Positions 1-64,000 of a stretch of DNA of 64,000 nucleotides are shown one piece after another. This DNA is from Pseudomonadales bacterium (GTDB taxonomy: Bacteria; Pseudomonadota; Gammaproteobacteria; Pseudomonadales; JAHRWD01), in the NCBI GenBank assembly GCA_029210125.1, contig JARGPR010000003.1, positions 248,001-312,000 of the forward strand. The letters run 5' to 3'. A model generated the notes under the pieces. It saw only the letters and a list, made by a program, of their open reading frames with translations, searched no databases and had not been told where the DNA came from. Both the position numbers and the translations under genes were made by a program. How positions within the stretch are numbered: position 1 is the stretch's first letter; the number at the start of each line of letters is the position of its first letter.

Positions 1-24
1 AATGACTATTTACTTGGAGCAGCA

Positions 25-3000
25 GTGAACAAGTCCATGGATTTTAATCCTGGCTTTACAGAAACGCAGCGGGTAGCTTCGATTTTGTTGAGCCAGGGAG
101 GGTTGATTTTGCAGTTCAGTGAAATTGCTAGCCACCTTACTGGTTGGGCTGCGGAAGTTGCGGTCGGTATGCAGGTAGAGCAGTGCGTTGAGATTTTATT
201 ATTAGATGGTAACCCTGCTTCGCTCCTTGAGCTGGCGCAGAATCAAATAGCTGGTTTGCAGGCCGTCCTAATTTCACACCAACAACCTTCGAACCCTCTA
301 CCGGTATCCTTAAGTTTGATGTTAATAAAAGGAGCCGTCAGTGAAGAAGATCGAATCCTTATTAATGCAGTACCGGAACTATCCTCAGACACGATAAAAA
401 ACCATCTCACCGCCCGGGCACTATTTAATCTCGACTGGCAGGGTTCGCCTCTTGTGGTAATCCGTTGGAATACCCGTTTGGAGGTTGAGCAGTGGAGTCC
501 CGGTGCGGAGCGGGTTTTTGGTTTCAAGGCTGAGCAAGCGCTTGGAAAAAGTGCCCATGATCTGATCATCCCAGAGCACCGCTTTTCAAGTGTTGAGAGT
601 GAGTTTGAGGATCTACTAGGCCTAACCGAAGGCACGTTTGGACTTTATGAGAACGTGACCGCTGACGGCCGGCGGATTTTTTGTGAATGGCATAACACAC
701 CGTTGACAGATGAAAGAGGAATAGCGCTAGGTTTGATTACTCTGGCTCAAGATGTCACTGAGCGAACCCAGGTTCAGCAACAGTTACTACGAAACGAAGA
801 GCGATTTCGCACCTATTTTGAACAGTCCCTGACAGGCATATCTATTATCGATCCGGACTTGGGCTGGATCGATGTGAATCAGCAGCTATGTCGGATGTTG
901 GGGTATAGTCGCGAAGAGCTATTGTCAGTTGGTTGGAAGAGTTTGTCGCCTGACAAAGAGCGCCTTGCCGATTTGGAGTTATCGAAAAAATTTCTGGCCG
1001 GTGAGCTGGATCAAGCTTCGTTTGAGAGTAAGCGTATTTGCAAAGATGGCTCGGTAATCTATGTAGAGGTGAATACCAACGCAGTACGAACACCCGATGG
1101 TAGTGTCGATTACTTTATATCCCAGATTCTCGATATAACGGAGCGAACACTCGAGCGTCGGCATCTTGATCGCACCTTGGCTCTGTTGGTGAGTATATCC
1201 GATGCTTTGCCTGATCTGGTCTATTTTAAGGACCAAAAGGGTGTATATCAACGAGTGAACAAAGCTGTTGAAAAGCGAGCTTCGCGCTCAAACGATCAAT
1301 ATGTCGGCTTGACCGATGCCGATCTGTTTCCCGCCAATGTCGTCACACTGCTGAAGCAGCAAGATATTGAATTACTGAATAATATCGACAATGACAAGCC
1401 ACTTGAATTTGAAGATTGGCATGCTGTTGCAGGGGGTGAACCTCGGTGTTACAACACTCGAAAAATAGTGGTTAAGGATAGTGAAGACCGGGCAATGGGA
1501 ATTCTGGGTATAAGCCGGGATATTACTGAATTAAAGCTAGCCCAGAGGGCACTTAGTTACTCCCAAACCATTATTGACCTTACCGTTGATATGATGGCTT
1601 TGTTTGATGATAAAGGCTGCTGTTTGTCGGCGAACAGGGCTTATTGTGAAGCATTCTTGATCCCTCCCGAGCGTATTGTTGGTATGCACTGGAGTGAAAT
1701 AAATCACCAACAACCAGCAACCCATGCCCAGATAGCTGAAAGTCACCGCCGGTGTCTTGCGGGGGAGATTGTTGTTATTGAAACGCAGGTCGCGCTGCCC
1801 AGTTTGGGGGTTTGTTTTGTGGCTATTCGCTTGACTCCCTATAAAGATGGAGCTGGTGAAGTGAATGGGTTGGTTGTAACCATTCATGATATCTCGGATT
1901 TGGAAAGGGCCGGAGAGGAGCTGCGCCGTTATGAGAAAATTCTTTCTTCGACCCACGACCTAATGTCTTTTGTGACACCCGATTACAAATTGGTGGCGGT
2001 CAATGATGCCTATGAGCATTTTTTTGGTTTAACCCGAGAGCATATTTTGGGCAAAAACTTGTCTGAGTTGTTTGGAAGTGAAAATGCTTTGGAGGCTGTA
2101 AGGCCCCACTACGAAAAATGTATGAGGGGTGAAGTGGTTGAGTTTCAGCGAGCTTTAATTCATCCCATTACAGGGGAAGAGCATTTTTTTGAGTTTACCT
2201 ATTACCCTTATCGTGATGACTCTGGGATGATTTCTGGGATAGTGGTGAGCGGAGGCGACATCACCGCCCGCCGTAAATCAGAGCGAGATCTGGGCCGCTA
2301 TAAAGATATTGTTTCAGCTAGCCAGGATTATATGGGGATGCTGGATCGGCAATACCGTTTTGTTGCACTAAATAAGCCGTATGAGTCTTACTTCGGGCTG
2401 CCTGCTAGAGAAATTCTCGGTAAAACTATATTGGAGCTCTACGGCGACCGTAAGATGTTTGAGCAAATCTTTAAGCCCGCATATGACCGAGCTTTGTCAG
2501 GGGAGACGGTTTGCTACGAGCAGAAAGTCCACCAACCCTCAACCGGTGACCCGGGTTGGGCTGAGTTTCGATATTACCCAAGCTACAGTGAAGAGGGTGA
2601 TATAGTCGGCCTGGTTATCAATGTTCGGGACATTACGAGCAATAAAGAAGCTGAATTAAAAATGAAGCAGCTTTCCCAGGCCGTTGAGTTGTCACCTTCA
2701 GCCGTCATGATATGTGATGCTGCGGGCTTAATCGAATATATCAACCCGGCGTTTGAGCATACCTCAGGGTATGGCTTTGAAGAGGTGCAGGGGCAAACTC
2801 CATTTGGGGTAGATATATATAGTGAGTCTGATGAAAATTATTCGGTAGTAGTTGAAAAAATTACTTCCGGAGTGAGCTGGAGTGGAGAGGTTCAAAGCCG
2901 GAAAAAGACCGGTGAAATATATTGGGAGAACGTCTTCTTCTCACCCATACACAATGATGATGGGGAAATCAGCCACTATCTGGCGGTTAAAGAGGATATT

Positions 3001-4326
3001 ACCCTGCGACGCCAGCAAGAGGAACAATTGGCCCGGCAGGCATACTACGACCCAATGACTGATCTGCCAAACCGAATGCTCGCTTTTGAGCGGTTGCGGC
3101 AGGCGATGGCAAGGGCAGATCGAAGTGGTTGCATGGTAGCGGTTATATTTATTGATCTGGATCACTTTAAAAATATCAATGATACCCTCGGGCACAGTTG
3201 CGGTGACCAGTTGCTGGTAGAGTCGGCTAACCGCCTGAAAAACTGTATTCGTATCGAAGATACCGTCGCGCGGTTGGGCGGAGATGAATTTTTGGTATTG
3301 CTGACCGATCTGAATCGTGTTGAAAGTACCCAACCAGTCATTGATAAAATTATCACCTGCTTTAACGAAACTTTTAGGCTTGATGGCAACGAGTTACGTG
3401 TGACCGCGAGTGTGGGTATATCGATTTATCCAAATGACGCTCAAAAGGAATCGGATCTTCTGCGCAATGCCGATACTGCTATGTATCATGCAAAGGCAAA
3501 GGGTAGAAACCGGTTTAAGTTTTTTACCGAAGAGATGGATGCGGAGGCACATGAACGCCTGAGCATAGAGGTTGAGTTACGCAATGCCCTCGAGCGTGAA
3601 GAGCTATTTCTTGAATATCAGCCGGTGGTTGATGGTTATAGTGGCCATGTGGTTGGATTTGAAGCATTAGCACGCTGGCAAAGCCCGACGTTTGGGTTGC
3701 TCCCACCGAACAAATTTATCCCCGTTGCCGAAGAAACGGGATTAATTCACGAAATCGGTTTGTGGGTGCTAAATGAAGCCTGCGCCACGTTAACCCGGTT
3801 CCGCGAACAGGGGTTTGAGCGTTTGAGGGTTGCGGTCAACGTATCCTCAAAACAATTTCAGGACTTTGGGTTGGTTGATTCGGTGAGAACAGCGCTCAAG
3901 AACGCAGGAATCCCCCCCTACTGCCTGGCCCTGGAAATTACAGAAAACCTGCTTCTGGAGGAGCGGGATGAAGTGACTGAAATTCTTCACCGGCTCACCC
4001 AGTTGGGTGTTCAGCTTTCGGTGGATGATTTCGGGACCGGGTATTCTTCCCTGAGCTATCTGAAAAAATACCCATTTAACACCCTGAAGATTGATCGTTC
4101 TTTTATACAAAATATTATCGACGATGCGGATGATCTAAATTTGACCAAAGCGATTATCGCTATGGCCCATGCGTTACACCTTGAAGTTGTAGCCGAAGGG
4201 GTTGAGGATAAAGTTCAGCTCGCGCTACTCCGGGCTGAGAGTTGTGATTTTGTGCAGGGGTATTTGATCGGTAAACCAGTTCCTGCAGATGCGCTGCTGG
4301 AATTTGTTCGGGAGACCAATCAATAA
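25..4326 (+). CDS. Multi-PAS diguanylate cyclase/phosphodiesterase (GGDEF-EAL)
   Basis: Large soluble-looking sensor of 1433 residues predicted to control cyclic di-GMP. At least seven PAS-like repeats run from about residue 130 to 1000, each with the usual aspartate-glycine and 'DIT' ends; the first 120 residues may be an eighth, diverged one. A GGDEF domain follows (about 1005-1165) with an intact RLGGDEF motif near 1085 and an RxxD inhibitory site five residues before it. An EAL domain (about 1180-1425) keeps FEALARW and DDFGTGYSS, so both activities look possible. No transmembrane segment is obvious, so sensing is probably cytoplasmic. The GTG start is chosen because GGAG lies five bases upstream (16-19). 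Ligands of the PAS domains cannot be told from sequence. Confidence 0.93.
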   Translation: MNKSMDFNPGFTETQRVASILLSQGGLILQFSEIASHLTGWAAEVAVGMQVEQCVEILLLDGNPASLLELAQNQIAGLQAVLISHQQPSNPLPVSLSLMLIKGAVSEEDRILINAVPELSSDTIKNHLTARALFNLDWQGSPLVVIRWNTRLEVEQWSPGAERVFGFKAEQALGKSAHDLIIPEHRFSSVESEFEDLLGLTEGTFGLYENVTADGRRIFCEWHNTPLTDERGIALGLITLAQDVTERTQVQQQLLRNEERFRTYFEQSLTGISIIDPDLGWIDVNQQLCRMLGYSREELLSVGWKSLSPDKERLADLELSKKFLAGELDQASFESKRICKDGSVIYVEVNTNAVRTPDGSVDYFISQILDITERTLERRHLDRTLALLVSISDALPDLVYFKDQKGVYQRVNKAVEKRASRSNDQYVGLTDADLFPANVVTLLKQQDIELLNNIDNDKPLEFEDWHAVAGGEPRCYNTRKIVVKDSEDRAMGILGISRDITELKLAQRALSYSQTIIDLTVDMMALFDDKGCCLSANRAYCEAFLIPPERIVGMHWSEINHQQPATHAQIAESHRRCLAGEIVVIETQVALPSLGVCFVAIRLTPYKDGAGEVNGLVVTIHDISDLERAGEELRRYEKILSSTHDLMSFVTPDYKLVAVNDAYEHFFGLTREHILGKNLSELFGSENALEAVRPHYEKCMRGEVVEFQRALIHPITGEEHFFEFTYYPYRDDSGMISGIVVSGGDITARRKSERDLGRYKDIVSASQDYMGMLDRQYRFVALNKPYESYFGLPAREILGKTILELYGDRKMFEQIFKPAYDRALSGETVCYEQKVHQPSTGDPGWAEFRYYPSYSEEGDIVGLVINVRDITSNKEAELKMKQLSQAVELSPSAVMICDAAGLIEYINPAFEHTSGYGFEEVQGQTPFGVDIYSESDENYSVVVEKITSGVSWSGEVQSRKKTGEIYWENVFFSPIHNDDGEISHYLAVKEDITLRRQQEEQLARQAYYDPMTDLPNRMLAFERLRQAMARADRSGCMVAVIFIDLDHFKNINDTLGHSCGDQLLVESANRLKNCIRIEDTVARLGGDEFLVLLTDLNRVESTQPVIDKIITCFNETFRLDGNELRVTASVGISIYPNDAQKESDLLRNADTAMYHAKAKGRNRFKFFTEEMDAEAHERLSIEVELRNALEREELFLEYQPVVDGYSGHVVGFEALARWQSPTFGLLPPNKFIPVAEETGLIHEIGLWVLNEACATLTRFREQGFERLRVAVNVSSKQFQDFGLVDSVRTALKNAGIPPYCLALEITENLLLEERDEVTEILHRLTQLGVQLSVDDFGTGYSSLSYLKKYPFNTLKIDRSFIQNIIDDADDLNLTKAIIAMAHALHLEVVAEGVEDKVQLALLRAESCDFVQGYLIGKPVPADALLEFVRETNQ

Positions 4327-4525
4327 GCATAAAAAACTGAACATAGCTTTGTCCGCTCACAGGTATTTTGCTGGCTAATTCAGCTACTAAAGTTTGTGCC
4401 GCTCGGCACTTCCTAATCGGACAGACAATGCGCGTGGTTTCGCTTCAAGTACGCTATTGGGTTATTGCATTGAATGGCCAACTGGTATATTTTCACGCCC
4501 TTTTATGACTATAGGTTTAACTGCG

Positions 4526-5032
4526 ATGACAACTCCTTTTGTGGCGATACTAATGGGCTCCGATTCGGACTTGCCTATCATGGATGCGGCAACGGCGGTA
4601 CTCAACGAATTGGGTGTTCGTTATGAAATGACCATCACCTCCGCCCACCGAACCCCGGATGAAACGCATCAATATGTAACCGATGCAGAAAAACGTGGTT
4701 GTCAGGTATTTATAGCCGGCGCGGGTATGGCTGCTCATTTGGCCGGTGTTGTAGCATCTCTCACCCTTAAGCCGGTAATCGGCGTTCCTCTTGAAGCAGG
4801 CTCCCTAAAGGGAATGGATGCATTGCTCTCTACAGTTCAAATGCCTGCGGGCATCCCAGTCGCGACCGTAGCGATTGGTAAAGCTGGTGCTAAGAATGCT
4901 GCCCATCTCGCAGCTCAAATGCTTGCATTAGCGGACCCTGCGCTGGCGCAACGTTGTAGAGATGGTCGGCAGGCCAATCGTGAATCCGTAATCGCTAAAA
5001 ATAGCAAATTACAAGAACAGTTAAATGCCTAA
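4526..5032 (+). CDS. purE: N5-carboxyaminoimidazole ribonucleotide mutase PurE
   Basis: Catalyses the carboxyl shift from N5-CAIR to CAIR in de novo purine synthesis, in the cytoplasm as an octamer. The protein (168 residues from this ATG) has the family's GSDSDLP, SAHRTPD and IAGAGMAAHL motifs in order and the usual length of about 165. An upstream in-frame ATG at 4505 and an even longer frame from 4394 are open, but the family N-terminus (hydrophobic strand followed by GSDSD) fits the 4526 start best; the ribosome binding site is weak for all of them. No purK partner is seen; instead tsaC and aroE follow on the same strand, an arrangement I believe occurs in related bacteria. Confidence 0.93.
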   Translation: MTTPFVAILMGSDSDLPIMDAATAVLNELGVRYEMTITSAHRTPDETHQYVTDAEKRGCQVFIAGAGMAAHLAGVVASLTLKPVIGVPLEAGSLKGMDALLSTVQMPAGIPVATVAIGKAGAKNAAHLAAQMLALADPALAQRCRDGRQANRESVIAKNSKLQEQLNA

Positions 5033-5045
5033 TTCAATTTGAGTG

Positions 5046-5606
5046 ATGTCACCCCTACGCATTGATCAGGCTGCTCGGCTAATACAGCAAGGTCAGGTTA
5101 TTGCGTACCCGACCGAAGCGGTTTGGGGATTGGGCTGTGATCCATTTGATCAAAAAGCCGTCAGGCGCATTTTGAACCTTAAATCACGTTCCGCTGGCAA
5201 GGGCCTTATTTTGGTGGCGGCTCGGATAGAGCAGTTTTCATTTCTGCTCGATGGTCTGGCCAGTGATTTGCTCGATACACTTCGAGCTAGCTGGCCTGGC
5301 CCAAATACCTGGTTAGTCCCGCACCAGCAGCGTGTACCCGCATGGATTCATGGTGATCATGACACTGTTGCAATCAGAGTGACCGCTCACCCGGTGACGG
5401 CGCAGTTGTGCGATTCATATGGTGGCCCGCTGGTTTCTACCTCGGCTAACCCTCAAGGATGTCCGCCTGCATGCAATCCTGGCGAGGTAGAATCCTATTT
5501 TGGTGATCAGCTTGATGGAATCTTAGCAGGCGCCCTCGGGGGAGACCAAAGCACATCCATTATTCGTGATCTAATCAGCGGCAAAACCATTAGAGGTAGC
5601 AAATAA
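5046..5606 (+). CDS. tsaC: Threonylcarbamoyl-AMP synthase (TsaC/YrdC family)
   Basis: Makes threonylcarbamoyl-AMP from threonine, bicarbonate and ATP, the first step of the t6A37 modification of ANN-decoding tRNAs. At 186 residues it matches single-domain TsaC (about 190) rather than the longer Sua5. Visible family features are the [14 protein letters not shown] segment near the N-terminus, the basic KSRSAGKGL stretch that handles nucleotide and bicarbonate, and STSANPQG near residue 140. GTG at 5043 and ATG at 5046 are adjacent; the ATG is preferred. It starts 13 bases after purE and its stop codon abuts the aroE start, so the genes look co-transcribed. Confidence 0.92.
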
Positions 5607-6434
5607 GTGCATGGTTCGGCTCTAGATCAATACGCGGTGATGGGAAATCCGGTCGAGCATAGTCTTTCGCCGACTATCCATGCCGCGTTTGCAAAGCAAA
5701 CCGGCGAACAGCTGCGGTATCAAAGGATACTGGTTCCAGAAGCTCATTTTTCCAAAGCAGTTAAGCTGTTTTTTGAGGACGGAGGCAAAGGGCTAAACAT
5801 CACCGTGCCCTTTAAAGAGCAAGCCTTTGTTCTGGCTGAGGTTAAGGATGATCGAGCCACAGCAGCGCGAGCAGTCAACACCTTATGGATGGATTCCGAA
5901 GGACGTCTAAACGGCTCCAATACGGATGGTCTAGGCCTAACGCGTGATTTAACTCAAAATTACAAGCTTGATTTGAGTAACAAAAATATCCTGGTTTTGG
6001 GAGCCGGGGGTGCCGTTCGCGGCGTGCTAAAAGAACTCCTACAGCAAAACCCGAAAAAATTGATCGTCAGCAATCGGACACCCGAAAAATCAGAAGTACT
6101 CGCAAGCCAGTATGCTAGTCTGGGACCGATAGCAGCGACCTCTTTCGATCAAATTCCAGCTCTTGGCTATAGTTTGGTGATAAACGGAACCTCGGCAAGC
6201 TTGCATGGTAAAGTTCCATCGATATCAGGGTCGTTATTGGCTGGAGCATTCTGCTACGACATGATGTATGGCCAGAATGCGATGCGATTCATGAGTTGGG
6301 CAATCGAAAATCACGCTGCGGAGGCAGTGGATGGGTTGGGTATGCTGGTGGAGCAAGCAGCGGAATCCTTTAATATTTGGCGAAATATTCGGCCTGCTAC
6401 AGGTGCAGTTATTGAGCAGCTCAAGCAGCCTTAG
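5607..6434 (+). CDS. aroE: Shikimate dehydrogenase AroE
   Basis: NADP-dependent reduction of 3-dehydroshikimate to shikimate in the aromatic amino acid pathway. The 275-residue protein has the shikimate-binding NPVEHSLSP segment near the N-terminus, the catalytic-lysine motif NITVPFKE, the GSNTDG aspartate motif and a Rossmann GAGGAVRG loop near residue 132, all in normal order. The GTG start directly follows the tsaC stop (TAAGTG), a sign of translational coupling; an alternative start at the internal ATG ten codons on would remove part of the first strand. Length is typical of AroE. Confidence 0.95.
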   Translation: MHGSALDQYAVMGNPVEHSLSPTIHAAFAKQTGEQLRYQRILVPEAHFSKAVKLFFEDGGKGLNITVPFKEQAFVLAEVKDDRATAARAVNTLWMDSEGRLNGSNTDGLGLTRDLTQNYKLDLSNKNILVLGAGGAVRGVLKELLQQNPKKLIVSNRTPEKSEVLASQYASLGPIAATSFDQIPALGYSLVINGTSASLHGKVPSISGSLLAGAFCYDMMYGQNAMRFMSWAIENHAAEAVDGLGMLVEQAAESFNIWRNIRPATGAVIEQLKQP

Positions 6435-6457
6435 CGGGTTACGGAGCCCAATAATCT

Positions 6458-6652
6458 ATGAGCGAACTACCCATCAAAAAGCCATGGCGACGTTTCATCG
6501 CCGGCGCTGAATGTCCTTCCTGCAACAAAACCGACACTACATACCTCGATCAAAGGCATGGGTCAGAGTTTCGGGTGTGTGTGCGATGCGAGTTTGAAGA
6601 ACCTCGACTGGAGCCGGTCGAGGCTGAGCCGCTGCGCTTTCAGCCTGAATAG
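6458..6652 (+). CDS. yheV: YheV-like putative zinc-ribbon protein (TIGR02443/DUF2387 type)
   Basis: Small 64-residue protein with two CxxC pairs (CPSCNK and CVRCEF) about 20 residues apart, which should bind one zinc ion. The RRFIAGAECPSC segment followed by an acidic C-terminus is the pattern I associate with the YheV family found widely in gammaproteobacteria; its function is not established. It begins 23 bases after aroE and probably ends that operon. The assignment rests on recalled family features, so the symbol is less certain than the metal-binding prediction. Confidence 0.8.
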   Translation: MSELPIKKPWRRFIAGAECPSCNKTDTTYLDQRHGSEFRVCVRCEFEEPRLEPVEAEPLRFQPE

Positions 6653-6952
6653 CGCGAGGGAGATCGCGGTTGCTTGGCAATTCTTGATTAATAGCCGAGC
6701 ACTGATATAATCGCCCGCTGCGACAAATTGACGCAGGACTAATTAGGTTGATATTGGCAATTTATATAGGTGTGCCGGCTCAGCCGGCTCAGCCCTCTCA
6801 GCAAGCTCCCCGTGACAACCAAAAGTCATGTGAAGTAAGTGTTGGGAGGATTTTTGTGTCTTTTCAAGATGCATAAAAGCAGGTGAGCAGATGGGTATGT
6901 GCTTTGCAGGTACCGCTAGAACACAAATTTAAAGAAGGGAGTAGAGATTAAC
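6653..6952 (+). other. Leader/promoter region of the cytochrome oxidase operon
   Basis: Three hundred bases without a gene. It holds the promoter listed separately, a short GC-rich direct repeat (CAGCCGGCT units at about 6779-6797) and a ribosome binding site (GGGAG, 6937-6941) before coxB. If the promoter call is right, the untranslated leader is about 230 bases. I see no riboswitch I can name and no open frame with a convincing start. Confidence 0.5.
6684..6711 (+). promoter_or_regulatory. Sigma70-like promoter for the cox operon
   Basis: TTGATT (6684-6689) and a perfect TATAAT (6706-6711) are separated by 16 bases, just upstream of the oxidase operon and after the yheV stop. It is the best promoter-like match in this intergenic region. 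Transcription would start near 6718. Confidence 0.6.
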
Positions 6953-8074
6953 GTGCACCTTACAAGAGATAGTAAGCTTCGGCTGGCTACAGTTGGCGGA
7001 TTAATCGCCTTAAGTAATTCAGCGTATGGAGACTACGGGCTAAACCTTGTTGAGCCTGCATCTGAAATCACAAAAAGCGTTTTTGACCTGCATATGTTGA
7101 CTGCCAAGTTGGCATTTTACATCAGTGTCATTATCACGGTTCTTGTCGTGTATATTCTGGTTAAATACCGTCGTTCATCTGGTGCAGAAGCTGATATGCA
7201 GATGCACAAAGGAAAATTCGGTGTGTTTTCGTGGTTGTTGGTGCCAATTATCGTATTGGGTATCGATCTTAGTATTGCTGGCCCTGGTACCGCAACTTTA
7301 CATCAGGTTGAGAAACATGTAGATGCTGAGTTGACCGTGAAAGTAACCGGTTCCCAGTGGAAGTGGACCTACGACTATCTTGATAACGGCGTACGTGTTG
7401 TTTCGAATTTACAGGAGCACGAGCCAACCGAGGCTGGCTACCTGCGATCGGTTGATAAATTATTTGTGCTGCCGGTAGACACTAATATACGCTTCTTACA
7501 TACCGCTACCGATGTGCTCCACGCCTGGTGGGTGCCCGCTATTGCGATCAAGAAAGACTCGATCCCTGGTTACATTCATGAAACTTCTACTCGAATCACC
7601 AAGGAAGGCACCTATTATGGTCAGTGCGCAGAAAACTGCGGAACTGGACATGCCTACATGCCTATCGTTGTTAAGGTTGTAAGCAAAGACGAGTTTAATG
7701 ATTGGGTCGCATTGAAAACCGTTGAGGCTAACGCAGCTGCTGCTGAAGCTTCTGCAGACAAAGTTTGGTCGAAAGAAGATCTTATGGCTCGAGGTGAGGA
7801 GCTTTACGTTAAGAACTGCGCAGCCTGTCACCAGGTAAATGGTGCTGGTATGCCGCCGGTTTTCCCAGCCCTTAAGGGTAGTGCTATAGCGACCGGCCCA
7901 GTCGCAGACCATCTGGATATCGTAATTAAAGGTAAGGCTGGAACCGCGATGGCTGCATGGGGCGGCCAATTGAATGATCTTGAAGTAGCCGCAATCGTAA
8001 CCTATGAAAGAAATGCATGGGGCAACGACGCCGGCGATCTTGTACAACCTGCTGATGTGAAGTCAGCGCGATAA
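6953..8074 (+). CDS. coxB: Cytochrome c oxidase subunit II with fused cytochrome c domain
   Basis: Electron-entry subunit of an aa3/caa3-type oxidase. After a signal-like N-terminus come two membrane helices (about 45-68 and 87-107) and a periplasmic CuA domain with CAENCGTGHAYM, giving CuA ligands C225, C229, H233 and M236. A C-terminal cytochrome c domain carries a CxxCH heme site (C289, C292, H293) and a downstream GMPP methionine region, so electrons pass from the fused heme to CuA. Length (373) matches the Pseudomonas-type CoxB with heme c. The GTG start is supported by GGGAG eleven bases upstream. First gene of the oxidase operon. Confidence 0.95.
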   Translation: MHLTRDSKLRLATVGGLIALSNSAYGDYGLNLVEPASEITKSVFDLHMLTAKLAFYISVIITVLVVYILVKYRRSSGAEADMQMHKGKFGVFSWLLVPIIVLGIDLSIAGPGTATLHQVEKHVDAELTVKVTGSQWKWTYDYLDNGVRVVSNLQEHEPTEAGYLRSVDKLFVLPVDTNIRFLHTATDVLHAWWVPAIAIKKDSIPGYIHETSTRITKEGTYYGQCAENCGTGHAYMPIVVKVVSKDEFNDWVALKTVEANAAAAEASADKVWSKEDLMARGEELYVKNCAACHQVNGAGMPPVFPALKGSAIATGPVADHLDIVIKGKAGTAMAAWGGQLNDLEVAAIVTYERNAWGNDAGDLVQPADVKSAR

Positions 8075-8099
8075 GAACCTTTGGAGCGAGAATAAAACC

Positions 8100-9698
8100 A
8101 TGAGCGACGCTATAACACACGAAGCACATCATCACGGTCCTCCAACGGGGGCCAAACGCTGGCTTTACAGCACTAACCACAAAGATATCGGTACTATGTA
8201 CCTGATTTTTGCGTTGGTTATGTTGTTTTTGGGCGGAGCAATGGCAATGGTCATCCGCGCAGAATTATGGATGCCGGGGCTGCAGCTAGTTGAACCCGAT
8301 TTTTTTAATAATCTGGTTACTAACCATGCGTTAATCATGGTGTTTGCGGTAGTTATGCCGGCCGGCGTTGGTTTAGCCAACTGGATGATTCCATTGATGA
8401 TTGGCGCGCCGGATATGGCAATGCCTCGAATGAACAATATGAGTTTCTGGTTGTTACCGCCAGCTGCGATTTTGCTTGTTCTATCTATGATTGTGCCCTT
8501 TTTCGGTGGTGGCCAGACGGTTAATACAGGTTGGACGCTTTACCCACCCTTGTCGGTACAGTCTGGTATGGGGATGGATTTTCTGATCTTCACCATTCAT
8601 GTTCTCGGCGTGTCTTCGATTATGGGCTCGATCAATATTATTACTACTATCGTCAATATGCGTGCTCCTGGCATGACGTGGATGAAAATGCCCATCTTCG
8701 TATGGTCATGGTTTTTCACCGCGCTACTGCTGATTGTGATTATGCCGGTATTCGCTGGTGGTGTGACCATGTTGCTATTCGATCGTCATTTCGGCACTAG
8801 CTTTTTTGATGCCGCGGGTGGTGGTGACCCAGTGCTGTTCCAGCACATCTTCTGGTTCTTTGGTCACCCTGAAGTATATGTACTGCTGCTTCCCTCGATT
8901 GGTGTGTTGGGAATGATTATCCCGACCTTCGCCCGAAAACCGCTATTTGGCTATAAGTCATTGGTTTATGGTATGGCCGTATTGTACGGGTTAGGCTTGA
9001 TTGTTTGGGCTCACCATCAGTACACAATTGGTATGTCGATTGAAACCACTACCTATTTTATGATCGGCACCATTCTGATATCCATTCCAGTAGGGCTGAT
9101 GATCTTTAACTTCATCTTCACCCTTTGGAAAGGTTCAATTACTTTCGAGACCCCAATGTTGTTCTCGCTGGCTATTATTCTGATGTTCTCCTTTGCAGGA
9201 ACAACGGGTGTGATGTTGGCGGTTGTGCCAGCGGATCTCCAGTATCACGATACTTATTTTGTGGTGGCTCACTTCCACTATGCGTTGATACCGGGCTCTC
9301 TGTTCGGCTTGTATGCGGCGGTATTTTTCTGGCTGCCGAAATGGACTGGCCACATGTATAACGAAAGGCTCGGAAAGATCTTTTTCTGGTGGACTACCAT
9401 TGGTTTCAACTTGACTTTCTTCCCTCAGCATTTCTCAGGGCTGGCTGGAATGCCACGAAGAATCGTCGATTACAACATGATTTTCACTGAATTTAATGTG
9501 ATGTCGAGTGTTGGCGCATTTACCTTTGGATTATCTCATCTGCTGTTTTTGTACATTATTATTAAAACCGTTAAAGGTGGTGAAAAAGCAGCTGATAAAC
9601 CTTGGGATGGCGCTTCAATTGGTTACTCAGGCCTGGAATGGACTGTTCCATCTCCACCTCCTTTCCATACCTTCGAAGAAGCACCACAGGTCAAATAA
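8100..9698 (+). CDS. coxA: Cytochrome c oxidase subunit I
   Basis: Catalytic subunit of the terminal oxidase, reducing oxygen to water and pumping protons; twelve membrane helices are expected in 532 residues. Seen directly: NHALIMVF with the heme a histidine, GHPEVYVLLLP with the CuB histidine, the cross-link tyrosine and the D-channel glutamate, WAHHQY with the two CuB histidines, and VVAHFHYAL with the heme a3 and heme a ligands. It lies 25 bases after coxB. The segment after WAHHQY (GMSIETTTYF) is somewhat unlike the textbook GMDVDTRAYF but lies outside the metal ligands. Confidence 0.97.
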   Translation: MSDAITHEAHHHGPPTGAKRWLYSTNHKDIGTMYLIFALVMLFLGGAMAMVIRAELWMPGLQLVEPDFFNNLVTNHALIMVFAVVMPAGVGLANWMIPLMIGAPDMAMPRMNNMSFWLLPPAAILLVLSMIVPFFGGGQTVNTGWTLYPPLSVQSGMGMDFLIFTIHVLGVSSIMGSINIITTIVNMRAPGMTWMKMPIFVWSWFFTALLLIVIMPVFAGGVTMLLFDRHFGTSFFDAAGGGDPVLFQHIFWFFGHPEVYVLLLPSIGVLGMIIPTFARKPLFGYKSLVYGMAVLYGLGLIVWAHHQYTIGMSIETTTYFMIGTILISIPVGLMIFNFIFTLWKGSITFETPMLFSLAIILMFSFAGTTGVMLAVVPADLQYHDTYFVVAHFHYALIPGSLFGLYAAVFFWLPKWTGHMYNERLGKIFFWWTTIGFNLTFFPQHFSGLAGMPRRIVDYNMIFTEFNVMSSVGAFTFGLSHLLFLYIIIKTVKGGEKAADKPWDGASIGYSGLEWTVPSPPPFHTFEEAPQVK

Positions 9699-9733
9699 TC
9701 TATGTGGCTCCCTTGCCTAAAGTGAGGGAGCTA

Positions 9734-9853
9734 ATGACAATTATGAAAACAGACCAAAAGAAAGATATAAAGAAGTCCAATATTCGTATCGCGTTGTTTA
9801 TCGCTGCGATAGCGATTGCATTAGCGATTCTGCCTGCTTTTTATATGATGTAG
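9734..9853 (+). CDS. Small single-helix protein of the cox cluster
   Basis: A 39-residue protein: a short lysine-rich N-terminus, then one hydrophobic helix ending in AFYMM. A purine-rich GAGGGAG (9724-9730) precedes ATG codons at 9734 and 9743; the first is given. Tiny one-helix proteins between coxA and ctaG are a known feature of proteobacterial oxidase operons and are annotated as small assembly proteins; the role here is inferred from position and topology only. Confidence 0.65.
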   Translation: MTIMKTDQKKDIKKSNIRIALFIAAIAIALAILPAFYMM

Positions 9854-9862
9854 AGCGTCGAT

Positions 9863-10456
9863 ATGTCGATCGAAGTTGAATCAGAGCACACGCAAACACT
9901 AGGCCACAGGAAAACTATAAAGTGGCTTCTGGTTATTGCAGTGGGTATGTTTGGATTTGGTTTCGCGATGGTGCCGCTTTATAACTTGCTCTGTTCCGTG
10001 ACTGGCTGGAACAGCATTGGAACCAATAGTGCGCAGGCAACGGTGAGAGAGATAAGTCGAGAGATAGATCTTGATCGGACGGTAGTGGTCACCTTTGATG
10101 GCACCATCAATGCCGGTTTGCCCTGGGAGTTTAAACCTATGGTAAGAAAGCTTGAAGTGACGCCTGGCAAAAGTTACGAGGCTAATTTTTACGTAAAGAA
10201 TTATTCCGATCGTGAAATAGTTGGTCAAGCGATACCAGGTGTTACGCCCTGGCAGGGAACCGAGCATTTTCATAAAACCGAATGTTTTTGTTTTACGCAG
10301 CAAACCTTGGCGGCGGGCGAAAGTAGAATGATGCCGCTTCGATTTACAGTCGATGCGGACTTGCCGAAGGATATAAAGTTACTGACATTGTCATACACTT
10401 TAATGGATACCGATCGTTCGGCATTAAAAGCAAATGCCGGCCTAGCTAAAAACTGA
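9863..10456 (+). CDS. ctaG: Cytochrome c oxidase copper chaperone CtaG/Cox11
   Basis: Membrane-anchored periplasmic chaperone that delivers copper to the CuB site of CoxA. A single N-terminal helix (about residues 20-42) ends near LLCSVTG, with the conserved cysteine, and the soluble immunoglobulin-like domain carries the copper-binding CFCF motif near residue 142. Length 197 is normal. It starts nine bases after the small protein gene, within the oxidase operon. Confidence 0.95.
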   Translation: MSIEVESEHTQTLGHRKTIKWLLVIAVGMFGFGFAMVPLYNLLCSVTGWNSIGTNSAQATVREISREIDLDRTVVVTFDGTINAGLPWEFKPMVRKLEVTPGKSYEANFYVKNYSDREIVGQAIPGVTPWQGTEHFHKTECFCFTQQTLAAGESRMMPLRFTVDADLPKDIKLLTLSYTLMDTDRSALKANAGLAKN

Positions 10457-10507
10457 TTTATTGATGTAGAAAACCTAAAAGAGCTTTATTTAAAGGGGAA
10501 TTAGAAA

Positions 10508-11380
10508 ATGACAAGCAGCGAAGATAGTTATTATCTACCGGAGCTGAGCAAGTGGCCCGTCGTGGCCGCAACTGCTCTGTTCGTCACCGTGCTTGGTACT
10601 GTACTTTGGGTGAATGGCGGTAGCCTGTGGGTTACTGGCGTAGGGCTGATCGGCATGGGTTACATGTTTTTTGGCTGGTTTGGCCAGGTGATCGAGGAAA
10701 GTCAGTCAGGTAAATACAACGCTCAGGTTGATACCACCTTCAGGATGGGAATGGCCTGGTTTATCGTTTCAGAAGTATTTTTCTTCTTCTGTTTTTTCGC
10801 GTGCCTGTTTTACCTTCGAACGATCTCTTTGGGGTGGCTCGGCGGCGAAGGAACAATGGCTCGCTCAAACATGCTGTGGGATAACTTCAGTGCAGCGTGG
10901 CCTTTGATATCGTTGCCGAATGAAGGCGGTGGACTCTATGTTCAGGCAAAGGAAGCAATGGGCCCTATGGGATTGCCTTTGGCTAACACGCTTATCTTGC
11001 TTACCAGTGGCGTAACGCTAACCTGGTCACATTGGGGAATTAAAAACGATAATCGCACACACCAGATTCTGGGTCTCGCACTGACTGTAGTGCTTGGCGT
11101 GATCTTCCTGGTGTGTCAGGCGTATGAGTACTATCACGCTTATCAAGAGATGGGCTTGACCCTGAATTCAGGCATTTACGGCGCGACTTTTTATATGCTG
11201 ACCGGTTTCCATGGGTTCCATGTAACCATGGGTACATTGATGCTGTTTGTAGTTCTCATCCGTATGATCAAGGGACACTTCACCGAAGAGAACCACTTTG
11301 CGTTTGAGGGAGTGGCTTGGTATTGGCACTTTGTTGATGTGGTATGGTTAGGTCTTTACATATTCGTTTATTGGCTATAG
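10508..11380 (+). CDS. coxC: Cytochrome c oxidase subunit III
   Basis: Third core subunit of the oxidase, seven membrane helices, 290 residues. Family features are the glutamate-rich SEVFFFFCFF helix, the GFHGFHVTMG helix and the C-terminal WYWHFVDVVWL segment near the end. AAAGGGGAATTAG provides a ribosome binding site just upstream. It is the last plus-strand gene before a strong terminator at 11405-11436, so it closes the coxBA-ctaG-coxC operon. Confidence 0.96.
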   Translation: MTSSEDSYYLPELSKWPVVAATALFVTVLGTVLWVNGGSLWVTGVGLIGMGYMFFGWFGQVIEESQSGKYNAQVDTTFRMGMAWFIVSEVFFFFCFFACLFYLRTISLGWLGGEGTMARSNMLWDNFSAAWPLISLPNEGGGLYVQAKEAMGPMGLPLANTLILLTSGVTLTWSHWGIKNDNRTHQILGLALTVVLGVIFLVCQAYEYYHAYQEMGLTLNSGIYGATFYMLTGFHGFHVTMGTLMLFVVLIRMIKGHFTEENHFAFEGVAWYWHFVDVVWLGLYIFVYWL

Positions 11381-11404
11381 TCCAAAACGATAAGCATTAA
11401 AATT

Positions 11405-11436
11405 GGGCACTTGCTGATACGGCAAGTGCCCTTTTT
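11405..11436 (+). terminator. Rho-independent terminator after coxC
   Basis: A perfect 10-bp stem (GGGCACTTGC, 11405-11414, with GCAAGTGCCC, 11422-11431), a 7-base loop and five T residues. It lies between convergent coxC and the DUF2909-like gene and ends the oxidase operon. Confidence 0.9.
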
Positions 11437-11438
11437 GG

Positions 11439-11642
11439 TTATAGGCCGTGTGGTTGAATTTGTCCGGTCATAAATCCAACAATCAGGACGATTACCAACA
11501 ATATTGAAAGAGTAATACGAGCGGTTAAAGAAGTAACCATTCGATTATTATTGTCGTTGCCCTTCGCGAGAAATACAGCTCCCGAGAACAGGCTGATTAA
11601 AATAGCCGCAAGGATGGCCAGGATTAGTAATTTATATAGCAT
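11439..11642 (-). CDS. DUF2909-like twin-transmembrane small protein
   Basis: A 67-residue protein made of two hydrophobic helices (about 3-27 and 42-62) separated by a short polar loop with several asparagines. It runs opposite to its neighbours inside the oxidase cluster, just as in Pseudomonas, where a small two-helix gene of this family sits between coxC and the SURF1 gene. A link to oxidase assembly is inferred only from this conserved position. Confidence 0.75.
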   Translation of the reverse strand: MLYKLLILAILAAILISLFSGAVFLAKGNDNNNRMVTSLTARITLSILLVIVLIVGFMTGQIQPHGL

Positions 11643-11730
11643 AACTTCTGTCTCTTTATTTAGTGAACGTTCTTCCCTGTTGTTCAGTTAAGTTGTTCAG
11701 CTAAGGCTTCAAAACTAATACGGTTGAATC

Positions 11731-12486
11731 ATGACGTACAAATTTTCATTGGGTTTAACGTCGTTTTGTCTGGCTTTGGTAGCCGCGTTTATATCGCTCG
11801 GATTTTGGCAGGTTCATCGTGCTGAAGAAAAATCGGCGTTACAACAGGCATACGAGTCAGCAGGGGCAAAACCGATTACTGAGATCAGTGCTCGAACCGG
11901 CAATCTGAGCGAGCTACTTTATCATAGAGTAAGGTTAGTCGGGCACCTTGAAGCAGACAACCAAATATTGCTGGATAATCAAACCCACAAAACTACTGCG
12001 GGTTACCATGTGTTAACGCCGATGCGGCTCAGCAACAGTGATCGGCGTGTGATGATAAACCGGGGATGGATCGCAGGAACTTCCGCTCGGGCAGAGCTGC
12101 CGGTGTTTGAGACACCAACTAGTGAAGTGGTGATCACCGGCACGGTTGTACCCTTGCCCTCCCGCTCACCGTTAATTGGTGATGACGTGAAACCGGATAT
12201 CGAAAATGAAAACGCCTGGTTTTATTTTGACAGCAAATATTATCAGCAGAAGAAAAATATCGCTGTCGGTGAATTCTGGATTCAACAGGAACCAGACACA
12301 GACTATGGGTTTGTTAGAATCTGGAGCATCTACAACGCAAAGGTAATGATGCACGTTGGTTACGCAATTATGTGGTTCTCATTTGCGGTGATCATGTTAG
12401 TGATCTATCTATCGATGAGTATCTCAAGAAACACCCTCGATGCTAAAAACGAAGATCCCGAAGACAATTCCAAAGACATTAGTTAA
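11731..12486 (+). CDS. SURF1 family oxidase assembly protein
   Basis: Inner-membrane protein of 251 residues with two helices, near the N-terminus (about 5-24) and near the C-terminus (about 208-232), and a periplasmic domain between them. Family marks visible are LGFWQVHRAEEK after the first helix, YHRVRLVGHL, NRGWIAG and the final GYAIMWFSFAV helix. SURF1 helps insert heme a into CoxA. It begins a second plus-strand set of oxidase maturation genes. Confidence 0.92.
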   Translation: MTYKFSLGLTSFCLALVAAFISLGFWQVHRAEEKSALQQAYESAGAKPITEISARTGNLSELLYHRVRLVGHLEADNQILLDNQTHKTTAGYHVLTPMRLSNSDRRVMINRGWIAGTSARAELPVFETPTSEVVITGTVVPLPSRSPLIGDDVKPDIENENAWFYFDSKYYQQKKNIAVGEFWIQQEPDTDYGFVRIWSIYNAKVMMHVGYAIMWFSFAVIMLVIYLSMSISRNTLDAKNEDPEDNSKDIS

Positions 12487-12509
12487 GCTAAAAAATTTAG
12501 AGACAGCGT

Positions 12510-13136
12510 ATGACTCAAGAATCAAAAGATCGATCAGCAGGTAAAAAAGCACTCTGGGTCCTGTTCTTTATGGCAGCCGCATTCGGCGCGCCCTACCTGG
12601 CGGTGTACTCGTTCATCAATTCAGATGAGATGCTTTCATCCTTCGGTAAAAGTAATAATGGGCAGATCATCAGCCCAGCCCGCCCGCTGGATGGTGGGCC
12701 CTATCAATTAGCTGATGGAGAGCTCTTTAATATAGAAGACAACAATGGCGAATGGACACTGCTATCCATCGGCCAATCAGCTTGTACTGACCAATGTAGA
12801 GATAACGTTATCTCCATGCGGCAGGTTCGCCGAGCCTTGGGTGTCAACCGGAGACATGTTCACCGAGTATTTGTGTCTTTGGATAGCAAGCCGTTTAGCG
12901 CTACCGTTGCCGATGATGAGCACTATTTCGAAGGCATGAAGAATGTAGTTGAAAGCGAGTCAACTACCAGCGCATTGCTGAGTAAATTCGCGGTAGACTA
13001 TGGGCCGACAGAAAATGCTACCTACCTGGTAGATTTTCAAGGCAACATTATGATGTATTACAAACCGGGCACGGAGCCCAAAGCAATACTACAAGACCTT
13101 GAACGCTTGCTTAAAGTATTTAAACCAAAAAAGTAG
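12510..13136 (+). CDS. Sco-like thioredoxin-fold membrane protein of the cox cluster
   Basis: A 208-residue protein with one N-terminal helix (about 14-34) and a periplasmic domain containing CTDQC, a CxxxC pair spaced as in Sco1/SenC copper chaperones, followed by a strand pair and a C-terminal 'YLVDFQGNI' segment typical of thioredoxin folds. The equivalent position in Pseudomonas holds an uncharacterised gene upstream of the heme A genes. A role in copper or disulfide handling for CuA is an inference; it is shorter on motifs than true Sco proteins, whose conserved distal histidine I cannot place with confidence. Confidence 0.75.
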   Translation: MTQESKDRSAGKKALWVLFFMAAAFGAPYLAVYSFINSDEMLSSFGKSNNGQIISPARPLDGGPYQLADGELFNIEDNNGEWTLLSIGQSACTDQCRDNVISMRQVRRALGVNRRHVHRVFVSLDSKPFSATVADDEHYFEGMKNVVESESTTSALLSKFAVDYGPTENATYLVDFQGNIMMYYKPGTEPKAILQDLERLLKVFKPKK

Positions 13137-13281
13137 TCAAAAGCCAAAACGATTCAATAAGACAGAACAGATCGTAAACCGCCTGTTAGCATAGGACCTT
13201 TATAGGCTTACCGAAATATATTTCAGGGAATACCCAATCTAGAATGATGGTGACCCTACGTTGTAGAGCAACGAGATTATT

Positions 13282-14196
13282 ATGGCCGAACATATTCAAA
13301 CCGCTAGAAACCCATTTCCCTGGAAGAGTTATTACGAACTCTGCAAACCCAATGTAGTTTTTCTGATCGCGTTTACCGCCCTGGCAGGCATGCTGTTAGC
13401 GGTACCAGGAATGCCTCCGCTGGGTACAGTCGCCATCGCGCTACTGGGAATATCATTGGGATCTGCCGCTGGCGCTGCGGTTAATCACGTTGTCGATCAT
13501 CGAATCGATGCGCTGATGGCACGCACCATGAACCGGCCAGTGGTTCAGGGCGATGTATCACAAAAATCAGCGGTTATTTTCGCCCTGCTGATGGGTGCGA
13601 TTTCGATGTTCTTGCTGGTGGTTTTCGTAAACACCCTCACCGCCGTGTTGACCTTCATCTCGATGATTGGATACGCAGTCATCTACACCATGTACCTCAA
13701 GCGCAGCACCCCTCACAATATCGTCATTGGCGGCGCCGCCGGTGCCACACCACCGCTATTAGGCTGGACAGCCATTACCGGCGAAGTAAATACCGAAGCC
13801 CTGCTACTGTTCTTGATTATCTTCATCTGGACCCCGCCACACTTCTGGGCACTGGCTATCAAACGCCGCGCAGACTACGCCCGGGCCGACGTTCCAATGC
13901 TACCCCTTACCCATGGTGTTCAGTTCACCAAAGAACATATCGTGTTATACACATTGATGCTGTTCGCAGTAACCCTGATGCCCTTTATCATCAGAATGAG
14001 CGGTCTCATCTACCTTGCAGGTGCAGTTGCGCTTGGCATTGGCTTTATCTATCACGCAGTTGTGCTCTATAGAGAAAAGGAAGATGACCACGCGATGAAA
14101 ACCTTCAGCTACTCGATTCTATATCTCGGGTTACTGTTCAGCTTTTTATTGCTCGACCATTACGCGCGCGAATTCATTCACGCCTTTTTTGCTTAA
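13282..14196 (+). CDS. cyoE: Protoheme IX farnesyltransferase (heme O synthase)
   Basis: Adds the farnesyl tail to heme b, producing heme O for the oxidase. A polytopic membrane prenyltransferase of 304 residues (about nine helices) with the two aspartate-rich motifs: NHVVDHRIDALMARTMNRP after helix two and the second DYARADVPMLP loop, plus YTMYLKRST. ATG at 13282 fits the family N-terminus. It is also named CtaB. It is directly followed by ctaA, so heme O is made and converted by neighbouring gene products. Confidence 0.95.
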   Translation: MAEHIQTARNPFPWKSYYELCKPNVVFLIAFTALAGMLLAVPGMPPLGTVAIALLGISLGSAAGAAVNHVVDHRIDALMARTMNRPVVQGDVSQKSAVIFALLMGAISMFLLVVFVNTLTAVLTFISMIGYAVIYTMYLKRSTPHNIVIGGAAGATPPLLGWTAITGEVNTEALLLFLIIFIWTPPHFWALAIKRRADYARADVPMLPLTHGVQFTKEHIVLYTLMLFAVTLMPFIIRMSGLIYLAGAVALGIGFIYHAVVLYREKEDDHAMKTFSYSILYLGLLFSFLLLDHYAREFIHAFFA

Positions 14197-14213
14197 TCGA
14201 ATATAGCTAACAC

Positions 14214-15263
14214 GTGATTCAAAACCCCCAACATCAGCGCCAGATAGCGATCTGGCTATTCGCCTGCTGTGCGGTTATTTTCTGCATGGTGGTGTTGGGT
14301 GGCTACACCCGCTTAACCAGTTCAGGACTTTCGATGGTCGAATGGCGGCCATTGATGGGAATTATCCCCCCTATCGGTGAAGCGCAGTGGCTGGCAGTAT
14401 TCCACAAATACCAGCAATTCCCCGAGTACCAACAGATCAACAAAGGCATGACCCTCGATGCTTTTAAAGGCATCTTTTTGGTCGAGTATGCCCATCGAGT
14501 ATTGGGGCGCGGTATCGGTCTACTGTTTGCGCTGCCCTTCCTCTACTTTCTGATTACCCGCAAAACCCGCGGCGTCCTCACGCTAAAACTGTTCGCCATG
14601 TTGGTGCTAGGTGGAATGCAGGGCTTATTGGGCTGGTACATGGTCAAAAGCGGTTTGGTAAATGACCCAAAAGTCAGTCAATACCGCCTAACCGCACACC
14701 TGATTCTAGCGGTGCTTATCTACGCTTATATTCTGTATGTCGCTTTCGGATTGATGCTTCCACAAGCTACCGAAAAACCCGGCGCTTCACTCAATACGCT
14801 ACGCAAACAGGGCATCGCCCTGGTCGTCTTGATACTCGTGATGATCATGTCCGGTGGGTTTGTAGCGGGCACCCACGCAGGGTTTGTTTACAACACCTTT
14901 CCGCTAATGAAAGGCAGTTTTATTCCCGACGGATTGTTCACCCACCAACCACTGTGGCGTAACTTTTTTGAAAATGAACTAACCGTTCAGTTTGACCACA
15001 GGATGATCGCGTACAGCCTCTGCGTACTCGTACCGCTTTACTGCTGGCGAATATTGCAAACCAGCAACGATAAAACTGTGCGGCTTGCAGCGGCCATGTT
15101 TATTGGGATGTTAGTAATTCAGGTATCGCTAGGGATCAGCACGCTAGTACTGCACGTACCCGTGCCGGTAGCGGTAAGCCACCAGGGCGGAGCACTGCTA
15201 TTGCTAACCGCTGCAATATGGATGGTTTGTAAACTGGGTTCGACCGCAGAAACCCCGGCCTAG
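14214..15263 (+). CDS. ctaA: Heme A synthase CtaA/Cox15
   Basis: Oxidises the C8 methyl of heme O to a formyl group, giving heme A. The 349-residue membrane protein shows the family signatures LGGYTRLTSSGLSMVEWRP and EYAHRVLGR near the N-terminus, and histidine ligands in the second half (FDHRMIAY and VSHQGGALLLL). GTG at 14214 is used as the start, 17 bases after cyoE. In Pseudomonas the order of the two heme genes is reversed. It is the last conserved gene before the accessory island. Confidence 0.94.
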   Translation: MIQNPQHQRQIAIWLFACCAVIFCMVVLGGYTRLTSSGLSMVEWRPLMGIIPPIGEAQWLAVFHKYQQFPEYQQINKGMTLDAFKGIFLVEYAHRVLGRGIGLLFALPFLYFLITRKTRGVLTLKLFAMLVLGGMQGLLGWYMVKSGLVNDPKVSQYRLTAHLILAVLIYAYILYVAFGLMLPQATEKPGASLNTLRKQGIALVVLILVMIMSGGFVAGTHAGFVYNTFPLMKGSFIPDGLFTHQPLWRNFFENELTVQFDHRMIAYSLCVLVPLYCWRILQTSNDKTVRLAAAMFIGMLVIQVSLGISTLVLHVPVPVAVSHQGGALLLLTAAIWMVCKLGSTAETPA

Positions 15264-15459
15264 CGCTACCACCTTTTTAGGAACAGGCAACCCAGTTGGC
15301 TACTCAGCCATAAAGAGGCGGTTGTTTTTAGCTGATTCGATTTCCATTTTCAGCGGTCACGTCAAATCCATGTTGGTTAGCCCCATGGGTTAGCGTTCCA
15401 TTCACCGATAGTCAGCATTTGCCTCGCTTGACGCACCTGTTATGTGTCACTACACTTCC

Positions 15460-15483
15460 TGTACATACTTACGTACACGTACA
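15460..15483 (+). promoter_or_regulatory. Candidate YefM-YoeB operator
   Basis: TGTACA at 15460-15465 and CGTACA at 15472-15477 have centres 12 bp apart, and a further CGTACA follows at 15478-15483. The E. coli yefM-yoeB operator, as I recall it, has two palindromes with TGTACA cores at the same spacing. The element lies 16 bases before the yefM start, where it would let the antitoxin complex autorepress. Confidence 0.6.
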
Positions 15484-15498
15484 GATTGGGGAATTCAT

Positions 15499-15750
15499 AT
15501 GGATGCTATCAGCTATACCGCTGCCCGCGCAAACCTTGCCAGCACAATGGAGAAGGTTTGTGTGGACCACGCGCCGGTAATAATAACGCGTAAAAGTGAG
15601 AGTCCCGTAGTGATGATGTCTCTAGAGGATTATCAAGCAATGGAGGAAACCACCTATTTACTCCGTTCACCCGCTAATGCAAGACAATTACTTGAGTCAA
15701 TTGCCGAACTTGAGGCTGGAAATGGTACCGAAAGAGACCTAATTGAATGA
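15499..15750 (+). CDS. yefM: Type II antitoxin YefM (Phd/YefM family)
   Basis: An 83-residue antitoxin that neutralises YoeB and represses its own operon. The N-terminal DNA-binding half starts MDAISYTAARANLASTMEK and continues with VIITRKSESPVVMMSLEDY, the typical Phd/YefM pattern; the acidic C-terminus would wrap the toxin. ATG at 15499 follows GGGG; a longer frame from 15442 lacks family similarity and overlaps the operator. It overlaps yoeB by four bases (ATGA). Confidence 0.93.
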   Translation: MDAISYTAARANLASTMEKVCVDHAPVIITRKSESPVVMMSLEDYQAMEETTYLLRSPANARQLLESIAELEAGNGTERDLIE

Positions 15751-16007
15751 AGGTGACGTTCTCATCTAATGCATGGGACCATTATCTCTATTGGCAAAAC
15801 ACCGACAGAAAAATGATTAAAAGAATAAATACATTAATCAAAGATATTAAGCGTTCGCCCTACGAAGGAATCGGCAAGCCAGAACCACTGAAACACGGTC
15901 TAGCCAGCTATTGGTCTCGCCGTATTAATGATGAGCATCGCATCGTTTATAAATTTCAAAATGACACGATATTAATAGCTCAACTTCGGTATCACTACAG
16001 CTCATAA
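15747..16007 (+). CDS. yoeB: Type II toxin YoeB (ribosome-dependent mRNA endonuclease)
   Basis: An 86-residue RelE-superfamily toxin that cleaves mRNA at the ribosomal A site. It contains the YoeB hallmark pieces: AWDHYLYWQ near the N-terminus, PYEGIGKPEPLKHGL, YWSRRINDEHRIVYKF and the C-terminal RYHYSS with the catalytic histidine region. The start overlaps the yefM stop. The pair marks the left edge of the accessory island after the cox cluster. Confidence 0.95.
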   Translation: MKVTFSSNAWDHYLYWQNTDRKMIKRINTLIKDIKRSPYEGIGKPEPLKHGLASYWSRRINDEHRIVYKFQNDTILIAQLRYHYSS

Positions 16008-16028
16008 AAATACGAGGTTAGGGTTAGC

Positions 16029-16739
16029 CTATGTGGCATGGAAAGAGTTGATCCCATTCGTGCTTGCGTAATGTTTATTAATAAATTCTATAGTGTTTCG
16101 ATACTTTATTTTCTGTGACTCTGGAGCGCGGCTCATCATATCGTTTAGGGGGAAAAGCAAAGGACACTTAAAACTAGTAGCACCATCTATAAATCTATAA
16201 GCAAAAACAGAATCAGAATGTCCACATAAGTTTCTTAATGGAATATCACTACTTACAAACCCATGACGTTCTGGATCTAATTCATTCTTTTGTAACTCCG
16301 CAGTAGCTGATGGAGTCAATATTAAGCCTAACCAGTTTTGGTCCTCTCCGTATTCGTGACTTTCTAAAAATGCTTTTCCCATTAATACTTTATAGTCGTA
16401 GCCGAACACCACGTCGCCATATGATACAGCCCCTCTAATAGGTAACCTCATAGACAAGCATTTGCTTATAAAACGCTTGGATACACTAATTAATGCCGGA
16501 TATTCACGTATTTTTTCAGACTTTGTGTAGATTACAAAAGTGTCAGCAAAGAAAAGATAATCAATATCTTCTTCGAAGTCTCTTGAAATATCCGTACTAA
16601 GCGTAGCCAATGCATCATCAAATTGTGATTTAAGCACCTCAATAACTACAGAGCCACCATCATTCTCTAGAAGGGACTTGAAACCCAGTATGTCAAAATG
16701 AGCTATCCAAGCGTTCCGTTTTATCCAGTTATTATTCAT
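16029..16739 (-). CDS. Unknown protein, possible nucleotidyl-cyclase-like fold
   Basis: A 236-residue soluble protein I cannot assign to a named family. The order of motifs recalls class III nucleotidyl cyclases: an AHFDILGF strand with an aspartate (D16), a second strand with aspartate in FFADTFVIY (D66), then IRGAVSYGD (about 101-109), comparable to the 'R-I-G-I-H-x-G' segment of cyclases. Whether it makes a cyclic nucleotide or only shares the fold cannot be told. It has AT-richer codons than the cox genes and sits between attC-like sequences, so it may be a gene cassette. The stop codon overlaps a GGCTAAC box (minus strand), which could be the start of a truncated attC. Confidence 0.6.
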   Translation of the reverse strand: MNNNWIKRNAWIAHFDILGFKSLLENDGGSVVIEVLKSQFDDALATLSTDISRDFEEDIDYLFFADTFVIYTKSEKIREYPALISVSKRFISKCLSMRLPIRGAVSYGDVVFGYDYKVLMGKAFLESHEYGEDQNWLGLILTPSATAELQKNELDPERHGFVSSDIPLRNLCGHSDSVFAYRFIDGATSFKCPLLFPLNDMMSRAPESQKIKYRNTIEFINKHYASTNGINSFHAT

Positions 16740-16760
16740 TTTCCTCTGAATTTATCTTGC

Positions 16761-16841
16761 AGCTAACGCCTGAGTTGAGGGGCTTTTGTGGGGTACGCGG
16801 AACGTACGGAACAAAAGTCCCTCTCCAGCGATTTGTTATGT
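16761..16841 (-). repeat. attC-like integron recombination site A
   Basis: Read on the minus strand it starts ACATAAC (16841-16835) and ends GTTAGCT, with inner arms GAGGGACTTTTG and CAAAAGCCCCTC that pair over 12 bases with one mismatch around a 23-base centre. It begins three bases after the stop of the 144-residue gene at 16845 and ends 21 bases before the next minus-strand gene, which is how a gene cassette is built. Boxes deviate from RYYYAAC/GTTRRRY at one position each. Confidence 0.65.
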
Positions 16842-16844
16842 GGA

Positions 16845-17279
16845 TTATTGGAAATCTGCATTGAATTTTTGCATAAGCAGATTGTAGTTGTTTTTGTGCT
16901 TACTGGAGAACTTCTTCGGAACTGCGTCTTCTCCCTCCGCTACGTAAGTATCAAATGCCGAATTCATATACTGAAGATAAGCCTCGAATAATTGAGGTGA
17001 CCAAAAAGCTTGATTTGAGTACATGAGCCGATCTGCATCTCTTTTTGCCCTAATCGCTGCTGCTTGATCTATTTGCTTCCAATGCCCAACATGTTGTACG
17101 TGAACGAAAATATCGTTTAGCAATGGACCAACTTGTTCATAAATTTCGATTCTTTTGTCTACGATATTTTCTTTGGCGCCGATGGCGTTTTCGGCTATAA
17201 AGCCCAACCAAACTAGTACTAATGGGATCAGTATTGCAGAGGCTAACTTGATTTTGTTCTCCAGAGTTATTGCAGCCAC
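16845..17279 (-). CDS. Membrane-anchored unknown protein in an integron-like cassette
   Basis: A 144-residue protein with a hydrophobic segment at about residues 11-30 and a helical, charged remainder that includes two tryptophans and many glutamines. No family recognised. It begins 16 bases after a GTTATGT box (17301-17295, minus) and its stop is followed within three bases by attC-like site A, so it fits a single-gene cassette. Possible roles cannot be inferred beyond a single-pass membrane location. Confidence 0.6.
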   Translation of the reverse strand: MAAITLENKIKLASAILIPLVLVWLGFIAENAIGAKENIVDKRIEIYEQVGPLLNDIFVHVQHVGHWKQIDQAAAIRAKRDADRLMYSNQAFWSPQLFEAYLQYMNSAFDTYVAEGEDAVPKKFSSKHKNNYNLLMQKFNADFQ

Positions 17280-17294
17280 TGTTCTCTCCTAGAC

Positions 17295-17412
17295 ACATAA
17301 CGGCCCGGCGTTGTTAGTCGGCACGTATAATCGGCACACAAGTAATTTGAAATGATTACTTATTACAACTGCACTGTGCATTAATTTTTCCATAGCAGCG
17401 CCGACTAACAAC
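17295..17412 (-). repeat. attC-like site B with perfect 13-bp inverted repeat
   Basis: Minus-strand reading: GTTGTTAGTCGGC (17412-17400), a 77-base centre, then the exact complement GCCGACTAACAAC (17322-17310), then GCCGGGCC and GTTATGT (17301-17295). The centre has its own stem (AAGTAAT/ATTACTT, 17340-17346 and 17355-17361). Long variable centres and a terminal GTTATGT box are known for chromosomal-integron attC sites; the distal RYYYAAC box is not clear. Confidence 0.5.
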
Positions 17413-17486
17413 AGTGTGAATAAGCGGAACCGGTTTTCCATGTCTTCGGATATTAATATACCAAACATGAAAAAACTAAAACCTAC

Positions 17487-17651
17487 TTAAACCATGCGCC
17501 CTTGCCGCTTACCAAATATCGATTTCAGCGCAACAATCAAAAAAAGTACGTCGCCGATAATCGGGATTAGGCCACCTAACCCCATAATACTCACGCCTAA
17601 TATTTCTGGTAGTCGTTCAGAAATTTGGGCTTCTCTGGCAGTTCTTCTTTG
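17487..17651 (-). pseudogene. Detached C-terminal copy of the neighbouring oxidase-like gene
   Basis: Fifty-four codons plus a stop, translating from QRRTAREAQ to GKRQGRMV, aligned without gaps to the last 54 residues of the intact gene at 18988-20343 (43 of 54 identical by hand count). There is no upstream remainder and no start. DNA similarity extends past the stop into the flank (about 17420-17656 against 18904-19156). It is a relic of a partial duplication, or of an element that inserted at the gene's 3' end. The absence of frameshifts suggests either youth or some past constraint. Confidence 0.85.
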
Positions 17652-17769
17652 CACACTTCAATTGTCTCTATAAAGCGAGGGTATGATTTTAAACTTCTCA
17701 TACTTATCTATTTTCTAGGGAGGGCCATTTGTTCAAGTATCTTGTGACTGTTTGGGTGAATTTGATTCG

Positions 17770-18069
17770 TTATGTTTCATCTTCAGGTAATCTCAAAAGG
17801 CGCTCATTTCTCCATACTCTCACTACATGTATTGAACTGTGTTCCTTCATATACACAATTCTGAACGGAGGGTGGATAAGCTCTCGAATTCTTTTCTCTT
17901 CAAACTCTGGAACTTGCCTGCCAATTTCCGGGTTTTGAGCAAGCGTTTGTATATGCTCAATGATGTTTGCGACGAACTGCTTGCCCACATGAGGGACACC
18001 TTCATCTGAATAGTATTTTTCGATAGTTTCTAAGTCGCTGTACGCTGACTCGGTAACATAAATTTTCAC
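17770..18069 (-). CDS. ParE/RelE-superfamily toxin
   Basis: A 99-residue toxin of the RelE/ParE fold. The sequence has the typical ParE layout: an N-terminal strand and 'SDLETIEKYYSDEG' helix, IGRQVPEFEEKRIRELI, then FRIVYMKE and VVRVWRNER near the C-terminus. ParE proteins poison gyrase while RelE relatives cut mRNA; the alternatives cannot be separated here. GTG start at 18069 directly follows the antitoxin stop (TAAGTG). Its own stop lies in an ACATAAC box (minus strand 17776-17770), as expected for a cassette with its attC beginning there. Confidence 0.87.
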   Translation of the reverse strand: MKIYVTESAYSDLETIEKYYSDEGVPHVGKQFVANIIEHIQTLAQNPEIGRQVPEFEEKRIRELIHPPFRIVYMKEHSSIHVVRVWRNERLLRLPEDET

Positions 18070-18339
18070 TTACTCGATACCAAGTTTTTTCTTCACCTCA
18101 TCCAGCTCTAATTCTTTACCCTCTTTGATTTCCATCATCCCTGTTGTGACAGCTCTCATAAATGCTCTTTCTTCTTCATTTTTTTCATACTCATCAAGAC
18201 CTTGCATTACAGCAACACCTCGCCCTCTGCTGGTAAGCAATATAGGGCGGTGACTGTCTTTTGCATGATTTACAATTTTTCCTGGATTAACTTTTAGATC
18301 AGTTAGAGGAACAATATCTTCTGAGAATTTTGTTTGCAT
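18070..18339 (-). CDS. Phd/YefM-family antitoxin
   Basis: An 89-residue antitoxin with the Phd/YefM DNA-binding half (DLKVNPGKIVNHAKDSHRP, ILLTSRGRGVAVMQGLDEY) and an acidic, lysine-rich C-terminus to bind the toxin. It is first in a two-gene operon with the ParE-like toxin and likely represses the promoter at 18381-18408 by binding the 14-bp palindrome there. Pairing a Phd-type antitoxin with a ParE/RelE toxin is common. Confidence 0.88.
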   Translation of the reverse strand: MQTKFSEDIVPLTDLKVNPGKIVNHAKDSHRPILLTSRGRGVAVMQGLDEYEKNEEERAFMRAVTTGMMEIKEGKELELDEVKKKLGIE

Positions 18340-18380
18340 GGCTGAATCACCTTGTTAATTGACGACTATGAACCGACTAG

Positions 18381-18408
18381 ATTATAGCACCTGTTAACAG
18401 GTCTTCAA
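18381..18408 (-). promoter_or_regulatory. Promoter and palindromic operator of the Phd/ParE-like module
   Basis: Minus strand: TTGAAG (18408-18403), 16-base spacer, perfect TATAAT (18386-18381). The spacer is filled by the perfect 14-bp palindrome ACCTGTTAACAGGT (18402-18389), a natural antitoxin operator position that would block RNA polymerase. Predicted transcription start is about 35 bases before the antitoxin ATG. Confidence 0.75.
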
Positions 18409-18446
18409 TGCTCGGAGTGAAGCATAGAGTGGAAGAGGGCTTTGAA

Positions 18447-18506
18447 ACTTAACGCTTGTCTCAGGCGCGCCGCTTTTTGGCGTCACTCTAGAGGCTTTTG
18501 TTATGC
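18447..18506 (-). repeat. attC site C, 60 bp, near-canonical
   Basis: Minus strand begins GCATAAC and ends GTTAAGT (a full match to GTTRRRY); between them GTGACGCC, an A-rich loop and GCGGCGCGCC form the centre, followed by TGAGACAAGC. Length and order match the short class 1 attC sites of the aadA type. The TAA stop of the VOC gene lies inside the first box, the usual arrangement for cassette genes. Confidence 0.75.
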
Positions 18507-18866
18507 AGTGGATTCCATGAGTTCGATTCGATTCCCAAAGGGGTCTCGGATGTCGAAACGTTTAAATCCCTCAATTTGTATATTTTCATACACTTTTATA
18601 CCGAGCTTTTTGAATTTATTCCTCAGTAGCTCTATATCGCTGACGTTATAGGCAATATGGGCTTTTGAATTTGCACGATGTTCGTTGTTTTCACAACCCA
18701 GATGCAATTGCAGGCTGCCCAATTGTAGCCAAAGCCCACCATTCTTTTTAAGTACTTCTGGCTTTTCGATTTCAGTTAATCCGAGAATTTTACCGTAAAA
18801 CTCTCGAGCTTCCTCTTCGGCGCCGAATGGTATTGTGACCTGAACGTGATTGACGCCTATGACCAT
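18501..18866 (-). CDS. VOC/glyoxalase-family protein
   Basis: A 121-residue single VOC module pair: strand NHVQVTIPFG at the start, LWLQLGSLQLHLG, SKAHIAYNVSD, and DPFGNRIELME near the end. Candidate metal ligands are the histidine of NHVQV, that of LQLHLG or AHIAY, and the glutamate of RIELME. Members act as glyoxalases, fosfomycin or bleomycin resistance proteins or dioxygenases; the substrate is unknown. ATG at 18866 matches the domain start, while a longer frame reaches 19016 through non-coding DNA. A GTTATGC junction lies 23 bases upstream (18896-18890) and attC site C overlaps its stop, so this is most likely an integron cassette. Confidence 0.85.
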   Translation of the reverse strand: MVIGVNHVQVTIPFGAEEEAREFYGKILGLTEIEKPEVLKKNGGLWLQLGSLQLHLGCENNEHRANSKAHIAYNVSDIELLRNKFKKLGIKVYENIQIEGFKRFDIRDPFGNRIELMESTA

Positions 18867-18903
18867 AACTTCACTCTGTGTGATTAACTGCATAACAGCG
18901 TCG

Positions 18904-19156
18904 ATAATCGGAACCGATTTTCCACGTATTCGGATATTAATATATCCAACAACTAAAACCTGCTGGAAGCAAAGCCAGGTGCTCTGCTTAAACCATGCTC
19001 CCTTGCGGCTCACCAAAGATCGATTTCAGCGCAACAATCAAAAACAATACGCCGCCGATAATCGAGATTAGGCCGCCTAGTCCCATCATACCCATGCCTA
19101 ATATTTCCGGCAGTCGTTCAAGAATTTGGGCTTCTCCAGCGGTCTTTCTTTGCACG
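18904..19156. repeat. Direct repeat: 3' end of oxidase-like gene (intact copy)
   Basis: About 250 bases covering the last 54 codons of the gene at 18988-20343 and about 85 bases of downstream flank. A diverged direct copy lies at about 17420-17656. The interval between copies (17657-18903) holds the Phd/ParE-like module and the VOC gene. Confidence 0.85.
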
Positions 19157-20343
19157 CCGTAACCGCCGGACCAGGCCAGTCCAAGTATGTGCATCATTTG
19201 CCCGCCGCCATAAACGAAGGGCTGAATTTTTCCCAGCTTAAGGCTAACTTCGCCGTAGCCTAGTTTGGGCAATATCAGGTAGATCAAACCCATAAAGGCC
19301 AGCGTCACCCCAACGATAGAGCCGTGATAGTGAGCGGGTATCACCACATTTACGCCTTCAATTAAAAAGCCAATAATGCCGCCGGTTGCAAATAGTACCA
19401 GTGAGCAGAACAGCGCGGCCTTCATCGGTCGTAGCGCTTCATCAACCTTGCCGAGTGTGAGGATTTTCCATGTGCAGATCAGCCCAATAGGCAGCGACAG
19501 CAGACCGCCAAATTTCATCAAGTCGGTAAAGGCTAGCCGTGCTTCAACGGACTCCATCGAGTAGTTGAAATAAAGCCAGGGTGTAGCCAGTACCGGCAAC
19601 ACGACTACTAGAAGAAGTAAACGTGTGGTTTGCGTTTTTGTAGGTAGCCGCGCGCCAAGTGCGTAAATCAGGATCACCCAAACTAACAGCATTAACAGTG
19701 TATGGCTGAATTGCAAAACATGCCCCGGCGCCCAAAACAGCACTTCGTAATAGGCGGTTCCAGTCAGCGATGCATCAATATTTTTCCAGTTCCAGCCCAG
19801 TGCCAGCAGCGCGATAAAGGTAGTAATGACACTGGCCTGCAGAATTGTTGGAAGAAGCCCGCTTCGGCCAGCATTTTTAGTGGTTAGCAGGTTATAAAGC
19901 AGTTGCACTGCGATACCGGCGGCAACGGTATTGAGGCCAAAGAAAAACAGCGGGTGCTGCAATACCGGAACATAGTTGTTCATCAACGGATCGCCAGCTC
20001 CAGCAAAGGGGGAGACCACCATAATCAGGGTACCCGTCGCGACTAAAGCAGGGGCGATCAAAATAAATTTTGGTGCCTCTCTAATTTGTACGCTCCAAAG
20101 CAGCGCTGACATCGATAAAAACCAGATCAACACCGACAGATCAACATGCACTACCAGCGCGGTGTGGAAAAAATCCACCCAGGGAATCATTGATTGAATA
20201 CCTGGGGTTCGAGATAAAACCAGTAGCAGCGAAAATAAGCCCGCTGCGATCAGCGAAAAAACCGCCAGCAATAACCAGCATTTTAACAGCGGTTGAGGGC
20301 GGTTGGGGTCGATAGGTAAAGCAAATGGATTAGAGGGTTTCAT
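18988..20343 (-). CDS. Heme-copper oxidase subunit I-like membrane protein (CcoN-related)
   Basis: A 451-residue protein with about twelve hydrophobic helices, related to cbb3-type subunit I and NorB. Candidate heme ligands are H66 (VVHVDLS), H208 and H214 (APGHVLQFSH), and H338/H340 (PAHYHGS). The helix that in true oxidases carries the two adjacent CuB histidines reads EARLAFTDLMKFGG here and has none, so oxygen or NO reduction of the normal kind is doubtful. No ccoO, ccoP or norC gene is nearby. I recall similar orphan proteins annotated as cbb3 subunit I in other proteobacteria; the role is open. Its 3' end is duplicated at 17420-17656. Confidence 0.8.
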   Translation of the reverse strand: MKPSNPFALPIDPNRPQPLLKCWLLLAVFSLIAAGLFSLLLVLSRTPGIQSMIPWVDFFHTALVVHVDLSVLIWFLSMSALLWSVQIREAPKFILIAPALVATGTLIMVVSPFAGAGDPLMNNYVPVLQHPLFFFGLNTVAAGIAVQLLYNLLTTKNAGRSGLLPTILQASVITTFIALLALGWNWKNIDASLTGTAYYEVLFWAPGHVLQFSHTLLMLLVWVILIYALGARLPTKTQTTRLLLLVVVLPVLATPWLYFNYSMESVEARLAFTDLMKFGGLLSLPIGLICTWKILTLGKVDEALRPMKAALFCSLVLFATGGIIGFLIEGVNVVIPAHYHGSIVGVTLAFMGLIYLILPKLGYGEVSLKLGKIQPFVYGGGQMMHILGLAWSGGYGVQRKTAGEAQILERLPEILGMGMMGLGGLISIIGGVLFLIVALKSIFGEPQGSMV

Positions 20344-20452
20344 CTGAGCCTGGTAATTGAGTAGGTTGGGAAGATAGTGGGGCGTGGCGGTTGCTGCGGT
20401 TGCTAACGCACCCTGCGTTCAAAGGTAAAAGTATCGGAGATCCGCCTCGTTA

Positions 20453-21028
20453 TCAATACAGCTCAATATCGGGCAAATGGTCATACACGGCCATACAGGT
20501 CTGATGGGTTGTCAGAGTGGCGACAATTACGGGCAGTGGTTCTGGCCATACACCCTGCAAATCACCCTCAAGGCGGGCATTCGTGCTGAAGGCTAACTGC
20601 TCAAGTGGCGGGCAAAACTGAGCATCAACACCCGGTTTATTGCCCCGTGGGTCAATTCTATACCAGCCGAACTCCTTCAAATAGACCGCGTTTAATCCGT
20701 GTAGACAGTATGGCGGGCCATCACCAGTGATAGACAATCGTTGATAACAGAGCCCGGCGGGAATGCCATTTGCCCGCAGCAACGCGGCTAATAGATGGCT
20801 TTTTGCGTAGCAATAACCGGTTTTGTGGAGTAGCACATCCGAGGCTTTGCAGGTGATTTGGTCTATCTTGAAATCCCAGCTGTGGGAGATCGAATCACGA
20901 ACATATTCGAAACAGGCCTTGGCAATTTCTACATCGGACTGGAGGTTCGATTTCAGCTGTGTGGCGAGCGCCTGTATTTCGGGATCTTCGCTGTTAATGA
21001 ACTCTGAATATTTGAGGTACTGTTCCAT
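20453..21028 (-). CDS. Transglutaminase-like cysteine protease-fold protein
   Basis: A 191-residue protein with the transglutaminase-like catalytic triad in order: cysteine in KTGYCYAKSHLLAALLRA, histidine in PYCLHGLNAVYL and aspartate in YRIDPRGNK. Such proteins may be peptidases, amidases or cross-linking enzymes. No signal peptide or membrane segment is seen, so it is probably cytoplasmic. It is 23 bases downstream of the 142-residue membrane protein gene, so the two may form an operon. Confidence 0.85.
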   Translation of the reverse strand: MEQYLKYSEFINSEDPEIQALATQLKSNLQSDVEIAKACFEYVRDSISHSWDFKIDQITCKASDVLLHKTGYCYAKSHLLAALLRANGIPAGLCYQRLSITGDGPPYCLHGLNAVYLKEFGWYRIDPRGNKPGVDAQFCPPLEQLAFSTNARLEGDLQGVWPEPLPVIVATLTTHQTCMAVYDHLPDIELY

Positions 21029-21051
21029 CGTTGGCGGTTGTCCTGCAAAAC

Positions 21052-21480
21052 CTACGGTGCGACGAATAAACTAAATGCCAGAAGCGTAACTAACGGCAGA
21101 TGGGGGAATGCTACGGTTGGCCTTAAAGCCTGCGCCAAATATTCTTTAACAAGAGCGATGCTGCCCGGCCTATTTTCTATGTACAGGCTGTTAAATTGGT
21201 ATGCCTTGCCATCACGAGTTTCCAGCGGGTGTTCGCTCGACAAATATTGCTCTAGCTGCAGAAGGCGCACATCAATGCGGGATTGAAAGGTCTTCCAGAT
21301 GGCATCCTGTAACCACACCATCAGCAGTAGAAACAAAATAGAGATAGAGAGATGATTTGAGAAATACGCTGCAGATAAAATCCCCATGCTTGTTAATTTA
21401 ATAAGCAATGAGTATTTTTCATAGCTATCAAATTGATTCTGCAATAACGACCACTCTGCTGAAAAATCAGATCTTTGCAT
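21052..21480 (-). CDS. Small membrane protein of unknown function
   Basis: A 142-residue protein. After about 25 polar residues come two close hydrophobic segments (about 25-60), a helical middle with 'SRIDVRLLQLEQYLS', and a third hydrophobic stretch at the very C-terminus (FPHLPLVTLLAFSLF). No family recognised. It precedes the transglutaminase-like gene on the same strand. Confidence 0.65.
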   Translation of the reverse strand: MQRSDFSAEWSLLQNQFDSYEKYSLLIKLTSMGILSAAYFSNHLSISILFLLLMVWLQDAIWKTFQSRIDVRLLQLEQYLSSEHPLETRDGKAYQFNSLYIENRPGSIALVKEYLAQALRPTVAFPHLPLVTLLAFSLFVAP

Positions 21481-21616
21481 AGGGTTCCCCAGCTCTCGTT
21501 ATCGGCACGAATATAGTTATGAATAAGGGCACAGCAGGCTGCGCCTTTATCAATTCATATAGACTCTATTTTTACGGAATCCTCGAAATCTCAAACCATG
21601 GAGACTAAAAAGGAGC

Positions 21617-23278
21617 TTAGGCGAATATTCCAGCCTCGAGCAACAGCGCAACAGCCCCTTCAGCGTTTACTGTTTCGCTATCAATCACAAGTGCACCGCT
21701 CGCCGCACTATTCTGAGATTCCTGGCAAATGACAATTAGCCCGCCAACTTCTGCAATCTGCGCAATCGCCTCCGAAGCAACAGCAATATCTTTCCCTAGC
21801 ACTAAACAATTACAGCCTCGATCGAACAGTTGTCGCTCCAGTGATTGAGCCAGCTTGTCAGCACCTTCACCTGTAAGGCTAACCAGTGCCGGTTTATGGC
21901 CATAACGTGCCTGACGTTGCTCTTCAGTTACGGCACTCTGATCATCACTTCCTTCAACACTTACACTGGAAATCATGCCAGCACCAACGGTGATGTTGGT
22001 CAGCCGGTCGATCAGAATAAATGCGCCGGTGCCCTTAACTTTGGAATAAGCATCAAAGGCTACCGGGGTATTGGTGGTGACCTGGCAGAGTGCAATTTCG
22101 TTAAGCTGAAGTTGGTTGGCATCGGTATGTTTTTCGAAGGTATTGATATCGGTGCGGTGAATTACCTTCGCTATCGAGCCAGAGACCATATTGGCGCCAA
22201 GTTTAATGTAGTACTGCTTGCCAGGCAGGCAGGCGCTTTCATCCATCCAGACGATATTGGCATCAAATCGATTGCTGACTTCTGCGCGATTATTAACGAG
22301 GGTAATGGTATCGCCACGGCTGATGTCGATCTCATCTTCGGTGGTGAGGGTGATCGCCATCGGTGGGAAAGCCTCTTCCACTTCACCATCGGAGGAAATA
22401 ATGCTGCTAACTTTGGTTGTTTTTCCGGAAGGTAGCGCAACTATTTCGTCGCCTTTACGCACGATGCCGCCAGCAAGTGTGCCGCAGAAACCCCGGAAGT
22501 CGAGGTTGGGGCGGTTTACATATTGCACCGGCAGGCGCATATCTTCAAAGTTGGCATCAGCGCCAATCTCAATAGTTTCGAGTGTTTCCATCAGCGCTGG
22601 GCCCTGATACCAGGGTGTGTGTTCGCTCTTATGAACTACATTGCAGCCGGTTAATGCAGATAGCGGGATGAAGCGAATATCTTCAATCTCGAGCTCTTTG
22701 GCCAGTTCAACGTAGTCGGCGCAGATTTTGTTAAAAACCTCTTCGCTGTAATCAACCAGATCCATCTTGTTGACCGCAACCAGTACATGTTTGATGCCCA
22801 GCAATGAGGTGATGTAGCTGTGTCGACGGGTCTGGGTGAGGATGCCGTAGCGCGCATCGATCAGGATAATCGCCAGATCACAGGTGGACGCACCGGTAGC
22901 CATGTTGCGGGTGTACTGCTCGTGGCCCGGGGTGTCGGCAATTATGAATTTACGTTTGGAGGTTGAGAAATAGCGGTAGGCCACATCAATGGTGATGCCC
23001 TGCTCCCGCTCGGCCTGCAGGCCATCAACCAGCAGTGCCAGATCAACCTCTTCGCCGGTAGTGCCGGATTTAACGCTGTCGGCTTTGACCGCTTCAAGCT
23101 GATCTTCATAGATCATCTTTGAGTCGTGCAGCAAGCGCCCGATCAATGTGCTTTTGCCATCATCGACACTGCCGCAGGTGAGTAGGCGCATCAATTCCTT
23201 GCGCTCATGTTCGGCAAGATAACTTTCGATGTCGTTGGAGATAAGTTCAGATTGGTGAGACATGGTTTCTAAATTCAA
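21617..23278 (-). CDS. cysN: Sulfate adenylyltransferase subunit 1 (CysN) with degenerate C-terminal domain
   Basis: GTPase subunit that drives APS formation by CysD. The N-terminal GTPase has [27 protein letters not shown] and NKMDLVD, then the EF-Tu-like beta barrels. CysN alone is about 475 residues and CysNC fusions about 630; this protein is 553. The last 105 residues align in outline with an APS kinase: [20 protein letters not shown] stands where GxSGxGKST should be, and only the ends of the fold remain. So the kinase half appears inactive and shortened, and another cysC would be needed. It follows cysD by 67 bases. Confidence 0.94.
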
Positions 23279-23345
23279 TAAGTAATTTGGGGTTAGGGCA
23301 GATTTTGCCCCTTAAAAATGGCCAATAGTGGTAACGAAAAGGGTT

Positions 23346-24257
23346 CTAAAAATAGCCTTCGCGTTTCTTTTTCTCCATTGAGCCAGCTTCGTCGGAATCG
23401 ATCACCCTGCCCTGGCGTTCAGAGCTTGTGGTCAGCAGCATCTCCTGAATAATTTCAGGTAGCGTCGTTGCTTCAGATTCGACAGCCCCGGTTAACGGGT
23501 AGCAGCCCAGCGTTCTGAACCGGACCATTTTCATTTCCGGTACTTCATCCTCTTTTAATGGCAGGCGATCATCGTCGACCATGATGGTAACGCCATCACG
23601 CTCAACCACTGGGCGCTTTTTAGCTAGATACAGCGGCACAATTGGAATATTTTCCATATAGATATATTGCCAGATATCCAGCTCAGTCCAGTTGGAAAGC
23701 GGGAATACGCGGATGCTTTCGCCTTTTTTCACCTTACCGTTGTACAGGTTCCATAGTTCGGGCCTTTGGTTTTTTGGGTCCCAACGGTGGTTTTCATCCC
23801 GGAATGAATAGACTCGCTCTTTGGCTCGGGACTTCTCTTCATCCCGACGTGCGCCGCCAAAGGCTGCATCGAACTGGTATTTGTCGAGGGCCTGTTTGAG
23901 GCCTTCTGTTTTCATCACATCGGTATGTTTTTGGCTGCCATGGGTGAAGGGGCCAATGCCCGCATCAACACCGTCCTGATTGATATGAACTAACAGGTCC
24001 ATGCCTACTCGTTTGGCCTGCTCGTCACGGAAGGCGATCATCTCCTTGAACTTCCAGGTGGTATCGACATGCATCAATGGAAATGGCGGTTTGCCGGGGG
24101 CAAAAGCTTTCATCGCCAGATGCAGCATCACCGCTGAATCCTTGCCTACTGAATAGAGCATGACCGGTTTATCAAACTCCGCTGCTACTTCGCGCATGAT
24201 ATGCATGCTTTCCGCTTCGAGTTGTTTTAGATGAGTCAGTTGGTGCTTTTTAATCAT
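23346..24257 (-). CDS. cysD: Sulfate adenylyltransferase subunit 2 (CysD)
   Basis: Adenylyltransferase subunit of ATP sulfurylase, a PP-loop enzyme making APS from sulfate and ATP in assimilation. At 303 residues it equals the usual length. Seen: [20 protein letters not shown] (PP-loop), [16 protein letters not shown], and the C-terminal [20 protein letters not shown] tail that is nearly invariant in CysD. First gene of the cysDN operon, 95 bases after the M16C protease gene. Confidence 0.97.
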
Positions 24258-24352
24258 TCTATTTCTACCAATAGGTCATTCAATGTCGTTGTAAATTTAT
24301 GATGATGTTCTAGATCATCGCCAAAGGCTATCCGAGCTTCTTCTACTCGAAT

Positions 24353-27301
24353 TTATAGGTGCTTTAATTCAAAGCCCAAATTCTCAAGCTCATCCGCCAT
24401 CGCCGCGTAGCTGACTACAGCAACACTTGCGGCTTCAGGTTTGAGATATTTAGCGCCAACGGCTTTAAGGTCTTCGATGGTAACTTTTAGGACACGATCG
24501 CGTATTTGATTTCGATGCGCCGGGGTGCGGCCGGCTAATTCAGCGTGAAATGCCTGTTTGGCTTCACCAGCTGGGGAGCCGGGTTTATCCATGCCGCCAA
24601 TGACCCCAAGTATAGCCTCTTCAACCTTGGAATCCTCATGGTTTTCGGTGGCCAGCCATTGAATCGACTGGTCAAAATCATCCATGGTTTCGGTCAAACG
24701 CGGGTCACGGTAGGAGAAAAACCGGAATACGCCGGAAGCAGAATCCTGTCCCGCGCCGCCGCCGTAGGCTCCGCCCTGTTCGCGAATGGCACGGTGAAGG
24801 AAGCCGTTGCGAAGGAAGTTGCCCAATACCATTAATGCTGCCGCATCGGGATGGGTTGAGGGTACGGTTTTATAGGCTTTTGCGCAGAAGTTAACCTGAC
24901 TGTTGCAGATCCAGGCCTCTTTTACCTGACGGTTCTCTTCAGGAAGTGCGATACCCGGTTGTGAAGTTTCTACCGTTGCAGGCCAGCCGTCGATCAGCTG
25001 TTGTTCAAGTTTGGACTGTTTGTCCGGCTCGCCTATTAACAGATATTGGCGGTTCGCAGCGATCACTTTTTGGTGAATCTGTTTCAGTGAATCGGCGAAA
25101 GCCTGTAGAGCTGTTTTATCGTCAAGGGTTTTATTGAGTGCCTTCAAAAACTGTATGCCCTGAAGACCACCACTGCGATGATTCAGCGCGGGCAGTCGCC
25201 CCATACCGCTGGCCGCCGCGGTCATCGCCAGGCTGTGGCCGCTACCAGTAATACTTTGTTCGCGATGTGCGCAGGTCTGGGCCATTAGCTCACGAATATA
25301 ACTCAGCTCATCAAACCGGGGGGTATCCATAATTTGCTTCATCAGCTCGCTAAAACCAACGTGATTGTGTTCCAGCGCTTTTCCGGAGAAGATCAGGTGG
25401 CCGGAGATATTCTCCGGGTCATCAATCGCGCCGCGAATGGTAGAGAATGCAGAAACCCCACCGCTCACTTCGGATTGTCGTGCCTGGGCATCGCGGTAGC
25501 TCAGTTCGCCAAACCCTAGTTCGGTCACAAAGCTGGTGTAATAGGGCAGCAATTGTAATAGCTCTGGCTCCAGTGCGGGTAATTCAAGAATAACCTGCTG
25601 ATAAACCAGACCATTGGTGCCCTGTCCGTAATAGGTAAAGGGGATCTTCGCATCCTGATGAATAGCGGGTACCGCGCTGGGTACTTTGATTTCTGCCGGT
25701 ACATCTTCAAGACCTACCTTCGGCAGGATCGATTCATCATCTTTGCTGTTTTGTCGCTCATTCAGGTCTTTGGTTTGCTGAATGATGTCAGCGGTCTGCT
25801 GTGCGGTAAGTCTGGATTTGATTTTAGCCAGTCGACGTACTTCATCGGCATTGCGGCGATCAGCCAAACCAGTGTCAGGTTTAAGGGTTAATCGAACCCG
25901 ATGGGGATTATCGAGCAGTTGTTTGCGCACCAGTTTTTGTACGAAATCAGGTTGTTTGATCTGCTCCCGCAGTTTTTCCAGTACCGGCTCCAGGTCTAGT
26001 AGCTCGATGGGATCGCCATAATGAACCGCTCCGCCGAGGCAACGCAGAATTAGCTGCAGCCCAAAGGGATAACCATCACCGCCGATTTCACGCTGTTGAA
26101 TTTCAAGCTGATGTAATACCGCATCGAGCTGTGACTGGGGTACGCCATTTTTCTCGACATCCTCGAGCACGCCCAGGATCAGTGCTTCAACATCATCGCT
26201 ACTGGCCACTTCGCTGCCTTCAACGCCGCACATAAAGACCAGCTCGCGGTTGGAATCTTCAACACCACAAAGAGGCGAAGGAGCGGTTCCGAGATCGGTA
26301 GTTTCCAGTGCATTGAGCAGTGGTGAGGCGCTGTTATCAAGTAACAGAGAGGATAATAAGCGGGCCTGAAAAAGGTCCTCAAGATCGGTGCTTTCGCCCA
26401 GCATCCAACCCAGCACGATGTGGGTTTTTTTATCGAGGGTTTCGCCCTTTGACTCGTCGATCGCTTCAACCGCGTAGCTGTTCTCTACCTTGATGGGTGC
26501 GAACAGGCGTTTTTCATCCTTCACTTCGATCCGTTTATCGGAGCGCTCAAAATGGCTTAGGGCTTTTTCATCAAAATAGCTGTGCAGCTCGGCCACCGGG
26601 ATATCCCCGTAGGTCATCAAGGTAGCGTTTGATGGGTGATAGTGGGTTTTGTAAAAGGCTTTAAGTTCGTCGTAGCTGAGGTCTGGAATCGCCTCTGGAT
26701 CGCCGCCACTATTAAAATGATAGGTGCTGCTGGGGTATAGCTGTTGGGTGAAGGTTTGCCACAAAATGCTGGTAACAGAACTCATCGCTCCCTTCATTTC
26801 ATTAAATACTACGCCTTTGTACACCAACTCTGATTCGGGGTTTTCAGGCTCAGCAAATTCTAGCCGGTGGCCCTCCTGTCTGAAATCAAGCTCATCGAGG
26901 TTGGAGAAAAATACCGCATCGAGATAAACATCAAGCAGATTAAAGTAATCTTTTCGGTTCTGGCTAGCGAAGGGGTAGGCTGTCCAGTCGCTGCTGGTAA
27001 AGGCGTTCATAAAGGTATTCAGTGAACGCCGAATCATCATAAAAAACGGGTCGCGAACCGGGAACCGCTTACTGCCGCACAGAGCGGTGTGTTCAAGAAT
27101 ATGGGCAACTCCGGTGGAATCCAGCGGTACTGTACGCAGGCCAACCAGAAACACATTTTCAGGATTATCCGCAGCCATATGGTAGTGCATGGCACCGGTT
27201 TTTTTGTGGCGATATTCCTGAACTTCGGTGTTAAGTGAGGCTATCTTCTGTGTACGTAGCAGTTCAAAGGCGGAATGAGTATTGGCCTGAGTTACCGACA
27301 T
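24353..27301 (-). CDS. M16C-family zinc metalloprotease (PreP/Cym1-like)
   Basis: A 982-residue insulinase-family peptidase. The inverted zinc motif HILEH lies near residue 67 within AHILEHTALCGSKRF, followed by NTFMNAFTSSDWTAYPF, the strongly conserved segment of presequence-protease relatives; the second zinc glutamate is expected about 75 residues on. The C-terminal half has the non-catalytic M16C partner domains including GGAYGGGAG. Bacterial members degrade short peptides; substrates here are unknown. No signal peptide is evident. It precedes cysD on the same strand and lies just after rsxE. Confidence 0.93.
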   Translation of the reverse strand: MSVTQANTHSAFELLRTQKIASLNTEVQEYRHKKTGAMHYHMAADNPENVFLVGLRTVPLDSTGVAHILEHTALCGSKRFPVRDPFFMMIRRSLNTFMNAFTSSDWTAYPFASQNRKDYFNLLDVYLDAVFFSNLDELDFRQEGHRLEFAEPENPESELVYKGVVFNEMKGAMSSVTSILWQTFTQQLYPSSTYHFNSGGDPEAIPDLSYDELKAFYKTHYHPSNATLMTYGDIPVAELHSYFDEKALSHFERSDKRIEVKDEKRLFAPIKVENSYAVEAIDESKGETLDKKTHIVLGWMLGESTDLEDLFQARLLSSLLLDNSASPLLNALETTDLGTAPSPLCGVEDSNRELVFMCGVEGSEVASSDDVEALILGVLEDVEKNGVPQSQLDAVLHQLEIQQREIGGDGYPFGLQLILRCLGGAVHYGDPIELLDLEPVLEKLREQIKQPDFVQKLVRKQLLDNPHRVRLTLKPDTGLADRRNADEVRRLAKIKSRLTAQQTADIIQQTKDLNERQNSKDDESILPKVGLEDVPAEIKVPSAVPAIHQDAKIPFTYYGQGTNGLVYQQVILELPALEPELLQLLPYYTSFVTELGFGELSYRDAQARQSEVSGGVSAFSTIRGAIDDPENISGHLIFSGKALEHNHVGFSELMKQIMDTPRFDELSYIRELMAQTCAHREQSITGSGHSLAMTAAASGMGRLPALNHRSGGLQGIQFLKALNKTLDDKTALQAFADSLKQIHQKVIAANRQYLLIGEPDKQSKLEQQLIDGWPATVETSQPGIALPEENRQVKEAWICNSQVNFCAKAYKTVPSTHPDAAALMVLGNFLRNGFLHRAIREQGGAYGGGAGQDSASGVFRFFSYRDPRLTETMDDFDQSIQWLATENHEDSKVEEAILGVIGGMDKPGSPAGEAKQAFHAELAGRTPAHRNQIRDRVLKVTIEDLKAVGAKYLKPEAASVAVVSYAAMADELENLGFELKHL

Positions 27302-27343
27302 AATGATTTTCCAGTTAGTTTTTGGTGGTTCAGTTTGAACAAC

Positions 27344-28114
27344 CTAGCTGATGTTTCCTGTGACCCGAACCCGTTTGCTGCCTGCAACCGGTACATCTTC
27401 CCGAGCCGCTTTACGCTGCGCTCGATTATCATCAATGTTGTTTTTAAGTGCTATGAGTAAGCCTAGCCCGATAAATGCACCGGGGGGTAATATCGCCAGC
27501 AGGAATCCACTGTAATCGCTGATGATTATAATCTCCCAGTTTGCCGCAAAGGGTAGTAGCAGCTCCATATTTGCAAACAGCGTGCCCAGGCCTAATATCT
27601 CCCGAATCACACCGAGAGCAACCAGTACCAGTGCAAAACCAGCACCCATCATAAAACCATCCAGTGCCGCGACCAGCGGAAGGTTTTTAGAGGCGAATGC
27701 ATCCGCGCGGCCCAGAATAATGCAGTTGGTCACGATTAGCGGAATGAAGATGCCGAGTATCTGGTACAGCTCGTAGGCAAAGGCCTGCATCAACAATTCA
27801 ACACAGGTGGTGAGTGCAGCAATAATCATCACAAAAACCGGCAGTCGGATCGTGTCGTTGACCTGATGGCGGATCAGCGAAACGATCAGATTTGAGCTTG
27901 TGAGAACCAGCATGGTGGCCAGTCCTAACCCCAGTGCATTGACGACTGTTCCACTGACCGCCAGTAGCGGGCATAAACCCAGTAGTTGCGCCAACGCGGC
28001 GTTTTTTGTCCAGAGGCCATCAGAGCTGATTTTTTTGTAGTCGATAGCGGGTTTGTCAGAGATATCGAGTAGCTCTAATGTTTCGCTGTTGGTGCTTTCT
28101 GCGGTTGTTGCCAT
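27344..28114 (-). CDS. rsxE: Electron transport complex subunit RsxE/RnfE
   Basis: Membrane subunit of the Rnf/Rsx complex, which couples ferredoxin:NAD electron transfer to ion transport, or keeps SoxR reduced. Six or so helices in 256 residues with the paired-repeat features shared with Rnf[19 protein letters not shown], and [17 protein letters not shown] in the middle. The C-terminus is hydrophilic. It is the last gene of the operon and starts one base after the rsxG stop. Confidence 0.95.
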
Positions 28115-28115
28115 A

Positions 28116-28781
28116 TTAGTCTCCAGCCTGTTCAGTGGTGGTAGGAGTGAGGACGGTTTTTGTAGCTAGAAGCTCTTTATGCTCAGAAAAATAGATCAGT
28201 GCTTTTCGTACCGCTTTAACAATGGCTCGTGGTGTGATGGTGGCCCCTGTCAATTGGTCAAATTCGCCGCCATCTTTTTTTACATGCCAGCCATCCAGTG
28301 GAGGCAGCTGCAAAGATTTTCCATCAAAGCCCAATAGCCAGTCAGATTTGTTTAGATCAATCTTGTCACCCAAACCGGGGGTTTCGCGGTGGGATAGGAT
28401 CCGCACTCCTGCCAACCTGCCATCTTGATGGATGCCGACAATCAGGCTGATTTTGCCGTTATAACCTTCGGTTGAAAGCACCGGTAAAATTATCCCAACC
28501 ACCTCGCCATTTTTGCGAGCGATATAGGCTAAATCAGTGCTGCCATCCGCCAACAGCTCTTTTGAGCTGATTGGTACGGTATCTTCTAACAGGATATTGT
28601 CCATTGCCTGCTCGGGGATCAGCTCGAACAAGGCTTTCTCTTTTACGCGGCGTTGCTGCTCAATAATTCGGTCTTCACTGACGGTAAATGTCAGCACCAC
28701 CAGGCCGGTGGTTACGATAGCAAACAGCCCCAACAAAAAACCGTTGCGGCTAATCGGTTTGATTAGTTGCTCGTTACTCAT
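28116..28781 (-). CDS. rsxG: Electron transport complex subunit RsxG/RnfG
   Basis: Membrane-anchored flavoprotein subunit of the Rnf complex, 221 residues with one N-terminal helix (about 13-33). The covalent-FMN site is visible as [17 protein letters not shown] near residue 175, where the second threonine carries FMN. The domain also contains [12 protein letters not shown]. It overlaps rsxD by four bases. Confidence 0.94.
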
Positions 28782-29842
28782 GAATCACCTGATCGGTCGC
28801 TGTCCGAATTGTGGCCCGAGTTGTGGCCATAAGTTCGCGGCTGAACATAATAGTCGATCAGAGGTGCACAGAAGTTCAATAATAGAACCGCAAAGGCTGC
28901 CGCATCCGGATAGCTTCCCCAAACCCGAATCACATAAATCAACACACCAATTCCGGCGCCATAGATCAATCGTCCACGGTTACTGGTTGCGGCCGTGACC
29001 GGGTCGGTAGCGATAAAAAATGCGCACAACATAGTTGCGCCGCTAAGCAGATGAAACAGTGGTGAACCGTGACCTTCGGAGCCAGAACCGCCCCAGAATA
29101 TGATCGACATTACTGTTAACGAGCCGAGCATCGCTACTGGAATCTGCCAGTAGATAATTTTGCGAAACAGCAGGAATAACCCACCGATCAAGAAGCCAAT
29201 ATTGACCCACTCCCACCCTACTCCGGCGAATCGACCAAAGGCAGAGCCGGGCTGCCAAATTTCAGTGATGGTGAGGCCGGGTCTTTGTTTGAGCTGATCC
29301 AGTGGTGTGGCCTGGGTCACGATATCTACGCTGGCATTGCCAAGAAGTGGGAAGATGCTTTTTAAACTATCAATAAATCCGGGGGGGATCGCGCCCTCAA
29401 CACCACGAGCCGGAAGCCAGCTCGACATCTGTACGGGGAACGAAATCAGCAATACTACGTAGCCGACAGCCGCAGGGTTAAAGGGGTTACTGCCTAAACC
29501 GCCGTACAGATGTTTGGCGACAATAATGGCGAAACCAACACCCACCAGCGTTAGCCACCAGGGGGCGAGGGGCGGTAGAGCAAGCCCAAGCAATGTTGCG
29601 GTTACCAGTGCGCTGTAATCGTTGAGGTAATAACCCAGCGGACGTTTACGGATTTTGACGACTATTGCTTCGCAGCCCAGCGCCACGATCCATGCCCAGA
29701 CCAGGTTGATCAGCACGCCCCACCCAAAAAACCAGCTCAGCGCGGCCAAACCTGGCAAGGTTGCAACTATCACCATCTTCATCACATGGCTGGTATCGCT
29801 GCGGTCATGGAGGTGGGGGGATGTGACCTTTGCCAGTTTCAT
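28778..29842 (-). CDS. rsxD: Electron transport complex subunit RsxD/RnfD
   Basis: Polytopic membrane subunit (354 residues, about nine or ten helices). The FMN attachment motif appears as LLSGATMLCAFFIATDPV in the C-terminal half. The loop GGLGSNPFNPAAVGYV is typical of RnfD/NqrB. The start overlaps the rsxC stop by four bases. The C-terminal tail is unusually polar and repetitive in asparagine, glycine, histidine and serine after the last helix. Confidence 0.94.
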   Translation of the reverse strand: MKLAKVTSPHLHDRSDTSHVMKMVIVATLPGLAALSWFFGWGVLINLVWAWIVALGCEAIVVKIRKRPLGYYLNDYSALVTATLLGLALPPLAPWWLTLVGVGFAIIVAKHLYGGLGSNPFNPAAVGYVVLLISFPVQMSSWLPARGVEGAIPPGFIDSLKSIFPLLGNASVDIVTQATPLDQLKQRPGLTITEIWQPGSAFGRFAGVGWEWVNIGFLIGGLFLLFRKIIYWQIPVAMLGSLTVMSIIFWGGSGSEGHGSPLFHLLSGATMLCAFFIATDPVTAATSNRGRLIYGAGIGVLIYVIRVWGSYPDAAAFAVLLLNFCAPLIDYYVQPRTYGHNSGHNSDSDRSGDS

Positions 29843-31494
29843 GATGATTCCTGTTGTTGGGTCTTGGCTGCGGCATCTGCTTTCGCTTTCTTTTTCGCCT
29901 CTACACGCGCCAGTGCTGCCGCCACCACATCCTCTTTATCGGACGGGGGTTTTGCGTCGCTAGAATCTTTTGTCGCCCCGCCCTCTTTGGCTTCAAGCGC
30001 AGCAGCGGCTTTTTTGGCGGCCTGTGCTTTGGCAGCTGCTTCGGCGCGGGCTTTACGTTTGGCGTCTTTTTCAGCCTTCTCTTTCGCCAGTCGCTCCTCC
30101 CTGAATTCAAAACGATCCCGGGCATGGTCGGACTGAATGAGGTCAGCGCGGCGCTGGGCAAGCTCACCTTTGGTGGCTCGGTAGTACTGCACCAGAGGGA
30201 TATGGCTGGGGCACACATAAGAGCACGCGCCACATTCAATACAGTCCGCTACATTATATTGTTCGGCTTTGTCGAGTTCGCCGCCCATTGAAAACCAGAG
30301 CAGTTGCTGAGGCAACAGGCTGGCAGGACAGGCTTCCGCACAGGCACCGCAGCGGATACAGGGCATTGCGGGGGGCTGTTCCGGGTATTCGGTATTGGTT
30401 GCGGCCAACAGGCAGTTGGTCGTTTTGACGACCGGTAGCGCGGTTGAATCCAGTGCAAAACCCATCATTGGACCACCCATGATCAGTCGCGACAACTGTT
30501 GGTTGTCGATCCCGGCGAGCTCTAATAAATGCTCAATAGGAGTGCCCAGCAGTGTTTCGTAATTGCCGGGTTTATTGAGCGCTTCGCCAGTCAGTGTAAC
30601 GATACGTGAAATCAGTGGTTCGCCATGGTTAATAGCGCGGTGAATGGCATAGGTGGTGGCGGTATTTTGAACCACGATACCGACATGCAATGGCGGTTTA
30701 CCCGAGGGTACTTCTTTGCCCGTCAGGTTTTGAATCAGCTGTTTTTCACCACCAGAGGGGTAGCGGGTCGGGATGACCACAATTTCAATGTTGTGTGGTT
30801 GCGAATTGTGGGATTCCGATAGCGCCTCAACGGCCCGTCGCATCGCAGCTATGGCGTCGGGTTTGTTATCTTCAATGGCAATCAGGGTTTCACGGGTTTG
30901 CAAAATGTGGTTCAGGATCAAAGCACCCTCAATCACCCCGGCAGCACGTTCCCGCATCAGCATATCATCGGCGGTGATATAGGGTTCGCATTCCACTGCA
31001 TTGATAATCAGGCTTTCGATCTTACTATCCGCAGGTGGACTGAGTTTGACCGAGGTCGGGAACCCCGCGCCTCCCATTCCAGTTATCCCAGATTGGCGAA
31101 TTTTATCCACTAATTCGGCGGGTTTCGCGGCACTATAGTCAGCAATCGGCTGTGCTTCACACCAGCTATCTTCGCCGTCGGGTTGCAGCACAATACACAA
31201 GCTCGCTAGCCCAGACGGGTGTGGGATTTCATGGTCAGCGATTTCGGCGATAGCACCGGAGGTTGGTGCGTGAATAGAAGCACTGACAAAACCCTGAGGT
31301 TGCGCCAGGCATTGCCCTTTTTTAACCTGGTCACCGACGTTAACTATGGCTTTTGCTGGGGCGCCGATATGCTGTTGTAATGGCAATATTAATCTTTTCG
31401 GCAGCGGTACAGATTGAATGGGCAGATTCAACGACTGCAATTTGTTCTCGGGCGGATGAATGCCGCCGGGAAATGAAAACAGTTTACGGTTCAC
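29839..31494 (-). CDS. rsxC: Electron transport complex subunit RsxC/RnfC
   Basis: NADH- and iron-sulfur-binding peripheral subunit. The N-terminal part has GGIHPPE and the glycine-rich [16 protein letters not shown] loop; the two 4Fe-4S sites are [12 protein letters not shown] and [12 protein letters not shown] near residues 375 and 415. The tail beyond about 455 is a long alanine/lysine-rich helix as in enterobacterial RsxC, but shorter (551 residues in total). Starts overlap upstream and downstream genes by four bases each. Confidence 0.95.
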
Positions 31495-32084
31495 GACAAT
31501 ACCTCGGCGCGATGGGGCTGGTGCGAAGTGGCTATCAGCTCAACCGAAGGTTTGGGTCGCTCCCAGTGCCAGTTTTGAGGGGTCGTTTCAACGGGCAACA
31601 TATCAATACAGTCCACCGGGCAAGGCTCTACGCAAAGATCACAGCCGGTGCATTCATCCACAATTACGGTATGCATCTGTTTGGCGGCACCAAGGATGGC
31701 ATCCACCGGGCAGGCCTGAATACACTTGGTACAGCCGATACACTCGGGTTCACGGATGTAGGCGACCATTTTGACCTCCTTCTCTTCACCGTGCTCCGCA
31801 TCTAAAGGCAAGACCTCGCGCCCTAGCAGATTGGCTAGTTCCTCAATGGTGGCTTCGCCGCCGGGGGGACATTTGTTGATGTCTTCGCCATTGGCAATCG
31901 CTTCGGCGTAGGGTCGGCAGCCAGGGTGACCACATTGACCGCATTGGGTTTGGGGCAGATGGGCATTGATTTGATCAACAATCGGGTCGCCGTCGACATG
32001 GAAGCGAATCGATGCGTAACCCAAAATCGCACCAAAAAGCAGAGCCAACAAAGGTAGAGCGAGTATAGCGAGAAGAATCGTCAT
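31491..32084 (-). CDS. rsxB: Electron transport complex subunit RsxB/RnfB
   Basis: Ferredoxin-like subunit with one N-terminal membrane helix. Iron-sulfur ligands are visible: the CGQCGHPGC cluster domain near residue 47 and two 4Fe-4S motifs, [12 protein letters not shown] and [12 protein letters not shown]. Length 197 is normal. It follows rsxA by 18 bases and overlaps rsxC by four bases, confirming a single operon rsxABCDGE on the minus strand. Confidence 0.96.
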
Positions 32085-32102
32085 GGTTGGTTCAAAGGGT
32101 TC

Positions 32103-32684
32103 CTATATTTGAACCAGGCCGGTAAAACCCATAAAGGCCAATGACATCAGCCCTGCTGTGATCAGGCTGATGGCTGAACCCTGGAATGGTTTTGGCACAT
32201 CGGCAATCGCGATACGCTCACGCATTGCAGCAAACAGAATCAGCACAAGCGAAAATCCCACAGCAGCACCGAAACCATAGAGTAGCGATTCAAAAAAATT
32301 GTTCTGCTTATTGGTATTCAGCAGTGCAACGCCCAGTACCGCACAGTTGGTGGTGATCAGTGGCAGAAAGATACCCAAAACCCGGTGCAATAGAGGGCTG
32401 GTTTTTTTGACCGCCATTTCGGTGAACTGTACGACCACCGCAATTACGAGAATAAAGGCCAGGGTCCGCAGGTATTCAACCCCCAGAGGCTCAAGCAGGT
32501 AAGTGAAAATCAAGTAACTGGAGACGGAGGAAAGAGTCAGTACAAAGGTCGTGGCTGCGGCCATGCCGATGGCGGACTCAAGCTTGTTGGAAACACCCAT
32601 GAAGGGGCACAGGCCCAGAAACTGGACCAGTACAAAGTTGTTTACCAATATAGCGCTGATCAGGATCAGCATAAATTCTGTCAT
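32103..32684 (-). CDS. rsxA: Electron transport complex subunit RsxA/RnfA
   Basis: Six-helix membrane subunit of 193 residues, first gene of the rsx operon. It has [20 protein letters not shown] at the start and [17 protein letters not shown] in the middle; the cysteines of the two LCP/NC motifs are thought to hold the membrane 2Fe-2S centre shared with RnfE. Start ATG agrees with family length. Upstream 170 bases to metG hold no gene. Confidence 0.96.
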
Positions 32685-32854
32685 GTTTCTGGTCGTATTT
32701 AAGCCAGTGGGTCAGGCTTTGATTGTAGTTTGTTTTGAGGCAGCGAGTAGCCGCCTATTATCCAAGAGGCTTATATTCCGAACAAGCAATAAAATCACAC
32801 ATCTAAATTTCGAATAGTTATATGTGGCGATTTTTTTATGCGCTTTGGTAGACT

Positions 32855-34897
32855 CTACTTTATACGCATACCCGGCACCGCTCCCTCATCGGGGCTGAGT
32901 AACCAGATCTCTTTGCCACCGGGGCCAGCGGCCAGTACCATTCCTTCGGATACACCAAACTTCATTTTTCGAGGCTTGAGGTTGGCGACCATTACGGTGT
33001 GTCGGCCGACCAGATCTTCTGGTTGGTAGGATGCTTTGATACCGGCGAACACGGTTCTGGTTTCACCACCAAGATCCAGCGTTAGTTTCAGTAATCGATC
33101 CGCACCTTCGAGATGTTCAGCGTTTACAATTTTTGCGACCCGCAGATCAACCTTAATAAAGTCGTCGAACTCAATTTCATCGGCGATCGGATCGTTCTGT
33201 AGCGGCCCTTTTTTAGCGGTAGGCTCTGCAGTGGGCTGAGCCGGCGCAGATTGCACCGAGGCTTCAACCATCGCTTCAATCTTGTCGGTTTCAATGCGGG
33301 TGATCATCGGTTTGAATGCATTAATCTGATGATTCAGTAGTGGCTGGGTAATCGAACCCCAGGTCATCGGTTCAATATTTAAAAACTGCTCAGCCTGCTT
33401 TGCCAGATCCGGCAATACTGGTTTCAGATAACCAATCAGCAGTTTAAACAGGTTGATCCCCACCGAACACACCGCCTGCACTTCCGCCAGCTGGGATTCA
33501 TCCTTGGCCATAATCCAGGGCTTTTTCTCATCGATATAGCGGTTGGCGCTGTCCGCTAGCGCCATGATCTCCCGGATTGCCTTACCAAATTCGCGGCCCT
33601 CGTAAAGCTCGGAGATGCTATCGGAGCTAGCGGCAAACTTTGCCAGCAGTTCAGGCTCCGCACATTGGGCGGCTAAACGGTTATCGAATTTTTTGCGGAT
33701 AAAACCGGCACAGCGGCTGGCGATATTGACCAGCTTTCCAACTACATCGGAGTTTACCCGCTGGGCAAAGTCCTCAAGGTTGAGGTCAAAATCATCAATG
33801 CCTGGTCCAAGCTTGGCAGCAAAATAGTAGCGCAGATATTCCGGGTTAAGATATTCGAGATAGGTTTTGGCCATGATAAAGGTGCCGCGGGACTTCGACA
33901 TCTTTTGGCCGTTTACGGTTACAAAGCCGTGTACATTGACTGCAGTTGGGGTTCGGAACCCAGCGGTACTCAGCATGGCAGGCCAGAACAGTGCGTGGAA
34001 ATTGACAATATCTTTGCCGATGAAGTGATAAACCTCGGCTTCGGAATCCGGTTTCCAATAGTCGTCAAATTCAAGCCCGTTGGTACGATCACAGAGATTT
34101 TTAAAACTGGCCAGGTAGCCAATCGGTGCGTCCATCCAGACGTAGAAATACTTATCGTCGGTGCCAGGAATTTTAAAACCAAAGTAGGGTGCATCACGGC
34201 TGATATCCCATTCCTGCAATCCCTGGTCGAGCCACTCCTGTAATTTATTGGCAACCCCATCGTGAACTACACCGCTGCGGGTCCATTCACGTAACATTTG
34301 CTCAAAATCAGGTAGCTTGAAGAAGTAGTGGGCAGATTGCTTCTCTATCGGTGTAGCGCCGGAAATGGCAGAAACCGGGTTGATCAGCTCCGAAGGGGTA
34401 TAGATGCCACCGCAGAGTTCACAGTTATCGCCATATTGGTCTTCAGCTTTGCAGCGTGGGCAGGTGCCTTTGATAAATCGATCTGCCAGGAACAGCTCTT
34501 TTTTTGGATCATAAAGCTGGGTGATCTCCCGAACTGCGATATGGCCGGCATCGACACATCTTTGATAGATCAGCTCGGAGAAATAACGGTTCTCCTCCGA
34601 GTGGGTTGAATAGTAGTTATCAAACTCAATCAAAAACCCGCTGAAGTCCTGTTGGTGATCCTGGCTGATCTGCTCAATCAGCTGCTCGGCGGTTATCCCC
34701 TGCTCCTCTGCTTTCAACATGATAGCCGTGCCGTGGGCATCGTCGGCACATACATAGGTACAGTTACGCTCGGACATTTTTTGAAAGCGCACCCAGATAT
34801 CGGTCTGGATATGCTCAAGCATGTGGCCTAAATGGATCGGTCCGTTTGCGGTTGGCAGTGCACTGGTAACCAGCATTTTGCGTTGTTGTGTTGTCAT
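32855..34897 (-). CDS. metG: Methionyl-tRNA synthetase
   Basis: Charges tRNA-Met. From this ATG the protein is 680 residues and begins [15 protein letters not shown], matching the family N-terminus; a longer frame from 34942 has no supporting ribosome site. Features in order: [10 protein letters not shown] (HIGH-type motif), a zinc knuckle with four cysteines ([17 protein letters not shown]), KMSKSRGTF, and after a linker rich in alanine and proline the C-terminal tRNA-binding (EMAP-like) domain from about residue 585. It is the MetG1 type with the dimerising C-terminal domain. Confidence 0.97.
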
Positions 34898-35004
34898 GTC
34901 AGAGGATACTTGGGATTGTTTTTTGGTTTTCAGGCATGGCAATAATTAGCATCTATACTGAAATAGTTTCATGGAAGAACCCATTTATTTTGCAGGGATC
35001 CTGA

Positions 35005-36501
35005 ATGCCAGCAAGCTTTATAAAAATTGCCTTTAGCCAATACGCCATTATAGCCTTTTGTTTCGGGCTTTTTTTCCCTGTTTTTGCCTGGTTGATTCAA
35101 GCCATTGATTTAGGCTACCCGCTGAGCTTGGACTCCTTGTTGAAAATCCACCAGCAGTATCGCGTGATTTGGGTAACAGATGCCGCACCATTGATACTGT
35201 GGTTGATGGGTTGCCTGGTTTCAATTTATCGTTTTAGAACCATTAAACAGATCAAAACACTCAATAAGGATAAAAAAAGAACTCAGTTGATTCTGGATTC
35301 GGCCCCTGATGGCATCTTAATTACAGATGCACAGGGTTGTATCGATTCTGGAAATCGAGCGGCACACCAAATGTTTGGATATCAGAGCAATGAGCTCGCA
35401 GGAAAAAATATAAATTCGATTCGGCCGAAGCAATATGCGGAAGATTTAACGGAAAAACTGGCAGAGATCATGGCTGAAGGTGTGGATGCTTTTCAAGTAT
35501 TTGAGCAGGAGGGGCTTCGCAAAGATGGTAGTCGTTTTCCGGTCGAATATAGTGTGAGTTTGGTCGGCGACGGTATTGATAGCAAAATAGTATTGGTGGT
35601 TCGTGATGTCAGTGAAAGGGCGACTCTTGAGAAGCAGCTGAATCAAGCACGAAAACTGGAAGCCATCGGGCAGTTGTCAGCTGGTATTGCCCATGAGATC
35701 AATACACCTATTCAGTATATCAACGACAACATGCGCGCTATTTCAGATTATTTGGTTGATATCGAGTTACTGAGTTCCGGATATCAGCAATTACTAAGAG
35801 AGTTGGAACAACAAAACTTGCTGGGCAAGCAGGTGGCGATGCTTAGAAATCTGGAGCAGCAATGTGATCTCGAATTCATCAATCAGGATGCTCCCAAGGC
35901 GATGAGACAATCACTTCAGGGTATTCAGCGTGTTTCCGATATCGTAAAAGCGATGAAAAACTTTTCACCCTCCGGCGCTGGGCAGGTATCGATGCTGGAT
36001 ATCAACAAGTCGATTGAAAATACTCTTATGGTAGCTCGTAATGAATACAAATACATTGCTGATATTGAACTCGAATTTGGCGAATTACCTCTGGTGGAGT
36101 GTCACGCGGGAGAACTCAATCAGGTATTCCTTAATCTGATTGTAAACGCAGCCCATGCGATCGAAGAAAAAGGGGAGCAGAGGGGTACTATTCGTATCAC
36201 CACTTCGGTACCTGAGGCGGGTTATATCGAAGTTAGCATCACGGATAACGGCTGCGGGATTCCCGAGGCGATTCAACAGAAGGTTTATGATCCTTTTTTT
36301 ACCACTAAGGAGGTGGGAAAAGGTACAGGGCAGGGGCTTAATTTGGCCTTCCAGACCATCGAGCGACAACATAAAGGCCGCATATACCTTGATAGCCATG
36401 AGGGTGAAGGTACTCAGTTCCGATTAAAAATACCTGAAAAAATGCAGATGGATCCGTCTGAACCTGAGTATCCGCAACAACCCAGGCAGGCAATTGGTTG
36501 A
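35005..36501 (+). CDS. Membrane PAS-domain sensor histidine kinase
   Basis: A 498-residue kinase. Two membrane helices (about 9-31 and 57-75) flank a short periplasmic loop. A PAS domain follows (about 95-205), then the dimerisation domain with phospho-acceptor H230 in IAHEINTPIQYINDN and a long insert, then the ATPase domain with NLIVNAAHAIEE, DNGCGIPE and GTGQGLNLA. AGGGA lies six bases before the ATG. No receiver of its own; the next two genes encode response regulators with overlapping starts, so the three likely form one signalling unit. It is divergent from metG. Confidence 0.93.
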   Translation: MPASFIKIAFSQYAIIAFCFGLFFPVFAWLIQAIDLGYPLSLDSLLKIHQQYRVIWVTDAAPLILWLMGCLVSIYRFRTIKQIKTLNKDKKRTQLILDSAPDGILITDAQGCIDSGNRAAHQMFGYQSNELAGKNINSIRPKQYAEDLTEKLAEIMAEGVDAFQVFEQEGLRKDGSRFPVEYSVSLVGDGIDSKIVLVVRDVSERATLEKQLNQARKLEAIGQLSAGIAHEINTPIQYINDNMRAISDYLVDIELLSSGYQQLLRELEQQNLLGKQVAMLRNLEQQCDLEFINQDAPKAMRQSLQGIQRVSDIVKAMKNFSPSGAGQVSMLDINKSIENTLMVARNEYKYIADIELEFGELPLVECHAGELNQVFLNLIVNAAHAIEEKGEQRGTIRITTSVPEAGYIEVSITDNGCGIPEAIQQKVYDPFFTTKEVGKGTGQGLNLAFQTIERQHKGRIYLDSHEGEGTQFRLKIPEKMQMDPSEPEYPQQPRQAIG

Positions 36502-37718
36502 TGAAGACTATTCTGTTTGTTGATGATGACAGCAATATTCTTTCCGGATTTAAGCGGTCACTGCGGAAAAAACGTGATCAATGGAGCATGTTGTTTGCTG
36601 AGGATGGTGATCAAGCCCTGGAAGTATTCAGTAATCAGCATATAGACGTATTGGTAACCGATATGCAGATGCCGGGCATGTCGGGGGATCAACTGCTTGA
36701 GCGGGTGATCGATATCGCCCCTGCAACCGCACGTATTGTGATGACTGGTTATGCAGACCTTGCGAAGCTGGCCAGGGCATCGGAGCTTGCCCATCGATTT
36801 TTAAGTAAGCCATGTCCGACTGAGCAACTGGTCGCGGCGATTGAGGAGTTGTTGTTTTCCCAGCACATTGTTCACAACGATCGTGTCCGTGAGCTGATGG
36901 GGAAAATAGGTAAACTGCCCAGCTTGCCAACAGTTTATTACGAAGTTTCAAACGCTATTGATTCGGACGATGCAAGCGCGGATCAGATTGCCTCGATTAT
37001 TAAACAAGATGGTGCTATGAGTGCCAAGGTTTTGCAGCTGGCCAATTCGCCACTGTTTTTTGGTAGTCATCGGGTTTCCAATATTTCAGAAGCGATTACA
37101 CGGTTTGGTCTGGCTCAGCTTAGACAGCTGGTGTTGCAGTGTTCACTGTTTCAATGTTTTGAGCCGGTTGATGGCGCCCCTGATTTTATAGAGAGTAGTT
37201 TCTGGAAATATTCTCTGGCGGTGGCGGAGCTTGCCAAGAAAATTAGCCAGCTGGAAGGTCAGCGTGGTGATTTGCTAGATGAGGCATATATTGCGGGGCT
37301 GATGCACGACATTGGATACCTTGTACTCGTTAGTTACAACCCTCAGCTGTTTGGGGAACTCTGTGATCTAAACGTTCGTACCAATGAAAACCCTGCGGTC
37401 TTTGAACAGCAGATGTTTGAAGTGAGTCACGATGAAGCGGGGGCCTATCTGCTGGATATGTGGAAAATACCAACCCCTGTGGTCGAGGCAGTATATCACC
37501 ATCATCAGCCTCACAAATCAGGTTGTAGTGCTGTTAATGCGACTACCGCAGTCCATGTTGCCGCGGCAATCATTTGCGAATATGAAGAGGCGAAATGGCC
37601 CTTTACCACCTGTCTGGATATGCCGTATCTCGAAGCGCTTGGTGTTGTTGATAAAATAGACGTATGGCGTGAGCTTGCTGAGCCCATCATGGAGAAATAC
37701 CCCCAATGGCTTCAGTAG
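36501..37718 (+). CDS. Response regulator with HDOD output domain
   Basis: A 405-residue regulator: REC domain with phospho-acceptor D54 (TDMQMPGMSG) and the lysine of FLSKPCP, then an HDOD domain (about 135-330) starting MGKIGKLPSLPTVYYEV, with MHDIGYLVLVSYNP in an HD-like pattern. HDOD domains act in signal output without known phosphodiesterase activity. ATG overlaps the kinase stop by one base (TGATG), which supports translational coupling. Confidence 0.92.
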   Translation: MKTILFVDDDSNILSGFKRSLRKKRDQWSMLFAEDGDQALEVFSNQHIDVLVTDMQMPGMSGDQLLERVIDIAPATARIVMTGYADLAKLARASELAHRFLSKPCPTEQLVAAIEELLFSQHIVHNDRVRELMGKIGKLPSLPTVYYEVSNAIDSDDASADQIASIIKQDGAMSAKVLQLANSPLFFGSHRVSNISEAITRFGLAQLRQLVLQCSLFQCFEPVDGAPDFIESSFWKYSLAVAELAKKISQLEGQRGDLLDEAYIAGLMHDIGYLVLVSYNPQLFGELCDLNVRTNENPAVFEQQMFEVSHDEAGAYLLDMWKIPTPVVEAVYHHHQPHKSGCSAVNATTAVHVAAAIICEYEEAKWPFTTCLDMPYLEALGVVDKIDVWRELAEPIMEKYPQWLQ

Positions 37719-39349
37719 ATATCCAAAAGCCCCATATTCTCTGCGTGGATGACGAACCTAATGTGGTGGCTGCTATTCGTCGTCAATTTCGTAAAGAGTA
37801 TCAGGTTACTACCGCCACAGGTGGAGCCGAAGCACTAGAGCTGTTGCAGTCTCAGTCGGAGCTGGATTTTGGTGTGATCATTTCTGATTTTAATATGCCC
37901 GGCATGGATGGTATTGAATTTCTTGCTGCCGCCGGGAAACTCCGGCCGGACAGTTCTATGCTGATGCTGACGGGAAGAGCTGAACTTGATGTGGCGGTTA
38001 AGGCTCTGCACGAAGGTCAGATCTTTCGGTTTTTAAGTAAACCTTGCCCTGGCGATGTACTTAAGCGAGCTATTGAAGATGGGTTGAAGCAATTTAACTT
38101 GATTCAATCGGAGCGGCAATTGAGGGAGCAGCTTGAGCATGTGAATCGAGAGCTTAATGAGCTGAATACACAATTAGAAGAGAAGGTTAGCCAACGCACT
38201 CAAACCATCCGCTCGATGATTGAATTTGTTACCGGTTTAAATGGAATGAATTCGGTGGCAGAGATTAGTCAATACGCGGTAACCGCAACTGCGGATCTTC
38301 TTTCTTGCCATCGCGTTTCCATCATGTTGGCTGATAAAGGAGGGCAATCACTACATATGGAAGCGAGTGTGGGTGTTGATGAGGCGGTCGCACGTAATGC
38401 TATTGTGCCGGTAGGTGTTGGTATTGCAGGGGTGGTATTTAAAACCAAACAACCTCGGCTACTCCTTGATGGGAGCAGTGAGGATCAAGACCACCAATAC
38501 GCGGATGATTTTTTTATCAGCATGCCGCTTATTTCCGTACCTATGGTTTCTTCCGGCCAATCCCTCGGCGTGTTAAATGTCACCGATCACGCTGATAGTA
38601 AGCCCTTCCGAGAGGAGGACGTGAATAGTCTGCGAGCGATCGCCGAGTCCACTGCGATCGCACTGGTCAGTCAGCACCACCAGGAACAGCGCAATCAGGC
38701 GCAGGAAGCGATTATCCTTGCTTTGGCAACCTTGTCAGAATATAGAGATCCTGAAACCGGCGGCCATCTCAAACGATTGCAGCATTACTGTAACTACCTG
38801 GCTGAATACCTTCAGGTAAACTCTGTGTATCCCGACGAGATCACGACCTCCTTTATCCGGGATTTGGCGCGCTCGTCGCCACTTCATGATATCGGGAAGG
38901 TGGGTATTCCCGATCACATTCTGTGTAAACCGGGAAAGCTGATCTCTGATGAATTTGAAATCATGAAAACCCATACCTCTATTGGCGGCGATACCCTAAA
39001 GCAAATCGTACAGGATGGACATGACCACGGTTTTCTCCGTATGGGTATGCAGATCGCGTATTGTCATCACGAAAAATGGGATGGTAGTGGTTATCCCAAT
39101 GGGCTTGAGGGGCAGCAAATTCCCTTGAGTGCGCGCATTTTATCCGTAGCGGACGTTTATGATGCACTGACCAGTCAACGCATCTATAAGCCTGCATTTA
39201 GCCACGAAAAAGCAGCGGAGATCATTGCCGATGGTAAAGGCAGTCACTTTGATCCCGCAGTCGTAGAGGCATTTTTGTCGCGTCAGAATGATTTTGCTCA
39301 GACAGCGGAAGAGCTAAAGGATCAACTGGAAACACGTTTACTTGAGTAA
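37706..39349 (+). CDS. Response regulator with GAF and HD-GYP domains
   Basis: A 547-residue protein predicted to hydrolyse cyclic di-GMP. Order: REC with D61 (ISDFNMPGMDG) and FLSKPCPGD, a coiled-coil linker (about 125-165), a GAF domain (about 170-310) and an HD-GYP domain (about 330-520) with HDIGKVGIPDHIL near 392 and HHEKWDGSGYPNGL near 450, both intact. The start overlaps the end of the HDOD gene by 13 bases. Together with the kinase and the HDOD regulator it forms a branched phosphorelay-like unit. Confidence 0.94.
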   Translation: MASVDIQKPHILCVDDEPNVVAAIRRQFRKEYQVTTATGGAEALELLQSQSELDFGVIISDFNMPGMDGIEFLAAAGKLRPDSSMLMLTGRAELDVAVKALHEGQIFRFLSKPCPGDVLKRAIEDGLKQFNLIQSERQLREQLEHVNRELNELNTQLEEKVSQRTQTIRSMIEFVTGLNGMNSVAEISQYAVTATADLLSCHRVSIMLADKGGQSLHMEASVGVDEAVARNAIVPVGVGIAGVVFKTKQPRLLLDGSSEDQDHQYADDFFISMPLISVPMVSSGQSLGVLNVTDHADSKPFREEDVNSLRAIAESTAIALVSQHHQEQRNQAQEAIILALATLSEYRDPETGGHLKRLQHYCNYLAEYLQVNSVYPDEITTSFIRDLARSSPLHDIGKVGIPDHILCKPGKLISDEFEIMKTHTSIGGDTLKQIVQDGHDHGFLRMGMQIAYCHHEKWDGSGYPNGLEGQQIPLSARILSVADVYDALTSQRIYKPAFSHEKAAEIIADGKGSHFDPAVVEAFLSRQNDFAQTAEELKDQLETRLLE

Positions 39350-39376
39350 GGGTGTGCGGACACGTTCAAAGCGTGG

Positions 39377-40204
39377 TTAGGTCATCAGGGGCTCTGGAAG
39401 AATAATATCCATCGCTACCGGCAGATGGTCAGAAATGGGGATATCCAATGCGCCCAGCGAGTCAATTTTTAATTGGCTACTGACTAAAATGTGATCCAGT
39501 GAACGAGCAGGACGCCAGCTTGGAAAGCTATGCTGAACCTGCTCCGGTCCACGAAGATCAGAGTTTTTTAGGGGTGAATTGCTTAGCAGAGCGGTCAGGT
39601 GACTGTTCAGATCCCCCATCACAATTGCATGATCAGCATCGGAAATTAATGCATGCAGATATTCTAATTGTTGGTTTTGTGCCCGCGTACCAAGGGACAG
39701 GTGGGCAACAATCAGCAAGAGACTGCTGTGCTCCAGAGCGAAACGGGCGATAATTGCACCGCGCCCAGGCATCAGGCCAGGTAGCTTATGGTCTTCAAGA
39801 ATTTCGGGCTTAATACGCGTAAGCAAACCATTGCCATGTTGGCCAAGAAAGCCAAGATTTCGGTTTCGTTGTTGATACCAATAGGGGAACTCTGCCTTAC
39901 CTGCCAGGTATTCAACCTGATTAATAAACCCGCTTCTATAGCTGCCACCGTCGGTTTCCTGAAGGGCTGCTATGTCAAAATCCTTTAGTGCCTTGGCCAT
40001 CCGATCAAGATTCTGGTTGCGTAAATTATGTGGTAATAGGTGCTGCCAACCGCGTGTCACATAATGATGGTATTTCTCAGTCTGAATACCTACCTGTATG
40101 TTATAGGTCACCAGCCGAAGATGCCTTGTTTGTGCAACTTCAATATTGGGGTCCGCAGGTATTGCGGCGTTGCGTTTAGACACTGGGTCAGGATAGATAT
40201 TCAA
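39377..40204 (-). CDS. Endonuclease/exonuclease/phosphatase-family protein
   Basis: A 275-residue EEP-fold hydrolase. Metal and catalytic motifs are present in order: VTYNIQVG, AALQETDGG, VAHLSLGTRA, MGDLNSHLTAL, SLDHILVSS and the final ISDHLPVAMDI. Substrate unknown (DNA, phospholipid or sugar phosphate). No signal peptide. Its position downstream of dsbA is the same as in Pseudomonas. It ends about 30 bases from the convergent HD-GYP gene. Confidence 0.9.
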   Translation of the reverse strand: MNIYPDPVSKRNAAIPADPNIEVAQTRHLRLVTYNIQVGIQTEKYHHYVTRGWQHLLPHNLRNQNLDRMAKALKDFDIAALQETDGGSYRSGFINQVEYLAGKAEFPYWYQQRNRNLGFLGQHGNGLLTRIKPEILEDHKLPGLMPGRGAIIARFALEHSSLLLIVAHLSLGTRAQNQQLEYLHALISDADHAIVMGDLNSHLTALLSNSPLKNSDLRGPEQVQHSFPSWRPARSLDHILVSSQLKIDSLGALDIPISDHLPVAMDIILPEPLMT

Positions 40205-40227
40205 AAATTAAACTTCTTTAGTTTTAT

Positions 40228-40875
40228 CTATTTTTTTAACAGGCTACGCTCTTTTTCAATCAGGTAATCCACTACTTTGATCATCTCATCGTAGGTTTTG
40301 ACCATCCCGGCGGTTACCCTATATTTGTCATTGACGACCATTGATGGAACCCCTGAAATACGAAGGCTGCGGGCACGTCGATCCGCCTGCTTTACCTTGG
40401 TAATAGTACCGAACGCATCAAATGTTTTATTGAACTCTTCCGTATCCACGCCTTGTTCTTCAAATATTTTGGCGATTTCAGCCTTGCTCTGTAAACCTGG
40501 ATCTTGGCTGTCCATGGCATCGAATAATGGAGTGTGTACTTTGTCGAGCACGCCAAGCGCGGTCGCTGTGTAATAAGCGCGCGCATGCAGTCTCATGGGT
40601 TTATTCCACATGGAGGGTGAGTGGGTAAAAACTATATCATCCGCAAGTGTTGCTTGCCATTCACGTACAATTGGATCAAAGTCAAAGCAGTGTGGGCAGC
40701 CGTACCAGAAAAACTCAGTAACCTGAATTTTGTCGCTGCGAGCTACATTTTTCTGTACCGGAACCTCAACGTAATGAACTCCGGCCTGGTAAGTTTCGGC
40801 AGATAACATTGGGCTTAACAGCAGCGTCAATATGGTGAACAAAGCGAATACATGATTGTTTAGTTTTAATTGCAT
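40228..40875 (-). CDS. dsbA: Thiol:disulfide interchange protein DsbA
   Basis: Periplasmic oxidase that forms disulfide bonds in secreted proteins, including cytochromes c. A signal peptide covers about residues 1-26 (cut near MLSAE). The active site is CPHC in FFWYGCPHCFDF and the cis-proline loop reads SGVPSMVVNDKY. Length 215 is normal. It lies between cytochrome c4 and the EEP gene, all on the minus strand, as in Pseudomonas. Confidence 0.95.
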   Translation of the reverse strand: MQLKLNNHVFALFTILTLLLSPMLSAETYQAGVHYVEVPVQKNVARSDKIQVTEFFWYGCPHCFDFDPIVREWQATLADDIVFTHSPSMWNKPMRLHARAYYTATALGVLDKVHTPLFDAMDSQDPGLQSKAEIAKIFEEQGVDTEEFNKTFDAFGTITKVKQADRRARSLRISGVPSMVVNDKYRVTAGMVKTYDEMIKVVDYLIEKERSLLKK

Positions 40876-41066
40876 AGAGATAAGCTCCAGAAGTTACGTC
40901 ACAAAGTGGATTAAACCAATATCCAGATTTCAGTTTGAACAGACAGCTATTGTAGCCAAGAGTTCGGGTTTTGAAGAAAGGGTTGGTTTGAAGGTACGGA
41001 GACGTCTATCGCCTCGGTAGAATTCAGATCAGACCATGATAGAACAATATTAGCAGATACCAGGAA

Positions 41067-41093
41067 CAAAAAAGGCGGGTTTTACCCCGCCTT
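41067..41093 (-). terminator. Rho-independent terminator after cytochrome c4
   Basis: Minus strand: AAGGCGGG (41093-41086) pairs with CCCGCCTT (41079-41072) around a 6-base loop, followed by a run of T residues to about 41067. It lies 46 bases past the cytochrome c4 stop and before dsbA. Confidence 0.85.
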
Positions 41094-41138
41094 GAACTGA
41101 ATCATTCAGAGAGCCACATTGCTCTCTAGCGTATCAGA

Positions 41139-41741
41139 CTAACGCAAACCAGAAATGTAACTAGCTAATGCTTCAATATCTTTGTCGCTCAGCAGTTCAG
41201 CGTTGTCACGCATGATTTTCTCAGCATCATTATGACGCTCACCAGAGCGGAAGGCCTTTAACTGAAGTGCAGTGTATTCTGCATGTTGGCCTTTCAACGA
41301 AGGGAAACCAGCGGGAGCATTGCCAGAGCCAGTAGGCGAGTGGCATGCAGTACAGGCTGAAACCCCTTTGCGTTTACTGCCAGAACGGTAGAGCTTTTCA
41401 CCCAGTTCAACAAGTTCAGCTTTTGCTTTGCCGAGCGTTATAGTCTGGGATGAAAAATAAGCCGCTACATTTAACATGTCCTGATCAGAAAACGCATCAA
41501 GCTGACCCGTCATGGTCATTACGGGGCGATCACCGCTCTTAATATCCTTCATCTGTTTGACCAGATAAGCAACGTTTTGACCAGCCAGTTTGGGGAATGA
41601 TCCGACCATGCTGTTGCCGTCGGCACCGTGGCAAGCACCACAAACTGCAGCTTTAGCCTGACCAGCGGCTACGTCACCCTGGGCCGCTACTGTGCCACTG
41701 AAGCCCAGTAACAATAAAATACCCAATGTCAGTTTTCTCAT
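41139..41741 (-). CDS. Diheme cytochrome c4
   Basis: Periplasmic electron carrier of 200 residues made of two cytochrome c domains, each with a CxxCH heme site (CGACHG near residue 35 and CTACHS near residue 136) and an axial methionine. A signal peptide covers about residues 1-20 (ending SGTVAA). The ATG at 41741 is preferred to an in-frame TTG four codons earlier. The c4 protein is a likely donor to a terminal oxidase. It is followed by a terminator. Confidence 0.94.
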   Translation of the reverse strand: MRKLTLGILLLLGFSGTVAAQGDVAAGQAKAAVCGACHGADGNSMVGSFPKLAGQNVAYLVKQMKDIKSGDRPVMTMTGQLDAFSDQDMLNVAAYFSSQTITLGKAKAELVELGEKLYRSGSKRKGVSACTACHSPTGSGNAPAGFPSLKGQHAEYTALQLKAFRSGERHNDAEKIMRDNAELLSDKDIEALASYISGLR

Positions 41742-41797
41742 AAGACTATCCAAGATTAATTCTTTGGTGATCGAAAAGAACAGGTCATAAACCTGTC

Positions 41798-42088
41798 TTA
41801 ATTTTTCATGTAATCAATGGCGATTTTGTACTCTGCATCACTACAGTCGTTACACATGCCCTTTGGCGGCATAGCGCCTTTACCAGTTTTAATACTTGCA
41901 ATGGCTGCATCTACACCTTGTTCAAGGCGTGTATTCCAAGCTGCTGCATCACCTTTTTTAGGTGCGCCGGCCACTCCGGTAGAATGACAAAATGTACATG
42001 ACTTACTATAAATTTCTTCGCCGGTTCGTTCTGCCTGGACAGAAAATGCAACTATTGAAAGAATAACTACTGAAATCAACTTTTTCAT
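41798..42088 (-). CDS. Cytochrome c5-type monoheme cytochrome
   Basis: A 96-residue periplasmic cytochrome: signal peptide of about 19 residues, CTFCHS heme site, axial methionine in AMPPKGMCNDC and the CNDC cysteine pair that is characteristic of the c5 family. ATG at 42088 gives the family N-terminus; a longer frame adds seven residues. It is divergent from engB and upstream of cytochrome c4 on the same strand. Confidence 0.92.
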   Translation of the reverse strand: MKKLISVVILSIVAFSVQAERTGEEIYSKSCTFCHSTGVAGAPKKGDAAAWNTRLEQGVDAAIASIKTGKGAMPPKGMCNDCSDAEYKIAIDYMKN

Positions 42089-42246
42089 AAAAATACCGTA
42101 TCCCTGCATCTCTGCAACTGATCTTCTAAGCAGCTTTAAAGCCTGTATGCTCAGAAAACAAATGACTAACCAATAAAAATCTCGATCATGGCCAATACTT
42201 TAAAAACCAACCCTTAAAAAAGAGCTCAAGCCACAAAACGCGACGC

Positions 42247-42276
42247 ATTATATAACAATAGTTATCAAAACGTGAA
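42247..42276 (-). promoter_or_regulatory. Candidate promoter for cytochrome c5
   Basis: Minus strand TTCACG (42276-42271), an 18-base spacer and a perfect TATAAT (42252-42247), which would give a leader of roughly 150 bases before the c5 start. The spacer contains the palindrome-like TTGATAACTATTGTTATA, which could be a binding site. Confidence 0.5.
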
Positions 42277-42330
42277 CTCGCGCGTTTTCTGTTAATATTT
42301 CACACTTGAATAACCCACCGGAGAATCCCC

Positions 42331-42951
42331 ATCGAGCGCTTTTATCAACAGGCAGAATTTCTTGTCAGTGCCGCTAGTTTCAGTCAATGTCCTGAGGATG
42401 AAGGCTATGAGGTTGCTTTTGCTGGCCGTTCAAATGCAGGAAAATCCAGCTCAATCAATGCGTTAACCGGCGGCAAGTTGGCTCGGGTCAGTAAAACCCC
42501 CGGCCGAACCCAGTTGATCAATTTTTTTAAGCTGGACGAAAAACGTAAATTGGTTGATCTACCCGGTTATGGATACGCCAAGGTAGCCAAGTCGGTAAAG
42601 GAGCGGTGGCAGAAGCAACTCGACCTTTATTTGGTTAATCGAACCGCGTTATGTGGTTTGGTATTGGTGATGGATATCCGCCACCCATTGAAACCCTTTG
42701 ATGAGAGTATGGTGGAATGGTGCTTACAATCTAGAATTCCCGTTCATCTATTGCTGACGAAGGCGGATAAGCTGAAGAGTGGGGCAGCAAAAACCGAGTT
42801 GCTGAAGATCCAGAAAATATTTTCCGATCAGTCCGAGTTAGTTAGTGCGCAACTATTTTCTTCTACCAAGAATACCGGTATTAAGGAATTGGTTGCTCAG
42901 TTAGATTTGTGGTTTGAGCGTACGGAGCGGGTTAAGGAGCAAGCTAAATAG
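42331..42951 (+). CDS. engB: Ribosome biogenesis GTPase EngB/YsxC with apparent AUC start
   Basis: Essential GTPase for large-subunit assembly, about 206 residues if started here. Frame: [18 protein letters not shown], then the P-loop GRSNAGKSS near residue 34, the switch [22 protein letters not shown] (G3), TKADK (G4) and SSTKNTG (G5). The first ATG, GTG or TTG in frame is the TTG at 42478, which would remove the P-loop. An in-frame stop at 42307 leaves only rare start codons; ATC at 42331 has GGAG (42320-42323) seven bases upstream and aligns with the family N-terminus. An ATA (42310) or another ATC (42325) is possible. Confidence 0.9.
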
Positions 42952-42957
42952 GCGGGA

Positions 42958-42998
42958 TAAAAAACGCCCCGGAGCGACCAGAAGACGCATACCGGGGC
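42958..42998 (-). terminator. Terminator between convergent engB and thioesterase-like gene
   Basis: GCCCCGG (42966-42972) pairs with CCGGGGC (42992-42998) with a 19-base loop; on the minus strand the stem is followed by a run of six T residues, so it serves the minus-strand gene at 43112-43882. Confidence 0.65.
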
Positions 42999-43111
42999 AG
43001 AGGGGAGAGCTTCAATAACCTTCAAATAATAAAAGGGAATAAAATCTTCATTACTATTGAGTGCCCTTTAGCCAGAAAAGTTCAACAGCCGGGTAAAATA
43101 ATCTAAGTTGG

Positions 43112-43882
43112 TCACAGATCCCGGTTTAGCGAGATCCACAATGCCTCCGCCTGAGCTACACATTGCCCGTCTGAGTTATAGATAGCTGAACCTCCAAAAG
43201 CTTTCCTACCCTTGCGTGACTCGGGCCAGCCAATAACGATTGCCTGTTCACCCGCTTTCAAACGGGCCTTTAACATAAAGGTGAAGCTCGCTAGTACCAT
43301 CGGTTCCATCTCTTTATTGCTGGGCAGTTCGAGAATGCCAAAGGAGCTGGGGCAATCCAGCGCAGCGCAGAGAATCTCGGTATTGAGTAATCCGTTTTCG
43401 TCACAGTAGTCCGAGTCGACAAGCCAAGTTGAAGCCACCATCGGTTTTTCAACGCTCTGCCCTGTATCGACGCCACCTGGGTAAATACATAATGCGTCGG
43501 AAGGATCACGGCCGGGCCCACAGACAAAGCAGCTCGGAAATGGATGATCGGAGCCATCAAAGTGGGTCATGGCTGATTTCGTCTGCTGTATCGTGGGCGC
43601 AACGGGGGGTGGAGAAAGCTCTTGAACCAGGGACGCGACCGCAAGGTCCGTTGTCCCGTGCCGCAATATAAAGCCAGCGCCACCATCCTGTTGTTCTACT
43701 TCAAATAACTCTAACGTTTGCTCCAGTGGCGGTGGTGCTAATAGCCGAACCTCAATAGAGTTGTGGTCGGTAAGCATGGGTTTAAGTGATTTTGCAAACA
43801 AACCAGCAACATAGCCGCCATTTGCTGAATCGGGGGGGCCGCAGTAGCGAGCAGGAATTCTATATTGTTCAATTGGTTTCAT
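43112..43882 (-). CDS. Hot-dog-fold thioesterase-like protein
   Basis: A 256-residue protein with two apparent hot-dog halves. A central FPSCFVCGPGR segment with two cysteines and the C-terminal KGRKAFGGSAIYNSDGQCVAQAEALW strand pair resemble the PaaI/thioesterase superfamily. Acyl-CoA thioester hydrolysis is a reasonable guess, supported by two acyl-CoA dehydrogenase genes nearby, but the enzyme may be degenerate and I see no decisive active-site residue. Divergent from the secreted-protein gene at 44042. Confidence 0.65.
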   Translation of the reverse strand: MKPIEQYRIPARYCGPPDSANGGYVAGLFAKSLKPMLTDHNSIEVRLLAPPPLEQTLELFEVEQQDGGAGFILRHGTTDLAVASLVQELSPPPVAPTIQQTKSAMTHFDGSDHPFPSCFVCGPGRDPSDALCIYPGGVDTGQSVEKPMVASTWLVDSDYCDENGLLNTEILCAALDCPSSFGILELPSNKEMEPMVLASFTFMLKARLKAGEQAIVIGWPESRKGRKAFGGSAIYNSDGQCVAQAEALWISLNRDL

Positions 43883-44041
43883 GATCTGGTTCCAGGGTGG
43901 ATTACAATGAAAAATTGTCGGACAAAAACGGGGTACACTTCAAGCTCGAAAATTGATTTAGATCGGCTGTACCGGATCCGGGTATTCTGTAGACTGACTC
44001 CGTTCCCAAGAAATAAACCTGTTTAATAAAAGGAATCAACT

Positions 44042-44440
44042 ATGAAGCGGCTTCAAACTATCATCCGCAGCCTGTTATTGCTCAGCATTATATACTTACC
44101 CATCGCCGGACAGGCCGCCCCGGAGTGTGATGCGCCTCGTTTTACCCATCAGCAACCCGCCGCTGGGGCGGTCGTCAAGGAGCTTTCCAGCGTCTATTTT
44201 GAATCATCCCAAGAGATTCGTGCATCCAGTATTGCCGTCAAAATAAAAGGAGAACCCCTGAAAACTGAGATCGCTTTTGATGGAAAAACCAAACGCCACA
44301 AAGTGCAGGCACAATTGCCGACGATCATGCGACTGGGGGAGATCCGGGTAAATGTTTACGCTAAAACAACCGATGGCTGTGCGGTTTACGACTACTGGTT
44401 AATTACGGTGGAAGGCGAAATTGATGATGTTGAGGAGTAG
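44042..44440 (+). CDS. Secreted CopC-like immunoglobulin-fold protein
   Basis: A 132-residue exported protein: signal peptide of about 26 residues (LLLLSIIYLPIAGQAA), then a beta-rich domain with FTHQQPAAGAVVKELSSVYFES, a layout reminiscent of CopC/YobA domains ('P-x-x-G-A-x-V...LxF'). The canonical copper-binding histidine is not clear beyond FTHQQP. An acidic C-terminus follows. Function is not assigned. Confidence 0.6.
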   Translation: MKRLQTIIRSLLLLSIIYLPIAGQAAPECDAPRFTHQQPAAGAVVKELSSVYFESSQEIRASSIAVKIKGEPLKTEIAFDGKTKRHKVQAQLPTIMRLGEIRVNVYAKTTDGCAVYDYWLITVEGEIDDVEE

Positions 44441-44521
44441 TTGATAGATAGTTGAGGAGTAAATAGAGTACTAAAAATAACCACCAACCATCCACATTTT
44501 AATAATAATAGGAGAAGGAAT

Positions 44522-45613
44522 ATGAACTTCGGATTATCCGATGAACAAGTACTACTTCAGGATGCTATTCGTGGCTTCCTTGAAGAGCAAACACCTCTCG
44601 ACAACATTCGTGAATTTGCTGCCGACGGCAACGGCCTGCAAGCCAATATCTGGCAGGGATTGATTGAGCTGGGTGCAACTGGAGTAATCATTCCTGAGCA
44701 ATTTGGGGGCAGCGATCTTGGCATGTTCGATGCCACAGTGATTATGGAGGCGATAGGCCGAACTGTTGCTCCGGTACCTTATATCAGTACCGCAGTACTG
44801 GCGCCGATTGCGCTACTGGGCAGCGGTAGCGATGCACAGCAGCAGGATTGGCTCAATAAAATCAGTGCCGGCGATGTGACCTTTGGTGTCGGTTTGACCG
44901 AAGCCACCGGAGTGCGCCGGGACGCAGGCCTGACACTGGCTGACGGAAAGATCAGTGGAAAGGCTCTTTTTGTAATCGATGGATTAAAAGCCGATCAACT
45001 GCTCCTCGCGGTGGGCACCGATACTTTGGTAATGGTGAACGCCAATGCCTCAGGTCTCACTCGAAACCGACTGAACGTTAGCGATAAAACCCGAGGTATG
45101 GCAGAACTGCTGCTGGATCAGGTTGATTGTGAATTGATCGGAACGCCTGGTTCGGCTACAGATACGATTGCCAGAATGATCGATGCTGGTCGTATTGGCC
45201 TGGCTGCGGAATCCTTCGGTGCGGCTGAAATACTGTTCTATCGGGCCCGTGATTACGCCCTTGAACGGAACCAGTTTGAACGTCCCATCGGTTCATTCCA
45301 GTCCATCAAACATCTGTGTGCTGAGATGATTGCAGATCTCGAACCCTGTCGTTCGCTGATCTGGTACGCCGCATACGCCTACGATGAACTGCCAGAAGAG
45401 GTCAGTTTGATGGCATGCCACGCCAAAGCAAATACTCAGGAAATTGCAAAAGTGGTGGCGCGCAGCGCGACCGAAATCCACGGAGGTATGGGTTTTACCG
45501 ATCTGATGGGATTGCACTACTGGCTGAAACGGATCGAGCTAAACCGACAACTATTGGGCGGCCCAGAGGCCACCCGTGAAGCCGCGGCCAGACTGCAGGG
45601 CTTAGTCGCGTAG
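44522..45613 (+). CDS. Acyl-CoA dehydrogenase (first of pair)
   Basis: FAD-dependent acyl-CoA dehydrogenase family, 363 residues. Seen: GLSDEQVLLQDAIRGF at the start, VIIPEQFGGSDLGM, RARDYALERNQFERPIGSFQ in the C-terminal helical domain and EIHGGMGFTD near the end, the FAD-contact region. It is on the short side of the family. Strong AGGAGAAGGA ribosome site upstream. A second acyl-CoA dehydrogenase follows at 60 bases, so they may form a heterodimeric enzyme, an arrangement known in steroid and fatty acid degradation. Confidence 0.92.
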   Translation: MNFGLSDEQVLLQDAIRGFLEEQTPLDNIREFAADGNGLQANIWQGLIELGATGVIIPEQFGGSDLGMFDATVIMEAIGRTVAPVPYISTAVLAPIALLGSGSDAQQQDWLNKISAGDVTFGVGLTEATGVRRDAGLTLADGKISGKALFVIDGLKADQLLLAVGTDTLVMVNANASGLTRNRLNVSDKTRGMAELLLDQVDCELIGTPGSATDTIARMIDAGRIGLAAESFGAAEILFYRARDYALERNQFERPIGSFQSIKHLCAEMIADLEPCRSLIWYAAYAYDELPEEVSLMACHAKANTQEIAKVVARSATEIHGGMGFTDLMGLHYWLKRIELNRQLLGGPEATREAAARLQGLVA

Positions 45614-45673
45614 AAATTATAATAATGAAGACCTCACCTAGAATGGAATGAGGTCTCGAAAGAGGGATACAGC

Positions 45674-46897
45674 ATGAATTTAAATTTCAGCGAAGAGCAT
45701 GAGAATTTTCGCAAAGAGGTGCAGGCTTTTCTAAAAGAACACAAAGCAACCGCGCCAACTATGAAAGCGGTAAACGGTACATCGGCGGCACCCACTCCAG
45801 AGGTGAAACGCTGGCAAAAAATACTGATTGAAAATGGCTATACCGCCCGTACCATCCCTAAAGAGTACGGTGGATACGGTGGCGAAACCGACCTGATCAA
45901 GGGCCTAATTATTCAGGAAGAGTTTATAGCAGCGGACGTGTCTACCGGCTTGACCGGGCAGGGTATCTCAATGCTGGTGCCGACTTTGCTGGAGCTAGGC
46001 ACCGAAGAGCAGAAACAAAAATGGGTTGGCCCAACTATTAGAGGCGAGGTGGTTTGGTGTCAGGGTTACTCCGAACCCGGTGCCGGTAGTGACCTGGCTA
46101 GCCTGAAAACAAAGGCCGTGGTTGAAGGCGATCAGTTTGTTATCAATGGTCAGAAAATCTGGACCAGCTCCGCTCACTTTTCTGATATGTGTTTTATATT
46201 GGTCCGCACTGAACCCGATGCGCCAAAACACCATGGCATCAGCTACCTGTTGATGCCAATGACCACACCGGGTATTGAGGTACGACCGTTGGTCACTATT
46301 ACCGGCGATGCGATGTTTAATGAAGTGTTTTTGACCGATGTAAAAATCGGTACCGATCAGATTGTTGACCAGCGCGGCAAAGGCTGGATGGTCGCGAACG
46401 CTACCCTCAAACATGAGCGGGGCATGATTGGTAACCCGGCCCAGACCGAAGCCAATCTTAACGCCCTGATAAAGCTGATGAAGACTGAAACCTGTGATGG
46501 CATTTGTGCTGTTGATATGCCGGTTTTCCGTGATCGTCTGATGCGATTACAGGGTCGGTTGCTGGGTCTCAAATTGCACTCATTGCGGTTGCTCAGTGAT
46601 GATCTGAATGGTAAAGCGCCAGATCACAGCGGACTGATCGTCAAATACTCCACCGCTTATCTCAATCACGAACTCTACTCCCTTGGGGTGGATGTAATGG
46701 GCGAGCTGGGTACACTTTATGATGGCGATGCCTACCAGAGTGAACTGGACTGGCAGAAGATGTTCCTTGGTTCATTCTCCAGCATCATTGGTGGTGGTAC
46801 CGCGCAGATACAAAAAAACGTGATCAGTGAACGTGGACTTGGAATGCCACGGGAGCCTCGAGTGACATTGGATAGTAAGGGCTGGGCGATGATGTAA
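45674..46897 (+). CDS. Acyl-CoA dehydrogenase (second of pair)
   Basis: A 407-residue acyl-CoA dehydrogenase with WCQGYSEPGAGSDLASLKT (the usual SEPxAGSD motif), KIWTSSAHFSDMCFILVRT and a C-terminal GGGTAQIQKNVISERGLGMP typical of the family; the C-terminal half may supply the catalytic glutamate. Co-directional with and close to the first dehydrogenase; a terminator follows at 46921-46947. The substrate is not evident. Confidence 0.93.
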   Translation: MNLNFSEEHENFRKEVQAFLKEHKATAPTMKAVNGTSAAPTPEVKRWQKILIENGYTARTIPKEYGGYGGETDLIKGLIIQEEFIAADVSTGLTGQGISMLVPTLLELGTEEQKQKWVGPTIRGEVVWCQGYSEPGAGSDLASLKTKAVVEGDQFVINGQKIWTSSAHFSDMCFILVRTEPDAPKHHGISYLLMPMTTPGIEVRPLVTITGDAMFNEVFLTDVKIGTDQIVDQRGKGWMVANATLKHERGMIGNPAQTEANLNALIKLMKTETCDGICAVDMPVFRDRLMRLQGRLLGLKLHSLRLLSDDLNGKAPDHSGLIVKYSTAYLNHELYSLGVDVMGELGTLYDGDAYQSELDWQKMFLGSFSSIIGGGTAQIQKNVISERGLGMPREPRVTLDSKGWAMM

Positions 46898-46920
46898 CCA
46901 TCGTGTGTATAAGAGATATA

Positions 46921-46947
46921 AAAAAGGACCGTTTACGGTCCTTTTTT
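46921..46947 (+). terminator. Terminator between convergent acyl-CoA dehydrogenase and GldG-like genes
   Basis: AAAAAGGACCG, loop TTTA, CGGTCC followed by six T residues. With the A-tract on the other side it can act in both directions. Confidence 0.85.
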
Positions 46948-46975
46948 ATATTGGCTTTTGCAGCATGCTTGATGG

Positions 46976-48889
46976 CTAGCTCTCCAGTGCCTTTTTGACT
47001 CGAGCGCGTTTCATAGCGCTTCGAGTCAATACCAGCAGGGTTAACAGTAGTGGCACCAACAGCGTGTTGATGAGCTTAATCCGGGTGCCGAGGCCTTCGA
47101 TCTCCCGCTCGAGCTGGTGACGGACTTCCCGTAGCTCTTTACGGATCGATAATTTTTTCTGTACAAAGCTATCAATGGCGGCCTGTTGTTCAGCATTTAA
47201 GGTTTGCTGTTGACCTGCCTTGGCGGGTTGCTGGAGCTCCGCTAGCTGGGCTTCCGTGTCGTTAAGCCTTGCCATTAACTCCTCCTCTTTGAGTCGGAAT
47301 TGATCCTCTGCATCGCGGCGCAATTGTTCAACGACGTGGAAAGGGCGATAGAACTGACCACGGCTCCGGATACCGATCAGATCTGAGCTACCCATCAGAT
47401 TTTCGGCACTGTTGATCATAAAGTTACCGTTATCCGCAAAGGGTGTCGCTACCTGTTGGCCAAAAAACTCCTGAACTTGTACCCATAACCGATCAGAAAA
47501 AATATCCGTATCGGCGATGATGATGAGTTGTACATCCGTTGCAGATTCGCTTAATACAGTTGCATCTGGCGTCGCGTCGTTGGCCTCCTCGCCCTCTTTT
47601 TCGGCAACCTGCTCTGACTTGGGCTTACCATCCGGGAAAGCGGTTTTGACCGGTCCGGAGATGCGGGCGGCGACTACATATCGCTCACCCGTTACCTTTA
47701 AACCCTCAAGCAGGGACTCCGGATTTTGTAGGTTAGCGAGTTTCTGGGCATCAAGGATTCCCGCCTGTGAGCTCGACTGAATCAGCGGAGTAAAACGGGT
47801 ATTTGCGCCCTTTAAAGCCGATAGGATGCCGGCGCTTGAAATGTGCAGTTTTTCCAATTGGCGCGTAATCATGTCATCGCCGGGAAAGTTAGTGTTGGCG
47901 CCGGTAGTGCTATTTTGATCAAGTGACAATAAGGCGGGGTGGCGAACCGGTGGTCGGTCACGGCCAATATTTACCCGCATCGCGTGGGCGTTATCGGCTA
48001 GCACCTGGGTTGGGTCATATTGTACGCCCCACGCCTTCAACAGTTCTGGTATATCGGAGCCGCTCACGCTGCCCGCCGAAGCATCCTGTTCAGCTACCGG
48101 ATCTACCATCACAATGGCATGACCACCGGCCAATACGTATTGGTCTATCGCAAACAGGGTTGCTGCGGATAGCTGGTTTGGGTGCATTACCAGCAATAAC
48201 GATACGTCATCGTCAATTCGGTCGGTTGCTGGAGAGATGCTTTTTACCCGGAATAGCTGCTCAAGTTGTGCAACCGCTGCCCAGGGTTTAGTGGGTTGGC
48301 CGGTGCGCATATCGCGCCCGCCATCAATCTGGATGGTTGAAAGCACACCAACTATGGGTGCTTCGCTTTGCCCGAGTTTGTAGATTAGCTTGCTGATATC
48401 GTATTCAAGAAACTCCTCTCGGTCCGGACTGAGGGCTGGCAGCACCTCGGTTTTGCCTGTGCTGGTGGAACCCGCCAGCCCAAAATAGATATTGGGGCCA
48501 CCGGGTGAAGTGGGTATGCCTTGCATACCTGCGGCCACCGCCTGGTCTTCCTGTTCGGAGAAACTTTCGGGGTCGATCAATTCAACAATAACGTTACCCC
48601 CGGCGGCGACTTCATACTCATTAAGCAGTTCAGTAATACGTTTGGCGTAGGCGCGAACCTGCTGCATCTCCTTGGTGGCTTTGTCGGAGTAATAGAAAGT
48701 AAGTGTGACAGGCTCATCAATGGCGGCCAGAATATTTCTTGAACCATCGGAGAGGCTGTATAACCGGTCCTCGGTAAGATCGATTCTGGCGCTGCTGAAC
48801 AGGGCTTCATTGATCGCTATGGCGGCCAGTGACAGGACCATAACCAGCAGCAGTGCGGTGGATGATTTAATGCTATTCATCTTAAACAT
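46976..48889 (-). CDS. GldG-like ABC transporter auxiliary membrane protein
   Basis: A 637-residue protein with an N-terminal helix (about 13-32), a large extracytoplasmic region, a coiled-coil stretch (about 545-615, 'EEELMARLNDTEAQLAELQ') and a C-terminal helix (about 612-630). The start DLTEDRLYSLSDGSRNILAAI and the GldG/intraflagellar-transport-like domain match proteins annotated as Gld-type ABC auxiliary component. It is the third member of a three-gene ABC exporter; the cargo is unknown. In Bacteroidetes the Gld system is linked to gliding, but no such role is implied here. Confidence 0.88.
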   Translation of the reverse strand: MFKMNSIKSSTALLLVMVLSLAAIAINEALFSSARIDLTEDRLYSLSDGSRNILAAIDEPVTLTFYYSDKATKEMQQVRAYAKRITELLNEYEVAAGGNVIVELIDPESFSEQEDQAVAAGMQGIPTSPGGPNIYFGLAGSTSTGKTEVLPALSPDREEFLEYDISKLIYKLGQSEAPIVGVLSTIQIDGGRDMRTGQPTKPWAAVAQLEQLFRVKSISPATDRIDDDVSLLLVMHPNQLSAATLFAIDQYVLAGGHAIVMVDPVAEQDASAGSVSGSDIPELLKAWGVQYDPTQVLADNAHAMRVNIGRDRPPVRHPALLSLDQNSTTGANTNFPGDDMITRQLEKLHISSAGILSALKGANTRFTPLIQSSSQAGILDAQKLANLQNPESLLEGLKVTGERYVVAARISGPVKTAFPDGKPKSEQVAEKEGEEANDATPDATVLSESATDVQLIIIADTDIFSDRLWVQVQEFFGQQVATPFADNGNFMINSAENLMGSSDLIGIRSRGQFYRPFHVVEQLRRDAEDQFRLKEEELMARLNDTEAQLAELQQPAKAGQQQTLNAEQQAAIDSFVQKKLSIRKELREVRHQLEREIEGLGTRIKLINTLLVPLLLTLLVLTRSAMKRARVKKALES

Positions 48890-48895
48890 CTCAGA

Positions 48896-49630
48896 TCACC
48901 CCGCCTTCTTTTTTTCAATTACAATTGCGGTGGCAAATAACCAGCCCGTCATCATGATGAGGAAAAACAGCAGATCACGGAAATCAAGTACACCGCGACT
49001 GATGGCGTTAAAGTGGATCAAAAAACTCATTGAAGCAATCAGGTCAACCATACTAGAAGGCAACCAGCTGCTCACCACTGCAAGCATCATTGGAAATCCT
49101 GTAACGATAAACACAAAGCACAGGCTAATCGTAAGGATAAAGGCGATCACCTGGTTTTGCGTGGTTGCGGACATGCAGGAACCGATGGCGAGAAAAGCGC
49201 CGGACATCAGCCAGCTGCCGAGATAGCTGGTAAAAATAATGCCGTTGTCAGGGTCACCGAGGTAGTTCACGGTGATCCAAAGTGGCAGCGTTAGCAGCAG
49301 GGCGATACCAATAAAAACCCAGGCTGCTAGAAACTTACCCAGTACCGCTTCTGAAAGTTTGATAGGTAACGTCAACAGCAGTTCTACGGTACCGGAGCGT
49401 AGCTCTTCGGACCACAGACGCATTGCGATGGCGGGCACAAAAAACAGGTAAAGCCAGGGGTGAAAATTGAAAAACACCTGCAGGTCAGCCTGCCCCGTTT
49501 CGTAAAAACCACCGATGTTGAAGGTGAAAATACTTGAAACAATCAGGAAGATAACAATGAATACATAAGCAAGTGGGGTAGCAAAATAGCTACTTAGTTC
49601 TCGCTTAAAAATAATAGGAAGTCGGTTCAC
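48896..49630 (-). CDS. ABC-2 type permease (GldF-like)
   Basis: Six-helix membrane protein of 244 residues. It begins LPIIFKRELSSYFATPLAYV, the N-terminal amphipathic helix common to ABC-2 permeases next to GldA-type ATPases, and includes RLWSEELRSGTVELLLTLP. It is 6 bases from the GldG-like gene and 58 bases after the ATPase gene. Confidence 0.9.
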   Translation of the reverse strand: MNRLPIIFKRELSSYFATPLAYVFIVIFLIVSSIFTFNIGGFYETGQADLQVFFNFHPWLYLFFVPAIAMRLWSEELRSGTVELLLTLPIKLSEAVLGKFLAAWVFIGIALLLTLPLWITVNYLGDPDNGIIFTSYLGSWLMSGAFLAIGSCMSATTQNQVIAFILTISLCFVFIVTGFPMMLAVVSSWLPSSMVDLIASMSFLIHFNAISRGVLDFRDLLFFLIMMTGWLFATAIVIEKKKAG

Positions 49631-49688
49631 GGATAAATCTCAAAAATTTCGGAGGGGTTGTATTTGGGGGTGTAGGTACGGCACTTAT

Positions 49689-50600
49689 TCAGGCGGTCAA
49701 CTTTCGGAATACATCGTCGAGTCGGCCCTTCTCAATATAGAGCTCTTCGATGGTCCAGTTTTCCCGTTGGGCCAGCTGTTTGATATCATCGACTACCCCA
49801 GCAGCGCCGGGTTGAGGTTGTAGGGTAAAACGACCCTCGGCGCTTTCGAGGTGTTTTACGCTACTGAGTTCGGCAAGTTTTGTTTGCGGATCAGTAGCAT
49901 GGTTAAAGCGTACGGTGATGGCCTGATGATAGTCGGATTGTGCTTCAAGTTCGGCGGGGCTGGCGTCACATACCAACCGGCCATCTGCAATCATAATTAC
50001 GCGACTACAGAGCGCATCCACCTCTTCAAGAATATGAGTAGAGATGATCACCACTTTGTCTTTGGATAGATTGCGGATGAGTTCTCGCACTTTGAATTTT
50101 TGGTTCGGGTCGAGGCCATCGGTGGGCTCGTCCAGTATTAGAATTTGTGGGTCGTGTATCAGCGCCTGGGCCAAACCTACCCGGCGTTTAAAACCCTTGG
50201 AGAGGGTTTCAATGGTGCGATCAAATACCTGTTTCAGCTCCAGCGCTTCCACAACATGGTTTACCCGTTGCTCTCCTTCAACACCTTTGTAACCGCGTAA
50301 GTCGGCAATAAAATGAAGAAAACCGGATACACTCATATCGCCCCAGGCCGGCGCGCCCTCGGGCAAATAGCCGATCATTTTTTTAGCCTGGAGCGCATCA
50401 CTGGGCAGTGAATGACCAAACAGCTCGATACTGCCGGACGAGGGTGTCAGGAAGCCGGTGATCATTTTCATGGTGGTCGTTTTACCGGCACCGTTTGGAC
50501 CCAAAAATCCGAGCACCTCCCCGGCACCGACTGAAAAACTGAGATTGTCCACAGCTTTAAATTGGTCAAATTGCTTACTGACCTGATCCAGCTTAATCAT
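49689..50600 (-). CDS. ABC transporter ATP-binding protein (GldA-like)
   Basis: A 303-residue ATPase that powers the adjacent ABC-2 permease. Walker A GPNGAGKTTTMK near residue 34, signature LSKGFKRRVGLAQAL, Walker B ILILDEPTDGLDP, and a C-terminal domain of about 80 residues after the H-loop (STHILEEV). First gene of the exporter operon. Confidence 0.94.
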   Translation of the reverse strand: MIKLDQVSKQFDQFKAVDNLSFSVGAGEVLGFLGPNGAGKTTTMKMITGFLTPSSGSIELFGHSLPSDALQAKKMIGYLPEGAPAWGDMSVSGFLHFIADLRGYKGVEGEQRVNHVVEALELKQVFDRTIETLSKGFKRRVGLAQALIHDPQILILDEPTDGLDPNQKFKVRELIRNLSKDKVVIISTHILEEVDALCSRVIMIADGRLVCDASPAELEAQSDYHQAITVRFNHATDPQTKLAELSSVKHLESAEGRFTLQPQPGAAGVVDDIKQLAQRENWTIEELYIEKGRLDDVFRKLTA

Positions 50601-50896
50601 AAATGGGTAAACCTGTTTAAAATTGTTCGGGGCGATAACAGATCAATCAGGAAGCCCTCGATTGATCCTGAAATAAAACTGTGTTGCTACTAAAAGTTTA
50701 ACTTTTCCGTCTGAAAAAGTGCGAGGCCAAATGATATTGGCCAATTTATTTCCGAGCAAGTCAGCGTCTGCAACAAGTTGTTATTATGGCAAAAAATCCT
50801 ATCATTTATGTGGATTGGGAGCTAGACCAATATGGGCGGATAGCGTTGCTGTTCGGCCTTCGTACGACGCCCTTGCGTCACAGGAGTTCAGAAAAT

Positions 50897-51724
50897 ATGG
50901 CACGAACCCGGCTTAATCAACTTATCGGCCTTGCAGGGGTGGATGATCAGGAACGCAGTGTTGCCCGTGAATGGGGTAGACGGCTGGAGGGTCCAATGTT
51001 GTTGTTGGCGGTCTGGATTTTACTGCAATGGTATTTGAGTGCGACAGGCGAAGAGTTTTCGCCGCTGTTTGAGCTGATCTCAAATCTGGTTATCTGGTTT
51101 TTCTTTGTTTTTGAAACGGTACTGCTGGCTAGCCTATGCGCTGATAAAAAAGCCTATTTGAAGACTAACTGGATGAACTTGCTCATTATTATTGGAGGCA
51201 TTCCGGTTCTCTGGGGGTTCTACGGCTACGCCGGTATATTGCGAACTTTGCGGTTATTATTGATCGTCAGTTTACTGTTTAACGTTTCCAATACCGTGCT
51301 CGGGGTGCTGTCTCGAAATCATATAGGCCAGGTGCTAGCCCTGGGTCTGTTATTCGTGCTGATGTCGGGGATTTTGATAGCGGGTATTGATCCCGCAGTT
51401 GATACCCCATGGGATGGTATTTGGTGGGCGTGGGTCACCGTCACAACGGTGGGTTATGGTGATATTGTGCCGGTAAGTAGTATTGGCCGAATATTTGGTG
51501 CGGTATTGATATTGATGGGGGTTTGTCTTTTTTCGCTATTAACCGCCGGGTTTGCAGCATTTTTTATCTCCGAGGAAGAGGAGGTACTTGAAGAGAAAGA
51601 GGATGTCACGATCCAGCAGTTGGCTCTAATGTTGGAACGCATTGAACAGATGGAAATACGGTTACAGCAGTTGTGTCAGCATCAGGGTGTTGATGGGAGC
51701 GATCCAAAAAAAACAGAAAGCTGA
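50897..51724 (+). CDS. Voltage-gated-type potassium channel
   Basis: Ion channel with the potassium filter TVTTVGYGDIVPVS. From the ATG at 50897 (AGGAG ten bases upstream) it has 275 residues: helices S1 to S4-like (about 30-140), pore helix and filter near residue 190, S6, then a short C-terminal coiled coil (ALMLERIEQMEIRLQQL). A longer frame from 50786 adds 37 residues without recognised features. The S4-like helix has few regular arginines (LRTLRLLLIV), so voltage dependence may be weak. Confidence 0.85.
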   Translation: MARTRLNQLIGLAGVDDQERSVAREWGRRLEGPMLLLAVWILLQWYLSATGEEFSPLFELISNLVIWFFFVFETVLLASLCADKKAYLKTNWMNLLIIIGGIPVLWGFYGYAGILRTLRLLLIVSLLFNVSNTVLGVLSRNHIGQVLALGLLFVLMSGILIAGIDPAVDTPWDGIWWAWVTVTTVGYGDIVPVSSIGRIFGAVLILMGVCLFSLLTAGFAAFFISEEEEVLEEKEDVTIQQLALMLERIEQMEIRLQQLCQHQGVDGSDPKKTES

Positions 51725-51770
51725 CTCACGCGCCAGGCATCATCGAAGCCTGCGCGCCCTATCCTGTACC

Positions 51771-52385
51771 CTAGCGGCTTTGCTCGATCATCTGTAAACG
51801 GATTTTTTCCTGTGCGATCAATTTTTTTAGGGCCTTTTCGCGCTTTTTGCTAGCTTTAATGGCTGAGGTTATCTGGGCATCGTATTCCTGAAACCAGGTG
51901 CGGGAACCACGAACCATTTTAGACAGGCTTAACATACCGCTACTCAACGCAAATAGAAAAGTTTGATTACCTATTTCACGATCCAGCATCAGTTCCCTAA
52001 GCTCGGCGACTGAGCTTTTTTTGGTGTTTAGGTCAATGTCATCAAGTCGCTCACTAAAAGCGGTGATTCTCTTGCTGTACTTATCGGTAAGGTCATCCGG
52101 GGATGGTAATGTCTTTGCGTAACTCTCGAACTTTTCCTCAAGAACTGTAGTGATATCAGAGCCCTGTATCCCGGCGGCACTTTCTGTATTCAGTGCAACT
52201 CGATTGTTGAGGGCGAAATAGCCCACTGAGAAAAAAGTCAGCATAATCAGCACTAACAGCCCTACTCCACCACTGATAAGCTTTTGTGTCGACAGTGATT
52301 TTTCGAGTTTTTTTATCCGTTGGCTATCGGAAAGCGGTTCGTTACTCCCGGAATCTTCATCGCCTCGATCTTTTGGTTTTGCCAT
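51771..52385 (-). CDS. Single-pass membrane protein with coiled coil, unknown
   Basis: A 204-residue protein with an acidic, serine-rich N-terminus (about 1-35), one membrane helix (about 38-60) and a long helical, charged remainder. The end is highly basic and helical (KASKKREKALKKLIAQEKI). No family recognised; possibly a structural or scaffolding protein. It is convergent with the channel gene. Confidence 0.6.
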   Translation of the reverse strand: MAKPKDRGDEDSGSNEPLSDSQRIKKLEKSLSTQKLISGGVGLLVLIMLTFFSVGYFALNNRVALNTESAAGIQGSDITTVLEEKFESYAKTLPSPDDLTDKYSKRITAFSERLDDIDLNTKKSSVAELRELMLDREIGNQTFLFALSSGMLSLSKMVRGSRTWFQEYDAQITSAIKASKKREKALKKLIAQEKIRLQMIEQSR

Positions 52386-52571
52386 AATCGGCTACCTACC
52401 GTAATTTTTTCTGTAAACTGGTTGATTACACATTTATGGTCAGTTCATTTTATGCAAACAGATGCCATGAGCTAACTACCATACCTAGTCAGTATAGAAG
52501 GTTTCCTTCAAAGCCCCATAAAATACCCTGATCACTTTTTGTTTTGTTCACCGGCTTTAACCAGATCAATC

Positions 52572-53138
52572 ATGCCCATCACCATTCTTTTTAATAAGCC
52601 TTTTAACGTACTGAGCCAGTTTACCGACCAGCAAGGCCGCCTCACGCTGGCAGATTTTATAGATATCAAGCAGATCTACGCGGCGGGTAGACTGGATCGT
52701 GATAGCGAAGGGCTGATGGTGTTAACGAGTGATGGTCGACTCAACAAACGGATCACCGATCCCCGTAACAAAATGTGGAAGACCTACTGGGCGCAAGTAG
52801 AAGGGCAGATCGATGCTGAAGCGATCGCTCGTTTACGCTCCGGTGTAGTGCTAAAAGATGGCAAAACCAAACCCGCTAAAGCCAGGTCAATTTCGGAGCC
52901 AGAAAGCCTTTGGCAGCGAGATCCACCGATTCGAAAGCGCCAGAATATTCCCACTAGTTGGTTAGAGCTAGAGATCGCCGAGGGTAAAAACCGACAGGTA
53001 CGGCGCATGACCGCAGCGGTTGGGTTTCCAACGTTACGGTTAATACGTTGCCAAATAGGTCCCTGGAAGCTGGGTACCCTCAAACCGGGAGAATGGATTG
53101 AAGCGCCTGCAATTAGAAACCATAAAAACCAAAATTAG
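52572..53138 (+). CDS. rluE: 23S rRNA pseudouridine synthase RluE-like
   Basis: Pseudouridine synthase of the RsuA/RluE group, 188 residues from this ATG. The catalytic motif GRLDRDSEGLMVLT contains the active-site aspartate; GKNRQVRRMTAAVG near the end is the other conserved piece. No S4 domain precedes it, which fits RluE (modifies U2457 in E. coli) rather than RluB or RsuA. An 11-residue longer frame begins at 52539. Confidence 0.9.
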   Translation: MPITILFNKPFNVLSQFTDQQGRLTLADFIDIKQIYAAGRLDRDSEGLMVLTSDGRLNKRITDPRNKMWKTYWAQVEGQIDAEAIARLRSGVVLKDGKTKPAKARSISEPESLWQRDPPIRKRQNIPTSWLELEIAEGKNRQVRRMTAAVGFPTLRLIRCQIGPWKLGTLKPGEWIEAPAIRNHKNQN

Positions 53139-53152
53139 CGATTGAGCCTGTT

Positions 53153-53446
53153 ATGAAAAAAGAGTGGATTTACAAGAGCACCATGTACTTTGGATGGTTG
53201 AATGTAGTGGGGGCATTGCTCTGTTTAGTGACGATGCCTTTTTATGATCTGGCAGCGCATGGTTTACTGGCGCAACACAGCGGTGCATCGATCGCTTCAA
53301 TGGCTTTTTTACAATGTCTGGTTGGCGGCTCGTTGGTTTATTCTTCAAAGCAACGAGTGCTGGGTTCTGATCTTGGTGAAAAAGCTTATCCCGCTAGTCT
53401 TGTATCTTTTTTGCTATTTGCCCTGATAGGGTCTCAATGGATTTAG
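53153..53446 (+). CDS. Small three-helix membrane protein, unknown
   Basis: A 97-residue protein with three hydrophobic segments (about 10-30, 43-62, 78-96). No family recognised. It starts 14 bases after rluE and could be co-transcribed with it. Confidence 0.55.
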   Translation: MKKEWIYKSTMYFGWLNVVGALLCLVTMPFYDLAAHGLLAQHSGASIASMAFLQCLVGGSLVYSSKQRVLGSDLGEKAYPASLVSFLLFALIGSQWI

Positions 53447-53557
53447 GTTTCTAATTAAGGGTTTGAATATTGACAAACGGTGACCGATTGCAGTGATCGC
53501 TACTTTTCCTTAAGCTGAAAATAGATCAAATAAAAAATCACACAGATGGGGTGGGTT

Positions 53558-54595
53558 ATGAAACTAGGTTTATCGATAGGTTATTCAGGTCGTGAAATCG
53601 GCATGGATATGACACGAATCAAAGAGGCTGAAAACCTTGGTTTTGATTCTGTATGGACTGCAGAAGCCTACGGCTCCGATGCGGTTTCCCCCGCCGCGTG
53701 GATTTTGGCCCAGACCACGAAAATAAAGGTCGGCACCTCTATTATGCAGATCCCGGCCCGAACCCCAGCCAATGCAGCGATGACAGCTATGACGCTGGAT
53801 GCACTTTCCGGCGGTCGATTCATTATGGGGCTAGGCGCTTCAGGCCCGCAGGTAGTTGAGGGCTGGCACGGGGTTGGCTACAAACGGCCCGTGACCCGAA
53901 CCAAAGAATATATCGCCATCATCCGCAAAATCTTCGAGCGGGAAGAGCCGGTTACCTTTGATGGGTATCATTACCAGTTGCCCAATAAAGGTGATAAGTC
54001 CGTGGGTTTGGGTAAACCCTTAAAAAGTATTTTACACGGCAATCCGGATATAAAAATTTACACCGCATCCATTACCGATGCTGGTATTGAAGCCAGCGCA
54101 GAGGTGGCCGACGGTGTATTTCCGCTCTGGATGAATCCGGAGCGTTATGACATTTTCGAACCCCATATTCAAAAAGGTTTTGCTAAAGTACCGGGCAAAA
54201 CCCTTGAACACTATGACATTGCGCCCTCTGTAACCGTAATTGAGGGTGATGATCTTGATGCCTGCCGCGCACCCATCAAACAGCATATGGCGTTATATAT
54301 TGGTGGAATGGGCGCTCGGGCGAAAAACTTTTATAACGATTACGCCAAACGACTGGGTTATGAAGATGCCGCGGTAGAGATTCAGGATTTGTACCTGGAT
54401 GGTAAAAAAGACGCGGCCGCCGCCGCAGTGCCGGATCAGCTGGTAGACGATATTGCGTTGATTGGCCCCCGCGAACATATTCGTGAGCAACTACAACCCT
54501 GGAAAGAAGCCGGTAAAAAACGTCATGTAGACACCATGATGATCGGCACCCAATCAATCGATACCATGCGGTTTTTAGCTGAAGAGATGCTTTAA
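53558..54595 (+). CDS. LLM-class flavin-dependent oxidoreductase (F420-type)
   Basis: Luciferase-like monooxygenase fold, 345 residues from this ATG, which is preceded by a GGGGTGGG ribosome site. Seen: MKLGLSIGYSG, SVWTAEAYGSDAVSP, TKIKVGTSIMQIPARTP, GGRFIMGLGASGPQVVEGWHG; these are the hallmarks of the F420-dependent/LLM family. Whether the cofactor is F420 or FMN cannot be told. Marine gammaproteobacteria carry several paralogues. It stands alone on the plus strand. Confidence 0.9.
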   Translation: MKLGLSIGYSGREIGMDMTRIKEAENLGFDSVWTAEAYGSDAVSPAAWILAQTTKIKVGTSIMQIPARTPANAAMTAMTLDALSGGRFIMGLGASGPQVVEGWHGVGYKRPVTRTKEYIAIIRKIFEREEPVTFDGYHYQLPNKGDKSVGLGKPLKSILHGNPDIKIYTASITDAGIEASAEVADGVFPLWMNPERYDIFEPHIQKGFAKVPGKTLEHYDIAPSVTVIEGDDLDACRAPIKQHMALYIGGMGARAKNFYNDYAKRLGYEDAAVEIQDLYLDGKKDAAAAAVPDQLVDDIALIGPREHIREQLQPWKEAGKKRHVDTMMIGTQSIDTMRFLAEEML

Positions 54596-54650
54596 GCAGG
54601 CTGGCCGTCGTAGCGTAGAGGAGTCACCAGAATCCCTACGCTATATATGG

Positions 54651-55304
54651 CTAAAAAATAAGATCTGAAAAACACTCAACCGCCACAAAATCACCCTTTG
54701 GTTGTGGCGGTTTTTGGCTATCCGGTTGCGCAACACTTACCAAATGGCCAATGCCGTAGGTTTTGGCGCTATTTAAAACTGATTCGTTATCATCAATCAG
54801 CATAGTTCGGGCAGGGTCAAAGGGCTGCACATGAGACAATGCCCTCCAAAATTGCTGGGATTCCTTCGGACAACCAAAATCATGGGAACTGTAGATTTCA
54901 TCCAGCTGCTTATCTATTTCGGTAATCGCCAGTTTCAGATCAAGGCCCTTTCGGTGCGCGTTGGTTGCCAAGATACGCTTACAATTTTTTTGCTGAAGGA
55001 ACTCCAGAAAATCCACCACAAAGGGGCGAATCTGAACCAGGTGTTTCACCTCCTCCTTAAGCGCAATAATATCTACACCTAACGCCTCAGACCAATAATC
55101 CAGACAGTACCAGTTGAGGCTACCTTTGGTCTCGTGAAACAGCACAATCATTTTATCAAAGGCCTGATCACGGGTAATACCATGCTGTTCCGCGTAGCGC
55201 TGTGGCAGATGCTCCAACCAGAAATGATTATCGAAATAGAGATCGAGAAGCGTACCATCCATATCCAGCAAGACCGTATCAATATTGTTCCAATCTATCT
55301 TCAC
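54651..55304 (-). CDS. yrfG: HAD-family GMP/IMP nucleotidase (YrfG-like)
   Basis: A 217-residue haloacid dehalogenase phosphatase. Motif I DMDGTLLD, motif II threonine in ATNAHRKG, and motif III/IV TMLIDDNESVL with the lysine of PKESQQF. The N-terminus IDTVLLDMDGTLLDLYFDNHFW is characteristic of YrfG, which hydrolyses IMP and GMP. It is divergent from cysQ; in Pseudomonas relatives nudE lies between, but not here. Confidence 0.9.
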   Translation of the reverse strand: MKIDWNNIDTVLLDMDGTLLDLYFDNHFWLEHLPQRYAEQHGITRDQAFDKMIVLFHETKGSLNWYCLDYWSEALGVDIIALKEEVKHLVQIRPFVVDFLEFLQQKNCKRILATNAHRKGLDLKLAITEIDKQLDEIYSSHDFGCPKESQQFWRALSHVQPFDPARTMLIDDNESVLNSAKTYGIGHLVSVAQPDSQKPPQPKGDFVAVECFSDLIF

Positions 55305-55360
55305 CGCTACACTTACCCGTTCGAAAAATAGCAGTTTAAACCATTTTCAGGAGCTTTAGC

Positions 55361-56221
55361 GTGACATTGCCCGAACTGATCCAACCGGTAGTCGAAATTA
55401 GCAAACGTGCGGGTGACTGCATTCTTGAAGTTTACAACCGTGAGCAAGACATCAATGTAGACTTTAAGTCGGATGATTCGCCTCTGACCGAAGCCGACCT
55501 CGCAGCACATAAAGTGATTGAAGCTGGCCTGCAAGCACTCACCCCGGATATTCCGATTCTCTCCGAGGAGTCTGAGGAGATACCCTATTCAGTGCGCAGC
55601 CAATGGCAAAAATATTGGTTGGTAGACCCTCTTGACGGAACCAAAGAGTTCATCAATCGCAACGACGAATTCACCGTTAACATCGCATTGATTGATAACG
55701 GCGTACCAGTTTTGGGAGTAGTTTACGTGCCGGTTCTAAAACAGTTGTTTACAGGTGTAGCGGGGGATGGCGAAGGTTGTGGCGCATACCTCACTGAAGG
55801 TGACGGTCAACCCGCCGCTATTCGCGCACGCTCAGTGCCCGCCAAAGTTTCAGAAGAAACTCCGTTAATCGTAGTTGGAAGCCGCCGTCACGGTGCCGAT
55901 GCACTCAAACGCTGTCTTACCCGAATGCGCCAACACATTGGCCCAGTAGAGATGACCAGCATGGGCAGCTCACTGAAAATTTGTTTGGTAGCCGCAGGCA
56001 AGGCAGATATCTATCCGCGCCTGGCACTCACCTGCGAATGGGACACCGCCGCCGCCCAAGCGGTGGTAGAAGCCTCCGGTGCGATATTGGTGGATACTGA
56101 ATTAAAACCGCTGCGCTACAACCAGAAAGAGCCAATGTTAAATCCGTTTTTTTATGTCATTGGCGATAGCGACTTTGGTTGGTCCGATATTCTGGAGCCG
56201 GTAAAAGCACCGCCGGTTTAA
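55361..56221 (+). CDS. cysQ: 3'(2'),5'-bisphosphate nucleotidase CysQ
   Basis: Hydrolyses PAP, the by-product of sulfate activation and reduction, back to AMP. The 286-residue protein has the inositol-monophosphatase fold metal motifs LSEESEE, YWLVDPLDGTKEFI and CEWDTAAAQAVVEA. GTG start at 55361. Functionally linked to cysDN found earlier in the window but not in the same operon. Confidence 0.95.
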   Translation: MTLPELIQPVVEISKRAGDCILEVYNREQDINVDFKSDDSPLTEADLAAHKVIEAGLQALTPDIPILSEESEEIPYSVRSQWQKYWLVDPLDGTKEFINRNDEFTVNIALIDNGVPVLGVVYVPVLKQLFTGVAGDGEGCGAYLTEGDGQPAAIRARSVPAKVSEETPLIVVGSRRHGADALKRCLTRMRQHIGPVEMTSMGSSLKICLVAAGKADIYPRLALTCEWDTAAAQAVVEASGAILVDTELKPLRYNQKEPMLNPFFYVIGDSDFGWSDILEPVKAPPV

Positions 56222-56368
56222 TGGTCGGTTTGAGGAAAAATAGAGAAGCAAATGATTGTGGGTAACATGGACTTTTAATGCCAAATCCAGCGGATGAAAA
56301 AAGAGTAGAGATCAGCGAATAACAAATTTTGACGTCCGCTTGAAGTTGATCCGAGTGAACTTAAAAAG

Positions 56369-57265
56369 TTAGATCACGTTTAACACATGCTGTATTTCTG
56401 GCAGCATTCGTTGGACGCATTCTTTTCCCTCATCTATAGCTTCATTTGCTCTATAAAATTCCAATAGACCAATATGTGAAAGCTTTGGAGAAAGCAAAAT
56501 ATCTGGAGGGTCTCCAGCCATACGACTTCTTGTGATTCTGTCTTGCGTAATATTTACTGAACCTGCGATAGCTTCGAACAAACTGGGTGGTTGATCTTCA
56601 TCTCTTGTCGTTGAAAATACCGAAGCGGAATATTCCTTGACTAGAGAGGAGATCTTGCTTGCAGCACCTACATTTTGTTTGGCGATATTTTTTGATTTTT
56701 GAAAATGTTTTCCGATGATATCGCCATTTAGATTTACCGCTATAACAATATCTGCCCCTAGTGCTCGACAGACGGAAACAGGAACCGGATTAACTAATCC
56801 ACCATCTACAAGCCAACTATTATTATTTCTAATTGCTGGAAAAAGACCAGGCAGTGAAATCGATGCCCAAACGGCTTCTAACACTGAGCCTTCCGTTAAC
56901 CATACCTCTCTACCATTATCTAAATCGGTTGCTACAGTGGCATATTTCTTATCAAGAGCCTCTATTGCTGAATTATCTTGCGCTACGTATTTTCCTAAAA
57001 ATTGATGTAGTTTTTCGGTATTAACGAAACCATTTAGAGATGAATTAATTTCAAAAAATCTAGCTATGTCAAACTTACTCAGTGAGCACACCGATTCTTC
57101 CAGTTTATCAAGATTATTTGATACATAAGATGCACCGACTAACGCACCTATGGAAGTACCACAAACGATATCGGGAATAATCCCCTCAGCAGTCAGTGCT
57201 CTAATAATACCTATATGAGACCATCCGCGAGAAGAACCACTTCCAAGGGCTAAACCAATCTTCAT
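56369..57265 (-). CDS. Patatin-like phospholipase (RssA/NTE family)
   Basis: A 298-residue lipid acyl hydrolase. Oxyanion glycine motif GLALGSGSSRGWSHIG, nucleophile in GTSIGAL, and catalytic aspartate in DGGLVNPVPV. The family includes E. coli RssA. No signal peptide or added domains; AT-richer than its neighbours. It is about 150 bases from cysQ, convergent with it. Confidence 0.92.
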   Translation of the reverse strand: MKIGLALGSGSSRGWSHIGIIRALTAEGIIPDIVCGTSIGALVGASYVSNNLDKLEESVCSLSKFDIARFFEINSSLNGFVNTEKLHQFLGKYVAQDNSAIEALDKKYATVATDLDNGREVWLTEGSVLEAVWASISLPGLFPAIRNNNSWLVDGGLVNPVPVSVCRALGADIVIAVNLNGDIIGKHFQKSKNIAKQNVGAASKISSLVKEYSASVFSTTRDEDQPPSLFEAIAGSVNITQDRITRSRMAGDPPDILLSPKLSHIGLLEFYRANEAIDEGKECVQRMLPEIQHVLNVI

Positions 57266-57348
57266 TTCAATCTTACTCTGCTAAATTTCATGGAATTTTG
57301 GTGTGGACTAAAAAAGCAGACACGATAACTATCCGATGAGTTGTACTT

Positions 57349-58116
57349 TTACTGAGTATCCAAACCACTCAATTTACTGGCAATATAAACTCCATAGCTG
57401 TAATAATTTTTATATTTCTTATAAAGCGAAATTTCTTTCTTTTCAGTCTCTACAATTTTTTGAGCATTTTCATTGTTTGCATTCCGCTCAATAAATTCGG
57501 TAAAACTGTTTTGCATTGGCCGATAGTAATTATCCAGCCAGCATTGCTCGGGTAAAATAAAATAGGCTACTGGGGAATAGCCATTGTTTTCTAATATGCT
57601 GATCTTTGACGAGGCAGTGTCTATTCCCGGGTATTCAGACTGCCAATATTTTTCGACTTCAAGTGGGCGATCATTCGTTGTCCATGTGATTTCCGATACG
57701 ACCAGTAATCCACCAGGTTTCAGAAAACGCTTCCAGTCATTTATTCCGTTTTCGAAACCCATATTGTAGATGGCTCCTTCAGACCAGATTACATCAAACT
57801 CTTCATTGTCAAATGGCAGACTTTCCATTGAACCTACGAGAGGGCCTATTTTATTAGATAAGCCTGCATTTTCTGTGTTGGTTTTAAGTACATCAATAAA
57901 ATCTGGCAAAAAATCTACTGCGGTTATTTGGGCGTTTAATGAACGGGCAAGCAACATGGAAGCAGCGCCTGTACCGCAGCCTATATCTGCTATTTTTAAC
58001 GGGGTTGACTGGTCTAATCCGGCCAGGGCGATTGCTTTTTTTGTCTCTGCATCCCCTCCCGGCCCTTGCCGCTTTGCCCTTTTATGGAGGTCTATTAAGA
58101 GTTGATATTCTTCCAC
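57349..58116 (-). CDS. SAM-dependent class I methyltransferase
   Basis: A 255-residue methyltransferase with the SAM-binding motif IADIGCGTGAASMLLA (about 38-53), acidic loop ITAVDFLP, and DVIWSEGAIYNMGFENG. The C-terminus extends into a helical region. The substrate is unknown; ubiquinone/menaquinone-type or small-molecule methylation would be guesses. It sits 83 bases after the patatin gene on the same strand. Confidence 0.88.
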   Translation of the reverse strand: MEEYQLLIDLHKRAKRQGPGGDAETKKAIALAGLDQSTPLKIADIGCGTGAASMLLARSLNAQITAVDFLPDFIDVLKTNTENAGLSNKIGPLVGSMESLPFDNEEFDVIWSEGAIYNMGFENGINDWKRFLKPGGLLVVSEITWTTNDRPLEVEKYWQSEYPGIDTASSKISILENNGYSPVAYFILPEQCWLDNYYRPMQNSFTEFIERNANNENAQKIVETEKKEISLYKKYKNYYSYGVYIASKLSGLDTQ

Positions 58117-58192
58117 TTTTTCACTCTCTCAAGTTATCGATTCAAAGTCCGCCATCGGAATTAATTAAAAATAGTGCGTAACTAGAGCTGTA

Positions 58193-58957
58193 TCATCTGA
58201 TATTTTGCTGACTACTTTGTGGTAAAAACTTAAATAACAAAGCGATCAGAGCAATACTCCATACGATGACAGCACCACTTGGTAGGTCGAATAATGAGGA
58301 AAAAATTAATCCAAGCCCATAACCTAGTGCGCCGAGAACGAAGCCCGTCGACAATGACTTTTGATGACCCAAGCTTCCAAGGGCAGGAATAATCAGGCTG
58401 GCGAAAACCAAATATACACCAACAAGCTGAACGGAACTGGTGACCGCCAGTGCAAACAAACTATAAAACCCAAGGTTGCCTAATTTCTGTCGAAAATTAA
58501 ATAACAGCCATAATATTAAGCCTGTCACCAGAGCGGTTGGTAGCAGTTGCTCCCAGGTGATCCAGAGTATTTGCCCCACCAATAAATCTTTAAGTGAGTC
58601 GCCACCATGTGGGTTATTTGCCAACAGTAAAATACTGGCGGTGGCCGCCAGTATAAAAGTAATACCAATCAGAGCTTCCTGATGTTGCCCCCACTGTTTT
58701 TCCATCCAGCTTAGAACCAATGCGCCGACCAGGGCGGCACTCAAGGCGGCCAATTGTACTTCCCATCCGTGGGCCTCCCAGCCAAAGCGCCAGGCTAGAA
58801 TCACCCCCAGGCCAGCGATTTGGGCAATGGCCAGATCAATAAAAATAATGCCACGTTTCAGCACTTCCTGCCCGAGTGGAACATGGGTTGCCAATATCAG
58901 TAAGCCGGCAATAAATGCCGGCCCTAGTATGGATAGCTCTAGTCCTTCGAGACTCAT
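58193..58957 (-). CDS. znuB: Zinc/metal ABC transporter permease (ZnuB family)
   Basis: A 254-residue membrane protein with about eight helices and the ABC-3 permease layout, including ALLSWMEKQWGQHQEALIG-like coupling region in the middle and repeated 'ALGSLGHQKSL' near the C-terminus. It overlaps the ZnuA-like gene by one base and follows it. No ZnuC-type ATPase is in the window, so its ATPase must be encoded elsewhere or shared. Confidence 0.85.
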   Translation of the reverse strand: MSLEGLELSILGPAFIAGLLILATHVPLGQEVLKRGIIFIDLAIAQIAGLGVILAWRFGWEAHGWEVQLAALSAALVGALVLSWMEKQWGQHQEALIGITFILAATASILLLANNPHGGDSLKDLLVGQILWITWEQLLPTALVTGLILWLLFNFRQKLGNLGFYSLFALAVTSSVQLVGVYLVFASLIIPALGSLGHQKSLSTGFVLGALGYGLGLIFSSLFDLPSGAVIVWSIALIALLFKFLPQSSQQNIR

Positions 58958-59862
58958 TACTGAACACTCAACAACTGATTGAGTAGTCGGTCAAACCACT
59001 GGGTCAGTGTTTCGTCTTTCGATGGACTTAAGGGTAATGCAACCGCAGAGATTTTGGTCTTCTGTGTTAACCATCGTGCCGATTTATCGCTTTGATAACT
59101 GGCATACAGCAACCGATCGGCGGGGTTCTGATTGAGCTTGGTGAGTACTTTGCCCAAGTGGGAACTACTGGCCGGAATACCTGGTTTTGGCTCCAGCGTT
59201 GCAACCTGTGTTAGACCCAGCCACGACTCCAGATAGACCCAATTGTTATGACTGACCACAATACGCGCACCGCGTAATGACTGGCTGCGTTGCTGCCATT
59301 GCTGAATGGCCTGTTGCCACTGTTGGGTGAACGTCGCCAGATTATTCTGATAATGCGACTGATTGGCAGGGTCAACCTTTGACAGGGTATCCGCAAGTGC
59401 TATGGAAACCTTTAGCATGCGCTCCGGGTCGACATGAAAATGTGGGTTTCCCGCTGCGTGAATGTCACCGAGACTTCGATCAAGTAAGGTGGGTTTTTCC
59501 AGCAAGGTGACATAATCCGCAGCCATAAAGTGCCCCGTTTGACCCGGCTGGACAGAGCCATTTCCGGATTTGCGTAACAATAAAGGTAGCCAGCCAACCT
59601 CAAGGTCAGCACCGGTGCAGACCAAAAGGTCGGCGCGGCGCATTTTGGCGATCAGGCTGGGGCGTGCTTGTATATGATGGGGGTTTTGCATCGCAGTGGT
59701 CGCGCTGGTGACTTTTACTTTATCAGTGCCCAAAGCCTGGGACAGGGCCGCCCACTCTGGCTCACATGCAAATATATTGATTTGCGCGCTGGTGTGGTGG
59801 GCAAAAAACGGAAAGATCAATAAAAGCAATAAAGCGGGTTTTTTTATCTTCGAGTAAAACAT
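58957..59862 (-). CDS. znuA: Zinc ABC transporter substrate-binding protein (ZnuA-like)
   Basis: Periplasmic metal-binding protein of 301 residues: signal peptide of about 26 residues (PFFAHHTSAQ), then the family metal ligands in NPHHIQARPS, GNPHFHVDPERM and VVSHNNWVYLE, and a C-terminal aspartate region (YQSDKS). The acidic histidine-rich loop of enterobacterial ZnuA is missing. Zinc is preferred as ligand from family knowledge; manganese is less likely because of the three histidines. Confidence 0.88.
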   Translation of the reverse strand: MFYSKIKKPALLLLLIFPFFAHHTSAQINIFACEPEWAALSQALGTDKVKVTSATTAMQNPHHIQARPSLIAKMRRADLLVCTGADLEVGWLPLLLRKSGNGSVQPGQTGHFMAADYVTLLEKPTLLDRSLGDIHAAGNPHFHVDPERMLKVSIALADTLSKVDPANQSHYQNNLATFTQQWQQAIQQWQQRSQSLRGARIVVSHNNWVYLESWLGLTQVATLEPKPGIPASSSHLGKVLTKLNQNPADRLLYASYQSDKSARWLTQKTKISAVALPLSPSKDETLTQWFDRLLNQLLSVQ

Positions 59863-59919
59863 GATGTTCTCCAGAATATGAGGTTCGCACCAGCCACCGA
59901 TGACTGGTGCGAGGATTCA

Positions 59920-61299
59920 TCAAAATTGATGAGCGCCGTGGCTGCCGAGACTCATGGTGTACTGCAATATCATCTGATCATCCGCGTTTTCATAGGACTC
60001 ATCACGGTTATATTGCAGCCGTACTCGAGAAAATTCACTCGGTACCCACTCGACCATGACGCTGGTGCGTTTGGGGGTGTGCCCTTCATTGTCTAGTCCT
60101 GCTTCGCCCAATACGCCGGCATCTGAACCCTGGTTATTGCTGTCTAACTGGTCATAACGTAAACCTGCTCTCCATTGAGGTCTAAATTGATATATAAGTT
60201 GTGCGTACCAACCTGATTGGTCACCGTCATAGCTGCTGGTCTCGATTGGTGGGCCGCTGTTGAGCATAGTAACCATGCCATCTTCCTGGCGATCAAAGTA
60301 TTCAAACTGGATTTTAATATGTTGATTTCTTGGGTTGCCGTTAGGCGCCCACTTATATACAAAATCCAGCGCGTTAATTTTACTGTCGCCATCAAAGGAT
60401 GGAGTTTCTGCGGTTGTGCTTCCACCGTGGGAATGGCCACCGCTGGTGCGACCCTCAATATTGTTCGCCTGCCAGTGGCTTAAACCGAGTTGCCAACTGT
60501 GGGCTATACCGATGTCACCACCGATATTGGCAAATACCGTTGCGGCACCAATATCATTCTGTTCACCGCCTGCGGGAAAAAGGCTACCACCTAAAAGCTC
60601 AGCGCCCAGCTGTAAAAAAATATCGGTAGGCGCAACATAGGTTATCTGTAGACCATCGTCCCTGAGTTGATCACCGAACAACCCGCGATAAATCAGCGGC
60701 GCATCGGCAAAATCCCAGGCATGAGCATGTTGCTCGTTGATATACCCCATAGCGGAGAAAAACCTTCCAGCTTTTAGGGTAAAGCCACCGCCCAGGCCTA
60801 AGGTTTGAATAAAGGCCTCCTCCAGGTCTACTTCCGTACCTCCGTCTTCATTATGAAAGCCGATCGTCGCTTTGCCATAAAATTTATCGTCAATATTGGC
60901 ACTGAAAGCCAGCTCACTTTCACCCACTGAAAGACCTCTAGAGCCTAAGCCAGATTCACCGCCCAGCGCAAAACCGGGTAGCTCATAATCTTCAGGGTCA
61001 TTGCCAAAATTGGCGTAACGGCCATCAAGAATAAGACTGATCGCGGGATTAAATTTGTTTTGAGTCACCATATTTGTGTGACCAGGGTTGACCGCAATTC
61101 CCTGGGTGTCCGCATTGACTTGTTGCGTCTTATCCTCAGTTTTCATCAGTTTGACTTCAAGCGCTTCAACACGTTGCTCGTAGTCCTTTTTTAGGGTGTT
61201 CATTTGTTGTTTTAATAGCTCTATTTCAGTTTCAGCAACAACTGAGGTTGAAAAAAGCTGGGCGATAGATATCGCAGCAATAGGGTATGCCTTACGCAT
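59920..61299 (-). CDS. Outer membrane beta-barrel protein of the zinc uptake group
   Basis: A 459-residue secreted protein from the ATG at 61299, which is preceded by GGGAG. A signal peptide (about 1-22) is followed by a predicted coiled coil (about 25-60, MNTLKKDYEQRVEALEVKL) and a long region of alternating hydrophobic and polar residues ending in TMSLGSHGAHQF, a barrel-type C-terminus. A histidine-rich loop GGHSHGG lies in the middle. The setting (ZnuAB-like genes) suggests a zinc-regulated TonB-independent porin, but this is inference. Confidence 0.75.
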   Translation of the reverse strand: MRKAYPIAAISIAQLFSTSVVAETEIELLKQQMNTLKKDYEQRVEALEVKLMKTEDKTQQVNADTQGIAVNPGHTNMVTQNKFNPAISLILDGRYANFGNDPEDYELPGFALGGESGLGSRGLSVGESELAFSANIDDKFYGKATIGFHNEDGGTEVDLEEAFIQTLGLGGGFTLKAGRFFSAMGYINEQHAHAWDFADAPLIYRGLFGDQLRDDGLQITYVAPTDIFLQLGAELLGGSLFPAGGEQNDIGAATVFANIGGDIGIAHSWQLGLSHWQANNIEGRTSGGHSHGGSTTAETPSFDGDSKINALDFVYKWAPNGNPRNQHIKIQFEYFDRQEDGMVTMLNSGPPIETSSYDGDQSGWYAQLIYQFRPQWRAGLRYDQLDSNNQGSDAGVLGEAGLDNEGHTPKRTSVMVEWVPSEFSRVRLQYNRDESYENADDQMILQYTMSLGSHGAHQF

Positions 61300-61375
61300 T
61301 AGGAATTCTCCCGTAACCATAAAAGATATTGACGCAATCAATCAGTTGATTGCGTAGAGGTAACAATAAGTGGGC

Positions 61376-61663
61376 TTACAGGAAAGAAAGGGGCGGAGCG
61401 CGGGCGAAGTAGGCTGTTGATAGAGAGGATAGTAAGCGTATGGATACGCGATCAACGAGAAGAACTGAACCCGGCGGAACGGGTAATGATATGTCCGGAG
61501 AAATCAGCCCATTGCCTGAGTTCTCACAGTGTAAAAATGCCGAGCAAGAATGATCAGGTTTATGGAACGGGTGTTCCACAGAGTGGAGAAGCACAGCCAT
61601 CTGGCTCACAAGCAAAATGCTTAAAAGCGCTATAGATCCCAGAATGTGCTTTCGGTTTGTCAT
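61376..61663 (-). CDS. Small His/Cys membrane-associated protein (DUF2946-like)
   Basis: A 95-residue protein with one N-terminal helix or signal (about 8-27), then HSVEHPFHKPDHSCSAFLHC, dense in histidine and cysteine, and a C-terminus ending YFARAPP. The pattern is like the small DUF2946 proteins often found beside metal-regulated genes. It precedes the outer-membrane gene by 76 bases, separated by a 9-bp inverted repeat at 61333-61354. A metal-handling role is inferred. Confidence 0.6.
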   Translation of the reverse strand: MTNRKHILGSIALLSILLVSQMAVLLHSVEHPFHKPDHSCSAFLHCENSGNGLISPDISLPVPPGSVLLVDRVSIRLLSSLSTAYFARAPPLSFL

Positions 61664-61992
61664 TTATCGAGATTGCTTAATCTGACAGTTCGTCTTTTTA
61701 AATGGTGCTTATCGGTCCGGATTCTAAGCTAAATCCTGCTTAGTAACCATAAAATGATGCTCAAGAATCCGAGACATCTGATCAAGGTACTCATACCGAG
61801 CTCGAACCCCTGAGGTTAAAATGCATTTTGAGCGGGAGGGAATCTACTTTTCATTTTCCCTCGCAGGGTGTACCCCTGTACAGTTATAAACCCTGATTGA
61901 TCAAACCGATACCTATTGTCGAGTATCCGGTTTCATTTTTTTGTGTGGGATATTTTTGGCGTCAATCTGCAAAACTGAAAGCCTCGCACCTT
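61664..61992. other. Intergenic region with a weak stem-loop
   Basis: No gene seen. It contains an imperfect stem (GAGGGAA 61836-61842 with TTCCCTC 61856-61862, 13-base loop) without a T run, and a repeated TGTAC element (about 61870-61881). A promoter for the minus-strand gene at 61376-61663 and perhaps a metal-responsive operator should lie here, but I found no confident Zur box. Confidence 0.4.
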
Positions 61993-62769
61993 TTAGGTAT
62001 TGTAAGGAACTAGCGGTGCCAGTCCTGGACTGGCATTTACTTTTCTAGCAACGATGACCATTTCGCGTCGAAACCGACGGGGCAACAGTCGATAGGCGAT
62101 AGACAACAGTCTATTTTTACGCCCCAGTCCGTTCGTATGGCTGCGGTAACTGATCGAATCCACCGCTAGCCCGGCGGCCTCCACAAAACGCACCACTTCG
62201 TTTGTGGAATACTCTCGAACATGGCCCATATGTCCAAGACTACGTAACTTGCCGAACTCTGTGGCTGGGTCGGCGATGCTCCTGCCCAGGATAAATCTAG
62301 CGATGCTCGGAAGCGAATAAACGTTGGGGGTTGTAAGAATAAGCGTCGCACCGGTGGTCATAACCCGGTTTATTTCACTCAACACGAACGCCGGATCAAT
62401 CCGAAGATGCTCAAAGGTTTCGCACAGCATTACGCACTCGAAAGTTTCATCTTCAAAAGGCAATGTACTGCGCTCAATATCACATTGATGGACATCAAGC
62501 GAAAGTTGCTGGATAAATTCTGTACAACGTTTGGGGTCAATGTCGACACCAACCACCCCGTAGCCGGATAGTTTCAACAGGGCAGTCATATGGCAGGGAG
62601 CCGAACCAAGCTCCAGAATTGCGCCGGTTGGAGCAAGGTCTGTAATCAGACTAAGGTCAGCCAGATATCGCTGTTCGTGATTGAAAAGGTCATTCACATG
62701 CCAGTGGCGAGAGGGGCCGGCCTGTATCTTTACCGCCTGCCACAGAGACTCAATTGGAGATTGCTCCAC
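61993..62769 (-). CDS. SAM-dependent class I methyltransferase
   Basis: A 258-residue methyltransferase: ILELGSAPCHMTALLKLSG is an altered motif I (glycine-serine-alanine instead of GxGxG), VVGVDIDPKRC the acidic loop, and CVMLCETFEHLRIDP motif IV. It resembles enzymes modifying O-antigen or lipid sugars. The N-terminal 40 residues contain tryptophan/histidine (PSRHWHVNDLF). No clear operon partner. Confidence 0.85.
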   Translation of the reverse strand: MEQSPIESLWQAVKIQAGPSRHWHVNDLFNHEQRYLADLSLITDLAPTGAILELGSAPCHMTALLKLSGYGVVGVDIDPKRCTEFIQQLSLDVHQCDIERSTLPFEDETFECVMLCETFEHLRIDPAFVLSEINRVMTTGATLILTTPNVYSLPSIARFILGRSIADPATEFGKLRSLGHMGHVREYSTNEVVRFVEAAGLAVDSISYRSHTNGLGRKNRLLSIAYRLLPRRFRREMVIVARKVNASPGLAPLVPYNT

Positions 62770-62905
62770 AAGAATTACCCGCCAAAAAGGAAATAAGTAT
62801 AAACAGGGTGTGGAAGCGCCACTAGTGTTTCCGTTTATATGAATTCAAGCTGTTTGTAGCCAGGCAGCTACATTTTTGAACGCGTGTGCTGGTTACAGCC
62901 ATAAT

Positions 62906-62950
62906 CTTACCCCTATGGTGCATTACAGCGTAATACAACATAGGGGCAAG
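62906..62950. repeat. 45-nt nearly symmetric stem-loop
   Basis: CTT, CCCCTATG, TG and ATTAC on the left pair with GTAAT, CA, CATAGGGG and AAG on the right, giving 18 paired bases with three single mismatches (62909/62947, 62918/62938, 62921/62935) and a three-base loop AGC. No T run follows on either strand. It lies 52 bases beyond the EncFtn stop on the minus strand. It could be a transcript-end structure or a recombination site. Confidence 0.6.
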
Positions 62951-63001
62951 CTAGTTCGTAAGGGGGCTGCCGTCCAGGCTGAATTACCTTTTTGGAACTA
63001 T

Positions 63002-63289
63002 CTATTTATGGGCAATTGGTTTTTCGGTAAACAGATAGTTTTTTAGTTCTTTGTCCATAGTCGGATCTTTTCTTCTTATCCATTCTAAGACCATCGCCGC
63101 ATGTTCTTTTTCTTCATCTCGATTGTGCACAAGTATTGCTTTTAACTCATCATCCTTGCAAGCGTCGACTCGTTGGTTATACCAATCAACCGCTTCTAAC
63201 TCTTCCATTAATGAAACTATCGCCCGATGCATATCCCGTGTTTCATCAGATAGTTCTTCAATTGGTTCGTGGTAGCCTTCGTTTGACAT
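63002..63289 (-). CDS. Encapsulated-ferritin-like (EncFtn) protein without cargo tail
   Basis: A 95-residue two-helix ferritin-like protein. The core MHRAIVSLMEELEAVDWYNQ and HNRDEEKEHAAMVLEW is the signature of EncFtn from encapsulin systems. By alignment from memory with Rhodospirillum EncFtn, the ferroxidase residues E30, E60 and H63 and the entry pair W36/Y37 are kept, so iron oxidation is plausible. Encapsulated versions end in a long linker and targeting peptide; this one stops after LFTEKPIAHK. No encapsulin gene is visible on either side. A cassette-like GTTATGC box lies upstream (63328-63322, minus). Confidence 0.88.
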   Translation of the reverse strand: MSNEGYHEPIEELSDETRDMHRAIVSLMEELEAVDWYNQRVDACKDDELKAILVHNRDEEKEHAAMVLEWIRRKDPTMDKELKNYLFTEKPIAHK

Positions 63290-63321
63290 AATTTTCTCCA
63301 GTTAAATTTATATTCGCGTGC

Positions 63322-63344
63322 GCATAACGTTTGAGCCAAGCCGC
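63322..63344 (-). repeat. attC-like half-site upstream of EncFtn
   Basis: Minus strand: GCGGCTTGGCTCAAAC followed by GTTATGC, very like the right half of aadA-type attC sites (GCGGCTTAACTCAAGC GTTAGAT, 13 of 16 in the arm). The left half was not found within 150 bases, so it may be decayed or the match may be chance. It sits 33 bases before the EncFtn start. Confidence 0.4.
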
Positions 63345-63568
63345 ACAATTTGCTGCATGTTTTAAGCGCCTTCTATGGTCGAAACTCCACAGTTTTACCC
63401 CGATATTTTAAAGCGATAAAGTGAGGCTTAAACCCCCAGCTACTGGTTTTCAGCATGGCAGCCCGATGGATGTCAGGTGCAGATACCGTCTAACTCGCGA
63501 ACAAGAGCGCTCCATGTAGAATCTACTTTTAACTTGAACAGTTTAAAAAAATTCAAGCTCGAATGTAA

Positions 63569-63745
63569 CAAGGGCGAGATCTGAATACAACTACCGCCGT
63601 TTGCTTAAGAAAAAAGGAAAAGCAATCCGGAGTAGATGTCGAGACATCGTTTCTGGATTCTAATATTTTTGAGCTCGACCTGTACATGCAGGAAGAGAAT
63701 AATCCGGAGTGGATTAAACGCTTAATCACAGCATTAAGGCGATAA
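63569..63745 (+). pseudogene. Short coding relic or unusual small gene
   Basis: An open frame of 58 codons reads, in its second half, VDVETSFLDSNIFELDLYM and ends NNPEWIKRLITALRR, with protein-like composition. No ATG, GTG or TTG precedes the internal ATG at 63686; a CTG at 63581 is the only candidate. It may be the end of a truncated gene. No family recognised. Confidence 0.35.
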
Positions 63746-63801
63746 AAAAAGGTGGATATTGACGACTTTTTATTCGCATATTTTTTATCAAGAAATTTAT
63801 A

Positions 63802-64000
63802 TTATGCAGTTAATATAAACCCATTTTCTTGAGCGAATTTATTCTTTTCATAAAAAATATCGGGCCCCGTACCTAACCAGTAATTTAGCCCTACTGAAAT
63901 ATACTGGTCATAGAACGCCTGGTCGTGGTGAATACGGCAATATAGCGCCATAGTATGCCGACCGATTGCGTGATTGGAATTTTGCGGAAAAGCCAACCCA
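63802..64000 (-). CDS. Partial unknown gene at window edge
   Basis: C-terminal part of a gene that continues past the end of the window: the frame is open to base 64000 with a normal amino acid mix (AIGRHTMALYCRIHHDQAFY; GTGPDIFYEKNKFAQENGF). The stop codon is at 63802-63804. No family recognised from this fragment. Confidence 0.5.
   Translation of the reverse strand, partial: GLAFPQNSNHAIGRHTMALYCRIHHDQAFYDQYISVGLNYWLGTGPDIFYEKNKFAQENGFILTA

What the first reader, a model, noticed from the sequence alone, without database searches (positions are those of the whole stretch)
17420..19156. Direct duplication of the 3' end of a heme-copper-oxidase-like gene around a toxin-antitoxin/VOC segment
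About 240 bases at 17420-17656 repeat 18904-19156: the last 54 codons (43 of 54 residues identical, no gaps or stops) plus about 85 bases of flank. The 1.25 kb in between carries the Phd/ParE-like module and the VOC gene. This is what an element that inserts at a gene's 3' end, or a tandem duplication of an insertion site, would leave. The reading frame is still intact despite about 20% protein divergence.
Basis: seen in the sequence. Interest (0 to 1): 0.7.

Follow-up and report, generated by a model that had tools for sequence, protein, structure and literature searches.

The report
Duplicated gene end at integron site
The repeated gene end is an old, decayed copy of a gene's tail together with an integron landing site, and it lies in one of several cassette arrays scattered over this bacterium's chromosome that are headed by copies of the same landing site although only one integron integrase gene was found.

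Summary
The duplication is real: 17410-17654 repeats 18894-19155 (79% over 262 columns, E 5e-61; coding part 86%). It is not the footprint of an element with its own recombinase. Both copies end, on the minus strand, in a shortened version of a ~105-bp attI-type site. A full copy lies directly upstream of the genome's only integron integrase gene (TIGR02249, 437 bits, cut-off 265), and an IntI 79% identical with the same site at the same spacing occurs in Cycloclasticus. VOC and Phd-ParE lie between the two sites as cassettes. Copy B decays neutrally (10 N: 4 S changes, against 2 N: 3 S in the live gene), so its open frame is chance. Most likely a ~1.5-kb tandem duplication of gene end + attI + VOC + Phd-ParE was followed by IntI excision of one cassette set; both steps are inferred.

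The wider result: the attI motif occurs at 19 places in this genome; where it can be judged, 15 of 16 follow a gene's stop codon. Four sites are shared with a sister species, one by a weak match. One integrase with many dispersed attI copies is a new variant of the integron; how attI spread is unknown.

The parts
18988..20343 (-). Host gene: COX1-family (heme-copper oxidase subunit I-like) protein, 451 aa, intact; its 3' end is copy A
   Evidence: Pfam PF00115 54.5 bits; same-genus ortholog 88% aa, single copy
18894..19155 (-). Copy A of the repeat: last 56 codons of the gene incl. stop + flank + attI-type site
18896..18957 (-). attI-type site A, short form (one ~34-bp repeat unit missing); crossover G at 18896
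   Evidence: alignment A1; profile R1 E 1.8e-10 (R1 was trained on it)
18453..18895 (-). VOC (glyoxalase-fold) gene cassette; ORF most likely starts at the ATG near 18869
   Evidence: Pfam PF00903 37.9 bits; boundaries and start read from the sequence
18447..18506 (-). attC of the VOC cassette
   Evidence: arm finder -8.9, a level at which the background gives 5 hits in 118 kb; attC-like relatives in two other genomes of the order; fold not better than shuffles, z -0.73
18070..18339 (-). Phd/YefM-family antitoxin gene
   Evidence: PF02604 57.4 bits
17770..18069 (-). ParE-family toxin gene; its stop overlaps an ACATAAC that reads as the R'' box of an attC with no recognisable 3' half
   Evidence: PF05016 63.9 bits; R'' box by eye; no hairpin in 17656-17780 (z 0.09)
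17655..17656 (-). Junction between the truncated Phd-ParE cassette and the duplicated gene end
   Evidence: similarity stops sharply, 28/100 identity outside
17410..17654 (-). Copy B of the repeat: decayed gene end (55 codons + stop, 17487-17654) + flank + attI-type site
17412..17475 (-). attI-type site B, short form; crossover G at 17412
   Evidence: A1; R1 E 3.8e-12 (R1 was trained on it)
17301..17411 (-). ORF-less cassette directly on the attI B core; its attC has an internal deletion compared with the ~239-bp form elsewhere
   Evidence: same cassette at 5 other places of the genome, 93-100%, two of them cut by contig ends
16845..17279 (-). Cassette ORF, 144 aa, no Pfam match
16761..16841 (-). 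attC of the 144-aa cassette
   Evidence: core sites read by eye, not reported by the arm finder; hairpin z -4.32 for 16772-16851
16029..16739 (-). ORF 236 aa, possible last cassette, no attC recognised

Best explanation
The region 15.3-19.0 kb is an integron-type cassette array headed by an attI-type site whose core lies 91 bp after the stop codon of the COX1-family gene. SHOWN: both repeat copies carry this attI-type site; in both the next sequence starts at its G^TT core; copy B's gene fragment changes at the neutral ratio; the sister species has one copy of the gene end. INFERRED: a tandem duplication of about 1.5 kb ran from the gene's codon ~397 through attI, VOC and Phd-ParE into the Phd-ParE attC hairpin, giving two copies of gene end + attI + cassettes joined inside that attC. 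The integrase, supplied from another locus, then excised VOC + Phd-ParE from behind attI B by ordinary attI x attC recombination. This left attI B directly against the next cassette, and the gene fragment decayed. The array is one of several: a single IntI appears to serve dispersed attI-type sites, about 19 in this genome, placed mostly behind host genes.
For: Single IntI over cut-off, with the full attI motif just upstream of it; an IntI 79% identical with the same motif at the same spacing in Cycloclasticus; both window copies align to the motif; 19 places in the genome and no match in three other genomes of the order. One ORF-less cassette starts exactly on four attI cores, window copy B among them, and occurs in two further arrays. 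Nine strong attC sites (<= -11) lie right of attI in 5 of 17 loci (the intI locus, three dispersed sites of this genome, one of the sister), against 0 in 118 kb of window background. Substitution polarity. The junction has no att-site character by eye and lies 118 bp after the putative R'' box of the ParE attC, within the 57-141 bp range of attC lengths (PMC12901181, introduction read in part). Single-copy sister locus with a degenerate attI.
Against: No strain with the intermediate (two full cassette sets) was seen. The truncated ParE attC rests on one R'' box read by eye; no hairpin is left. The VOC attC does not fold better than shuffles, and at its arm score (-8.9) the background is not empty (5 hits at <= -8 in 118 kb). 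In 12 of 17 loci no attC reached the strict threshold, the window among them, so several arrays may be degenerate or not arrays at all. Recombination of these sites was not assayed. The motif profile was trained on 15 of the 19 places. Only one outgroup was used for the polarity, over 52 of the 55 codons.
Confidence: 0.6

Rival explanations
1. Delta-attI-type cassette capture: the unit 18895-17412 (VOC, Phd-ParE, gene end, attI B) entered as one circle by attI x attI recombination at attI A. It is formally a cassette whose attC is replaced by attI.
For: The unit is bounded by G^TT attI cores on both sides. Cassettes ending in attI pieces, one with a complete attI1, and their recombination by IntI1 are reported (PMC12901181, abstract, section 3 in part and section 5 read); recombination between two attI sites is described in PMC8946536 (passages read).
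Against: It still needs a separate event to fuse a gene end to attI inside a cassette. If copy B came from another lineage's working gene, its differences should be mostly synonymous; they are 10 N: 4 S.
Confidence: 0.2
2. Horizontal donor DNA: a fragment of a sister strain's locus (gene end + attI + 144-aa cassette and beyond) recombined downstream, with one illegitimate end at 17655.
For: Explains the divergence of the copies and the illegitimate junction.
Against: Copy B's branch shows neutral, not synonymous-biased, change. The one sister species compared at DNA level matches both copies about equally (78.5% and 77.7%).
Confidence: 0.12
3. Footprint of a classical integrative element that targets the gene's 3' end (attL/attR with restored gene end).
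For: Direct repeat of a gene end around foreign genes, gene intact.
Against: No recombinase among the products of the unit; the repeat is long (262 columns) and diverged; its ends coincide with an integron attI core of a motif found at 19 places.
Confidence: 0.03
4. Chance similarity or assembly artefact.
For: The genome is a fragmented assembly, and several contigs end inside or beside the attI motif.
Against: E 5.5e-61 and 148/172 against at most 73/172 in shuffles; 14% divergence speaks against a duplicated-read artefact; both copies lie inside one 317-kb contig.
Confidence: 0.02

Closest known systems
Sedentary chromosomal integron (intI + attI + attC cassettes)
   Same: IntI of the TIGR02249 family, attI next to intI, cassettes with attC; toxin-antitoxin and VOC cargo (that such cargo is usual is recalled)
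   Different: The attI motif is present at about 19 chromosomal places instead of one, and only one intI was found. [quoted passage not shown]
CALIN (cluster of attC sites lacking integrase)
   Same: Cassette arrays without intI, which can be mobilised in trans (PMC12444791, passages read)
   Different: Here the arrays begin with a copy of the cognate attI. PMC9024848 notes that attI sites outside class 1 are not detected by IntegronFinder, so attI-headed arrays could have been missed.
attG sites (cassette insertion into genomes; Loot et al. 2024, known here only as cited in PMC12444791 and PMC12901181)
   Same: Cassettes at many chromosomal places
   Different: attG sites are described as neither attC nor attI; 12 of the dispersed copies are 82-99% identical to one of their number over 54-98 bp, the intI-side copy included.
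Delta-attI-type unusual gene cassettes (PMC12901181)
   Same: The unit between the two attI sites of the window ends in attI instead of attC
   Different: It also carries 55 codons of a host gene and a truncated attC, best explained by duplication; its attI part is ~64 bp, where most reported types keep 14-18 nt (one type 244 nt, and one complete attI1).

Membership tests
Integron (whole system) | IntI integrase of the integron family | tested here: met
   G000:C5:2164-3108, 436.7 bits against cut-off 265; the only hit over cut-off
Integron (whole system) | attI adjacent to intI | tested here: met
   Motif C5:1994-2096, intI start at 2104; same spacing in Cycloclasticus. By position and conservation only.
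Integron (whole system) | attC-bearing cassettes | tested here: met
   3 attC in the C5 array (-21.9, -13.2, -10.8); 9 sites <= -11 in 5 of 17 attI loci, background 0 at that level; the window sites are weaker
Integron (whole system) | IntI-mediated recombination | not testable with these tools
   Indirect only: one ORF-less cassette at 6 places, 4 of them exactly on attI cores
CALIN | At least two attC, no intI in the neighbourhood | tested here: inconclusive
   Two attC-type sites at 16.76-16.84 and 18.45-18.51 kb, each with mixed support; the only intI over cut-off is on another contig
attG site | Insertion site that is neither attC nor attI | tested here: not met
   Sites match the attI motif
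Delta-attI-type cassette | attC at the 3' end of the cassette replaced by attI sequence | tested here: met
   Unit 18895-17412 ends in attI B
Delta-attI-type cassette | Unit moves as a circle | not testable with these tools
   Its part 17656-18520 has one place in the own genome; among 55 relatives the best matches are diverged (66% over 489 bp in G006, 72% over 126 bp in G001)
Integrative element at a gene 3' end | Own recombinase inside the unit | tested here: not met
   VOC, Phd and ParE are the products recognised between the repeats

The most novel reading that the evidence does not exclude
A polycentric integron: one integrase serves an archipelago of attI sites that itself spreads through the chromosome as a repeat family, so attI is a copying, not a fixed, site. 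Copies are kept behind host genes' stop codons, where read-through could express captured cassettes. Some copies are old, shared between species and diverged; others are nearly identical and look young. Gene-end + attI duplications such as the one in this window may be by-products of, or steps in, that spread.
Probability: 0.4. Interest if true: 0.85.

Novelty: new variant of a known kind. Interest (0 to 1): 0.66.

Why it matters
Integrons are described as one integrase with typically one attI and one array. A genome with one intI and about 19 attI-type sites, several of them heading cassettes behind host genes, would change how many capture points one integrase can serve, how cassettes are expressed without an integron promoter, and how integrase-less cassette clusters arise. 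It makes the origin of CALINs testable: look for cognate attI copies at their heads, which the usual software does not detect outside class 1 (PMC9024848).

Tried and rejected
Integrative element at a gene end: rejected, no recombinase recognised in the unit. Horizontal second allele: disfavoured by the substitution pattern. The motif as a transposon end or MITE: the inverted TTTTCCAYGT / ACRTGGAAAA pair was scanned for in 21 loci and the window and found only inside attI copies (the further pair in L045 belongs to its second attI copy); the conserved part runs on to the attI core, and the motif goes with IntI in two distant bacteria, so rejected. Dispersal of whole intI-attI platforms: of the dispersed copies of this genome only the C1 copy (L050) shows a possible trace of an intI start (37% over 35 aa, E 0.006), so not general. 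A G^TT scar at the left edge of the copies, as expected if attI circles enter attG-like sites: seen in a few copies by eye, not tested. Promoter in attI: 1 consensus hit, 1.1 expected, nothing concluded. attI motif in plasmids (BLAST) and viral contigs (exact pattern): no match. attC finders: one search reported nothing at all, one search missed the window sites, one search was loose (16 background hits at <= -8 in 84 kb); one search is the one used. The ppsA-like site in the sister genome gave only attI matches, so no empty-site comparison there. Paper search was useless (terms matched 'attitude'). The other nine paper searches listed at most 20 papers each; no listed title or abstract beginning reports dispersed attI copies.

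Full report
OBSERVATION. The direct repeat is real. A gapped alignment joins 17410-17654 to 18894-19155 (79% over 262 columns, E 5.5e-61). Ungapped it is 172 nt at 86% plus 68 nt at 81%. The best 172-nt match in the region is 148/172, against at most 73/172 in 200 shuffles. Similarity ends abruptly: 28 of 100 and 26 of 100 just outside. The gene is a COX1-family protein (PF00115, 54.5 bits), and the insert carries a Phd/YefM antitoxin, a ParE toxin and a glyoxalase/VOC protein. Gene names below other than those and IntI (recO, queG, phzF, dnaG, clpB, ppsA) are read from the translations by eye and were not tested against a library.

WHAT THE FLANK IS. A search of the own genome with the repeat showed that its first ~40 bp recur at eight other places, several at contig ends. 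Searching with one of those gave a ~100-bp motif at 13 places (the query and the intI site included), besides the two window copies and one weak match. The genome has exactly one integron integrase over the curated cut-off (C5:2164-3108, 436.7 bits, cut-off 265). A full copy of the motif lies between its start codon and a cassette array with clear attC sites, which is the place of attI. In one Cycloclasticus MAG the motif lies at the same distance from an IntI that is 79% identical. So the motif is taken as the attI of this integrase lineage; this rests on position and conservation, not on an assay. The two window copies align to it but lack one ~34-bp repeat unit.

THE ARRAY IN THE WINDOW (minus strand, coordinates read from the core sites): COX1-family gene - attI A (G at 18896) - VOC cassette with attC 18447-18506 - Phd-ParE cassette of whose attC only an R'' box overlapping the ParE stop at 17770 can be read - junction at 17655/17656 - copy B of the gene end - attI B (G at 17412) - ORF-less cassette 17411-17301 - 144-aa cassette with attC 16761-16841 - 236-aa ORF. 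The 144-aa cassette's attC hairpin is strong (z -4.32). The VOC attC is not better than shuffles (z -0.73), and the stretch after ParE shows no hairpin (z 0.09). The VOC attC has arm score -8.9; at <= -8 the background gives 5 hits in 118 kb. It has relatives in two other genomes of the order, 83% over 42 bp and 100% over 23 bp, within attC-like stretches.

AGE AND DECAY. With the same-genus ortholog as outgroup, 22 differing sites in the first 52 of the 55 shared codons were polarised: 14 derived in copy B (10 labelled nonsynonymous, 4 synonymous; one of the 10 is synonymous when codon 37 is read as a whole), 5 in copy A (2 N, 3 S), 3 unresolved. The neutral expectation is 73-75% nonsynonymous; copy B shows 71%. 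Copy B thus behaves as non-coding DNA since the duplication, and the open frame is chance. The sister genome has one copy of the gene, whose end aligns with both window copies. Its 3' flank holds a degenerate attI-type remnant (R1 E 3.1e-5) beside what looks by eye like an IS3-type transposase region, and its interval up to the cox15-like gene shows no Phd-ParE or VOC ORF by eye.

MECHANISM. The most economical reading is a tandem duplication of gene end + attI + VOC + Phd-ParE. Its end lay inside the Phd-ParE attC, whose hairpin would be a natural slippage point. Ordinary IntI excision of one cassette set from attI B then left attI B against the next cassette. It explains the non-att junction, the truncated attC, the exact G^TT joint at attI B and the neutral decay. 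Duplication and excision are both inferred. The rival, capture of a cassette ending in attI, is chemically possible (such cassettes recombine with IntI1: PMC12901181, abstract, section 3 in part and section 5 read; recombination between two attI sites: PMC8946536, passages read), but it needs an extra fusion and fits the substitution pattern less well.

THE WIDER FINDING. A profile of the motif (R1, trained on 21 copies, 15 of them from this genome) finds 19 places at E <= 1.3e-5 in this genome, four of them not in the training set, plus one weak place. The sister genome gives 8 matches at E <= 0.05 (4 of them trained on), and three other members of the order give none. In a coarser DNA search 387 of 390 genomes of the order gave no match; the three were this genome, the sister, and one with a weak 33-bp match. 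In 16 of the 19 places the neighbouring gene can be judged (left out: the intI site, copy B, and one cut by a contig end). In 15 of 16 an intact ORF points at the site with its stop about 91-293 bp before the core; the exception is clpB (two-sided binomial p 5e-4). Where sequence on the other side was available, the first ORF there reads away from the site. Strong attC sites (arm energy <= -11) lie right of attI in 5 of 17 loci examined (9 sites: the intI locus 2, three dispersed sites of this genome 5, one of the sister 2), with none in 118 kb of background; in 12 loci, the window among them, none reached that level. At <= -8 a few sites also appear left of attI or in background. One ORF-less cassette occurs at six places (93-100%), four of them exactly at an attI core; two of those four are seen only for 49 and 54 bp up to a contig end. 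This is the best sign that the dispersed sites are or were used.

Four attI places look orthologous between the two species: the COX1-family gene (R1 E 3.1e-5 in the sister), phzF (1.3e-9), the queG-dnaG interval (1.2e-25; this genome has one more gene between queG and attI) and recO (only E 0.005, but at the same place). In the first, second and fourth the sister copy is degenerate. Within this genome the shared recO and phzF sites are among the diverged ones (82-84% to the query), while the intI site and six others are 92-99% identical to it. Against a simple story: the sister's best IntI is only 49% identical and has no such motif beside it, yet three of its copies are well preserved (90-100 bits); its assembly is 95% complete, so a second IntI could be missing. 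This looks like a family of sites that keeps being copied, but how a copy is made is unknown.

LITERATURE. PMC9024848 (passages read) says that integrons typically have one attI and that attI outside class 1 is not detected by IntegronFinder. PMC12444791 (passages read) describes CALINs in Xanthomonas and cites attG insertion in E. coli. My ten searches (listings of at most 20 papers seen) showed no report of dispersed attI copies. The library lacks most subscription journals, and the attG paper itself was not read, so absence from print is not claimed.

VERDICT. Observation confirmed; interpretation partly right. The duplication itself is an old pseudogene-like scar. The setting, one integrase with many attI copies of which several head cassette arrays, is the point of interest.

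Noticed in passing
window 15499-16007 (+): A YefM-YoeB toxin-antitoxin pair (PF02604 86 bits, PF06769 128 bits) lies at the far end of the array on the opposite strand; no attC recognised for it.
   Followed up: no
window 46916-46951: A 36-bp near-perfect palindrome (94%).
   Followed up: no
L076 (LWTN01000218.1) and L077 (JAHRWG010000034.1): Two Cycloclasticus MAGs carry the same attI motif; one with an IntI 79% identical to this genome's, the other with an IntI remnant (34% over 50 aa): possible horizontal spread of this integron between distant gammaproteobacteria.
   Followed up: partly
G000 contigs C2, C17, C18, C20, C29 (ends): Several contigs end inside or beside the attI motif, so arrays may be longer and more numerous than seen.
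   Followed up: no
L049 and L051, about 145-190 bp left of the attI core: The left flanks of two attI copies share a 23-bp stretch (96%) outside the motif, perhaps a trace of a longer copied unit.
   Followed up: no
L047, about 340 bp right of attI: A complete ORF-less cassette begins inside what looks like an open frame, possibly an insertion at a secondary site.
   Followed up: no
L071 (sister genome, queG): The attI motif starts directly at a shortened queG stop codon, while G000 has one extra gene between queG and its attI copy: possible deletion up to the left edge of attI.
   Followed up: partly
G001 (sister genome) C14, C60, C10: Three well-preserved attI copies (90-100 bits) although no IntI closer than 49% was found in this genome.
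   Followed up: no
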